Shown: in pieces, positions 1 through 64,000 of the stretch
How positions within the stretch are numbered: position 1 is the first letter of the stretch
How the letters are laid out: each line of letters begins with the position of its first letter
Translations under genes and position numbers: made by a program
Assembly (NCBI RefSeq): GCF_033568475.1
Contig: NC_133122.1
Coordinates: forward strand, 65,619,442 to 65,683,441
Source: Henckelia pumila
Lineage: Eukaryota; Streptophyta; Magnoliopsida; Lamiales; Gesneriaceae
Direction of reading: 5' to 3'
DNA length: 64,000 nt
The notes under the pieces: model-generated
The model's input: only the letters and a program-made list of their open reading frames with translations
Database searches by the model: none
What the model was told of the DNA's origin: nothing

Positions 1-53
1 TAGTTGACTAATCTGCAGCCGTCACCTCTTCTTCATTCATTCATGAACCTTCA

Positions 54-59
54 CACGTG
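54..59. promoter_or_regulatory. G-box (CACGTG) in the leader of the EIL gene
   Basis: A CACGTG hexamer lies about 200 bases before the EIL start codon. This is the core of the plant G-box bound by bHLH and bZIP factors. Whether it is in the promoter or the transcribed leader cannot be told from sequence alone, and a single hexamer can occur by chance. Confidence 0.3.
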
Positions 60-256
60 CGAGTCCGCTTCTTCGATTTTGGGTTTTGTTTGGGAAAAAG
101 TCCCATCCGCGAAACTTTCATTCAATCATTTCCCTAATGTTTTATTTATTTCATTTGTAATCATTTTCATGTAGTTAAAGAAACCCTTGATTTGATTTCC
201 AAGACCCCCAATTCCCGATTGGCTTTCCCGGAAGATATTAGAGATCGTTTTTTCTT

Positions 257-294
257 ATGGATGCTATGGAGTACATTGGCGTGGATATCAGGTC

Positions 295-327
<33 letters not shown>

Positions 328-2850
328 TCATTCGAAGATTGTTCTGTCTGTTTAATTCCGTATCTTTTTTCTCTATTGATTTTTTCAAGTGGATTTAGTA
401 TGAGCTTATAAAACTAATGATCTGGGTTTGCATCAATTCTATGAGGTGTTAACATTACTGGTGTAAGGAGATGATTCAGTTCATTGATTGCTTTGACTGA
501 TTAATTTATCATTTTTACTGATTTCTGGAGATTTTTTTCTGTTCGTTTTTTTTTATTTCTTGAAAATTCATGATCAAATTTGTTAATCTAATTTGTATCG
601 AATTGTAGGTATTTATATCTGTTATCCTCTTTTTTTCATTTTTATTGATGGTTGATTTGTTTATTAGTGAATTAATAATCGAAGGGAGGTTTGTGCTGAA
701 GTGTAATATGAACTTATGTTAACGACCATGTTCTTATTGAATTTCTTTGGGATGCATTGTGAAATAGCTCGGAGATCGAGGATGATGACATACCAGCCCC
801 TGGTAACATGGATGGAGAAAAGATGTCAGTGATGAAGAGATTGAGGAAGAAGAATTGGAGAAACGGATGTGGAAGCCAGAGTCAGGCTCAAAAGGATTAA
901 GGAATGGCAGAAACTTGCGTTACAGCAAGCTGCTGAGAGGCAGAAAGGCTAAGTCCCTCCATGGATCAGGCACGCAGAAAGAAGATGGCTCGTGCACAAG
1001 ATGGCATTTTGAAATACTGGTTGAAGCTCACAGAAGTCTATGCAATGCTCGTGGATTTGTGTATGGCATTATTCCGGATAAGGGCAAACCTGTTAGTGGT
1101 GCGTCAGAAAATGTTCGAGCATGGTGGAAATAAAAGGTGAAGTTTGACAAGAACGGCCCCGCGCGCCATAGCTAAGTATGAGGCCGACTGCCTTTCCAGA
1201 GAAGATGGAGGTGGTGTCCAAAACGGTAATTCATCAAAGAGTCCTTCCAAGATTTGCAAGTTGCCACACTTGGATCTCTTTTATCTTCCATGATGCAACA
1301 TTGCAATCCGCCAGCAGCGTCAATACCCCCACACGATAATGGTTAACCTCCACCTTGGTGGCCCAACGGGGAATGAGGAATGGTTGATTATATTGGGATT
1401 ACCCAAGGGTCATACACCTCTGTATAAGAAGCCTCATGCTCTGCAAAAGGTATGGAAAGTTGGGGAGCTAACTGCTGTTATATAATCATATGTCAACCCA
1501 ATAATCGCAAAAATAAGAAGGCTAGTTAGGCAGTCCAAGTGTTTACAGGATAAGATGACTGCTATAGAGAGCTCGAATATGGCTAGGTGTTAGAGCAGGG
1601 AGGAGTCGTAATCCAGCAGCCAAGAAGTGATACTGGATCATCCAGCAAAAGCGAGGCACCTTCCCAAAACCGTGGAAGTAAGAATAAACATTCTGTTGAC
1701 ATACTACAGTGATTACTATGTCGATGGTGTTGATGGCATGAGATCTCATCATCTACTACAGATGATAGGAGAGAATGAAACTACAGATAGAGTCACCTTT
1801 CGAGCCTCCTGTTCATGTCACACCTCAACCTGGCAGTAAACAACCTGCAGGGAAACGATCCCTAAGCGAAATTACCCAAAATCCATCCCTGTTAACCAAC
1901 TTGGAGTACCATCTGTTAACGAAAATCCACGAGAAAGAAAAAAGAAAGAATCAGGCCATGCTGACCAACTGACAGTGCCATCTCCCAATCAGCATCAACA
2001 TGAGAATCTTGATGGCATGGTGCTGAACAGAAACCATAATGAACGAATAACTTGGGATTATTGATCAGTGAAAGGCCGCCAGAAACTGATGGAATAATGA
2101 CCACAAGGCCTCATGAGGAAAATGCCTGCTTAGAAGCATCCGATAATAACATATTTTTACTCAATTTCTTCTTCGAACGTTGTCCACCATAAGGAGTGTG
2201 CCATCGGATAATGAACCCTAACCTTTATCCAATGGCTCATAAGTTGCTGACCTTGTAACTCGAGCAGCTCATATCTTTCCGGCATCTCAAAAATCTCAGT
2301 TACAAAGCAGGGCCTCAACATGCCGAGTTACGCGACGAAACACAAGAAGCCTGTTTCCGAATCCGGAATCCCAAGATGCAGGATTGAATCATGGTCTCCA
2401 AAAATTCTATTTGGCATATACCATGACCGCAAGATTCAACTCTCCCACAAAGGTTACAAAATTCTCAGCTGCATAATGAATCAACAGGTAACTTTGCATC
2501 ATCCATCAATAACAGTTGGATCAAGCCATCGAGGCCAGCTTTGGGTCTGTCCCAGCATTCAGTGGACGTGCGATACAGAGCAGAGTATGCCCGCTTCCAT
2601 AAACCCTATTGCCTAGGAACGGAAATGAAAAATTTCCAGAGAAGGATTCCCACGACTTGATGCAAGATGCATTTCCAAACGGTAGAAATGTGGAGCACAC
2701 AGTTTACTTCTCTCAATAACTTGTCAACTGAGTTAGCAGCGTACAGCCCTTTTAGTCTTCCCTTTGATGTCACAATTTCGTTAGAATACTGGTGATTTCG
2801 ACTTTGGTTTTGATGATAATTCATCAGATGACAGTAACTTTGCTGAATAG
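257..2850 (+). pseudogene. EIN3/EIL-family transcription factor, EIL3 (SLIM1)-like; reading frame disrupted
   Basis: EIN3/EIL proteins are plant nuclear transcription factors; EIN3/EIL1 act in ethylene signalling and EIL3/SLIM1 in the sulfur-limitation response. Exon 1 is 257-291 (MDAMEYIGVDIS...), the donor is CAG|GT, and the acceptor TAG ends at 767. Exon 2 then reads SEIEDDD, the acidic [17 protein letters not shown] block, the basic RVRLKRIKE block, [18 protein letters not shown] (1045-1106), [16 protein letters not shown], the [17 protein letters not shown] region (about 1267-1310), the [16 protein letters not shown] region (about 1512-1560), and an acidic tail ending DNSSDDSNFAE before TAG at 2848. 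The N-terminal sequence is closer to EIL3 than EIN3, which is a family-memory judgement. At least eight one-base changes break the frame, and several in-frame stops are seen. Many vanish if one extra base is ignored (for example two extra C at about 1229-1235), so this may be an intact gene in poorly polished sequence and not a real pseudogene. The usual family length is about 570-630 residues, which the span would fit. Confidence 0.85.
292..767 (+). other. Intron 1 of the EIL gene, with an (ATTG)n microsatellite
   Basis: A phase-2 GT-AG intron follows only eleven full codons. Near its start lies a run of about eight ATTG/GATT units (295-328), and the rest is T-rich. The short first coding exon is supported by the in-frame junction AG|C TCG GAG. 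Confidence 0.6.
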
Positions 2851-4600
2851 ATGAAGTACTTTGCTTCATAAATGGCAACATGATTCACACGTGAGTCATC
2901 AAATCTTAAAAGAATGAAATTTTGAATAGTTCCCTCTCATGTTATGGACTGACTACTGTGTATGTATGACTCATAAAAATCTGTCATGGTGGTTTTTAGG
3001 TGCAGGTAAGAGTGGCTAAAAGTGAGGCATACTTCATTCTTCCTCTGCCGGTGCGTTCTCGGTTCACTATTTTTGTGGACTTTTCTGACTGTAAGTTAAA
3101 AATAATGTGTCTTCTTCCACTTGGCCATTCAGCTGTTAGAATTAGCATTTTTAAATCATTCTTTTGGTTGTAGTTGGGCCATAATACATGTTGGAGACTA
3201 CTGATTGTTACTTGTAAATGAGTGTAACTTTTCCTCATATTGTCAAAAGCCAAAGGGGTGGTGTTCTAATTGTAGAGACACAAAATCGAGTGAAAAAGCT
3301 GCCTGCCTGCAGCATGCGCTATTAACTTTTCAATCATTTCTTGGCAATGGTGTAAGAAATTAGCACCCCTTTGTTCACTTCAAAGCCAATCACAATAAAA
3401 CGTAAATCACTTGCTCAGTTAGCACTTACTCACATGACCATATCAACTCTTACAAAATATAGCTATCAACTCTTATAAAAATATTATAGCAAATATAATT
3501 CATTATTAACAATGTAATAGTATTATGTTTATTGTTATATAAGTCACTCTAAAAATGTATATCCCCTCAGTCCCATAATATATTGTTCTTTTTGGATTTT
3601 CACACAGATTATTAAAAATAATATTGGGAAAGCCAATTTAATATAAACATCCTATTTTATCTCTATTCAAAGTATTAAAAAATGATTGCAGCAATTTTCA
3701 AGGTGTAGTTAAATAGTGGTATATTAGTAAAGAAATATAAAAAATATTACTAAATATAAAATTATATGATTATAAATTTGGGAAAAACAAAAAAGGAACT
3801 ATGAAAAATAAAATTGGGACGGAGGGAGTAATAATTGTTTTGTTAATATATTCACATCTGGAAAATCGTGTAACATGATGAAAAATGATTACATATTATA
3901 ATAATAAATATATAAAACAAATATATTTCGAAGGAATTAATTTTATAAAAAATTATTTGACAAATATTAATTTCGTTAATTGAAATATTAATGTTATGCG
4001 TTTTTTACATATGGTAAAATGTATTTTTTCTTAAATATTAACCAATATATTAAAATTTCCAAACTCAATTAAATTTTTTAAAGAAATTTCATGCTAGAGT
4101 TTAAATATTTTAAAATTAAGTAAGTCACATATTGAAAGAAAAAAAAATATTATTTTTATAACTTGGCTAATATATTAAATTTTGGAAGAAATGGATTTAT
4201 GACAAAAAATAATGTTATATATAATCTACTAGTAATGATATATTAAATGATATTCAATATGCTGCATAATTAATACATTAACAAAAATTACTCGTTGTAA
4301 ACCGCAAAATTAACAGACAAATATTAATATCAAATTTTGAAATCCATTTTCTTATACATAATTGTATTAAATAAAAATAAAATTTTAATTTTTAAAATTA
4401 TGTAGTATATATTTTTAATTAAACAATGGATAATTTCAGAAACACTAAAAGTTTTTTTATTTATAAATATATAATTATAAAAATATAACCAAAAAATTAT
4501 TAACATTTGTTATACATGGTGCCCTAAAAAAAAAACCTTTGTATATCATGGTAAGATAATTTTTTAAATATCTTTTGCATTATTTAGGAAAAATAAAAAA
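2851..4600. other. EIL 3' flank and AT-rich intergenic DNA
   Basis: This holds the presumptive EIL 3' untranslated region, then strongly AT-rich DNA. The only recognisable item is the Stowaway-like MITE listed separately. I see no gene in it. Confidence 0.6.
3561..3830. mobile_element. Stowaway-like MITE (Tc1/mariner type)
   Basis: The left end reads CCCCTCAGTCCCA and the right end TGGGACGGAGGGAG followed by TA. These match the CTCCCTCCGTCCC-type terminal inverted repeat typical of plant Stowaway elements, which duplicate a TA target. The element is about 270 bp, AT-rich and non-coding. The left terminal repeat is less well preserved than the right, which suggests some age. Confidence 0.8.
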
Positions 4601-6641
4601 AACCCTCTCCGATTCTGTGGATCAGCGGAATTTCAATTCACCGAGTTTTACAAGGTCAGTTGAAAACTTCCTGATTATCTATCCTTTTTAGCATTGAACA
4701 AGCTGATTTGAGTTGAATAAGGTATTCCAAATCTTTACCGAAAATTCTGAAAGATGTTCATTTTATTTTTTGGTTTTCGTTTGTTTAAAAAAAAAAAGAT
4801 GTAACAGAAATCGGTAATATTTACTCAAACATCCTAGAGATCTTCCGTAAATTTGCTGCAATTTCTACAGTATTCTGCTGATGTTACGTGCCCTTTAATA
4901 TGGATCGAGTTAAAGAATCGGCGGAAAGAATAAAAAAGAAAAGAGAAGACAGAAGGCAGAAGCAGAACAGAAGAATCGTAAAAAAAGGATCAATCCGCAG
5001 TCCAGTCAGAAAACTATATCAACAGGTTCAAGCACGCAACTTTCAGCAATTTTCATTTTACTATACTGTCCAGTTTAATTGTTTTTTAATCTTCAAATCC
5101 TTCAGCTTCTATTTCAGTTCCCTAGTTGTGTAAATTGTTGAAATCGAGTTTCATGATGGCATAATTAATTTACTATTTTTGCAAGGAGATTATAACCGAC
5201 TATCAAATGATCAGGAACTAATTTTGTTTGTTTTAGGATTTAGATTTCACATTTCACATCATTTTGTGCATGTGTTTTTGTGTCTTGGATGCTTGATATG
5301 CAATTTAATATGTGCGCAAACAGACTCTAACTCTGTGTTTGGAGTAATTAATCATATGTTGTAGCGCAGCTGAAGATAGTTTCTCGGTAGAATAACCTAA
5401 CGCTCGTCCTCTTCAACGACTCCTCGTGGGATATCGAACTACTCGATACTCAAAGGGGGGAGGAATTCATCATTGCGTCTCTCTTTGTACAAACGTTATT
5501 TCATCCACCTGTTTTTTAGGACAAAAGAATATGTTATTACCTAACAAAAAGCATGTAGAATGTAAGAGAACTTAAGATTGGGGTTATCTGCCGCAGGAAA
5601 TGGGTTGTGGACGCTGTTGGAGGGCTGCCTGCTTCTTGCAAAATGGCACTGGCCATATTAAATGAAGACCGATTCCTTGCCCCCAGAGGATGGAGCTTCC
5701 AAGAGTATTCAGGGTGTTAAGAGAAAACTCATTCAAGGGGCAGATTCATGCCGGTCTCATATATGCAACCCAATACTTGAGAGATTCCCCCTAATACTTC
5801 TCACTATTTTTGCTCGCCATTCGTCGTAAAACTGGTACTCCGGCTGATTTCCTCATGCAGCCAAAGGTTCACATCGATTCTGTTCCTTTCATTTTCTTTG
5901 AGGTCTTCTTGGTTCAGAACTTCTACATGTACATATAAGGTTTATGACATAAAACATCAATAACTTGCTTAATAAATAGTTTCAAGGTTGGTTTAGTGTT
6001 GAGTTTTATCGAAATGAAATAGGATGTGATTGATATTCAGAGATGAATAATGGAATTGGGGTTGTCAAAGAATGACCAGTATGTTTTCTGTTTTCATCAA
6101 AACTAGGAAATAGAAACCAATCTCTTCTCAGGTTTTCTTAAAATTTTTGCCATTTAATTTCAGTTTTTTGGTTTTTGAGTTAATCGTTAAAGAGTGGATG
6201 AAACCAGCTTCATTACTTCCCGCCATCAAGTGAAAGAGTGATTGAACCAGCCTCACAATAAATATAACGATATGCCAAAATTAGCATTTTTTCATCTAGC
6301 AATTCGGGAATCAATTACAGAATCATCTATTTACATAAAAACAAGAGTGTTTTTTTCCAATGAAAGGTAACAAAGGACTGAGTTGGTTGCTACTACCTCT
6401 CTGTTTACTAATATAATATGACTGAGAAAAAAACCCATGTGATAATATAATATAGTGCACAATGCCCATCCAATATGACTATAGTTTTGAAATGATTATA
6501 TAGAATTAACTAAACAATCAGTAAAATTTCATGGCGGAACAATAAAGGAAAGCCCTAAAATAAAGATTAACAAGTTAGTTTTTCCTCGCGAGCATTAGCT
6601 ATAACTAAGCCAATTAGGAAGAACTGAGTTAACTTCGAACT
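4601..6641. other. Intergenic DNA with unrecognised, possibly gene-derived stretches
   Basis: Base composition around 4600-4660, 4880-5030, 5370-5480 and 5590-5880 is less AT-rich than the surroundings and looks coding-like in short pieces (for example a Lys/Arg-rich stretch near 4900-5000). No open frame is long or recognisable. It could be an old degraded gene or one whose frame is obscured by base errors. I do not assign a function. Confidence 0.35.
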
Positions 6642-8633
6642 TCAGGCGAAAGATTTGTATCTGCAAAGAACCTTACACCTCAGTACCCTAATTCATGCCA
6701 CATAAAACACCGAGTGCATAAAACCATGATTTTAACACCCGACTCTTTGGACCCTGTGATCTTTGCCTGGTCCCGCAAATAGATATACCTGCCATGTAAT
6801 GCGAGGTTCAAACGGCATATTTTCGTAGACCCTAAGAATACCCAATGGAGGATTGAATGAAAACGCGAGCAAATGGAGCAACCAAACACAATTAGCAGCA
6901 ACGAAAAAAGCTTGTAGAAGCTGCTCGGGCCACGGTGTAGTCCACCCTAGAGTTGCAATTATGCCACTCATTTTATCGTCGCAGAACTTGCTAAATTCAT
7001 CGCTGTAATACTTCGTTCCTTTTCTCATTACCTCATTCCAACTTAGATTTCGTAGTGCAACAAAAGATAGGAACTGAGCTTCGCGATCTTGATGAGGGTC
7101 CAAGATCTTAGGCACAACCGTTTTTTTGGAAAATGCAGTTTTCAAAATCTTGGTAGAGTGATTGATTTATCATAGCCTCGATATGTAATAACACGGTTTT
7201 AGAGTACTTGTAATTGAGTGAGAGTTTGTGTTGTTGAAGGTGAATGTTCATGCTGTCAATCAACGAGTGATCTGTTTCTTCGATTTGTGCAACTAGAATC
7301 TTGCAGAATTGCTTCATTGACAATCTTGTTTCAGATACAATCTGTAAGAATCCCTCTACCATCACCTCTTCACTAACTGGCATGAAATTTTCTGCATTTT
7401 CATCACCAGGTTTCCCTCTTTTCGGAAGATTTGTGAGCTTCTCTTGCCTCAAGGCCTTCTTCAGTTCTTCACAGTATGTATCCAAATACTCCATTTTCTG
7501 GCTTAAATCCACGAGAGATTCCTTCATTTCTGCAGCTTCAATTAAGGCTGAATCTCGGGTTTCTTTAGCTTCCTCCAGTTCTTTCTTCAACATCTCAATA
7601 GAAATAATCTCCGAGTCTTTACCACTCTCAGAAACTTCCACCGGCTTTGATCGAGCAGGTGAATTTTCATTCTTGTTGTTCTTCTTCGTTGTACTAGAAA
7701 AAAGCCAAGGAAACTTCAGAACCCTGTTTCTTGGAGGTGAACAAAGAGAAGTTCTTGAAACTGATTCACTACTTATCAAACCAGGGTTGCATCTGTTGCA
7801 AGATGATACTGATTTAAGCTCTCCTATACTATTTCTTCTAGATTTGCTGGAATCAAGCCCGGGTGATTCTTCAAGAACAGTAAAATTATTCGCACAAGAA
7901 CCTATTCCTGAATTCTGATCTTCTGCAGGGAATTTGTGTCCCTCCAAGCTTATGAATTCGGAGAGCAACCCTTTTCTTGGTTTCAGGTAATTCGTTAAAA
8001 GGCTTTGATTGACATTTTCTAAATCTACGATATGCTCACCCCAACTTTCGGGATGATTTCGATTTTCCAGTAGATGATATGGATATCATGGTAAAGGTTC
8101 GTCCTCATAACTCTGTCAAGATTGTATCTTGCAAATGAAGCAAGTTGTAAGTACATTTTTGTGGATAAATAACAGAAATAGTAACAAAAAAAAGTGCCTA
8201 AAGTCGACATATTTCCAAAACTGAACTTTCGCCGCAAGAACCATCCATCCAAGTTGGCTAAAGAACTAGAAACAAAGCGGAAAAAATGAACATGCGCAAA
8301 ACAGGAGCAATATTTCAAGGCTATAAAATCCAACAATCTTCAGTTTTGAAGCTCAATATTCACAGCCAACAAACTTGCAAAAAGAAAAAGGAAACAAAAC
8401 AAAAACTTACTGGAGTAAAAACAGGGTAATCTTGTGCGGAGAGCGGCGGAGCAAGGCAAGAGACAGGAGAAGAAGCAGCGCTGAATCTCATGTTAGCTGG
8501 GCTATTTCCCAGTGTCAAGGGCTGCGTGAAGCGCCCGAAGCTCCCCAGCTTTGGCAAGCGCCGCCTGAATATCTTCTCTGCTCACATCATTCCCACTCCC
8601 AATTTTACTGTGCTCTGTACGAATATCAGCCAT
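6642..8633 (-). CDS. IRK-interacting protein / GIL1 (DUF641) family, two exons with frame disruptions
   Basis: This family includes Arabidopsis IRK-INTERACTING PROTEIN, a partner of the LRR receptor kinase IRK, and GIL1 (gravitropic in the light). Exon 1 (8633-8411) starts MADIRTEHSKIG and carries DVSREDIQAALAKAGELRAL and SAQDYPVFTP. The donor is GTAAG. The acceptor ACAG precedes SYEDEPLP at 8112, and exon 2 runs to the stop at 6642. Exon 2 has a Ser-rich linker with SRRNS and SVSSCNRC, a predicted coiled coil (about 7490-7640, EMLKKELEEAKETRDSALIE), then the conserved C-terminal block with FENCIFQKNG, SFVALRNLSWNEV and PWPEQLLQAFFVAA, ending RVLRCKVLCRYKSFA. About four or five one-base discrepancies shift the frame (near 8523, 8080, 7130, 6795 and 6700). 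The first and third behave as one extra T. All conserved blocks are present, so I treat it as a probable functional gene with sequence errors; a recent pseudogene is the alternative. Confidence 0.85.
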
Positions 8634-10135
8634 TAAGAGAGGAAAGAACACGGAAGAATATAAATAGTGAATATTGCAGGCGAAATCCAACGATTGGATT
8701 TGGGTTGCAGCACAGAGAATAGATCATGTGATATCATATCCAGCAAATGACTCTGGATATATAGCCAACAAAAATCTGGAAGAAGATGGATTTTGTCTCG
8801 AGTAAATTTGGAACCAGTGAGAGTGAGTGCATGTGAACCTGATAACGAGTGAAGAAGAAAGAATATTTGTATTGTATGTTTTCTAGTGAATGAGAGAATA
8901 TTATAATATAATCATGATTCGCTTTTTTTATTCTATTAAAAAAAATGTTTTACTTTTTAAAAATAACAGATTCAAATTCCATTTTTCCTCAAATACAAAT
9001 ATTCATTTCTTGATCCCTCGAAACATTATATTTTAAAATTCTAGTCAAATATGTTTTAATGGGGACATAAAAGTACCATCTCGTCCGAGCCTTTCATTGT
9101 CTTGGCTTTTTCAACGTAGAGCAAAATGACATTTAAATGGGGACAAATATAAAATATTAAATTTAAAAAAAAAAGGTTAATTTTCTGTTATTCTTTCCCC
9201 ATAATTTTTATCTTTAATAATAATAAATTAATAAGCCAAAAGTTTCAGCCAATTATTTTAAATAATAATTAAATTTAGGTATCTTATTCGTTTGAGTTAA
9301 ATTTGTTCTTGAAATAGTGCTAATTTTCAAGACATAAAGCATATATATTCTTGAAAAATATTTTGAAGGTTGGCAGATGGGTGTTAAAAAATCTTGATCG
9401 TTTCAATGCTGAAAAAGTGCTGCTTCTTTCTAATTTTGTAGATATTAACTTTTTACGTAGAGGTATGCATTACACATTTTCTTCTGTTTTTTGCCTTATA
9501 CCTTTCACGGTTCTTCAATTCCAAGAAGAATATTCCCAATCACCAAATTTAGCTAGGTAGCCCATTCAATCATGTACAAATATTCATCATGTTGATCCAA
9601 ATTAACTCGATTCTCGCACATTCTTTGATTATATTTTTATTTTAGATGATTAATAAGTGGAAAAAAAATAGAGAAATTGAAGTCGAAGTTGTTAGGTTTT
9701 TTTTTCCCCTAAATAACCAAAACCACTTTTGCGGAAGGCATATATATATTCAACATCCCAACGTTTGAATCTTAGAAGGCATATACATTTTTTTTAACAA
9801 AAAATTTGTAAATAACATTTTTATAAAAACATTGTATAATTACTTATCCTAGCATAGCCTAAATTTTTTTTGTCACAATATGTCAATTTTTTTCCCTCAC
9901 TATATTATTATTGGAAAAAAACCCAAATACACAATTAAATTAAAAACCTAAAAAAATATGCATAATTTTTTTTAATTTTAAAATGTAATGTAAAATATAT
10001 TTAATTTGTCTTATTATATTTCATTTGTTTGATGAATGCATTGATAGGATAAAATAATAAAAAAAGAATTTTGAAATTAGGATAAGATAATTATTGAAAA
10101 TAGTTATTTATTTATTTACCAAGCTTGCTTAGGTG
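8634..10135. other. Divergent intergenic region between the IRKI-like and WD40 genes
   Basis: The two genes point away from each other, so this 1.5 kb should contain both promoters. The part next to the IRKI-like gene (8634-8880) is purine/pyrimidine-biased leader-like sequence, followed by AT-rich DNA. A TATA-like AT run lies around 8892-8910, but nothing distinguishes it firmly from the AT-rich background. No other gene is seen. Confidence 0.4.
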
Positions 10136-13100
10136 ATGGCGTGTTTATTTATGGCGGGACGTTCAAAGTCATCGATAGCGTTTGGCCCAGCCCTGTTTAC
10201 TCAAGTCAGTCAACAAGGAGAGCAGAGGATAAATCATCGGAAGGAATTGCATGGAACAATACCTAGCCCCATTGAATTCGTTGAATCAGAGGCCCAGACC
10301 CTCCCACAGGTAATTCTTTCATTTCCCCACTTTCAGATTTCTTCACTTGTTGAAATCCAATGCATTTCAGGCATCGCTGGAAGAGGAGTCTCATCGAATT
10401 AAACGGCAGATTCGACCCTTATTATCGTCGTTGTATTTCTGGCTCATAATTCAATCCTACTCTGAGGTCAGTTGAGGTTTATTTACTGTTTGATTACTCA
10501 ATTAGCTAACCAATTGAGTGTGTGGATGATGACTTGATTATTTTCTTTCTTCGCTCCAAGATTGGAGCTTTTCCTCATACATATCACGTGGATGGAGAAC
10601 CATGCCAGACCCATGTATGGAACTTTTTAAGGAATTTATGTTAGATAGAAAATTTGTATTTCGTTACCAAATTTTGGCTTCAGCTGGTTTTTTAATTAGC
10701 GGCACTTTTGACAGATTGATTGGTTTACATGGAACAATAATCCCGGCACAACCAGCAGGTTGAATTTCGGCTTTCTTTTTGTTTTTAGATTAGTGTTTCT
10801 TCAATATGCTGATGTTTTTTGTGCGGGAAACACATTCATGTGGTGGCTACGTTTAGAAACCACTTGTATCAAAACGCCCAGTTCATGAAAAACTGTACAA
10901 TCAGTAGTTTATTTATCATAATGGATTTTCATTGAGTGGTGTACAGAGAACATATTGCTTTACCTATGTGTTTATTGTATTCCAATAGTTTTTATTTCAA
11001 GTGCTAATGGTTGCCACTCGTTTGCACTTCAATTTCAGGTAGGGCATTTCAGCAGTTGAATTTGACTCCAAGGTGACTTTGCTGCATTACTAGATCCTCA
11101 AGTTGCATGTCGTAATGGTCCCTTGTGTAGTTGCATGCTGCAATCAGATAGTTTTAGACTGGAGTTAAATATGAAAAATTCTTCTCATTGTTAATTCTAT
11201 TCTCAGGACAACCATTAAGAGCTCAGGATATAAATTTTGTCATGTCATCTTAGAAACTTGATGCAAAAAATAGTTTCATGTAATGAATAGCTCATAATGA
11301 ACGCCTGACGGATTCTCAAATTTTCCATTTTTATGCGTTGGCACTGACATTCTTTGGTCCAGCAATGATAATTACATATTATCCTTTGAGAACCAAGGTT
11401 TAGTGGTATTTCCAAAATTTACACCCCTATATTTGGGTGACATATGCTTTAATCTTGCAGAATGCAGCTAAATTTTTCGCCTAATAGTCTCAAAACTGAG
11501 AGAATAGTCTGTCAGTTCACATGGGTAATTTTGTAGTCATCTACTACTGTCTGGACCAAGTTTTTGTACGATTATATTTTTTTTAATACAGTATCATTGG
11601 CCCTTGACTATTGACCTTGTAAAGAAGGGAAAATCCAGAATTCGGAGAGTAGCATAATCACACCTTACAATGTCAATGACTATTATGTTTAAGGCGTTGC
11701 AAGGTAGTGAGTTTGATATACACAGAATCATAATAAGACTCACTGAAACTGTTCTACTTTCATGCCAAGTTGTCGATTTTGTATCAGCGAACTCGTACAT
11801 TTGGAGATTATTTTAGCTTTTAGCTGGTTTAAGAGACAATGTTATGTTTATCTTATCAATGTCTGATTTGTTTTTGTAGGGAGTATATCTAGCATCAGTG
11901 ACAAGATCAGGCTGCTTAACTGTGCATGACTTTGATAATATCTGTAGTCCTGGTAACCAATCATTAATACTTAGATTTCTTGTCTGTTTTTATACAATGA
12001 AATGGCCGATCATTTGGTACCAATAATTTGGCTATGAGATACAAATTCTAAAATTTCTTGTCTGTTTTTATAAAATGAAGTGGCCGATCATTTGGTACCA
12101 ATTAATTTGGCTATGAGATACAAATTCTAAATTTTTAAAGCCACATTCGTCTTTATAACTTATGACATTTGCACTTCCTATGTTTCAGTAACCATTTTAT
12201 AAAATAAGCGCCCACTACAAATTCACACACACACCTAACGATTGGCCAGAATGGACTTTCTTAACCCCCTTTGTTTTTAAAATTCGATGAGGTCGGTAAA
12301 AATCCTTCTGAGAAAAAATAATTAAATGCAGAATTCCCTGTTTTTCAAAAATTATAGGCAGCCATGAATTAAAAACTCACCGTTATAAATTTATAGCTAA
12401 AACCTACTTTATAAAATTTGTTGGCAAAAAACTGACCATGCCAACAATTTTTTGGTAGTATACTTGCTTCTTAAGCACCTATATACATGAAATTATAATG
12501 ATAATTAAATTAGGCTCAAATTTTGAAAAATGACATTTTGAATATAATAAAAATACGATTATCTTTCTTTTGTTTCTCAAGTTTTAGAATCATTATTTTT
12601 TAAAAGCAATTGACTTTGAAATTTTAAATAATGCTAATAAAACCAAGGAAAACACACATGTAAGCAGTTTTGCTGTTATTATTTAAAAATATAAATTTTC
12701 CAGACTGTGGGCTTTTTTATTTTTTATGTAATTTAATGTATGAGCAGCAGCGCATATACCATAAAATTCAACAGGGGGAAGTTTAAGATAAATTCAATAA
12801 CACAAGATGTTCTTATCTCATTAAAAATTTTTTCTCCCCTTTTTTTTTTTTTTTTCTTTTTTTTTTTTTTCTTTTTCCCTTTGACATGAGATCTTAAGGC
12901 ATTAATCGATAAAATTTTTGTTTTTGGAGTTTTTGGTTAGCTAATTTGAAAATAAAGGGGATTTTTCCTACTTTTACATTTTGCATCAGAGTTTCCAGAA
13001 CTACTTAATAAAACGAAGGGGTGGTTTTGCAATATACTTTCAAAGATTAATATTTATCTCTGTTGAAGTAAAGGAAACGTTGTATCCAGTGTCTTCATTG

Positions 13101-16100
13101 TTTTTTTTGTCTAAAATTTTTCTCCTGATTCGATTATCTTTCTGTTCTTTCTGGCCTTGTATCCCTAGAACCTCCAAAATGTCCCTCATGGTAGTTCTTT
13201 TGATGCATAAAATCATTAGATGTGAAAGAGGATGGAAGCAAAACAAGTGCTGGCATGTATCTACTTCTCAACAACTTGATGTCCATTCCGTTGGGAATGT
13301 TGCTAACGCAAGATTGAGGTTGCATCCTAAGGGCCTTGAACTAAAATTTAGAGTTGGCATAGACCAAGAAGCATGCATTTCGAAGAAACACAAAATGCCA
13401 CAAATATTGGGCTAATTGCTCCGCAGAGCCCCCCTAGCATTGCGAAAAAGTCTAAAAGGCATACAGGTCCTCCCCTAATATTAATAGGCTAATGTATCAT
13501 CCAATTTATAAAAATCAAGCACGTGTAATCCCATTCGTTAAAAAAATTCAAGCAATTTTATTTACCTCCATTTGGTAAGGGGTTTTATCCTTGAATTTTA
13601 AAAGCATGGGGTTTTTCAATTGCAATTAATATTACACAAGTGGTTTTCGTTTTTTGAATTTTTACAGGAGGTACTGATAAAATTTGTCCCCGCAAGTTTC
13701 TTGATACCTTATTTGCTAGTAACAAGTTTTTTGTAACTTGCCTCTCCACACTTCTTTTCTTACCGCGCAGATAGCCTGCACATCAATAAAAAGCAGTGAA
13801 GTTCATGTTTATGAACATTGGGTATGTATCCTCTGAACCGGTCGAGGTAAGCCTTGTTTCACCTTTCTTCAATGAAGTTCCTGCATTCTTAGTCTTAACT
13901 AAAAACCTACCTTACTTTTTATCCTGGGAATCTCATCGATGATGCACAAAGACTTGTCAAGTTAACACTTAACAAGCAGACCTAAAATTAAAAAAAAACT
14001 AATGAACGTGATGATATCGAAGGTTGAGCCACTTTATATGATATCCTCTGAATAGTGATGATAAAGAAAGGGAAACCATGGATTCAACTAAAAAAACAGC
14101 TAATCCGTTAGATCTCTTCTGGGCTGATAATGACAGACCTCATGCAATTCATTCGGTTCTGATTCCTCCTTGTTTTCTTTCGTAACTGGTATGATATACA
14201 AAGAAGCAGTTTTGTTGGTAAGCTTGTCGTATATGGGCAATCTATGATAGCATCCTTACCAAAATTTGCATTTTCATCGAAGTCTGATCCATTAGTCTTT
14301 TGATGAAATTTCTGATGAATGCATCAGTTGGACTGAGAGAAAATAACATGAATGAAAAGCTTGAATAGGCACCAATTACTCTTATGCCTGATACTTTTAA
14401 GACAAAGAACAAGCATTTAATTTGTTTGGAGGTGGTGTCGGTCTACTGAAATCGTAGATCAGTATTTTTTGTTGTAGCTGTTATAAGTTTGCATTTGTGT
14501 TTCATCTTTCTGTGTACTTTTATATGCAGGTGCTAAGAAAGAGGCCCAATATCACTGTTCATGGGATTAATGCTCATAAAGGTTTCTCAGACATAGCTTT
14601 TTCTTCTGATGACAACTCAAGGTTTAAAACTATAGGACTCTTGCTTTGAAATTTTTTAGTTTCTAAAGAGCGAGAGGCATCGTCTTCTCCATGATTTTCA
14701 ATCCATGGTATATTGCAAGAGAAATTATATAAGTGTTTATGATGTTAGGGAAGCCAAGAATTCATTTAAAAAGATGGAAGAATAGGGACAAGTGATCTTT
14801 GGAGGATAGAAAGTAGGTTATTGAGGTAACATTGTTTTGATTAGACCGACCTCAGAGAAAAACGATAATTTAGAGCAAAAAATTTAAGGTGCTGTGCTTC
14901 GTGATGCTTACTTTCTTACTGTTATTTTATTTTAGTTATATGCTGACAAGTCTTTCATTTCTTGTGGGCTGCTTTGTGATAATATGCCTCAATAGGTTGC
15001 TTGCTTCTGATGCTAATGGATCAATTAATGTGTGGGATAGAAGAGCTAGCGATCTTCCCTGTTTGGAACTCTCAACCAATTCCTCTGGCTCACTTAACAG
15101 TATTAAGTTAAGTAGGGATAATGAGGTATGATTTTTATTGAAGTTGACTAATGAGGCAAAAAAAAAAAACCCTTTATTTCACCACTCACTTTCAATGACA
15201 GGCTATAGCCATCACTTTATTTTGTTGAGCCTGTAGATTATATTTGGAGCTAGCAAGCAGGGAATTATATATATGTGGGATCTCCGTGGAGGACGATCAT
15301 CTACAGCTTTCAGTAATCATAAAGAGGTATGGGCATTTCTAGTTTATGCCACTGATTTGGCTCAGAGGACCTTTTATTCTAACATTGTTGGGCATAAAGT
15401 CTGCGTCATATAATCAAAAAGAAAAAAAAAAACAAACAAACAGCAAAGATAGAAAGACGTGTAAGATTGAGATTGTGCTGGATGAATAGCTCAAACCCAT
15501 TATCTTAAGAAGAAATTTTTCTTGACTGATCGATAGCCAGTTAGCCATAACAGTAGCTTTGCTTATTTAGGGATATTGTTCTCCTCTTATTGCGGTGAAG
15601 TTATCACATGAGCTGGAGAAGATATGGTCCTTAAAGGTATGCAAGATAATCCACATCAGTTTTCTAATTCTATACTGCATCAATTGTTGTGCTGAAATTT
15701 TCTGACCCATTTTTCATCGTTTACGTAAAATATCTGGGCTGGTTTCATTGAATCCAACTGTTTTTTTTGGGAACCATTTCTGAAGAGGAAAATATTACTT
15801 TACTCAACTATATTGTTGTCTGCAAGATAATTTCTGTAGATACTATTTGTTTGTTGTCTCAATAATGCCTTGTGGAAGAATTTTATTTGGTATGTAGATG
15901 TTGGGACTACTGATTCACATGCTCCACTATGTTATCAATCAAATTCCGCTCAAGCACATGTTGGGTTATGTTATGAAGGGCAATTCAAGTTTCATTAGTC
16001 ATATGTTAGTATGTTACTGTACTATTGCAACTTTAAAAGAGTTAGCAAGACCACCATTTTTTGTGCTATTCTTGTAAGGAATCTCACATCAGGCCTTTGT

Positions 16101-18178
16101 TTCCCCCCCCCCCCCCCCCCCCCCCCCTCTTAAGTTCAGAAAAATGCTTTCCATATTTTAAATTTACAATCTATCATAGTTCTCTAATGATTTGTATTCT
16201 TGAAATCATCAACTCCTTTTCTGCTCGATGACTTACCATTTGTTTGACCCTTTGATTCTTTTATGTGCATTGGCTGTATATGACTACATATTATCAATTA
16301 TCTGCAGGCTCAATCAAATATTGTTTCAAAGGAAATACACTCAATTGATATTGATCCATCGTGCCCTTACCAATTGGCATTTCATCTTGATGATGGTTGG
16401 TATGTTTACAAGCAAATGCATGCTGTTTTTTTTTATGTTTTGGAATGGGCTTAAGTCTAGTGGCAGCTGTAATTAATTGCATTTGTTACCATGTGTCAAG
16501 AGCTGAATTTACCACCTGACAATCTTCAAATGCCATCCTACCTTATTTTCGGAATCTTCCATCCTATATATCTGGCTTGTCCAGTTTGGATTTTATGCTT
16601 ATTTTGTTATTGTTTCTTCCAGGTCAGGTGTTCTAGACACTAACAAGCTTCAAGTGACACATATTCATTGTCCTCCACCTCCTTGGCTGTATGTACAAAA
16701 TGAACTTGCTACTTTCTTTTGAATAAGGATCGCTGAATGTTGTTCCCTCTTGCTGATGTCAACTTACAGGGATGAATTCGATGGTTTGACCAATGTCTCA
16801 TTCTTGAGAAGACCATGTTGGCTTCTAACAAACTCAGTAAGTCATTTAAGCAATCTATCTTAAGTTTGTTCGACTGCAGTATGACTTTGTATTGTTGATT
16901 TTCTAGAAAGGTTGTAATTCCATGGAGAAAAGGAAAAAGTGGAATAAAGTAAAATTTATAAAAATGTTTTGGACTTGTCTATCTATTGCATTTCTATGTT
17001 CTAGCTTATATCATGGTATGAAAATGCGAGCTGAGTTTTTCTCTGATTGATATATTCTCATCTCATCCAGGGAATTTAGTCTTATGATCTAGAGTGACTT
17101 CTACTAATGTTAGTGTGCAGTTGTATCTTGACTATGTTCTCATTTTTGCAACTTTTCTTCTTGACGTATTTGCAGATTTACATTGTGGGATCGTCGACCA
17201 GTAATGGCCTTTACCTTTTGGATTTCTATCCAGACAGTGTCTCTCCTTGTTATGTGGATTACAAGTAAGGGACTAACTACCACACACTTCAAATTTCAGC
17301 CGTTCTTTAGAATTACGGTATCAGTTGCTTGTTCAAGCAGTGTGTCTGATCACTTGATACATGAGGCTAATAAGCTCTCCATTTATTATGTAACGTATTA
17401 AACCGGCTAAAAATCCATTTCCAGATTTGATATTATTTATCCATTCATTTGATCCTTCTTCTCTTTCGAGAAAGATTTGTTGATGTTGTGTGGCTGGTAG
17501 GTGTGTGTTTCAGTGTGATTCCCCAGTTCTTTAGCTAGCAATGTAAAAACGAATAACAAATAACAGTTTTTGGGTTTGGGCTGCTAATTTGAAGTTTGTT
17601 GCTAGTTGTGATGATAAAAGCAATGATGGAACAAGTGGCCAGCGTATACAGAACAGATTTTTGTCACTCTCTGAAGGTATTACTGCATGTGCTTCTCATC
17701 CCTTGAATGGCACCATTGTGGCTGGAACTAAGGTACATTCCAACTTATTGATCCATATGCATGCTTTAACTTGGTTCATAATCAAATATTATAAATTCAC
17801 ATTGTCTTCATCTAGTTTTAAAACTCACATTGGAAGCAGATTTTATTCTACTTCAACCCAAATTTACAATTTATTTGATGGACATGATTGCGGTTGTGGG
17901 GACGATCCTCATTTTTGTATTTACCACATGTCGATATTGCGTACCAACATGCTACATCTGATGAATATACTGCATTTATTTTTAATTACAAGTTTATCGA
18001 TTGGCAGATTCATCATATTGATGTTTGCATTTTCCCATAGTGCTTACCAGCAGATCTATAGAATAAATCTGCTTTGCCCGAAATATTTTCATTCATGATT
18101 GTTAATTCTAGTTTTTTTTTGTGGCTGTTTTAGCTCTCGTCATTGCTGGTTATTTCTGATTCAAAAGTGTCACACTGA
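10136..18178 (+). CDS. WD40-repeat (transducin-like) protein, 18 exons
   Basis: WD40 proteins form beta-propeller scaffolds for protein complexes; the specific role of this one is not known to me. Exons by splice sites: 10136-10309, 10371-10466, 10561-10614, 10715-10758, 11043-11072, 11880-11952, 13169-13318, 13771-13821, 14530-14621, 14996-15125, 15237-15326, 15571-15636, 16308-16399, 16623-16688, 16770-16836, 17176-17264, 17606-17732 and 18134-18178. Propeller blades are visible as GSINVWDRRA (exon 10), GIIYMWDLRGG (exon 11), SSEVHVYEHW (exon 8) and GLYLLDFYPD (exon 16). The protein would be about 510 residues and ends LVISDSKVSH. Exons 8 to 18 join in phase without any conflict. The phase is off by one between exons 5 and 6, and exon 7 reads cleanly (STSQQLDV, then NVANQDE) only if a few extra bases are ignored. 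Upstream blades are therefore less certain. Confidence 0.8.
11974..12130. repeat. Two-copy direct repeat of about 77 bp in WD40 intron 6
   Basis: Two adjacent near-identical copies each begin TTTCTTGTCTG and contain GGCCGATCATTTGGTACC and GGCTATGAGATAC. They differ at only a few bases, so the duplication is fairly recent or is an assembly artefact. It is not coding. Confidence 0.85.
16103..16127 (+). repeat. Uninterrupted run of 25 C in WD40 intron 12
   Basis: A pure poly-C tract of 25 bases lies inside an AT-rich intron. Such tracts are rare in plant introns, can form i-motif/G4-type structures, and are also error-prone in sequencing. Confidence 0.9.
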
Positions 18179-20807
18179 GCAGCAGTTGGCCATCCATTCA
18201 GTAAAATAATAATCTGGACTTGAGGAAACTCCACGTCATCTTTGATTATGCAAAGAGATACATGAGGAATGCGCAAGATGTTGGGTGCTTTTTTGGTCTT
18301 CAGGTAAGGTAATTTACGTTTTTCTAGTTTTCTCAATGAATGTCATTTAAAAACGTGAGAGGGGACATTGATCTAATGTGTGAAGTGTATCTGAAGTGTG
18401 CATTGTAGTGATAGACTGACTACCTTTACCAAAACTGATTATTTGCCACCAAATCTGACTTTGGTATATATTGACATGAATTTTCTTTTCATCATGTGGA
18501 GAAGCGTGACATAAAAGATTAAACAAAACTTTCATTTTTATTTCCGGCTGTGAATTATTTAGGTCAAAAAGTCATTAATCACACTTAAAGAAGCCGTGGG
18601 TATTGAAATGATTATGAGGGAAAAAAACGTAGCTTCTTCCTTTTTTTAATTTTGGCTCCATTTTGCAAGTTATGCTTTCTCTTCTTTTTAGGGATCAAAC
18701 ACCTTCAGTCTCTGCTCTTTTTTAAACATCCATTAATTCTTTAATTAATGCACAGAACATGTAGGTCAAATCAACAAGCTTTATTCTCATTAATGATATT
18801 ATACACGCCTCTATTTGGTTTTTCAAACTTTATATCTAAAAATCTTTGATATACTTCTCACTTTGTGTTTTTTCCCCTACAGTCCAAATTCTTTCATTAG
18901 ATTTCACAGTCAAATTCTTGCATCACTTCAATCCTCCTTCATAAATGTCTATTTTTGTCCCAGGCATAATCTTTTTTCAGAATCATGGTGATAACAATGT
19001 TTTGAATGGTAGGCTATTTCTGAAAATGGTTGATGTTCCAATTCTTGTCCCCACACGATTTCACGGTGGCTTTTCTCATCTGTACCTAACAATTTGTTAA
19101 TTATGGCCCATTTTCTAATTTTCTAAACTGTCTTTTTCCATTGTTTTCTACAAATTCGGAATTCTTTAATTATTTTTTCACTGTTAGTTCTCATAAGATC
19201 AACCCTTACTTACAAAAATGACTTTCTTTTCGGCCACCCGAGATCTAGAGATTTTGTTCTCAATCTCAGTGATAACAATGTATGATATGGTTTAAAATCA
19301 TATCATATAATCATATTACATATATCATACTATATATATTGAAAGTCTGTGCATCTAGGCTCTAAGCACAGCGAGGGCCGGCATTAGATTCGTGGGTAAT
19401 AAATCCAGAACTTCTACCGCGCAAAGTTCATATGTTTTTATCAAACTGGTATTTGATAAGCGGTTGAGTTCAACCCATCCTTAGGATATTGTCTCACGTG
19501 TATGTTCAATTTTTATTCTTACTTATATATAAGCGGGTCTGTGATCTTAGGACTTGGATACTTTAGGGTATTGATAAGCATGCACATACATGTTTTGGAT
19601 ATTAATTTCAGAAAATATTACTCGATCTATGGTATATACGTGAGAAATCAGTTAAATATTATTAATTAGGTAATCTTATTCATGTTATTAACTGCATAAA
19701 AAGAGACGGTAGTACGAATTATTTTGGTGACTAATGACATCAAACTCATGCTTTCGGTGGATTGAGACAACGGAATTGCCTGCGCAACCACCAAATTAAG
19801 TGCTTTGAATTTTTCTTTTAATGGCAATTGAATCGAGTCTCTTTTTGAAATTTTCGATATTAGAGATTGCATTTTTAAAAATACTGTCCGAGTCTCTCCT
19901 TTCTGTTTTCAGATGAAATATATACTTCACACATATATATATGTCATCCTTCGATGAATGTTTGGGGAAAAAAATTGCATTTAAATTATTAGATTTAAAG
20001 CAAGGTATGAACCCACTTTTACTTTTTTTTTTCTTTGGTTAGTTTTGTTGGTTGGTATGGTTAGGTGATTTGTGATGGAATCACATAGCATTACATTTCA
20101 AGATTTTAAATACACGGATAGATTAATCTATTTTTTTTTATTAAATTTTAAAAAATGAATGTTTGGAATTTTAATTATCTGATCATTTAGCTTTCGAATA
20201 AAATCTATTATCTTAACCTTTAATTTCCTTGAAGCAAAATCTTATCCTAATCTTTGTGATGTCAAACTCACGATTTTTTAAAGAAAAAGGCGAGGAAGAC
20301 AAAGTTTAGGATTAGTGGACTTTAATAAATTGTGTGTGTCGTGACCAAGACCCAAAATTGGGAGTGACCCACATACAATTTTTAGCTATACATTAAAAAA
20401 TCTTGTTTCGAATATTTTTTGTATATCTTTGAACAATGACATTGTTTTTAGAAATATTATTTAGAACGATGAATCAATCAAACTAAAGTTGATGAAGCAC
20501 AAAGCTATTCCTAATTGTCACCTTCCCACAAAATTATTTAGAACGACTAAAGTTGTTTATTTATTTATTTTTAGTACATTGTCAATGGATTTGTCTGTCC
20601 TTTGAATCTAAAGAAATCAATTTTCGTGTTTTTTTAAATTCAAATATTTGGAAATTCCAATTTAATGCTTGTAATCCTTCAATCTCCGAAGCACAAAATT
20701 ATATGGTAGACGAAAATTTGTGAAGATATATATATCTAGTGGCTACATATCAATTGAAGAAGAATAACTCAGTTTTGATTTTGGTAATTGAAATATTCAT
20801 ATATATA

Positions 20808-20839
<32 letters not shown>

Positions 20840-22569
20840 TGTTGCATATGAAAGCAAGCAACAATGACCCCCATGTCTTTTTTAAAATTTGGAGGAAAGA
20901 AATGATGAACAAGTTTGAGCATGCCAATGGATAAATGTGATTCTTTTAATCGGTGATGTTCGCTACTTCACATACAAATAACATTAAACCTACTTGGTAA
21001 CTTAGGACAAGAAGGCCCCACGAAATGTAGAATTTGATGAAAACTCCAAATTATGCTGGACCAACTTTATGTTTTATATTTATCCTAGAAGACTAGATTA
21101 TCGAACGACTTAATCAAAACAAACCTAGACAGATACATTCTTAATTGGTGTACATAGATTAATGGTCAAATACTCTTTCAAAAAGCTTGGGAAATGGTTT
21201 GGTTAAATTCAACCCAAATGCATCCACATTCAGTAAATCAAAAAGGGGCTAAAATTAGATCGAGCAACGACGAGAAATTAGATATTTTACACACTAGATA
21301 CCCAACATAGTATCATCTATATAACCTTCATAATTTAATGTTATTATTCAATAACATATTTTGATCGTTCTCCCAACAAAAAAAAATTACGAAAAACATG
21401 AAATAGTGAAATACTGTGTCGCTGAGATCCTCTTTAATTAAATGCTCTAAAGCAAACAGTCATGAAGCGTTAAGGACAACATAACGGCTACAACTACCGG
21501 GGGAAAAGCCATGGCCCCCAAAAGCTCTTTTTATTTATCTGTTTATTTTAATCTTTTTTTTTTTTAAACCTTTAATTCAAGTGAAAATAGTTCATATTAA
21601 CCATTAATTCAAATATTTGAATATGGAAAAAGAAATTACAAAAAAAAAAACTGAATTATTATAGTGGAACATGTGCATTAAAATTATTGCCTCATGACCT
21701 GTTGAAGATCAATTAATAGTCATTTTCATTCCTTGTTTAATGTTCGATGGATTTGATCCATTTTTGTTTTTCATGTGTCACACTCGAGTATGAGTATCCA
21801 TTGAATATCGCCGATATGAAATCACGTCAGCCCAATCTTTTGATTTGATATAATATTATAAAATAAAACAACATAAGAATAAATTAATTAATACATGTTA
21901 GAAGTCATTATTCCATATCGTATTACGAATTTAGAACCATCGATAAAAAAAAATAATAAAATAATAAAAAAAACACACGCGACACCAATATATTTTACTG
22001 GGACAAAAAGTAACTACTAACACTACTTTTCCCCACCAAAATCCAAAGCTCCTTCTATGGTAGGGACCTGTATATCAAATATTTTACATAGCATGCATCT
22101 CTTTTTCGCAGCATATATAGTCACGAACACAAATTTTTTATTTTTTTTATTTATATATATATATCTTAATTTATTCATAAAACAAATAAATTGCTCACCC
22201 TTGATCAAATTCTTGAATCCCATGATATATTTTTTTTTTTTTCTATTTATATCACCCCAATTAGACCCTTCGTCTCTTACTCTCAATTATTCGATCCCAA
22301 CCCTTTAAATTTCCTCCCTTAGCTTCCAATGATTCCCTCCACATTTTAGAGGACAAAGAATCATGGTGATCGAGTTGCATGTTGAAGTTGAAATTATGAT
22401 CTAGTAGCCCACAAAGCAGACACCAAATTCAAGTGCCAAGTTCGTGAATTAAGTTTTTGTATAAAGATCAAGAAACCGGCCAGATGTGTACATGATACAC
22501 ATGTAAACATATATATAATCATAAGTAGAATATATATATAAGACACATATATAGTCTAATTAATTAACG
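18179..22569. other. AT-rich intergenic region
   Basis: About 4.4 kb separates the WD40 stop from the LBD start. It contains short AT-rich repeats (for example ATCATAT-type runs near 19280-19335) and a TA microsatellite at about 20800-20839. I see no coding exon, RNA gene or well-defined transposon. The last few hundred bases must include the LBD promoter and leader. Confidence 0.5.
20800..20839. repeat. TA dinucleotide microsatellite
   Basis: About twenty TA units with one phase slip, in intergenic DNA. Confidence 0.9.
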
Positions 22570-23693
22570 ATGAAAGAAAGTAGTGGTAGAAAGCAAGGGG
22601 CGACGTCTCCGTGCGCCGCGTGCAAGCTTCTTCGGCGGAGATGTACGCAGGATTGCGTGTTTTCGCCGTATTTTCCTGCCGACGAGCCCCACAAATTTGC
22701 TAGCGTTCACAAAGTGTTTGGTGCCAGCAATGTCAACAAAATGCTCCAGGTTGGTTTTTTGTTAATTTAATTCCCATAAATCGATATTTTTTTTCAAGTT
22801 TTATTGAAAATTATGTTTTTATAAGCAAATATATATGTTATATTCGTCGAGTGATACAGGTGGTTATTTTGGGATCATTTGGGTCCTTGTAAATTTTTGG
22901 TTTTTATTTATATTTCTATTAACTTTTATTATTCATGATATATTAATTTTAAAGAAAAGGCATAGTATTATGAATAATATTAAAATCTTTGTGAAATAAA
23001 ACTGAATTGTCTAAATTCTCCGGATAATAAATATGGTGGAAGCAAAATTTTACTTTCAACAATTAATTTCCACGCAGCCACATTGCTTTCTTACAACTTT
23101 TTCTGATCATTTTAATTTTCTCATAAAATCAACCTTGATAGTGGCAACTAATTAGCAAATGCACTTAATTATAGGTTATTTTTTAAAAAGAATAATGAGT
23201 CCATATTTATTTTATGAGTAACATTAATTTTCAGGTAATTAATCATTTATTTTGATACATGCAATCCTTTTTCTGTAACCTTTTATTGAGGTACACATAC
23301 ATTTAATTTATTTTCACACTCCTTTTTCTATTTATGTACACTAATATAATTTTTGGTCAAAGAATGACAAATTGTGTGGATGGATGGACCACTTGAGATT
23401 ACTTTTTCTTTTTTTTTTCTTCTTCTATCTTTTTCTAGAAAATGTGCTTACATGAATAAAGCAACAAATCCCTCCCTCATTCTAAAACCTTTTTGGTACA
23501 TTTGCATATTTGATTGGTCTATTTAAGATTTTAAGTTGGTCTTCGTCAAATTTAAGTCTCAATATGCTAACTCTCAATGAAAAATGATAAAAAAAAAAAA
23601 AAAAAAAAATTGGAGATGGACATAGATGAGTAAGATTGAAATTTAATTTGATAATATAGATGATAAAAATGGTTATTGTGGTTTATAATATAA

Positions 23694-23728
<35 letters not shown>

Positions 23729-24382
23729 AATCTAAAATTTCCGTGAATAAAAAAAAATTTATTTCCGAATTTTTTCATTTACTTTGTGACACAACAATTA
23801 AAATTTTATGGGCCAGCATCGTATAGAATTTTAAAATATTATTAATGAATGTTCATTAAAAAATTTCCGGAATGAGTGTCATGCATGAGAGAATAAGAGA
23901 CGATCGAGTTTAACCAAAGTGTACTATTTTTCCACCATAAATATAAAATTTCTGTACATTAAAAAAAAATAAGTATTGAATCCCAAAACTTGAAATTTAG
24001 CTTTTGGGTGTTCACCCTACTCTTAGAAATGAAATATAAAATAATCTGTGGGATCCAAGATGAGGAAAAAAACTGGAATTTGCAGGAGCTTCCGGAGCAT
24101 CAGAGAGGCGACGCCGTGAGTTCCATGGTATACGAAGCGAACGCAAGGGTGAGAGACCCTGTCTACGGGTGCGTGGGCGCCATATCTTCTCTGCAGCAGC
24201 AGATTGATGTGCTGCAGACTCAGCTAGCATTCGCGCAGGCGGAGGTGGTTCACATGCGCTTGCGTCAATTGGAGAACGCGTCTCCCTCGTCAAGGGACTC
24301 GCAATCCCACAAGGCCAAGTCCCATTTTAACATGGACATGGTCGTGGATCAAGATACTATGGACACTTCCCTTTGGCATTGA
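22570..24382 (+). CDS. LBD4: LOB-domain transcription factor, LBD4-like (class I)
   Basis: LOB-domain proteins are plant-specific nuclear DNA-binding regulators; LBD4 and its relatives act in lateral organ boundary and vascular/cambial development. Exon 1 is 22570-22749 (MKESSGRKQGA..., ending NVNKMLQ with donor GTTGG) and exon 2 is 24086-24382 (ELPEHQRGDAVSSM..., ending DTSLWH then TGA). The frame is clean and gives 158 residues. The zinc-finger-like block has the expected C-x2-C-x6-C-x3-C spacing (residues about 16-30). It is followed by the GAS block and by DPVYGCVGAI with the invariant proline. The class I leucine-zipper-like coiled coil follows (SLQQQIDVLQTQLAFAQ). The single intron after the GAS-block MLQ is the usual position for the family. 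Subgroup assignment rests on memory of LBD4 in N-terminal start, domain and length. Confidence 0.93.
22750..24085 (+). other. LBD4-like intron with poly-A and TA microsatellites
   Basis: A phase-0 GT-AG intron of 1336 bp, very AT-rich. It contains an A run near 23590-23608 and a TA repeat near 23699-23727. No nested gene is seen. Confidence 0.8.
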
Positions 24383-24812
24383 TATATATAACATATATAT
24401 ATTCACACACACACTATAGTGCATGGTACTATTATATGTCTGCTTATTTTCTTCTTTCCGGGTTTTTTTTGTATAATATAGAATATATCTTGCGCTAGAG
24501 ATGATGATGGTGATGGTGATCACTATCTTTAACTATATTCTGTAAATTCTGGGACATGATTATTTAGTCGAATATAACTATGTATGCTTGTGATCAAGAT
24601 GTGTCTATATATACATATATTGTGTTTTAGCTAGTTTCTTCATAGATGATGTTTTTTTCATGTGTAAAGTTCATTATCATCATATGGAATTAAAGTTGTC
24701 ACAATGAATAAGAATGATACAAGAAAACACAACCAGCACTCTCATATATGCGCATGGATCAAGATGAATCAGAATGATATAATACAGAGGCCAAACCAAC
24801 AAAAGATTTTTG
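24383..24812. other. Short spacer between two convergent genes
   Basis: About 430 bp separates the stops of the LBD4-like gene and the unknown-function gene, which face each other. The 3' untranslated regions must share this stretch and may overlap in antisense. It holds an AT-rich run and a short GATGGT repeat (24500-24523), but no gene. Confidence 0.6.
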
Positions 24813-27179
24813 TCAGACCCAATTATCCGTAAGGGTAAATTCATGTGACCTGAATGAAAACTCTCCTGCAGTGTCCCTTTCCCGCAGTAGATCCGACCCT
24901 TCAATGGCTACGCTATCTTCTAAATCGTCGTCTTCTGTTAACGATGGGAGAAACGGAGGATGTGGCAAATTAACCTTGGCTGGTGCGGTAGGCGGGCACG
25001 TGGACATGGCTCGGGCCCTGATACTACCCACATTTGAAACATTTGCATTTCTGTCCCATAAGAAAACGTGCATCAGAATCGGCAACCGTGTGTGCCGGTG
25101 TAGAGAGAGCTTCTGGCTCAGTGAAACGGTGTCGAAACAGCGAATTGCCCCTGTTGTTGAAACCATCCATGGGAGGACTTTCTGGTTTGATATTCTGGAT
25201 ACGATCAAGAGGCGGGATGGGGAGGAACTGTTAGCCTGTTTGTAAAGATGGCAAAGCCCAGACCGAGCTGCCGGGACATCGTCTTCTCCTTCGGTTACTG
25301 TTGATATGTAAATGAATCCCTGTTGAGATGCAAAAAGTGGCCGAGTCAAGTTAAAATTCTGCGAGCTTTCTTACAAAAATGTAGAGAAGTTTCAGGGTTA
25401 TATTTTCAAGAAAGTACCTCCTCTGTTCTGCTGATGGCGAAACCAAGTTTTGCATCTGCTTCCCCGATTCTTATCTCGATTGGGATCTCCCCTACGAGAG
25501 GGGAGAACCACATACGAACCGCTCTTACCACACCTATATCCACACCATGGTAATCCTCGAAACCGTACAGACTTGTGTTTGCAAGATTTGATAAATCCGA
25601 GAGCGAGCCTGCGTTCACAGTTGCAGAGGCAGTTTCACCAGATACCTAAACAAGAATTGAAACCAAATTCTTTACATCATAATCCCAGACAGTTATTGTA
25701 ATACTCCATTCTATCAAAATTCTATGAAATGTGACCACAAGAAGACTATACTATGCAATTGATTCTTGTGATAGCTTGAGTTAAACATTTTCATCAAGTA
25801 GACAAGTCCTGCAATCACGCTTGTAAGCATGAGCTGTGAGTCTAGTACCTTGGTGAGGAGGGATTCAGTCTGGATGTTCATGAAGACAATGGGAGCACCG
25901 GAGGCTTGGGACGCGTTGATCCAGGCGTGAGCTCGTGCTAGAGTGTCCTCTAAATCGTTGTAACGAGAATTTACTATATCTGAGGCTTTGGGGAGGAATA
26001 GGATGGAGTAGAAGCTGCTTGAATAAGGAATCGACAGCATGTCGCGCATCCTCCTGTCCCATGGATATGAGACGTATCCGTCTTGAAGGGGCGTTTCTTG
26101 GAGGGCACTCACCATTCTCGCCATTCTTGAAGCTGCACGACATTGATGTTACTTAGTTCAGAAAATATAATCCAAAATCATCCCAAATTAAAGCACGAGC
26201 ACGCGGGAGTCAAAATCAGGTGACTGACTCCACAATCCAACTTCTTGTCCAGCATTACTTGGCCAATATTAGTCCTTGCTTACTGACTTTTCCCACTCGT
26301 TTCAAGGACCATATATAGAATATGCACAAAATACATTTTCATTAAAATTTTGTTTAGTTCATGAGCACCACTATTCTGACCATGGAATGACGACAATGAA
26401 ACTAGAGCCGAATTGTTTGCCCCAATCAACCCATTTTTATATATGATGGTGTAATAACGCCAAATGACATTAAAAAAAACAAAAATAAAAGTTAGAAAAT
26501 TATCCTTTATTATTAATTTTTATTTTCAACCAAAGAGAGAATAGAATGTAACTAAATTGACACTTTGGAACATTCCAAAGTAAAATGAGATACGTGACTT
26601 AAAAAAAAAAAAATACCACCAAACATAACAAGTCGAAAAACGTTTTCTAAAATCGCACGTCGTGGATCACATTTCATAGAAATTAATCTGCTTAAAAAAT
26701 AATCCAATCGAAAAGTCAACCTGAATATTACCTTGCAATTCGAAGCAGTCGCTCTCTTTCCGATCAAGGAATCCGACGGCGTAATTCGGGTCGTCGATGG
26801 CCCGCAACACGTACTGTCTCCTCCCCACGAACTGATCTCCGGGCACAATACACGCCTGCAGCTCGGCGTACTCGTCGGCGCCGCGGCGGACACGGACGTG
26901 GATCGAAGTCTCCTTCTGCCTGAAAGAGTTGTGAAGGATTTTTTGCACCTCGGATTTCCCCTTCTTGAACGGCGAGCTGATGATCATGTTGCCGATTCTC
27001 AGCTCCTCCACTATGTCGCCGGTCTGAAGCATGTCCCCGGTCCACTCGTCGGCTTTGGAGCTTCCTTTCAAGCACTCGATGGAAAGAACCACCGTGGAAG
27101 ACCCTTTGGCCGGAGAGGAATTGGTGGAGGAGAACTGGGAACTGTCCGATGAAGAAGAGGAATACGGTGATGGATCCAT
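24813..27179 (-). CDS. Conserved plant protein of unknown function, four exons, 488 residues
   Basis: Exons on the minus strand are 27179-26732, 26132-25849, 25645-25418 and 25319-24813. They total 1467 bases, all in phase, with consensus GT-AG junctions. The protein starts MDPSPYSSSSSDSSQ (low-complexity Ser/Thr head). A conserved body follows with SIECLKGSSKADEWTGDM, IVEELRIGNMIISSPF, VQKILHNSF, DPNYAVGFLDRKESDCFELQ (the exon 1/2 join follows), YVSYPWDRRM, FLPKASD, RYNDLEDTLARAHAW, PIVFMNIQTESLL, GFEDYHGVDIGVVRAVRMW, LGFAISRTEEGFIY, SNQKVLPWMVSTTGAIRCFD and LPILMHVFLWDR. I recognise it as a family kept across land plants and usually annotated as uncharacterised, but know of no function. No signal peptide or membrane segment is evident, suggesting a soluble protein. 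The PDZ-like sound of LGFAISRTEEGFIYIS is only an impression. The head may be disordered. Confidence 0.88.
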
Positions 27180-29726
27180 GTGAGAGGTTTCAGTTACAGT
27201 ACTACTTGTGTTTTTGTATGGAAATGAGCATTTAGTTTTCCTTTTCTTTTTTCTTTTTTTTTGCAGAGAGATTGGGATCTTTGTTTCGAATGGGAATCTG
27301 CGTTTGCAGAAGAAAAACTTTTGATAATTGGGAAGGGAATTGTGTTGTTGTATTAATGCTTTTGTAGAGATAATAATTATCATTAATATAATAATATATA
27401 TTTTATAGAAATTAGAGATGCTTGTAAAAGTCAAAGATCCAGAAGGAAGTTGAATTGCGTGTGCCTGTGTTCAAACAACACACACTGCAATTTCATTGGT
27501 GCTTTTTCTTGGAAATTTAGATATAAAAAAAATATTTATTTGGCTTCATTTCGTTTTTTTTAAATAATATTTCCAATTTTATATGAAAGGTCAACCATCG
27601 AGTCTTTACGATTTCAAGCCCGACGGATGACAATTTCGACGACATGATATAAAAACACGACTACTTTATATACATTAATTTTATGGAAAGGAATTTTACA
27701 TATATCGATCTCTTCATAATTTTTAAGGTTTAAGACATAGATCCCGCAACTTTAAAGAGTAGTTTCGTGATATTTATAGACATATATTTGATTGAGAGAT
27801 AGACGCTCGTACTTTATAATTAATCTGATTTCAAGCTTTAAATTTTGGTTTTTAAACAAAAAAACAAAGAATCAAAGGATGTACGGTTGATTAAGACCAA
27901 AATGATATAGTGAAGGTATCTAATATGTTTTAATACTAAAAAAAAAAATTCTTATAGGACTTTAATAGGATACAATTACCAAAGTATCAAACTTAGTTCA
28001 CAAAAGATAGATTTTTTCGCTCGGAAAAAAACAATAGTGAACCAAAATAAATATTTGAAGGTGACTTAAGCCTTCGTTTGAACCCAACAACAATGAATCT
28101 TGAAAAGTTTTTTATTTCTTTGCAATTTTAGAAAGAAAGAAAAAAAAGTGCGTAAATGAGCCTCCGTTGATTTGCTTATTATTTTAACCTGTGCATCATT
28201 TCAATTGTATTTAATTTTAAGCATGTTTTGATGGGACTTTAATTAAATAACTTGTGAGACAAGTAAAACTCAAAGAAAAATTTGATTTAATGCTTGAATT
28301 TGATCAACCATGTCGCCAACTTTTCAAGACTTGTATATATACATCAAATTATTCTCTCAAATTTCTAAGGAATATAATGGACATTAATTGCACTTAAATT
28401 ATGGTGAAAGCTCTTGCTGGAGGAGCAGCCCGGCAGTAAATTAATATCGAGACGTATCAACAACAAAATTTGTATTTTATGTATAATTACTATGTTAATT
28501 ATGACTAATATTGATTAATGAGTAATCAATATGTATAATATTCATATACAGTAATGTTTATACATAAATTAAGAATATATATATTAGTACTTCAAGAATA
28601 TTAATAAATAAATAAAACCTTGAAATCCATCCCTTTAATATATTCATATTCATATATGCGTGGGTATCACATGGCTCGAATTGAATTTGGATCGTGGTAG
28701 ATGAATGACGTATTGTAATTAATTATATATGTAATAAGATTCTTGAGGGCCATATATATAGTTTGAAAAGAAAAGAAAATTTGTTTTCATTTTCAACTTT
28801 AATTTTAAGTATCTAAATAGATTTCATATGTGAATATGATCGAAAAATATCTTAGAAACGGTAATGATTTAGACATGAATCAATTTGTCACCTTCAATAT
28901 TGGTCAATGATCAAACAATGTTGGTGATCATTACCTTAGTTGATAATGTTTGACTCTTAATTAATCAGGGGAAATTATACAAACCTCCAAAACCTTATTT
29001 TCATCGGAGGTGAGATTTTTAATTCAGATATAACATATTCTTTTAATCGGATCAGTACTCATATATCGTTACGACTCCATGGAAAGTTCTTAAAATATAC
29101 AAAATGGGTCGGGGATTGTCCTAACAATGGAGTTTTATAGGTAGCTAAACATATGTAAGCTTTATCCTTTGAATTTATTAAGAAGAAAATTTTCGCATAA
29201 AAACGAAAAGTTCTTCTTTTTTTTTTTTTTTTTCTTTTTTTCCCTTTTTATTTTTCCCTCGTAAATGTGTGTGTTGATTTCTTTAATGCTCTTCAACAAA
29301 CAATGTACGTCCCGGTTTTAGATATAAATTTCCATGAAAAGTTTACGAACTTATATTTTCTTTTAAATATTTAATTTTACTAGAAAAATGTACGTGTGTT
29401 GCATGTAATTATAATTTTATTCGATTGAGACTGAAGTTATCGAATTTCAAATGTTTATGTTTGTTTATGTTTATTAAAATCACGTGTTATACTTTTTACT
29501 GACAAGTTTAAAATTCAGTCACTATGATTCAATATCCAATTAGCAGGTGAAGAGAGAATATTACGTCTTTAATTTTTTTTTTTGTGATATTTGTCGGTTC
29601 TTGATCAACGTTTTTTTTGTAGAGATATTATATGTTTATACCTTGAGTTTAATTTATTTTTTAACCGACAACTTTAAAGCAATAACATATATTGTATATT
29701 TATTAAAAAACGTAATATATATATAT

Positions 29727-29856
29727 AGTTCTTTTATGGTGCCCAACAACTATGCCCAACGTGTACAATAGGTGAGTTGACCAGCACAATTGGTGAGTTG
29801 ACTTATACATGGTGGGCACGAAGTTGAGCATAGTTGTTGGGCACCATAAAAGAACT
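29727..29856. mobile_element. 130-bp MITE-like hairpin with about 29-bp terminal inverted repeats
   Basis: The left arm begins AGTTCTTTTATGGTGCCCA and the right arm is its reverse complement ending ACCATAAAAGAACT. The arms match nearly perfectly over about 29 bases and enclose about 70 bp that contain two copies of GGTGAGTTGAC. It is flanked by TATATA-type sequence on both sides. This looks like a very short non-autonomous DNA transposon or a foldback. The family is not clear because the terminal sequence fits none I can name. Confidence 0.7.
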
Positions 29857-29857
29857 C

Positions 29858-29863
<6 letters not shown>

Positions 29864-29891
<28 letters not shown>
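29864..29891. repeat. TA microsatellite next to the hairpin element
   Basis: A run of about fourteen TA units adjoins the hairpin element; a shorter TA run also precedes it, so the element may have gone into a TA repeat. Confidence 0.85.
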
Positions 29892-29896
<5 letters not shown>

Positions 29897-30257
29897 ACAA
29901 ACTGTAGAATCAAGTGATGTCTGTTATTAAAAGATGTAGTTGATGGTAACAGTACAAACAAACACATGTTTCAATTGTTCAATCCAGGAGAAGGACAATT
30001 ATTGCCCCCAAACAATCACCTTATCCATTATTGTGCTTTCAATCAATGTGAATCGAAATCATGACATTGACTCCGATATTAATTGTATGACCGAACGCTT
30101 CTCGCTTTAAAAAAATTTATAATTGATGGCAACAATACGACTCATGAATTAATATTTTAAACAATACGTACAAAATCTCAAGCGTCATGAATAATTTATG
30201 TTAAATGATAATTTTACTTATATTGATTTTAAGAAAAAAAAATAGTAATTTGTTTTA

Positions 30258-30590
30258 GAGAAATGATTTTTTGATTCATTCACTTGTCCAAATTTGAGTT
30301 TTAGTACATTGAGTTGTCAAATTTGGTTTTGATGCACTAACATTTAATTTTTTACTATTTTTAGTCCAATTGTTGACGTGATATTTGATAATTCAACAAT
30401 TTTCGATCTCAACATTTTTACGTCATGTCAGTAGTTTTTTTTATTACAAATCATTATTTTACAGTGTCACGTTACCAATTAGATAATTAATTGCTGAGAA
30501 TTAAAATTTAGCGTACCAAAAACAAACTTTAAAAACTTAGTGGACCAGATCCTAAAAGTAAATAAGTTAGTGAACAAAAAAAAACTATTT
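30258..30590. mobile_element. Probable MITE with long imperfect terminal inverted repeats
   Basis: The left end (TTTTTTGATTCATTCACTTG..., then GGTTTTGATGCACTAAC) is an imperfect reverse complement of the right end (GCGTACCAAAAACAAAC..., then GTTAGTGAACAAAAAAAAAC). The arms extend roughly 80-90 bases. The content (genes 'ACGTCATGTCAG' centre, no ORF) and size fit a non-autonomous DNA element. Exact ends and target duplication are uncertain. Confidence 0.45.
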
Positions 30591-31597
30591 TTCCTTTATT
30601 TAAAAGTTTTATTTGGAAATAAATGTTGATCTTCTATTAATAAAGTAAATATAAATAATGTATTTTTTTCTCTTATAAACCATGATAATCATAAACAATT
30701 ATTGTAGCTTGACTTGTTTTGATTCTCAATCATCTTGGTCATACATAATAACATATTCAAAATTTTTTACGTATATTTTTTCCAGTTTATTGAATAAATT
30801 TGTTTGTTTGATTTCGATAATCAAATTTAAATATAAATTAGATAATAATATAGTATAAAAAATAATCGATATTCTAACAAAAAATATAGAAATAAAAATA
30901 ATATTTTTATAATATAAACTCTGTGTGTTATAGTATATACAAATATATACAAAGAGTATTTAATTCAATTATACAAATAATTATTTAATTAATGATATAT
31001 ATATATATACATATTTTTCATAAGTTCATCAAACTCTTGTTTTAAAAAATCTAACATATTAATATGTGGTAAATATCTTTTTTCAAAAATCAAATTCATA
31101 TAATTTGCAACAATCAATCCAAACTTTTCTTTATACTTTTATTTGTTCAAATCTTGTAAAATTTTGTTCAAAAAACTCTTAGAAAATTAATTTTAGTGGA
31201 ACTGGTGACATTATTTTAAATTATCTTTTTTTCTTCCTATTCGAGATTATAAGTATATAAATAAATTTTTTTAATTTTTTTATTGTTATCGCTAATAACA
31301 TAGTTTCTAGTCTAGATATATTATATTAATATTTCTTGAACCTTTAATCAAGTATATGAAGAGAATAATTTTATGTCGTCTAATCTCATTACCTTTAGTT
31401 TTTCAACCATTATTTTATACAACAATGCTTTGATAAAACATTAATATGTTTTCTGCTTAATTTCTTCAATAGTAATCTAATCGAGTTGTTTTAAATTTGA
31501 TATACATATAAATTACATGTTGTTTTACATGTCATAAAAAATATTTATATATGGAGTAGTGTAATAATTAATTTATAATTTTTAAGAATAGTATGTT

Positions 31598-34500
31598 AAA
31601 TATATTATTTGAAAAAAATATGAGCAGATAAAAAAATGCGAAGAAAAATATTTTTTAGAGGATGAACAATCATATGTTAAACAAGTTAGAATTTTTTATA
31701 CTCAATATTTCAAGGATTTAAGTAAATTAGATATAAGAGTAATTTGTCTGACATAAAAATCGATTTGAGTGTAGTGTTTTTCTACTTTTTGTCACGCAAA
31801 TATTTACGATTTCATAAGTATAAAATTAATTGATTATATTAGTCAACTATTATATACTGTAGTACAAACATCAACATGAAACTTAGTAATAATCATTATA
31901 TCTATATCTCGTTTATTTAAACTACAATTATTTTTTTATCTTTCTCAATTATATAGTATAGTTTTCATATTAAATATCATTTGTATTATTCTTTTAACAA
32001 TTTACCCCTATTAAATTCATAAAATGTGTAATTATTTTATTTTATTAAAATTTCACTAAATAAGGGCAAAATGAGAAATTTATTTTTTCAAATACTTTCT
32101 TAATATATATGTGAAAATACACACAAGCCTAAATTAGTACGTAGGACAAAATGAGTATATATATATTTTTTACCTTGGACAAGAAAATATTGATGTTGTT
32201 GATTACATTTGTAGTCCCTAAAATTTCAAAAATATTATACAATTAGTCATTACCATTTGTTTTATAATATCTCTTCCTAAAAACTGAAATTTCAGAAAGT
32301 CTAGTTAGATGATCAAATCTAAAAAAAATAAATGAATTATTGAATAAAGGATGTGGGTACATTTTCTATATAAATAAAATATTAGAACCTCGACTTATGA
32401 CATGATTTCACTCGTCTTGAATACAATGGTGAAAGTTAATGGTTTGATTTAATTTTTTTTATTTTTCTTAAAATTTTAATAATCAAAATATTACGTTAAA
32501 ATAGTATAGTAAATTAAAAACGTAACTATGACAATAAAACTGAAATAAGTCGAAAAAATTAATTTTTTTTTTAAAATTTATAGAGCAAAAATTAAGGTAG
32601 TTTTCAATAATTACTTTTTATTTTCATGAGTGTCACAATATAGATTTAGGACATGAATTAAATATTAACAATTAATTTACCTTTAATAAATAAATGAACA
32701 CACAAAATGATATGAATTAAATATTAACAATTAATCTAACTTGAATAAATAAATTAATAATCTATAAAATGACATGAAAAACCTTAAAAACCCTTGAAAA
32801 TGACAAAAATATTAATTATTAAAAGAAATAATGAGGACAAAATTGTAAATTCATTACCAAAAATGTCAAAATATGGATTTAGGACATGAATTAAATATTA
32901 ACAATTAATTTACCTTAGATAAATAAATTGACACAAAAATTGATATGAATTAAATATTAAAAATTAATCTACCTTGAATAAATAAATTGATTAATGTATA
33001 AAATAAATGCAAGACCTTAAAAACCTTGAAAATGACAAAATATTAATTATTAAATGAAATAATGATGACAAAATTATAAATTGACAATTAAAAACCAAAT
33101 AACTAATGAAATAATGAGGGTATTGAAAAAAATTCACAATTCAAACTTGTATATTTATATAGAATAATAGATAAATATATTATTTGAAAAAAATATGAGC
33201 AGATAAAAAAAATGCGAAGAAAAATATTTTTTAGAGGATGAACAATCATATGTTAAACAAGTTAGAATTTTTTATACTCAATATTTCAAGGATTTAAGTA
33301 AATTAGATATAAGAGTAATTTGTCTGACATAAAAATCGATTTGAGTGTAGTGTTTTTTCTATTTTTTGTCACGCAAATATTTACGATTTCATAAGTATAA
33401 ATTAATTGATGATATTAGTCAACTATTATACTGTAGTACAAACATCAATATGAAACTTAGTAATAATCATACTATCTATATCTCGTTTATTTAAACTACA
33501 ATTATTTTTTATTTTTCTCAATTATATAGTATAGTTTTCATATTAAATATCATTTGTATTATTTTTTTAACAATTTATCCCTATTAAATTCATAAAATGT
33601 GTAATTATTTTATTTTATTAAAATTTCACTAAATAAGGGCAAAATGAGAAATTTATTTTTTCAAATACTTTCTTAATATATATATGTGAAAATATACACA
33701 AGCCTAAATTAGTACGTAGGACAAAATGAGTATATATTTTTTTTTACCTTGGACAAGAAAATATTGATGTTGTTGATTACATTTGTAGTCCCTAAAATTT
33801 CAAAAATATTATACAATTAGTCATCACCATTTGTTTTATAATATCTCTTCCTAAAAACTGAAATTTCAGAAAGTCTAGTTAAATGATCAAATCTAAAAAA
33901 AATAAATGAATGATTGAATAAAGGATGTGGATACATTTTCTATATAAATAAAATATTAGAACCTCGACTTATGACATGATTTCACTCGTCTTGAATACAA
34001 TGGTGAAAGTTAATGGTTTGATTTAATTTTTTTATTTTTCTTAAAATTTTAATAATCAAAATATTACGTTAAAATAGTATAGTAAATTAAAAACGTAACT
34101 ATGACAATAAAATTGAAATAAGTCCAAAAAATTAATTTTTTTAAAATTTATAAAGAAAAAATTAAGGTAGTTTTCAATAATTACTTTTTATTTTCATGAG
34201 TGTCACAATATAGATTTAGAACATGAATTAAATATTAACAATTAATTTACCTTCAATAAATAAATGAACACACAAAATGATATGAATTAAATATTAACAA
34301 TTAATCTAACTTGAATAAATAAATTTAATATTCTATAAAATGACATGAAAAACCTTAAAAACCCTTGAAAATGACAAAAATATTAATTATTAAAAGAAAT
34401 AATGAGGACAAAATTGTAAATTCATTACCAAAAATGTCAAATTATGGATTTAGGACATGAATTAAATATTAACAATTAATTTACCTTGGATAAATAAATT

Positions 34501-34916
34501 AGACACAAAAATTGAAATGAATTAAATATTAAAAATTAATCTACCTTAAATAAATAAATTTAATAATGTATAAAATAAATGCAAGACCTTAAAAAATCTT
34601 GAAAATGACAAATTATAATTATTAAATGAAATAATGAGGACAAAATTATAAATTGATAATTAAAACCAAATAACTAATGAAATAATGAGCAAAAATTGAA
34701 ATGAATTAAATATTAAAAATTAATCTACCTTAAATAAATAAATTTAATAATGTATAAAATAAATGCAAGACCTTAAAAAATCTTGAAAATGACAAATTTT
34801 AATTATTAAATGAAATAATGAGGACAAAATTATAAATTGATAATTAAAACCAAATAACTAATGAAATAATGAGGGTATTGAAGGAAATTCATAATTCAAA
34901 CTTGTATATTTATATA

Positions 34917-34917
<1 letters not shown>
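31598..34917. repeat. Large AT-rich tandem duplication, about 1.58 kb unit, two copies
   Basis: Copy 1 runs 31598-33172 and copy 2 from 33173 to about 34917. Both open with AATATATTATTTG and then ATGAGCAGATAAAAAAATGCG, and end near ATTCAAACTTGTATATTTATA. Similarity looks well over 90 percent. Each copy contains two degenerate sub-repeats of about 233 bp built on TTTAGGACATGAATTAAATA (for example 32641 and 32874). Copy 2 has one further direct duplication of about 183 bp (34506-34688 and 34689-34872), which makes it longer. No coding potential is seen. Confidence 0.85.

Positions 34918-34918
<1 letters not shown>

Positions 34919-34947
<29 letters not shown>
34919..34947. repeat. (TAA)n microsatellite
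   Basis: About nine TAA units lie at the right edge of the large tandem duplication. Confidence 0.9.
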
Positions 34948-35765
34948 GCCTAATAGATAATAGATATATATGTGAAAAACCCAAGATTCCAATAAATAAA
35001 AATTTAAAAATTGGCCGTTTTGAAAACAAAAGAAATATAATCCAATATCAGACAGATTCAGACCAGTCAAAGCAAATCATGTTCTCCTTTTGGCATTAAG
35101 ATTCCTCACTGTGCTATATAAGTTACTGTACGTTCAACTTCAAAGTCAACAAATACACTTGGCAACACCAAAATTCAAACTTGTCACATTTTTTCTTAGT
35201 CTTAGCCATATGAATTCCATTCCAAACAACTAAAGATTCAGAATATATGGGCACTGGCTGGCCATGGACTTTACATTCAATCAAGATAGGAAAAGGTATC
35301 ATACGTATCTTTATATTTTTCATCCCTCTTGTTTTGGAACGTATCTTTATTTTCCCACCTACCATGGTTTTTTTTACCCGAAACAATTCGACAGACGATG
35401 TAATTATAAAAGGATTATTAAGATAATCCAAAATTTTTTATGCAGCCTAGATTAGAACAGGGTCGAGCATTTCTAAAAGTATAGAGAACGTGACAAGAAG
35501 TAAATCAAGTTTAATGCTCGTGACCTTTAAAAAATCTGACAAGAAGTGGGAGGAATTCATGAACTACAAGTACAAAAAGAGGCCATATGAATCTTTACAA
35601 AAACAGCTAAATCTTTGATTCACACTATCACCAGAACAGAGCTTGAGTTCCTATCCTTGATATCCACGAAATAATACATCGAACCCTTCTCGGTTGGGAG
35701 CCTGAGGGGGCGATTTCTTGATCCTGAACAGAGCTCCTAATGCTGAATATGAAAAGGCGTTTGCT
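34948..35765. other. 3' flank of the bHLH gene
   Basis: This holds the presumptive 3' untranslated region and downstream DNA of the bHLH gene. Short frames here are shadows. One frame of the terminal exon reads on for about 40 residues, but in a phase that the splice join does not use. Confidence 0.5.
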
Positions 35766-37825
35766 CTATGGTTTCTGTCTAGCCGAACATGTGCACTTCG
35801 AGCGATTATCAGAGAGCGTCTGAGGGGTTCAAAAAACAAATGGCATTGACAGATTCAAAAAATAATATTAGTGATTTGGCAATTTGGTATACACACCTTT
35901 ACTTGTCGTTGAAGATCTTTAATGTAATCAACAGCTAAATCCAACATGTCTGATGTATTTGTTTGCTGCAAATTGAAGTGAATGCAGAAATTGATCGTCC
36001 ATTAAAGAGAATACATAAGAGGTCATAATCCGGAGCACACTGTAATTTTAGAAACCATTTTCATACAGTATGAGCAACAGACATGAAATATAAACCAGAA
36101 ACCGATTTTTCTAGGTTCACATGCGCAGGATGGTCAATATTAGATGATGAAAAAGGTTGCTAAATAAGTAACGCAGACAACAAAGATCTCTTAACTTGTC
36201 ACCTGCTTACTCTATTATCATGATGGAAATCAATTTTTCCAAAAGAAGAATTGGGTTTGTGGAAAATGAACCAACAATAGGTCCTTACACTTGGAATGAA
36301 TATCTAAACCGAGTATAATCTAAACCCAAAAGACTACCTTGGGATAGTATATCATCAAACCTAACACTGCACAATCGTTTGTAAAGCCGATGCAGGATTA
36401 ACACTGCTAACCTCGTGAGAAACCGGCATCCACCATACCACACTACGGATGGCTTTCAATAACCTACTAAATAGCATCCTTCGCATACAATTTAATACAT
36501 TTAAAGATGTGCCTCCATTTGTGAATCGGTATTTAATCAAAATATATGCAAGAAAGAGGTTTACCTTTTCCATGTTAGGCACGAGATCTTGCAGCCTCCT
36601 CATCCGTTCACTGATTTTCGTCCTTCTAACCTGAAATCATGGCATAAAATCCTGAAATGCACTTCATTCTTCAAAAATCCATATCGTTTTTCTTTTTTTT
36701 ATTGCATGAAACTAGTAAAGAATGGGAAGTTTACTCTCTCAGCTATGCTTCGCGGGTGCGTGGCGAAACCCCTTTTCGCTCTGATTTTACAGGGCACCGA
36801 GTCTTGCATCAGTTTCTCCATCGCAAACATTTCGGCTGAACTTTTAGGCAGACTCAGGTGATGAGACAACTTGGAGATTGTGTGCTTACTTCCGCCATCA
36901 ATACTCTGCTAAACATATCAGTATCTTACATCATTAATCTCAAAATGATCCGGAAAAAAAACGAATGATTAGAATTCTAAGGCAAGACCTGATGAGTATC
37001 TGTTAATCCTTTGAAGAAACTGTCAGGCAGGATAACTGAATCATCCCAAGAATTTACTGGGAAACCCGAGCTGTATCCACCATTTTTATCACGATTTTCG
37101 CTGAATCGTCCCTCTCCATGACTGTTTGCTGCAGTTTTATAATCCACTTCGCTTAAATTAGCTGCACCGAGCTCTATACAGAGAGCTAAAACATGTCAGC
37201 ATCCTGTGAAACTAAAAATTACTGGAAAATCAGCTGTAAAAGGCGAATAGTAAAAACCACCATTCTTGATGTTTATGCTTTCGAATAATCCAGCAGGAGA
37301 ACTTCTGTGTCGAATGAGACTGCCTCCACCACCACCCTCTTCCGTCTTCATCTGCACGGCGGCGGAGTTCGAATTCATAGAATCCATCAATCCATAATTC
37401 GAATCTTCTTGCATATCAGAATTTGTGTCACCGGAATTGATTATCTGATACATCATATGAGAAACCGAAGAAAAGTCATTGCTCTGCTGTTTTTGCAATT
37501 GCTGCCGAGGTTTGTTGGCTGAAGATTCGATCTTTCTCGGCGGCGGATACTGTGGATCTAATTGTGATTGTGGATTCAAATTGGAAGAGCAGTTTTCTTG
37601 AATGGTTTCGGAAGTATTCATGAAGAAAAATTTCTGGGTCTCGGGACTTGAAGCTCGAGGGTTCAAAAGATGCTCAAATTCATCTTCCCCAAATCCATCA
37701 TCACCCAGGATATTATTATTATTACTGTTTAAAAGAGTTGAAAAATAAGAACTTGGAGCAGATCGGTAGCGAGTTAATCCAGAGCCTATCTGCATATTTT
37801 GCCGGAACTCTTGCTGATTATTCAT
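35766..37825 (-). CDS. bHLH transcription factor, FBH type (bHLH122/128/129/130 group)
   Basis: The FBH group are nuclear bHLH proteins; in Arabidopsis FBH1-4 bind E-boxes of the CONSTANS promoter and promote flowering, while bHLH122 acts in drought/ABA responses. Six exons on the minus strand (37825-37261, 37173-36989, 36905-36735, 36630-36565, 35965-35897, 35819-35766) sum to 1110 bases in phase, for 369 residues. The start MNNQQEFRQ matches the group's head, followed by TRYRSAPSSYFSTLL and SLIRHRSSPAGLFESINI. The bHLH domain spans exons 3 to 5: KIRAKRGFATHPRSIAERV (the basic region), then RRTKISERMRRLQDLVPNM, the loop with QTNTSDMLDLAV, and helix 2 DYIKDLQRQVK. The tail TLSDNRSKCTCSARQKP ends at TAG, as usual for the group. 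Exon 1's donor (AATG|GTGG) is the least certain junction. Which member it is cannot be told from sequence alone. Confidence 0.92.
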
Positions 37826-38470
37826 CAAGTTTTGAAAAACAAAGAATTGGCGCAGAATCAAAAGCAGAAAAGAAGAGAGAACGGGGGAAAAACAAATCTA
37901 TTAGATCAAAAAGAAAATCTTGAAAATGTCTGAAAATCCAAGAATTACAACTTTTTTTACAGGATCCGGCCAAACCAGCAATCAATCCGAGACATGCATA
38001 AAAGCAAGGAATATTCAAATGCTCAACTTTACAGAATCAAGAACCTGAATTGAGCAGAATATGAGCCTACTGATGTATAAGTGATATCCCAAGGATTTAT
38101 CTTAAAATACAACCAACTAGAAAATAATACTGAAACTGTGATTGAAGTGAAAAAAGGATACGATAAGATTAACAAGAAAAAGAACAATCAAGAAAAGGAA
38201 GAATACATATAGTTAATCAGATTAAAGAAAGAAAAAACAACAAACAGGAAAAAGCCAGAGCCTTCAATCAAGCACACGTGTTGCTTTTAAAAGCGCAACG
38301 ACTTTTTTACTTTCTTCACAGAAAGATTGCTTCTTTATCCTTTCCTGCGAAAAGGGTTCTCAAATAAAACAGTCCAGAGCACTAGTAGTGACGGTGGCGG
38401 CGGCGGCGGCGGGTTTGGTTTAGAGAGAGAGAGTGAGAGGGGAAGAGAGAGAGAGAGTTGAATATAGCGC
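37826..38470 (-). promoter_or_regulatory. Leader/promoter region of the bHLH gene with CT-rich tract and G-box
   Basis: Read on the minus strand, 38387-38458 is a long CT-rich and GCC-repeat tract typical of plant 5' leaders near transcription starts. Between it and the ATG lies about 560 bp that may hold a leader intron. A CACGTG G-box is at 38275-38280, beside a near-palindromic GTTGCTTTTAAAAGCGCAAC. Since the gene itself encodes a bHLH protein, self-binding is conceivable but is only inference. Confidence 0.5.
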
Positions 38471-40274
38471 AGCCAATGGGAACTCAGGAGTGCCAATGAT
38501 CTTGGATTAATTTGGCAAAAGAAGGTCAGAACATTGCATTTATGATGAAGTAGGGGTCGTAGTGTTTTTTTTTTACAGAAGTAAATGATGTAATAAATTT
38601 GACAGTTCTTCCTCCTTTTGGCATTCAGTTTACGGTTGCCCTTTTATCATCTTAGCCTTTAATGGCTATGTCAACAAAGGACACATTGTTTTTTATATAT
38701 ATATATATATATATATATTTTTTTTCATAAAATAAATTCAAATCCACTTGAACCTAATCTTTTTAAAGAAAAAATTATAAGGAATGAGGTTTTTTCGATA
38801 TCCTTTACGACCGATCTAGATCTCTTCTTTATTACAAGATATTTATGTTATCCAACATACGTGGGATGAATGACCTTTATGATTTTTAAAATTTCGCTCT
38901 TTTAAAAAAAATTATTTTTAAAAACACTGGATGGTTTTTTTTTAAAAAAAAAATCATGAAACTTAATATGCAATGACTTGGCAACAACTCTTTGGTTACA
39001 ACATTTTTCAAACAAAAAAAAAAAAGAAAAGGGATTGCATCGAAAAACATGAAGTCCCGTCTATATTATAAATTTATTGGACAATCTTATTAGCTTCTTG
39101 ATCGACACATCTTTGGCATTAATGTTCATGAATTGAAACAAAAACTACTTGAGAACAATGTCTTCTCACGGAGAGCAGAACGAAATATTGTCGATTGGGT
39201 AAGTCAAGCTCGATAGATTTCCTTACAACTATGTGAAAGATTGAACCACGAAGAAAAAAAAACGAAATGCTATCAGCCATTGAGTAAGTGAATTTTGATT
39301 CAAGCTCGATAAATTTAAAAATCGTTTTAATTCTAGCTAGTTTTAGGTAGTGTTTGGTAGAACTTTTAAAAAGCACTTAAAAATTGAGAAGTGCTTCCTA
39401 GAAGTTTTTTCAAATATATGATAAGTTGGAGGTCATATTTTAACCGTTTACGAGATCGTGAGCTTAGTTTAAATATTTAGATAAAATTTGAATAATGTAA
39501 ATATAATTTAATATATTTAGCATGCAATAAATAATGGGTTCGCTTGCGTTCCTAAATGGGAAAGCACAAGTGCCGTGCAATGAGTTGTGGTATTTGACGA
39601 AGCTATGTCACACTCCCATTTGACTAATCCCTTAATAAGGACAGGGACAGATCGAACTTGGTAGAGCCGATTACATTACTAATTTGCTTTGGAAAAAATT
39701 CTGAATTTCATTGAAGATATCGACATATCCCTAGTTATCAGAGTTGTCCCTATAAGCAAGACATGTTACATTTAAATCTACTTTAAAAACAAATTATTCG
39801 CTTATTTATTTATTTTATTGATTTCTTTATTATAAATACACGAGTTCGTTTCACCATAGTCGTTCGTATAAAACTAATTAATTTACCCATCACCACATGC
39901 ATATAAAATTATGAATCCCCTACGCGTACATTGCTTTATAATCAATAATACACGAGATTATCAATTTATTTATTATTTTAAACTTTTGTACAAAAAAAAA
40001 TTATGTATGCGGAATTAGCTGTCATGATCAATTATTTTATACGTTAGGGTGGGTTTTAATTGATTGAAATAAAACAATAGATTGGTCCACAAAATCAGCA
40101 AGGGGGTCATAAAAATTTTTATGAGAAGGTCTCATGAGTCAATTTTTATAAGATATATATCTTATTCGATTCGATCCATAAAAAAATATTAATTTTTACG
40201 TCAAAATTATTACTTTTCATTTTTTATTGAACTGGATATGCATGTCATGTGATGGTTTTAAAAGAAATCTACTC

Positions 40275-40414
40275 TTCTTAGACAATAAACATGTTCAAAA
40301 TAATAAATATTTGATTCATTTTCGAATAAGTATTTTATTAACTATTCTTAGACAATAGACATGTTCAAAATAATAAATATTTGATTCATTTTCGAATAAG
40401 TATTTTATTAACTA
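40275..40414. repeat. Tandem duplication, 70-bp unit, two copies
   Basis: Two adjacent 70-bp copies each start TTCTTAGACAATA and contain AATATTTGATTCATTTTCG. They differ at about one or two bases. Confidence 0.9.
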
Positions 40415-40714
40415 TTATAATTATGATGCTCATATGATTAAATTCAAGATTTTTTTTTCGATTCAAAAAAAAATTCAAGATTTTTTTTCGGGAGTTTTGT
40501 ATGCATTTGAAAAAAAAAATATTTGTAATGTTTAACTTTGACTTTGTCTCTTAAACGGATAAGATTAGCCTTCATATATATTATTTTATTATTTATATAT
40601 AAAAAGGGTATTGCTTTTTTTAAAAAATATTATATAATTTCTTGTTTTTCCCATGCAATTTCAAAATTTAATTAGATCATTTTAATTTACGCAAACGAAT
40701 TTATAGTTGATAAT

Positions 40715-40838
40715 ATAGTAATAAACTAATAATATCAGTGATATAATATAAAAAAACAAATTTATATTTAATATATAGTAATAAACTAATAATATCAATG
40801 ATATAATATAAAAAACTAATATAACATGTTAATTTAAA
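40715..40838. repeat. Tandem duplication of about 62 bp, two copies
   Basis: Two adjacent copies share ATAGTAATAAACTAATAATA and GATATAATATAAAAAAC. They differ by a few bases. Confidence 0.8.
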
Positions 40839-42854
40839 ATTACACTATGTTTCTTTGAATTTTGGATCTTTACATTGTTTAAAAGTTCTTCCACATTACT
40901 GGGATCGAGATTAATATTATCCTAAAGCCTGAAAATTTATTTGATATGGTGGTATTTGGAATTTCATATTGTATTAAAATATTAAATTAAAAATTATATT
41001 GACGGGGAATATATATAAGCTTATAACAGTTAGATACACGTGATTTAACATTAATGATAACGAAATAGATCGTTGAAAGAATAAAATGCCAGAAAATAAT
41101 TGAATATTTATATGGTTTGCTGATTTATGATCTCCGCAAAATCTGGCTTGGCATATAATTTAGACTATACTGTTAAAAAATAGCATATGATAAACTTATA
41201 TTAGGATACGCCAAGACTCCTTTCAAGTACATGTCATTATGTGTGTGTGTGTGTGTTTATATAGATTATCTATATATCACGGGATTAAAATTACAAGAAA
41301 TTTAACATTAATTGTTTGAATTAAAATTTTAAACCGTTTTTTTGTTCAGAAAAATTCAGTCAGTTCTAATCATCACATCACTCAAGTCTGGCATTGTTTG
41401 GTTTGATGTATTATTAATCTATGTATAAGTCCCAATCAATTTCGCCTTATTTTTATCATATTATTTATCTATTTATTAATTAATAATTTTACATCAATTA
41501 AATCAAATAAATTATAATCTATCCATCAAATCAAATAATGTATTAAATATTTTTTCTTATTTATTTTTAATTTACATTATATTACTTATCTATGGATTAT
41601 TTATCCTATCACTCAAACCACACAAATTTTTTTTATATGCATATGAAGACTTTAATTTGGTGGCTTTCCAGTTAGAACACAAATTCACATGGGCCGCAAT
41701 TTAATTCAACCTGTTATTATTTATTTTATCTGTAAAGATTCGTCCTAATTTTTCGAAATTGCACCCGCATCGTATGGAAATATAATTTTTAACAGATTTT
41801 GTACTTCAAATCATGCGTCAGATCGCAAGTAAATTGTTCAATGTCTTTGTTGCCACACATTTATTATCTCTTGTCGATCAAATTATCATTTATTCCATTT
41901 GATGTATTTTAATTTAGTTTTTTTTCAACGAAATATTAAAATGAGATAAAATTTGAATTTTTGTTTAGTTACTATTACGTGTAAAATGTGCATGTGTTAG
42001 ATGAACTGAAGAAAGTGTTGCAACGATTAATAATTTGTTTTAAATTGTGTAACATTTTTTATGGACATTTGTGTGTGAATCAACTTCTACAAATTCAAGT
42101 CTAACAAATAATAACATTAATCATTATGACAAAGACTGTCACAATTACTAGCAATCTAATTATTATTATGCATTTATTTCAAAACGCAGTAACGCACTAT
42201 TAATTTATGCATGCAGTACTAGCATCTTGCAGGATTTTGGGATGTTTTAATTAAGATATAGATATATTCTTTTATACAATCTTAATTTTTTATTTTGTAA
42301 TTGGGAGATAAAATAAAATATCAGAATACTAAAGTAGAACATAGACGATTTGATTTCATTTTGAGAAACCAATTTCTAAACATTCACTTAATTCGTTTAT
42401 TTCCTTATTTTAAATATATATTAAAAAATCAGTATGCTATTATATTATATTTTAAAATTAATTTACAGTATATCTCACCCATAATCGTTCATTTTCCACA
42501 CAAAAAACCAATTCAAAATATTTAAGTGATGTTTATTATACATTCATAGTAAAAATTATTTCACCAAAAAATAAATGCATACATGCATATATATTTTATT
42601 CCCTTATTTTATCCAAAATTTACACAATGAAACAAAATATTTTGAAAATTCGTAATCTAATATAATTATGCCTTTTGGCACGGGAAAAAAAACACATACC
42701 TTTTTTTCTTTTGAAGTATGAAAAAGGGACATATATATATTGAAATAACATATCTTGCACATGTCTTTTAAATTATTTCCTTATTGCATTCAATTTCTAT
42801 ATTTATAATTTTGCCTTTCTTAGAACAAGTTTTAAAATTAGTAATATATCAGTT

Positions 42855-45800
42855 ATATCTTGATTCGAAATATTTGATTCTGATGATATATTGTTTCCAT
42901 GTTTTGTAGGTTCTTATTTATGGAAACATATTGAAGATCTATTTATAGGAGTGCTTGGACCGATCTGATAATAGAACAACGAGATAGAGAGATCAAGAGA
43001 GTGAAACATAGAGAGCAAAATACATAGAGAAAGTGTTTCAGAAATTCTAGAGTATTGAAGATCGATCATTGAAGAATTTCTGAAGAAAATACTACTGCTA
43101 CGTTGTGTTGCCGAGTAGTGTTGGAAACACTGAAGAACACACGAGTGAAGTGTTGTTCTGAAAGTGGTTCTTTGGTTTTTGTTTTTCGGTTTAGAACTTC
43201 CTATTGGTTTATTATTCTAGTTCTTACTAGTTTTTAGGAAGCCGTTTATTATCTTAGTTAATTATTCTGCTGCATAGTGTTATCGTGAAATGTTGACAAC
43301 ACTGAAAGATAACACATACTCGAATATTTATTTCTGGTATTTCTGTGATTTCAGACTGTTCAAACCTTACAATTGGCGTCAGAGACATTCACTTGACGAT
43401 ATTAAGTGTGATTCTATTTTTGTGTTTGACAGGACATCACAATGGAGATAACCTTATTCAGGAACTGCTCAACGCCCTCCAATCTTGGATGGATCCAACT
43501 ATGCTATCTGGAAAGTTAGGATGCGTGTCTACATCAAATCGATTGATGAAAAGACCTGGCAGCGTGTGTTACAAGGCTGGAATTCACCAAGGGAGAACTC
43601 GATGGTGAAGGACATTTTCTCCTCATACCAAGAAACGGAATGGTTATGCCGATGAAACTGCTGCTTCACTGAATCATGAACCAAAACAAAAGCTCTTAAT
43701 GCTATATTTACTTCTCTAGATTTTAATACTGTTTACATGGTCACTAACTGTTGTCATGTGCTAAATCAGGCTTGGAAAAAACATCAAATGCCCTGTGAAG
43801 GACTCGATAGTGTGCATCCCGACCCCAAACAGAAGGATTCTCACTAACTCAGTTTGAAAATACTCCTGAGAATAGGAAGAAAGTGCGAGACGATCGATGA
43901 ATTATGAACGCCGGCTTGAGGGAAGATCGCAGGAATGAGGCAATTGCTCTATGGGTGATGCTATTATCAAATGAACACCTGGTGAGCAAAAATGTTGAGA
44001 TCACTGCCCGAAAGATTTTAAAAGAAGATTTGTGTTATTGATGAATCAAAAGACCACATCAATTCTGGGGTTGGATGAATTGTTGAGTTCCCGCTTCGAA
44101 CCAATATGAGTTCAGAGATGCATTTTGGACAAAATGACAAAAGACATAAGGTCTATTGCACTTCAAGTTCTCTAACGACCTCATACCATGATTTTGTTGA
44201 TTTGACAATGGAGGTAAACAGAGTCTGATCTAGGAGATGAATTTCATTGCCTTTTCCTTTACCAAACAATTTGGTAACTACTTGACGACGAATTGAGAGA
44301 TTTTCAAGACAACCTGGTCAGAAACCTAAGAAGTTTTGAATGGCTCCTCACTTGTTGGAAAACCCCATTGAGGATTTGCGGACCAGAACAGAATAACCCA
44401 TCCCTCCCCCCCCATTCAAAGATGGTCAAAATCACTTAATTAGAACAGAACCGGGAAAACACCACTGAACTATCTCACAGAAGTATTGAATTCTGTTGAA
44501 CTGTCATGAGAGAACAGGCTTTCGGTCACTATGCTAATGCGGTTGCACCCAACCAGACTTCGCAAAGGAATTGTGTGTTCCCTAACTGATGATTAAGAGA
44601 TGAGGAAGGTACAGAACAAGGAGAAGAAGAGACTCACAATGCTCTTTCATTTTTGGTGTCGATGCAGAAGAAACACAGTGCTGTCACATGTGTCCACAAA
44701 CACATGGTCACAAACCCTGACCAAAAAGATACCTTAGTCTGAATGCATCTGTTTCTGGCGACTCCCATCACGGCAGCTGGTGAAAGTAGCAACTGTCTTG
44801 GGATAATGCTCAGAAAGATGTCTGGAAGAATTATATAATGCACTGGATATTAAGGAACAAGACACAAAAAATTTTTCTGCTCTTTAAATACAAGGAGGAA
44901 CAGTGAACTGAAAGCTTCAGTGGCTAGACTTGAACGTTGTTCTGAGCAAGAAGGATTTTTAGAAACTAGGCAAGGTCAAAGAAGATCTTGGTAAGAGCCT
45001 AATGCAATTCTCGCAAAGTTTAATTCAAGCAGGGACCAAGCTGAATTTAATTTTGGATGATGGGAAAAGATGATAGAGCTGGTCTAGGGATTTCATAATA
45101 GAAGTTTGAAGTTGAGGAGTAATCAAAAACTATTTTTGTCCAAATTGATGATCAGTAAATCTGCTAGCGTTCCTATTGCACTTCCAATGGATAACACAAC
45201 CAATTCCATTGAAGGCACAAGCTCCTGTTCAGAACGAAACAACGCAAAGGAAGCGTAGGTATTGTTTGTCATTACTGTCAACCCAAGCAAGGTCACATCA
45301 AGCACTTAATTGTTTTCAAACTCAGGTTATGGACTATAATGTACTGGAATTTCTAGGCAAGGAAACTATCATCAGTGTTGCCAACATGAAACCCAAACCC
45401 TGGCAAGTTCGCGGAGGAAAATACAGAGAAAAACAGTTTGGTTACCAAAACGCTAAATCCAGCTGTAATGTTGTTTTATTATACTTCCTTAAAAACTAAT
45501 GTTGCAGGTCTTTGGATACTTCGACAGTTCGAGGCAGTATCAGGCCACATGACAAGGATTGAAGCCGGAAGTATCTTTCTGACTATGTGGGAACAGGATA
45601 AACGAAAAGTGACTTATGGGGAGGAAGCGCCCAATAGAAAGATTGTTGGAAAGACCCGCCACTTTGAATGTAGCAGGAACTGCACACTTCAGCTTCACCA
45701 ATGTTCTGAACCATGTTTGAAGGATTAAATGCTTATCTATCATTAGCCTTAGCCAACATCTGTGATGATGATCTATATGTTATAAATTTGATAAGAATTT

Positions 45801-47372
45801 ATGGTCAAGTTTTTAATAAAAGGAATTCGTGTGTGTTTGACAGGGGTCAAGATCATTGGACACCTGTTATCAACTTGGGTTAGAGGGAACTTGCTTGCAA
45901 ATTACACAAAGGTTGATGATATTTAATTTATGGCATCAAAAGTTGGGCACATGCCAAACTTCATAATCATTGAAGAAACTGAGCCAGTAAGATGTTTGTA
46001 CGTGGGGCATTGCCCAACATTTAACTTCTTGGGGGTTCCTTATGTGTGTGGAGGACAGTCAAAAAGGTCAAGCCAAACTCGTGTGTCACAACAGTGTTAC
46101 AACACTGTCGGGTACAACAACGAATGTCTTCATCCTCCTACACATGTTTTAGAACTTAATGGGACCTATGGAGGTTGAAAGATTGTTGGAGGTAAAGAGG
46201 GTATTCATATTGAGAGTGTTGATGACTTTTCAAGGTACTCATGGGTTAACGTTTTTTCAGAGAGAAACAGTCTTGAAACTTTACGATGCTTTACAAAAAA
46301 ATTTGAATAAAGCAGATCACTAATCTGATTTAGCTTTGAAGGTTATCAGGATTTTCGAACTGACCATGGTAAGAAATTTGAAAACTCATTATTTGTATCA
46401 ACTTTTTATGAAAAGGAAGGTCGTATCACATGAATATTCAGCACTAAGGACACCTCAGCAGAATGACATTGCCCGAAAGGAAAAACAGACCACCCTCCAA
46501 GAGATGGCAAGGGTTATTGTTAAGCTCCAAAAAATATTTGGCACATAGATTATTGGGCTGAGACTTTACAATACTGAATGTCACATATCCAATAGGGTAT
46601 ATTTAAGGAAAGGATTTACTTATGGACATCCCTATGAAATTCTCTATGGGAAACGAGGCCTTAACCTTAATTATTTATACTATTTCTTTGGATGCATATG
46701 TTATGTTTTGAAAGCACAGGATGCAGTTGGACTCAAGTTTGATTCAAAAACGCTTAGTGTTTATTTTTGGATATCAAGCTTTGAATAGTCGTAGCATTAT
46801 CGTCTTGTGGTTATTACTTAGAGCACTAGAACTATTCATTGAATCTATTAATGTGGTATTTGATGTATTATGCTGATCTGAAGGGAGAAAACAAATTGAA
46901 GACAATATTGTACTTGATCTGCTAGATACATGTCTCTTCACAGACTGATTCCAGTTGTTGTCAATAGTCTTATGTCCCTCTGAAAAAATCACACCAGCAC
47001 AAAACTGAGTCCAACACTGAATATTAATGAACAGAGTACATGAAGAACATGATGATTTTGCAGATGAAAAACGAGATGATGGACATAGATGATACAGCAG
47101 ATTCAGTAAAAACCATCATCTTCTACACAAAATCATAGGAGATGCACAAGGAAAGGATGCAGACCCGAAGAAATGGGAAAAGTTGATTATCGCCAGATGT
47201 GTGGGTTAGATGTGCCCTCATGACTTTCGATACTCTCAGGTAAGACATTCTTGTTTTGTGTCTACCCTTTAGTATTGAACCAAAAAAATGTTGGTGTGAG
47301 GCTATTAAAAGACGAGTTTTGGGTATCCAATGCTCATGCATGATGAAATATGATAGTGACCGCAGCCCACAT
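42855..47372 (+). mobile_element. Ty1/copia retrotransposon, broken, cut off by element 1
   Basis: A fossil copia element on the plus strand. Its 5' LTR (about 42855-43372) ends TTACA and is followed by a primer-binding site resembling the initiator tRNA-Met type (ACAATTGGCGTCAGAG). Gag-like sequence (PPILDGSNYAIWK-type) starts near 43440. Integrase-like sequence lies around 45900-46550, and reverse-transcriptase-like sequence runs up to 47372. There a gypsy element begins, so the rest of the copia element should lie beyond the window. The coding region is heavily broken (well over ten breaks), so it is the oldest layer of the nest or is poorly sequenced. The left LTR boundary is approximate. 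Confidence 0.75.
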
Positions 47373-48973
47373 TGAATCACTTACTAATCAAAAGCTTAAG
47401 CATGCATTTAACTTAATCAAATAAAATATCAGCGAACTCATTAACTGCCGGAAACTTAAACCAATAATAAACATATTGTTTACAAACCATATCGATATAA
47501 AACTCAGCTGTATAAACCCAAATACCAACTGAAACAAATAAAGCATCTTGAGGGACAATAACCCTGCTGGTCCCTCCTATCGCTCAGCTCTCCTCTGGAA
47601 CCACCAGCATCGGCAGCGCAGGACCTGCCCCATGAAATAGGGTGTCCCAGATACAACAAAGTACGAGAAATGTGAAGCATGATAAGCTCAGCTACGAGGA
47701 GTAATGGAGTATACGGTGTTATGTGTGCATGTATGCCAAGTGGAACCTAGGTACCAAGAATTCAGGTCAAGAAACTGCTCATTAGACCGGTGCCCCGGGT
47801 ATATATGCACGCTGAGCCAGTCGCATCAGGGAGGTGGCTCATATACCCAGTTTTGGATACATGGTGACCTGGATACTAGTACATGTGTCCAACCATAAGT
47901 GTGACCTGACACAAGACTTCGTATACAACCATCCCAACACAACTCGACTAGGGTTAAGCGCCCTACTACAGGCTACTCTAAGACCTCAAAGCTCAATATG
48001 ATCATGTATGCAACATACAGTCATGACATGCTGTATATATAAAGGCATATAAAATATTGCACTCACCATAAACACATGAAAACACATAATACATGCATAA
48101 TCAATAAGCTGGATATCTCGATATTACATACTTACTGTACCTCATTACCACTAGGCAAGCTAGGCCAGCACTATGTCCAAGGCCTACAGTCAGTACTACA
48201 ATAGCAAACGTACTCATGCATTACCCGACTTTATTCTAACCAGTCCTTAAACTACGCTATAGTCCATTACTCAACCTATTTACTTTAAAGAGCCAGAGAC
48301 CTAAATCCTGCGTCCGTTGTCAGCACTGATTGTGGATTAGCCCCAGAACTTGGGGCACCACTCGGACGTACCCCTGGAGCTCCGCCTCGCCAACCTACTG
48401 GACCCCCGCCTAGGAAGGCTAGACTCACCCTAAAAACACCTAGAATACTCTAAAAAAACGATGAGAGAAGATGTGAGATTGGTATGAAATTGTGGCCCTC
48501 GGAAACCCCTAATTTCATTAGGCCTCGATCGGAAGCTTCGATCACCTGATCGCTAGCTCCGATCACGGTGCATGTTTGCCACGTTTTGGACGGCCGAGAT
48601 CGGAAGCTCCCGATCGCAGGATCGCGAAAGCTCGATTCTCCTGCATCTAGGCCACGTGTTTAACAATCTCCTTGACACCTGTTTTGGTTTGAGATTGGAA
48701 GCTCCGATCTCAGGATCGGAAGCTCCGATCTGCCCGGAAGCTCCGAACTGTTTTCTCATGTTTTCGAAACTGGGTTTGGGCCCCAAGACCCCACACCGGG
48801 ACCTACCCTCCATTTACGGACGTTCTCCCACGATCTGATTTTCCCACTTATATATTTTGCCAATTAAGGACTCCATTAAACATTGTTTATGATACTTTTA
48901 AAAATTATATGTCATTTTCGCTAACATGTTTAAAACTCTACTTAATCTTGTAAAATGGAACCGGGCTACTACA
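47373..48973 (-). repeat. LTR of element 1
   Basis: About 1.6 kb, TG...CA bounded. It carries a cluster of GATCGGAAGCTCCGATC-type palindromes (48527-48740). It is related to the element 2 LTR but has an extra block of roughly 400 bp in its left half (about 47560-48000). Confidence 0.75.
48527..48740. repeat. Palindrome cluster (GATCGGAAGCTCCGATC type) in the element 1 LTR
   Basis: About six more or less intact copies of a 16-18 bp palindrome lie singly or in pairs, with a GTGCATGTTTGCCAC spacer that is shared with the element 2 LTR. Confidence 0.85.
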
Positions 48974-50303
48974 TTCTCACCCTACTCTAAGATATTTCGT
49001 CCTCGAATCAATCTTAAACGTACTGAATAGCTGTAAAACCCATGAATAAACCATGTTTATTCACAGTGATTCATTATTACAAGGTTTTATATAAACTAAC
49101 CCACTCTGCAAATTCAACAATTCAAAATAACTCTTGGATGAACCTCTGTACGCATACCGACATCTCAAGTTCCAAGTGGCCTCCTCAGTGCCTCGACCCG
49201 CCTGCCACTAAAACTTGAACAAGAGGAATGGTCTTGTTGCGTAAACCTTATCCTTATGACCTATGATTATGGCGAAAGGTCTCTCCACGTTCATGTAAAA
49301 TCGAGTCCCCATGTACCTCAGACGGCTGTAAGATAATGTGACTCATCCCGCGCACAATACCGTCCGTAACAAGTTGAAAACTTGGAACACATCATTGGAC
49401 TTTTTGGACAAATACGGTGGTTAACGCCAACCTGTAAGCCAGATCTCCAACACATTTTCCAGAATTTCAAAAGGACAATGGAACTTAGGAGATAGCTTAC
49501 CTATTGACCGAATCTAAACATCCTAGCGAAATGGTTGAGACTTTCATGGACATCACTTTCTCCACCCACCTTCACACTGTAAACGGTCTGTCGCTAGGAC
49601 ATTCGCATAACTAGCTAGGCGATTCTGCGCAACCTCATTTCTCTTCTTGAATCTGATCCACAACAATATCAACAGCCTGCTGGGACCCACTCATCAGGTC
49701 CTCAACCTGTCCGCTCCCCACTTCCTACCAGAACAGTGGAGTTCGACATAGTCGCCCGTACAACGCCTCAAACGGGAAGCCATCCCAATACATGCGATGG
49801 TAACTGTGGTTGTACGCGAACTCAATCTAATGGAAACTGATCTTGCCATGCTGCGACCAAACATCCATATCGAACATGCTCAGCAACATGTCTTCAAGAG
49901 CTGAACGAATCGTAGCGCTCTGGAACTGCCCCGTCAGTCTTCTGGGTGATATAGCTGTACTACAAACAAAGAGTAGTAACCCATAGCATGCTGAAGACTC
50001 CCCAGCAACACTTGGAAGTTAAAACCTGGGATCTCACCGATCGCCTGGACGATGCTCACATGGCACTCGTGGAATTTTCAGAACAATATCCCTGGTATGT
50101 ACAATCGTGTCATCCTATCAAAACCCCTAATGTCTCGGTTATAAGGAATGAAATGTGCTTGACTTGGTGAGTAGGTCCACCACACCACAGGATAGCATCA
50201 CAAATCCTCGAGCTCATCCGGATACATGGTGTCACGCAGTCCATCGTGGATCAACCTCCCTTTTCCACTCAGGAATAGGTCAAACAGTAGTAGTGTCCCT
50301 GCA

Positions 50304-50310
50304 TGGTATC
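50304..50310 (-). mobile_element. First seven bases of the element 2 LTR, left of the element 3 insertion
   Basis: The sequence TGGTATC precedes element 3, and after element 3 the sequence resumes GTATCACCTACTAAC. Removing element 3 and one GTATC gives TGGTATCACCTACTAA, which matches the left end of the element 1 LTR (TGAATCACTTACTAA). The bases before it (CTGCA, 50299-50303) are the candidate target duplication of element 2. Confidence 0.75.
50306..50310 (+). repeat. Target site duplication GTATC, left copy
   Basis: GTATC directly left of element 3 is repeated directly right of it (60448-60452). Five bases is the normal length for Ty3/gypsy integration. Confidence 0.9.
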
Positions 50311-53012
50311 TGAAACGGCACCTCAACTCTATAAAAAATAAAATAATGCGGAAATTTTTTTTTCTTTATACTACTAAATAAAACTGTACACATATGCACA
50401 TACATATATGCACAGAATAAAATAATAAAAATAAATACATGGACTAAATAAATAAATAATTAAATTACTTAAGAAACCAATGCAATCCTTAAATAGAATT
50501 AAACATTTGAGTCAAACCCTAGGAATTAAGCAATATACTGCATAATTAAAATTAATAAACTGTGTCAATGTTCATGCACCCTAAGAAATATTTAATAAAA
50601 TATTCCAAATAAACCTCACCCAATAAAAATATTAAAATGTATCATGACACTCAAAACATTGGTGACTCAGAAGCTGTCACGGTCACGGGGCTACTGCCAG
50701 GCCGTCGTGTCTATACATCCTCCAACCACCGGTAGGAGGTAACCTGCTCCTCTTACGTACTCACACTACATGGCACCATATCAGTGTAGTGAGGCTAGAG
50801 GCCCAAAAACCATACTAACAAAGGGTTCTAAAATAAATTTAAAAAAATTTTGAATACTAATACATAACATATACATGAAATGAGCAGGCTTAAAATTACA
50901 TAACATACCGTACTTAAATAAACATAAAATACATAATACAATAACATACAAATACTTTGATGTTGTTGAGCATTTATTTACTTAACAATCGAATGGTCCT
51001 ATACGTAAGTGTGACCCATATAATTATAGTGCGACTGATCCAGTCTAAGAAACCATCGTACGAGGCTGTGGTGGCCGAACCACCCATAATAAATGGGCAG
51101 AAACTGCCCATACATAAATGGCAGAGAAAACTGCCACCCATTAAATGGCCACACTACCTTAAAATTTTCCAACTAAATATATTTTATATTGCTCAACCAT
51201 AGAATTTCAATCATAGCCATTAAAAATTGAATTTTCATGAATGCAGTCAATACTTAAATAACATTGTGTGTTCTCCATATATATTTAATTTACTTTTCTA
51301 ACTAACATATAAATATTTTAAACCATCCCAACTTAAATGCATAAAAATAATTACCTAATTATATAATCAGGACACATGCAATTTTCTCATGGGTTGATAC
51401 AGCTGCTGGCCCAACTTACAAAAAACTTAATTACAAATTATTCAAAATCCCAAAAATAAATAAAATAACCCATAATAATTTAATGGAACCATAAATTAAA
51501 TGGTTCATACTTCAATTTTGGGAATTTAATTAGTTCATTTAATTCCTAATAACCTTAAAAACTTAAAAATCAAAATACACGAGCCCAAAATAAAATAAAA
51601 CGGACCCGGACCCCCGTTAATACCTTCAACCACTAAACCCTACTGACCTCGAACCGGACCCAAGTACCGACCCGGAACACCACCAAAACCCTAGAACCCG
51701 ACCGCCCCCTTCTCCATTCTTCTCGTCCGAAGAGAGCGAGCAGGCCTTCTTGGCCTGCTTGACCGGCCGGCTCCGGGCCACCACTGGGGCGGGGCCGCCG
51801 CCGCCCGGACGTAGCACCACTTACGGGCGGTACCTAACCCACCAAGGGGCCCCAGCCCGCCCCATGCAGCCAGGAACAACCGTGCCGCAGCACTGTCTCT
51901 CCCAAACCCTACAAATGTGTCCAGAACCAATCAGGCTTGCCCATGGTTCAATTCGAATCCAGGCCGATCCTAGCCCATTCCAGCCCTTGTCCGGCCCTAC
52001 CACATCGACCATTAGGGACCCCAAGGAACCCTTCTAACCATTGGACCAGCAGCCACCTAGCCATGGACATGAAAAACGTTGAGCAAAATGAACACCATGA
52101 AGCCAAACCGAGTGCAAAATAGAGAAAGGATTTATGACAAAACTTGCTGTCAAAAAAACGTTGAGTCTCGGACACTACACACCCACACACATACATACAT
52201 TGATTTAGGATTTAAAAGGGACAGAAAAATCATGCTTAACACGATTGATAGAGCTAAAAACCGTTGATACGTCGGGCTTCGGGACGACAGGGGCGGAAGA
52301 CGGGGTGACTTCGAGCTAGAAACTCACGGCTCAAGCTTCATGGATGGTGATTGGCCGATGATGAAAGCGATGAGCAGGTGAGGGTGACGGCTGATGAGGG
52401 AAAGAAAAAGTGATCGGCTAGTAGGGTTGGGTAGAAAAGGTTTTCATTTTTTTTTTGTTTTGTGTATAATTAACAATATAGGTTTAGTAATAAAATATAA
52501 ACGTTTTCTTAAGAATATTAAACTACACAAACATTTATACTCCTAATTAAACTTTACATAAATCTGATAACATACAGAAAAATCTTCGAAATATTTAATT
52601 TAAGGGGATTTTAAAAATACTAAAAAGTCTCACCCAGAAATATTCTTGACTTAATTTTGGGATAAACCTGACCCCTAAATTTAAATAAAATAGAAATACT
52701 TAACATTTTGGAGATAATAAAACTCAAAATAATATTTTTACAGGCTCTAAAAAGGCTCATAAAATAATTTGGGAATTGAAAAAGTCGTCCAGTCTCGTTG
52801 TCCACGGTCCCGTCTACGCCGGATCAAATAATAAACATACATAAACCTCATAAAAAATCCCTAATTTTGGGTTAATATGCTTAAAATAAATTAAATCATG
52901 CACTAATTAATTCACATAATTATTTAACCCAAAAATCATAATTTTAAATAACTTAAATATACTAATTATGCAGGCGAATTTATGTAATTAAAAATAACAC
53001 GGTGTTGTTACA
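50311..53012 (-). repeat. 3' LTR of element 3 (left copy, 2702 bp)
   Basis: It starts TGAAACGGCAC and ends GTTGTTACA on the plus strand. It aligns along its whole length with the right copy but is about 200 bp longer. A GC-rich core (about 51600-52100) sits in AT-rich arms. Confidence 0.9.
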
Positions 53013-53030
53013 ATTTCTCCCCCCCTTAAA
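53013..53030 (-). other. Polypurine tract of element 3
   Basis: On the minus strand an A/G-rich run with seven G directly precedes the 3' LTR. This is the primer for plus-strand DNA synthesis in LTR elements. Confidence 0.8.
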
Positions 53031-56000
53031 TTGAATTTCGTCCTCGAAATTAAAGTACTTACCGCCAACATCTCCGGGTCGCGAGTCCTCCTCTCCTCCT
53101 CCGGTTACAGGTAGCTTCCTCCTCCGCGTGACTTACAGCCACTGGATCTGGACCCTCCGGTATGACCCGTTGTCCTAACGCCTCCGCTCCTCTCTAGCCA
53201 GCATCCGCCCATATGTCTATCCTCGTAAACAAGATTCTCACTGGTGGCAACTGTACGGGCTCGACAATCCAACACATGGAACGGGTATGGAGACATCACT
53301 CCGAAGCATGTCTACATGGAAACCGTTCTGTGCACTGCCGCTAGCCCTGGAGGTAGAGCTAACCGAGAAGGCGACGTGCCAACTCGCGCCAAGATTCTCG
53401 ACTGGCCCTATATAATTCGTAATACGCTAGCATCTTCGACCAAAAAACGCGCTACTCCCTTCATAGGTGACCACCCTTCCAAGCATAATTTACCGGTTTT
53501 TTTGATCACCTACTGCACACTCCAAATGGATCGTCAGGCATCTGCATCACTCTTCTGGTCGACTCTGCGCAGTCCTAATCAATCTCGGGAGATCTGCGTC
53601 ACAATGTCAGCTGTCTGCTGCACAATCTCCGGGACCAACCACCAATATCCTGCTCACCAACCTCATCCCAATGCACAGACGGAGATCAGCATCTCCTCCC
53701 ATAAAGTGAGCATATGGAGCCATACCTATCGTAGCCTGACACAACTGTAGAACTCGGTCCTTCACTAACAGGCAGTCTCGTACCCAAGAGCCCCCAAAAA
53801 TCACTGACACAAGCTCTCAGAAGCTCCTCGAGAACCTGGATCACTTAAACAGACATGACCATCTGTCTGGGGATGAAAAGCTGTGGTACTGCAACAGAAG
53901 CCTCGTCCCACTAGCCGTGTGCGGAACATCCAAAACGCAGCTGTGAATCTCGGATCTCTGTCTGACACCAATAGACACTGGTATGCCATGCCAGTCTCAC
54001 ACTCTCTCTAATGTAACCGGTCTGCATACTGTAATAGTTCCGGTTACCTCACCGGCAAGAAACAGAGCTGACATGGTGTGTCTATCACCCAATCCACCCA
54101 AACCGCTGGTGCCAAACCTCAGGCACTCCTGGCCACGCCCAACCCCACAGTTCATCCGCGTCATATATTCCACATTTCCATTCCGGCATGGGGAAGCGGT
54201 CTAAGAAGTCCTGCTGGACGCTGATGCATTGCTTTGACTTGCTGACAGGTCAAGCACTCTGACACCACTCTCCCTCGATGTCACTCTTCAACCCAGGCCA
54301 CCAATACAATACATGTCCGTCTCGGTACATCTTCGTACTTCCGGTGTGAAATGGCGTACGGCGATGCATGAGCCTAAGCTAGAATCTCGGATCAAACTGA
54401 TACACAGTTCGGTACCCACATCCTCCCACGGTACTGACCGCTGCCATCCTCCCAAGTCTATACCAGCGACTACCCTTGGCTAATCTCTATGTTCTCCATA
54501 GCTGTAGCTCCCTATAAGTGGCAATGTCCTTCAAATAGATCTCATACAAAATTGGGCAGCATCGTCAAACACAGACCGCTCGGTGCATCGGCGCTCGGGA
54601 AGCACTCCAAACAAAATAGAATCTCGGGTCAGTAGTGGAACACTGCACAGACCACAATGAAACCACTGACGACATCCGACTCAAAGCATCTGCCACTACA
54701 ACAACTAAGCCTTACTGGAAGGTAGCTACTGTCACCATCATAATCTTCCCAAGTACACGCAATCTGCGCTGCCTCCAGTGCAACTCATCAGGGGTGAAGA
54801 AGTACGTGAGGCTCTTCTGGTCCGGTGAAAATCTTGCCATTACAGCCCAGTACAGATAGTGCTACCAGGATTTTCACCGCAAATACCAACATGAGCCGCT
54901 CTCAATGCAAGCGTCGGCTAGTTCTGCCTCATGAATCTTCAACTCGTCGCGACCGCATATGCGATAACTCTGCCACTCTGCCAAGTACCTGCGCCCCAAA
55001 CCAAGTAGGACAGGTCGGTGTACACCACTAACTCCTCATGTGGCACTGTCATAGCTAACACCGGTGCTGAAGTAAGTGCATCCTTCAGCTGATCAAAGCT
55101 CCTCTGACAATCTGGACTCCAACTATACTTCGCGTTCTTCTTGGTCAAGGAAGTCAAGGTACTGCAATAGAGGAAAAACCCTTGATGAACTTCCTATGTA
55201 TCCTGCTAAACCCAAGAAGCTACGAATCTCCGAAGCATTCTTTGGAATCCCCCAATCCCTCACTGCCTGCACCTTGGACTGATCCACTGCAATCCCATCC
55301 TAGAAATAATGTGGCCTAGAAACGCCACCTGCTCCAACCAAAACTCACACTTACTGAACTTTGCAAACAGTCGATGCTCTCTCAAGGTCTGCAAGGCTGT
55401 ATGCAAATGCTGTGTATGCTCCTCAATGCTCCTCGAGTAGATCAATATGTCATCAATGAATACAATGACAAACTGATCTAGATACGGCTGGAAACACGAT
55501 GCATGAGATCCATAAAAACTGCTGGAGCATTGGTCAATCCAAAGGGCATCACCAAGAACTCATAGTGCCCATATCGTGTCCTAAAGGCAGTCTTAGACAC
55601 GTCTGAATCTCTGACTCTCAACTGATGGTAACCAGATCGCAGATCGATCTTGGAGAATACCGAAGCTCCCTGCAACTGATCGAATAAATCCTCTATCCTC
55701 GGTAGCGGATACTTATTCTTCACGTGACTCTGTTGAGCTCTCGGTAGTCAATACACAATCTCATGCTGCCGTCCTTCTTCTTCACAAACAACACTGGAGC
55801 TCCCCATGGAGAAAAGCTAGGACGAACAAAGCCCTTCTCCAACAGCTCCGAATCAGATATTTGGGCCTGCTCCTTCAACTCTCTCATCTCTGTAGGAGCA
55901 AGTCGATATGGTGCCTTAGAGATAGGCACAGTATCTGGCAACAACTCAATACTGAACTCCACCTCTCTCACTGGTGGAACTCCTGCCACATCGTCAGGAA

Positions 56001-56695
56001 AAACATCTGGATAGTCACGTACCACCTCTATGTCTGATAAAGATCTGCTAGAAACATCCGAGGTAGTGACCACACTAGCAAGAAAACCCTGACATCCATG
56101 GCGCAACAGTTTCCTCGCACGAACAAGTGATATCATCTGAGGAATACTGCTAGACTGAGATGCAAAGAAAGTAAACATCTCACCTCCTGCTGGCTTCACT
56201 GACACTGTCCTAAGTCGGAAATCGATCGAAGCTCCATTAACTGATAGCCAGTCCATACCCAAAATCAAGTCAAACCCAGTCAATGGAAGAACCACTAGAT
56301 CTGCTCGAATGGAGTGTCCCTGCAACTCCAATGCCAGATCCCTGATGACACTAGTGGTAGTGATAATCTGTCCGGATGGCATGGTAACATCGTAACCACT
56401 GTCTACAACCTCCGGTGAAATGCCTATCCGTCTGATAAAATCTCGGGAGATAAACAAATGCGTGGCTCCTGAATCTAGCAACGCAAACGTGGAGTTGCCT
56501 CCAACTAGAATTCTCCCTGCACGCAGAAGATTCCCAACAATTCATACCACTATGCTCCCAAGGTTAAAACACTAAAATCCTTAATTCTAATCACAAAGAA
56601 ACAAAATTCTTATTCTAGCATGCTGATAATTAAACTCATGTAACAGGCATTCAGATATAATCGCAATTAAACAAAAGCAAAGAATTGAAAAAGTT

Positions 56696-57796
56696 CTAGG
56701 TGTTAGGTATACCGGTGATCAAGGAGGTATCTGGGTCTGCCTCCTCAGCCTGCATCACATAAACTCGCCCACTGACATTCTGCCTCTGCGGGCAGTTGGC
56801 AATCTGATGCCCTGGCTCCTTGCAACGATAGCAGACTCCTGCTCCCAATAGACACTGCCCGGAATGCATCTTCTGGCACTTCGGACACACTGGATATCTC
56901 CCTGGAGTAGGGGCCCCGCCCCTAGTCTGCTGCTGTGGCTTCCCCTGAGGCCTCTGCTGATTCGGGCCCTTAGATGGCCCTGTAGACTGTTTCTTCGCAG
57001 GTGGCTGCGAAGATGGTCGCTGATACCCTGTCTGCACAAACTGCCTCTTACCCTGCTGCTCTCTCTGTATCTCCCTCCGTCCCTCCTCGGAACGCAAGGC
57101 CCTGCTGACTGCAGACTCATATGTAAAGACGTCTGCCATCCGCACATCATGCCTGATCTCAGCCTTCAGGCCCTCCACAAACTGTCGCAGCTTCTCCTGC
57201 GGACTATCAGAAATCATGGGCACAAAATGACAGCCCCTCTCAAACTGGCTCACATACTCCACAACCGACCTGTCCCCCTGACGGAGACTCATGAACTCAC
57301 GGATCATGCGACTGCGCACATCCTCGGTGAAGTACTTGGCGTAGAAGATACGCCTGAACTCAGCCCACGTCAGTGTAGGTAGATGGACTCCTCTGACTGC
57401 ACCCTCCCACCAAAGGGCTGCATCGCCTCGCATCATGTACGTCGCACAGCTCACCCTGTCGGTGTCTGTGATCCCCATATAATCGAAGATGGACTCAAGA
57501 GAGCGAATCCATCCCTCAGCCACCAACGGATCGGTGGTCCCCAAAAACTCCTTAGGCCCCTTCTTCTGGAACCTCTCTGCGACGTCCTCCTCGTGGGACA
57601 GTCTGGGACGGGCCGCCTGCTGCTCCAGCAAGGCAGTAATACCCGCCATCATCGTGGCACTGGCCTGCTCCAGTGCTGTCATGGGTGCTGCTGAGGTGGC
57701 GGTGGAGGTGGAGGTGGATGTGGAGGTCTCCCACGTCGATTCACCTGTCTGGGAGGCATTCTGCACCACCACATATTTATTTACATAAATCGCCAT
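56696..57796 (-). mobile_element. Gag of element 3
   Basis: An open frame of 366 codons on the minus strand. It has a retrotransposon gag domain (LESIFDYMG, then ALWWEGAVRG), a Gln/Pro-rich basic linker and a CCHC knuckle (CYRCKEPGHQIANC) near the C-terminus. It is a fossil retroelement protein, not a host gene. The length is ordinary for chromovirus gag. Confidence 0.85.
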
Positions 57797-57929
57797 GCAT
57801 AACTAAGTGTTTAAAATTAAGGCTAACTTAAATTCTAGAAATTAAATCATACTATAAACATTAAAACTTACAGACCGGTAGCGTGGATTTCTGAGCTCGC
57901 AAAGCAGTAGTGACCCCTCCAAGGACCGT

Positions 57930-57941
57930 GCTCTGATACCA
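57930..57941 (-). other. Primer-binding site of element 3 (tRNA-iMet type)
   Basis: Read on the minus strand, TGGTATCAGAGC is complementary to the 3' end of initiator tRNA-Met, the usual plant retrotransposon primer. It lies two bases inside the right LTR boundary, which fixes element orientation. Confidence 0.92.
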
Positions 57942-57943
57942 AC

Positions 57944-60447
57944 TGAAACGACCCTAACTCTATAATAAATAAATATGCGGAAATTTTTTTTTTATACTAC
58001 CAAATAAAATATGTACATATATGCCCATACATATATGCACAGAATAAAATATTTAAAATAAATACATGACTAAATAAATAAATAATTAAATACTTAAGAA
58101 AAATGCAATCCTTAAAATAATTAAACATTTGAGTCAACCCTAGAATTAAAAATATACTGCATAAATAAAATAATAAAATGTGTCATGCACTAAAAATATT
58201 TAATAAAATATTCCAATAAACCTCAACCAATAAAAATATTAAAATGTATCATGACACTCAAACATGGTGACTCAGAAGCTGTCACGGTCACGGGGCTACT
58301 GCAGCGCTGCTCATACATCCTCACCACCGGTAGGAGTAACCTGCTCCTCTACGTACTCACCTGCACCATATCAGTGTAGTGAGCCTAGAGGCCCAACATG
58401 CATACTAACAAGGGTTCAAAATAATTTAAAACAATTTAATACTAATACATACATATACATGAATGAGCAGGCTTAAAATTACATAACATAACTTACTTAA
58501 ATAAACATAAATACATAATACATAACATACATACTTGAGTTGTTGAGCATTTATTTTCTTAACATCGAATGGTCCTATCCGTAAGTGTGACCCATACTTA
58601 TAGTGCGACTGATCAGTCTAAGAAACCATCGTACGAGGCTGGTGGCGAACCACCCATACATAAATGGCAGAAACTGCCCATACATAAATGGCAGAAAACT
58701 GCCCATAAATGGCCACACTACTTCAATTTCCAACTAAAATATTTTATTTGCTCAACCATAGAATTTCAATCATAGCATAAAAATTGATTTCATGAATGCA
58801 TATACTTAAATAAATTGTGTGTTCTTCATATATATTTAATTTAATTTTCTTACTAACATATAAATATTAAAATAACTTAAATGCATAAAAATAATTAAAT
58901 ATATAATCAGGACACATGCAATTTTCTCATGGGTTGATACAGCTGCTGGCCAACTTAAAAACTTAATTAAAAATTATTAAAAGCCCAAAAATAAATAAAA
59001 TAACCCAAAATAATTTAATGGAACCCAAATAAATTAAATGGTACTAATTAAATTTTTGGGAATTTAATTAGTCCATTTAATTCCTAATTAACTTAAAAAC
59101 TTAAAAATAAAATACCCGAGCCCAAATAAAATAACCCGGACCCGGACCCACTTAACTTAACCCACTAACCTACTGACCCGACCCGGACCCAAGACCCGAC
59201 CCGGAAACCACCAAAACCCTAGAACCCGACCGCCCCCTTCTCCATTCTTCTCGGCCGAGAGCAGCAGGCCTTCTTGGCCTGCTGCCGGCCGGCTCCGGCC
59301 ACCCCTGGCCGGGCGCCGCCGCCCGGACGTAGCCCACGTCCGGGCGGACCTAACCCAACCAGGCCCCAGCCCCCATGCAGCCAGGAACCACCGAGCCGCA
59401 GCCTTTCTCCCCAAACCCTAATCTGTGCAGAAAATTGGCAGCCATGGTTCAATTCGAACCAGGCCGATCCTAGCCCATTCCAGCCCTTGTCCGGCCCTAC
59501 CACTCGACCCTAGGGACCCCAAGGAACCCTTCTAACCATGGACCAGCAGCCCACCTAGCCATGGACATGAAAAACGTGAGCATGAACACCATGAAGCCAA
59601 ACCGAGTGCAAATAGAGAAAGGATTTGAAAAACTTGCTGTCAAAAAAACGTTGAATCTCGGCACTACACACCCACACACATACATACACTGATATAGGAT
59701 TTAAAAGGGAAGAAAATCATGCCTTAACACCGATTGATAGAGCTAAAAACGTGTACGACGGGCTTCGGGACGACGGGGCGACGACGGGGTGACTTCGAGC
59801 TAGAAACTCACGGCTAAATCTTCTTGGATGGTGATGGCCGATGATGAAGAGCTGAGAGGTGAGGGTGACGGCTGATGAGGGAAAGAAAAGTGATCGGCTA
59901 GTAGGGTTGGGTAGATTAGGTTTTATTTATTTTTTTATTTTTTTGTGTTAATTAAAATATAGGTTTAGTAATTAAATATAAAAGGTTTTAAATATTAACT
60001 ACACAACTTAAACTCCTAATTAAACTTTAAAAATCTGATAACATAAGAAAAATCTCGAAATATTAATTTAAGGGGATTTTAAAAATACTAAAAAGTCAAT
60101 ATTTTGACTAATTTTGGATAAAAATGACCCCTAAAAATTAAATAAAATTAAATACTTAAAATTTTGAGATAATAAAACTTAAAATAATATTTTAAGGCTC
60201 TAAAAAGGCTCATAAAATAATTTGGGTGGAAAGTCGTCATCTCGTCCGTCCACGGTCCCGTCTACGCGATCAAATAATAAAATACTAAAAATCATAAAAA
60301 TCCCTAATTATGGGTTAAATGCTTAAAATAAATTAAATCATGCATAAATAATTCACATAATTATTTAACCCATAAATCATAATTTTAAATAATTAAATAT
60401 CCTAATTATGCAGGCGGATTTATGTAATTAAAAATACCGGGTTTACA
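57944..60447 (-). repeat. 5' LTR of element 3 (right copy, 2504 bp)
   Basis: It starts TGAAACGACC and ends GGGTTTACA on the plus strand, with TG...CA termini. The GC-rich core is at about 59150-59600. Confidence 0.92.
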
Positions 60448-60452
60448 GTATC
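60448..60452 (+). repeat. Target site duplication GTATC, right copy
   Basis: Matches 50306-50310; see that entry. Confidence 0.9.
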
Positions 60453-61110
60453 ACCTACTAACTGGCAACTAATAGCATGCATTAAACTTAATACAGCAAA
60501 ATAACTTAACAGAGTAAGACATGCGGAAACAAAACCATAATATACATATCAGCTTAGTAACATAATCTAGACTTAAATCTGTAGTGATACAACCAAATCG
60601 AAATCTTAAACAGTAAACATTATAATGCTATATCGAATCCTGCTGTATAATAAAATCCTCAAGGCTCAACGTGTATATGCACATGACATACAAGTATAGA
60701 AAACGACAAATCATACATCATGTCATATAACAATGCCAAATAAATGCAACATATAAACATGTATACTCGCTGGCAATCTCAGTCAATGTGTACGTACCTC
60801 TAGGCTAGTTCAAGTATAATAGGATCCTAGGTTCCAAGCCTATATTCAAAAGTTCATCGTATCACTACATAAATTCTATAAGCCTTAACTAAGCTAATAA
60901 GTACTCCCAAAACTTAAATAGATTCCCGAACCATACCTTCGTCCGTAGTTAGCTCTTTGAAGTCGCTAGTCCCGGATGACTATAACCACACCTTGGTTAT
61001 TCCAGAACCTTTATTTTAACCGATAGGGCCCTCAAGTGTATATCTCACACTATATAACTGAATAAAGAAACTCGGGAATTCGTAATTCAGAAATGAATCT
61101 GAGAAGCCCT

Positions 61111-61117
61111 ATTTATA
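61111..61117 (-). promoter_or_regulatory. TATA box of the element 2 LTR promoter
   Basis: On the minus strand the sequence reads CCTATAAATAGGGC, a near-consensus plant TATA box at a sensible U3/R position for leftward transcription. The matching place in the element 1 LTR (near 48510-48525) is decayed. Confidence 0.75.
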
Positions 61118-61133
61118 GGCAAATTTCTCGGCC

Positions 61134-61400
61134 AGGATCGGAACTTCCGATTTCGGGATCGGAGCTTCCGATCCAGCTCATTGCGTGCATGTCTGCCATG
61201 CCAGGATCGGAACTTCCGATCTACGATCGGAGCTTCCGATCTGCTCTATGATCAACACTTATCAAAACTCGCGACTGAGTCATCGATCATTTCTGGCAGC
61301 TGGGGATCGGAACTTCCGTTCCAGGATCGGAGCTTCCGTTCCGATCGGAGCTTACTATCCAGGATCGGAGCTTACTATCTGGGATCGGAGCTTACTATCC
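61134..61400. repeat. Palindrome cluster (GATCGGAGCTTCCGATC type) in element 2 U3
   Basis: About nine copies of GATCGGA(A/G)CTTCCGATC or half-sites ending CTTACTATC, several in closely spaced pairs, begin about 20 bp upstream of the TATA box and extend about 290 bp. Confidence 0.9.
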
Positions 61401-61643
61401 GGCCCAAAATTAAAAAGCCCAAATTTTACTTCTGAAGTCCAATAACACTCCGAAATTGGTTAAATACCAACCCTTAATCATGTTTAACATATTATTATCT
61501 TAAAATAGTATCTGGGTTACTACATTCTCCCCACCTTTAGATATTTCGTCTGCGAAATAACATCTAAAGACAAATCAAGATAACAATATGAAACATCAAA
61601 CCATGCCTTATTACAACAATGGTAATTACATCTTACATGGTAA

Positions 61644-63107
61644 TCAAAAATACAAAGCAAACAACTCAGGATATTCTGCTTGCATACGACTCTCAGTTTC
61701 CCAAGTTGCTTCTTCAATGCCTCGGCGCTGCCACTGTACCATCACAAGTGGTATAGTCTTGTTCCGAAGAACTTTCTCCTTCCTGTCTAGGATACAGATT
61801 GGTCGTTCAACAAAAGACAGATCTGGCTCTAGCTGAATATCAGTAGACTGAATCACATGAGATTCATCAGCTATGTACTGTCGAAGCAACGACACATGAA
61901 AAACATTATGTATACTGGAAAGAGATGGCGGTAAAGCCAAACGATAAGCAACATCTCCGATCTTCTCCAGTATCTGAAAAGGCCCAATGTAACGAGGAGA
62001 CAACTTGCCTTTCACACCGAATCTCATCACCTTCCTAAAAGGTGATACTCGCAGAAAAACATATTCACCAGGCTCAAACTGAAGTGGCCTGCGGCGAATA
62101 TTCGCATAACTGGCTTGTCTATCTTGAGCAACTTTGATCCTATGCTTGATTAAATCTACCTTGTCTACAATCTGCTGCACCAATTCAGGACCCTCGACTT
62201 GCCGTTCCCCTACTTCATCCCAGAATAACGGAGTACGACACCGTCGACCATACAATGCCTCGAAAGGTGCCATATCAATACTACGATGATAACTGTTATT
62301 GTAGGCAAATTCAATCAAAAGTAACTGATCTTGCCAAGATAAGCCAAAATCCATGACAGAAGAACGTAGCATATCCTCCAGCGTACGAATAGTGCGCTCT
62401 GACTGTCCGTCAGTCTCCGGATGATACGCCGTGCTCAAACTCAGAGTGGTACCCAACGCCTGCTGAAAACTACCCCAAAAACGTGAAGTAAATCGCGGAT
62501 CTCTATCACTGACTATACTCACTGGAATCCCATGTAATCGCACAATCTCCTGGATATATAAGCGTGCCATGCGATCATAAGAATACTCCCGGTTATAAGG
62601 AATGAAATGTGCTGATTTTGTTAAACGGTCAATGACAACCCAGATAGCATCACACTGACGTAAAGTCATAGGCAAGTGGGTAAAAAAATCCATAGTCACG
62701 TGCTCCCACTTCCATTCGGGAATCTCAAGATTCTGCAGTAATCCACCTGGTCGTCGATGTTCAGCCTTGACCTGTTGACAAACCAAACATCTCGAAACAA
62801 ACTGATAAACACTTCGCTTCATTCCCTTCCACCAGAATCTAGTTCGCAAGTCCTTATACATTTTCATACTTCCAGGATGAACTGATAATCGACTCCTGTG
62901 AGCTTGAGATAGAATATCATTCCTGAGCTCCGCAACATTAGGTACAACCACTCTATTGGATAGGCACAATAAACCATCTGCCTGAAAATGGAATCCAGAT
63001 GTATTAACTCCATTGGCTAGACGTGCCAATCGCTGAGTCTTAACATCAGATATCTGAGCATCTCTGATCCGAGAATATAATGCTGGCTCAGATAGAATAG
63101 TATACAA
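61644..63107 (-). mobile_element. Integrase and chromodomain region of element 2
   Basis: An open frame of 487 codons. It shows the HHCC zinc-binding region (HPGSMKMYKDL, CLVCQQVKAEH), the integrase core (DRLTKSAHF, VSDRDPRFTSRFW, TAYHPETDGQSERT), and a C-terminal chromodomain-like tail with VQWQRRGIEEATWE. The chromodomain marks chromoviruses, which use it to target chromatin. It is a fossil retroelement part, not a host gene. Confidence 0.88.
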
Positions 63108-63124
63108 ACGAATCTCATTCCTCC

Positions 63125-63460
63125 CTAGTCCTGCCTTGAACTACCAGCTCCGTCCATCCTGCGACCTGCCCCATGGAATAGGGTGTCCAAGATAACAACT
63201 AGGACGTGAGCGCTACGCTCAGTACATAGACATGAGTAAACATATGTATATAATGCATGCAACATGATGTCTGGTAAAAGATCATCTGAAAAGTCATGCT
63301 CAGAACCGGCGCCATATGAGTGCTGCCACCGCACGGATCAACCTCTGGGTGCAACCACACTCGTCTAGTACACCAGAGTAGACAGACATAAATGCCCCCG
63401 CCGTCGCGGTACTCTCAGTGACAGACTATCGAGTATAGAGTTGAGCGGCTCTATAATCAG
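63125..63460. repeat. LTR-like segment inside element 2
   Basis: It contains GACCTGCCCCATGGAATAGG and GTGTCCAAGAT, closely matching part of the element 1 LTR (around 47620-47660), although element 2's own LTR lacks that block. It lies between the integrase region and the gag-like region. Confidence 0.65.
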
Positions 63461-63966
63461 GTATAACAAGGAATATGCTCAACAAATCCACTAGGCTGTG
63501 CTGGCATCATCAACTGTCCACGCCTGTTGCTGGTCTCCACAAGACGGCAACGGTTCACCAAAGTCTCATAAGACACCGGGTCATCACATACGACAACCTG
63601 TGCGCAGATATCTTGGTTCAGGCCTTGCAGAAAGATATCATACTTCGACGCATCACTCGCATTGATATGAGGACTGAAAGGTAGCAGATCAAGAAATCGC
63701 TGCTGATACTGATCAATAGTCATTGATCCTTGCCTCAAAGTAAGCAACTCCATAGATCGTGCTTGGCGAACAGCCGGAGGAAAATACAATTTCTGAAACT
63801 CCCGACAGAAATCCCCCCAAGTCACCTGTCCTCTCTCAGTACGTGCCTGAGCAACCTTGGCATCCCACCAAAAACGTGCTCTATCTTCTAGAACAAATTC
63901 TAGAACTTCCAGTTTCTGCTCCTCAGTACACTCGAAAGCTCGGAACGTGCTCTCAAGTTTAGACAT
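63457..63966 (-). mobile_element. Gag-like region of element 2
   Basis: An open frame of about 169 codons of the retrotransposon gag type (FWWDAKVAQAR, TWGDFCREFQKLYFP, LTLRQGSMTIDQY). It differs clearly from the gag of element 3, so the two belong to different subfamilies. It continues beyond the frame end toward the window edge. Confidence 0.75.
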
Positions 63967-64000
63967 CCAGCTTCTAGCTTGTTCAGGATTCTCGCCTCCC

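Follow-up and report, generated by a model that had tools for sequence, protein, structure and literature searches.

The window (the whole stretch of 64,000 nucleotides of Henckelia pumila DNA that was analysed) carries parts of two LTR retrotransposons, termed here elements 1 and 2, which are both located on the minus strand. The 5' LTR of element 2 lies just beyond the window end (G000:C3:65683718-65684791) and the following parts of this element were found within the window:

60448..61524, minus strand: 3' LTR of element 2, which starts with TGTAGTAACC at 61524; 1,077 bp aligned to the 5' LTR
61110..61117, minus strand: TATA box TATAAATA of element 2, from its sequence
61525..61535, minus strand: polypurine tract GGTGGGGAGAA adjoining the 3' LTR, from its sequence
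61644..63107, minus strand: integrase ORF with H2C2 and SH3_Tf2-1 domains; rve and a C-terminal chromodomain-like stretch are below cut-off
63457..63999, minus strand: gag ORF with a Retrotrans_gag domain; Ty3_capsid is below cut-off and the frame is still open where the window ends

The two LTRs of element 2 are 98.5% identical over 1,077 bp, with 13 mismatches and 3 gaps, and since substitutions were observed at 1.2% of the sites the insertion is probably young. The 5' LTR ends in ...CACTACA and its last 17 bp are absent from the 3' LTR at 60448. Directly after the 5' LTR end is TGGTATCAGAGC, which we take to be a primer binding site of the initiator-Met type. At the C-terminus of the integrase, the Pfam Chromo model was matched at the expected place with an E-value of 1.1e-4 and 22.5 bits, against a cut-off of 25.1 bits; a chromodomain in this position presumably marks a chromovirus and the Tekay/Del-like lineage name would apply. 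Locus L089 on contig C1 has a palindrome cluster on either side, and the domains RVP_2, RVT_1, RNase H and Integrase_H2C2 were observed there in that order. This order, together with the gag and integrase domains of element 2, identifies the array-bearing family as a Ty3/gypsy LTR retrotransposon, which we describe as chromovirus-like and highly amplified. A Sirevirus was ruled out, since these are Ty1/copia elements with integrase before reverse transcriptase and the integrase of L089 comes after it.

The LTR starts of element 2 are 3.8 kb apart as compared with about 6.1 kb for the other pairs in the same candidate set and therefore, element 2 is probably internally deleted. Three LTR pairs on contig C3 have the 3.8-kb spacing (G000:C3:56304118-56308518, 56372390-56376798 and 65680391-65684791) and these are perhaps one internally deleted form that has since been copied. 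Next to element 2, a direct repeat of 2.5-2.7 kb was observed (50310-52996 and 57943-60436, 88% identity, about 7.6 kb apart), the second copy of which stops 12 bp short of the element 2 LTR end. These repeats may represent long LTRs that belong to a different and older element adjoining element 2. Nested tandem duplications were also found in AT-rich DNA at 31574-34930, where 1.5-kb copies are 96%, 184-bp units 99% and 233-bp units 90% identical.

The U3 regions of both elements contain arrays of 17-bp palindromic units, which were located as follows:

61136..61152, minus strand: unit 1 of element 2, closest to the TATA box, one mismatch
61157..61173, minus strand: unit 2, perfect arms
61185..61201, minus strand: conserved spacer with an RY-like CATGCA, GTGCATGTCTGCCATGC on the plus strand; similar in element 1 and other LTRs
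61205..61221, minus strand: unit 3, perfect arms
61225..61241, minus strand: unit 4, perfect arms
61305..61321, minus strand: unit 5, one mismatch
61325..61341, minus strand: unit 6, one mismatch
61343..61359, minus strand: unit 7, two mismatches, half GATAGTA
61363..61379, minus strand: unit 8, two mismatches, half GATAGTA
61383..61399, minus strand: unit 9, two mismatches, half GATAGTA
48527-48748, minus strand: U3 array of element 1, partly decayed, with units near 48527, 48548, 48598, 48693, 48714 and 48732

As both elements are on the minus strand, it is in minus-strand reading that the array precedes the TATA box. The original prediction of about nine palindromes in the U3 of element 2, some 20 to 290 bp from the TATA box, agrees well with the nine units found: both 7-bp arms are free of mismatches in three of them, three have one mismatch and three have two. 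Read in the element direction, their starts lie between 282 and 35 bp ahead of TATAAATA, and the nearest unit ends 18 bp away from it. Units 7 to 9, which are farthest from the TATA box (61343-61399), have one half changed from GATCGGA to GATAGTA in the element direction while the other half is intact. Both altered letters are invariant among the 30 rows of family 2, an alignment made up of the window and 29 loci from the best 40 matches among 3,908 candidates. The GATAGTA halves were therefore inherited and amplified rather than being a product of decay after insertion.

A similar cluster and spacer had also been predicted in the LTR of element 1, which starts at 48973, and both were found there, the spacer being GTGCATGTTTGCCA in element 1 and GTGCATGTCTGCCA in element 2. 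The TATA box of element 1 has decayed, with CTAATGAAATTAGG located where element 2 has CTATAAATAGG. The asymmetric centre of the unit is inverted between the elements (AGC or AGT versus GCT, element direction) while the direction of the spacer is unchanged. With up to two mismatches allowed, 13 unit matches were obtained in the 64-kb window, of which element 2 has nine and element 1 four; among 20 dinucleotide shuffles of the window, 18 had no match and two had one.

The position of the palindromes was then compared across LTRs that were picked by the junction between polypurine tract and LTR of a sister subfamily and not by the palindrome itself. This junction was found 599 times in the genome with at most one mismatch, and the sample consists of 50 of the 100 junctions listed, all on contig C1. 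The core CGGA-N3-TCCG was observed at least once in 43 of the 50 LTRs and at least three times in 26, while seven have none. In the 42 LTRs with a recognisable TATA box, 129 cores occur in the 16,026 bp upstream of it and none in the 34,374 bp downstream, so that the predicted enrichment beside the TATA box, as checked in these LTRs, takes the form of an exclusively upstream location. The cores are often found at recurrent distances of 23, 44, 92, 113 and 181 bp, and units recur at steps of 20-21 bp. Half-sites without a recognisable partner account for 86 of the 475 half-sites in U3.

Patterns were also counted over the whole 884.7-Mb genome, with the reversed pattern serving as the control (given in brackets). 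TCGGA-N3-TCCGA was found at 140,037 sites (262), GATCGGA-N3-TCCGATC at 51,958 (0), GATCGGARCTTCCGATC at 30,905 (0), GTTCGGA-N3-TCCGAAC at 14,257 (2) and the mixed arms GAT/AAC at 22,190 (2). When the GATCGGA and TCCGATC arms were placed at other gaps, 53 sites were obtained for 0-2 nt (5) and 1,062 for 4-10 nt (4). Fifty of these 1,062 sites were listed, of which 49 have a gap of 8 nt and one a gap of 7 nt; 40 of the 50 are junctions of abutting units as at window 61325-61346 or close variants, eight are a second type, GATCGGA-TGAACTCG-TCCGATC, with its close variants, and two are others. The 8-nt centre of this second type is itself conserved and recurs, for example at C1:4915251 and C1:15637932. 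A perfect even-spaced 18-mer, GATCGGAAGCTTCCGATC, was considered as an ancestor and is unsupported, having one site in the genome. The fixed 3-nt spacing is partly due to descent. Thirty-two different centre triplets were observed among 296 units and no other gap counted reached comparable numbers. The first 100 GATCGGA-N3-TCCGATC sites listed fall into 38 clusters, 24 of which have a partner cluster at 5.3-6.5 kb (about 7.5% would be expected by chance), as expected of the two LTRs of one element.

To see what is constrained in the unit, we compared changes in its arms. When only the outer letters were used to identify units, 87 out of 169 were found to have the exact CGGA/TCCG inside, and an equal length downstream gave three matches, none with this core. 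At least 68 of the 82 units without the exact core deviate on a single side, as counted over the 30 commonest forms. A set of 296 units, in which up to three mismatches were allowed, was used to compare the seven arm pairs. Pair 2/16 was observed as A-T in 142 units and T-A in 101, with 40 one-sided changes, where 60 double changes would be expected if the letters were independent; it corresponds to GAT/ATC versus GTT/AAC and is the only compensated pair of the seven. At the other six pairs 0-1 compensated and 28-71 one-sided changes were counted, where independence would give 0.7-5.6 double changes, whatever their kind. The comparison is somewhat uneven, as A/T at pair 2/16 is free of mismatch cost whereas a double change elsewhere uses two of the three mismatches and is harder to see. 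The original prediction had named independent drift of half-sites without compensating changes as evidence against it; such drift is present at six of the seven pairs and is not what pair 2/16 displays. Genome-wide, the doubly changed core GATTGGA-N3-TCCAATC was found at 105 sites versus 51,958 for the unchanged form. The letters of pair 2/16 are correlated (r 0.39), mixed arms occurring 22,190 times versus 36,164 expected if independent, and since mixed arms are this common strict symmetry at this pair seems unneeded. These comparisons suggest a sequence-specific half-site, G-W-TCGGA, that would be read twice at a fixed spacing rather than a stem constrained by pairing only. Near-fixed half-site spacing, a free centre and a conserved half-site sequence are features of dimeric transcription factor sites, and all three were observed here.

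The centres in family 2, read in the element direction, are AGC (53), AGT (24) and ATC (1), whereas GCT, which is AGC in reverse complement, predominates in the sister subfamilies. Units occupy corresponding places before the TATA box in family 2 (35, 56, 104 and 124 bp) and in group 10 (23, 44, 92 and 113 bp). A unit can evidently lie either way round, because inverted centres are found at corresponding places and the CATGCA spacer keeps its direction.

As a test of selection, the diversity of the arms relative to the flanking DNA gave a mixed result, being favourable in the young family 2 and not in the divergent groups 10 and 11. In family 2, whose rows are the copies closest to the window, which counts against the contrast, arms and inter-unit DNA have values of 0.0136 versus 0.0324 at non-CpG sites and 0.0282 versus 0.0757 at CpG sites. 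The 12 CpG columns downstream of the TATA box (0.0218) were found to be no more variable than the CpG columns of the arms. At non-CpG sites the arms are not clearly slower in group 10 (0.179 versus 0.153 between units) or in group 11 (0.245 versus 0.294). Arms and inter-unit DNA in these two groups thus lie at 0.15-0.29 versus 0.04 in the U3 upstream of the array, which makes the array the most variable part of U3 in both groups large enough for analysis.

A tree was built from the LTR flanks of 42 of the 50 rows, with the eight rows lacking a recognisable TATA box dropped and the array columns excluded. Twenty of these 42 arrays are GAT-rich, 15 GTT-rich and seven mixed or neither, and 35 have one arm type at a ratio of at least 2:1. 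Arm type requires nine changes on the tree as compared with a mean of 18.1 in shuffles, none of the 200 shuffles being as low, while the well-supported branches alone force fewer changes (five for the GAT label, three for GTT and three for mixed). In our reading, arrays were repeatedly exchanged or switched, and we do not decide between the two since recombination between elements gives the same picture.

Other properties of the arrays were examined in the same 42 LTRs. The observed/expected ratio of CpG is 1.09 in the arrays versus 0.68 downstream. CATGCA occurs 40 times in the array regions versus 2.2 in shuffles (25 of the 42 LTRs; 18 occurrences downstream over the same length) and CACGTG 20 times versus 1.8 (18 of 42 LTRs; none downstream). 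We take CATGCA to be an RY element and CACGTG a G-box, and these motifs make it conceivable that the element is regulated in seeds or under stress. The heat-shock element GAANNTTC was rejected as it is not enriched, with eight matches in the 42 arrays versus 7.0 in shuffles. CCGAC, presumably the DRE core, and TGTCGG, presumably of ARF type, were rejected as neither occurs in the 42 arrays versus 42.2 and 8.1 in shuffles, respectively. The RNA of the 285-nt U3 array is predicted to fold at -110.8 kcal/mol (z -5.15), with none of 200 shuffles as good, whereas the equal stretch downstream has a z of +0.27.

The anatomy, location, spacing, core conservation, inversion tolerance and turnover of the arrays are established in this analysis. 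Judging from these features, the array is probably a U3 enhancer that precedes the TATA box and consists of sites read by a plant transcription factor acting as a homodimer. It would form the upstream activating region in U3 of a highly amplified, chromovirus-like Ty3/gypsy family, where each 17-bp unit would act as a dyad of inverted G-W-TCGGA half-sites (W is A or T) with three free nucleotides between the arms. We infer protein binding, a dimer and activation at the arrays: a homodimeric, sequence-specific plant DNA-binding protein would read both halves of the unit, and several units, often paired 20-21 bp apart, would bring several dimers to a position close before the TATA box, which in turn would drive transcription of the element. 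The originally predicted sites for a dimeric host factor are favoured by the upstream-only cores, the near-fixed 3-nt spacing, the free and invertible centre and the conserved core, while the one-sided changes at six of the seven pairs speak in part against them. This reading is also supported by the Sireviruses HOPIE, OPIE-2 and PREM-2, which are described as carrying CGGA-N3-TCCG upstream of their TATA box (PMC2829016). We counted against it the half-sites without a partner, the seven LTRs without an intact core, the unusually good RNA folding and the small share of published Sirevirus motifs (3 of 13 in PMC2829016) that have both this core and this spacing.

Alternatively, the palindromes might act as hairpins of RNA or single-stranded DNA, for example as small-RNA templates or by forming a structural signal in the transcribed U3 at the genomic RNA's 3' end. 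The contrast in z between the array and the downstream stretch favours such a role, as do the palindromes of maize Sireviruses described as small-RNA hotspots (PMC5311732, PMC10760457). A stem, however, predicts compensation at any pair and six of the seven pairs have one or no compensated change against 28-71 one-sided ones, the doubly changed core is rare (105 versus 51,958 sites) and a pure stem would not require CGGA. We take the one-sided decay of the arms to weigh more against a hairpin constraint than against a protein site, and consider the hairpin explanation unlikely.

The array might instead be a neutral minisatellite that grew by slippage, unequal exchange or template switching during reverse transcription from an ancestral unit that happened to be a palindrome. 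Recurrence of units at 20-21 bp, the rapid change of the array relative to the rest of U3 in two LTR groups and the predominance of one arm type in 35 of 42 arrays, as from homogenisation, are consistent with this origin. It accounts poorly for corresponding units that are inverted or have the other arm type in both halves, for centres that are free while the spacing is kept, and for the presence of the CGGA-N3-TCCG core upstream of the TATA box in unrelated Sireviruses (PMC2829016), and we regard it as quite unlikely. We find it more improbable still that the array is a CpG-rich chromatin module, in which the density of CG and CHG, as a methylation target or CpG-island-like stretch, would matter rather than one bound factor. 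The higher CpG ratio in the arrays (1.09 versus 0.68) and the CpG islands that are described as being defined by Sirevirus RM clusters (PMC2829016) point in this direction, but palindromy, the 3-nt spacing and the non-CpG letters of the arms are left unexplained.

A dimer-site enhancer of this kind has its closest known counterpart in the RM boxes of Sireviruses. Each RM-bearing element is described as having between 8 and 32 palindromic copies in its LTR, a short way before a conserved TATA box; the clusters are rich in CpG and 12 of 13 motifs have a CGG-CCG signature (PMC2829016). The arrays here are similar in having many palindromes with CGG-CCG shortly upstream of the TATA box and in being CpG-rich (PMC2829016). 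Three of the 13 motifs, those of HOPIE (CGGACCGTCCG) and OPIE-2/PREM-2 (CACCGGACTGTCCGGTG), have the CGGA-N3-TCCG core with its 3-nt spacing; the remaining ten are given with other cores or spacings, such as 2 nt in Usier and 4 nt in Osr9 (PMC2829016). CCG, the centre of the HOPIE motif, ranks second among the centres here, with 45 of 296 units, while the outer arms differ, being G-W-T here and CAC in OPIE-2 (PMC2829016). The carrier also differs, as the RM boxes belong to Ty1/copia and the arrays here to Ty3/gypsy elements, and the RM motif is termed Sirevirus-specific, being absent from the classic retrotransposons compared in that paper (PMC2829016, Bousios et al. 2010). The exact 17-mer was not found in the open-access papers searched, and six 15-mers gave one match there, a paper on human immunity that was judged to be a chance match from its title and the start of its abstract. 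No report of this palindrome array in Ty3/gypsy LTRs was found among titles and abstract starts of open-access papers; one paper listed there, PMC6911290, deals with palindromes as targets of insertion. Hence, a palindromic array before the TATA box is already described in Sireviruses and its occurrence in Ty3/gypsy is new within the open papers searched.

The LTR palindromes of maize Sireviruses are reportedly hotspots of small RNA, as Bousios et al. are said to have found in 2016. They resemble the arrays here in being clustered in the cis-regulatory region, in their high variability and in their strong predicted RNA structure (PMC5311732, PMC10760457). As a point of difference, the constraint observed on the array here is on core sequence rather than pairing. 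The U3 of Tnt1, a Ty1/copia element, has a palindrome (BI) and tandem repeats (BII) as its boxes, which are present in few copies. Like the family here, Tnt1 has activator boxes in U3 that are repeated or symmetric and precede the LTR promoter, and its U3 turns over between subfamilies; it is different in sequence, in class and in its low copy number of boxes. The symmetry of Tnt1 box I is mentioned in PMC2829016, and U3 is described as variable in PMC10794571.

As a lead only, proteins of the AS2/LOB (LBD) family may be considered candidate readers of the array, because their dimers are described as telling palindromic sites apart through a 'molecular calipers' mechanism (PMC10118128). These are plant-specific zinc-finger-like proteins that bind GCGGCG, which differs from the CGGA-N3-TCCG found here (PMC10118128). 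A measured LBD motif of the CGGA-N3-TCCG form was not found in the literature searched.

We tentatively raise the possibility, which is more doubtful than the enhancer itself, that Sireviruses of grasses (Ty1/copia) and this Ty3/gypsy chromovirus independently built U3 enhancers from CGGA-N3-TCCG because both exploit one deeply conserved dimeric plant factor, with about 140,000 sites for it thereby laid down in this genome and arrays switching repeatedly from GAT to GTT as in a recognition arms race. Should unrelated retroelements of different plants be driven by one and the same dyad, a single host factor would have been exploited repeatedly by plant retrotransposons, and a factor that reads the dyad would be findable by a simple pull-down. 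The roughly 140,000 sites in this one genome would in that case act as a large sink or reservoir for the factor and would supply nearby genes with ready-made regulatory sites. The data also help to separate the palindrome as a protein site from the palindrome as a hairpin, which is relevant to Sirevirus LTRs as well.

A pattern modelled on the OPIE box, CCGGA-N3-TCCGG, was also counted and found at 2,428 sites in the genome (control 208). In a listing of 50 of these sites, 47 read CCGGATTATCCGG or the complement form of it, and no listed site falls within an array. The sites stand singly, the first listed being at C1:49002, and some are 4.2-4.6 kb apart. This pattern probably belongs to a separate repeat family with one palindrome per copy.
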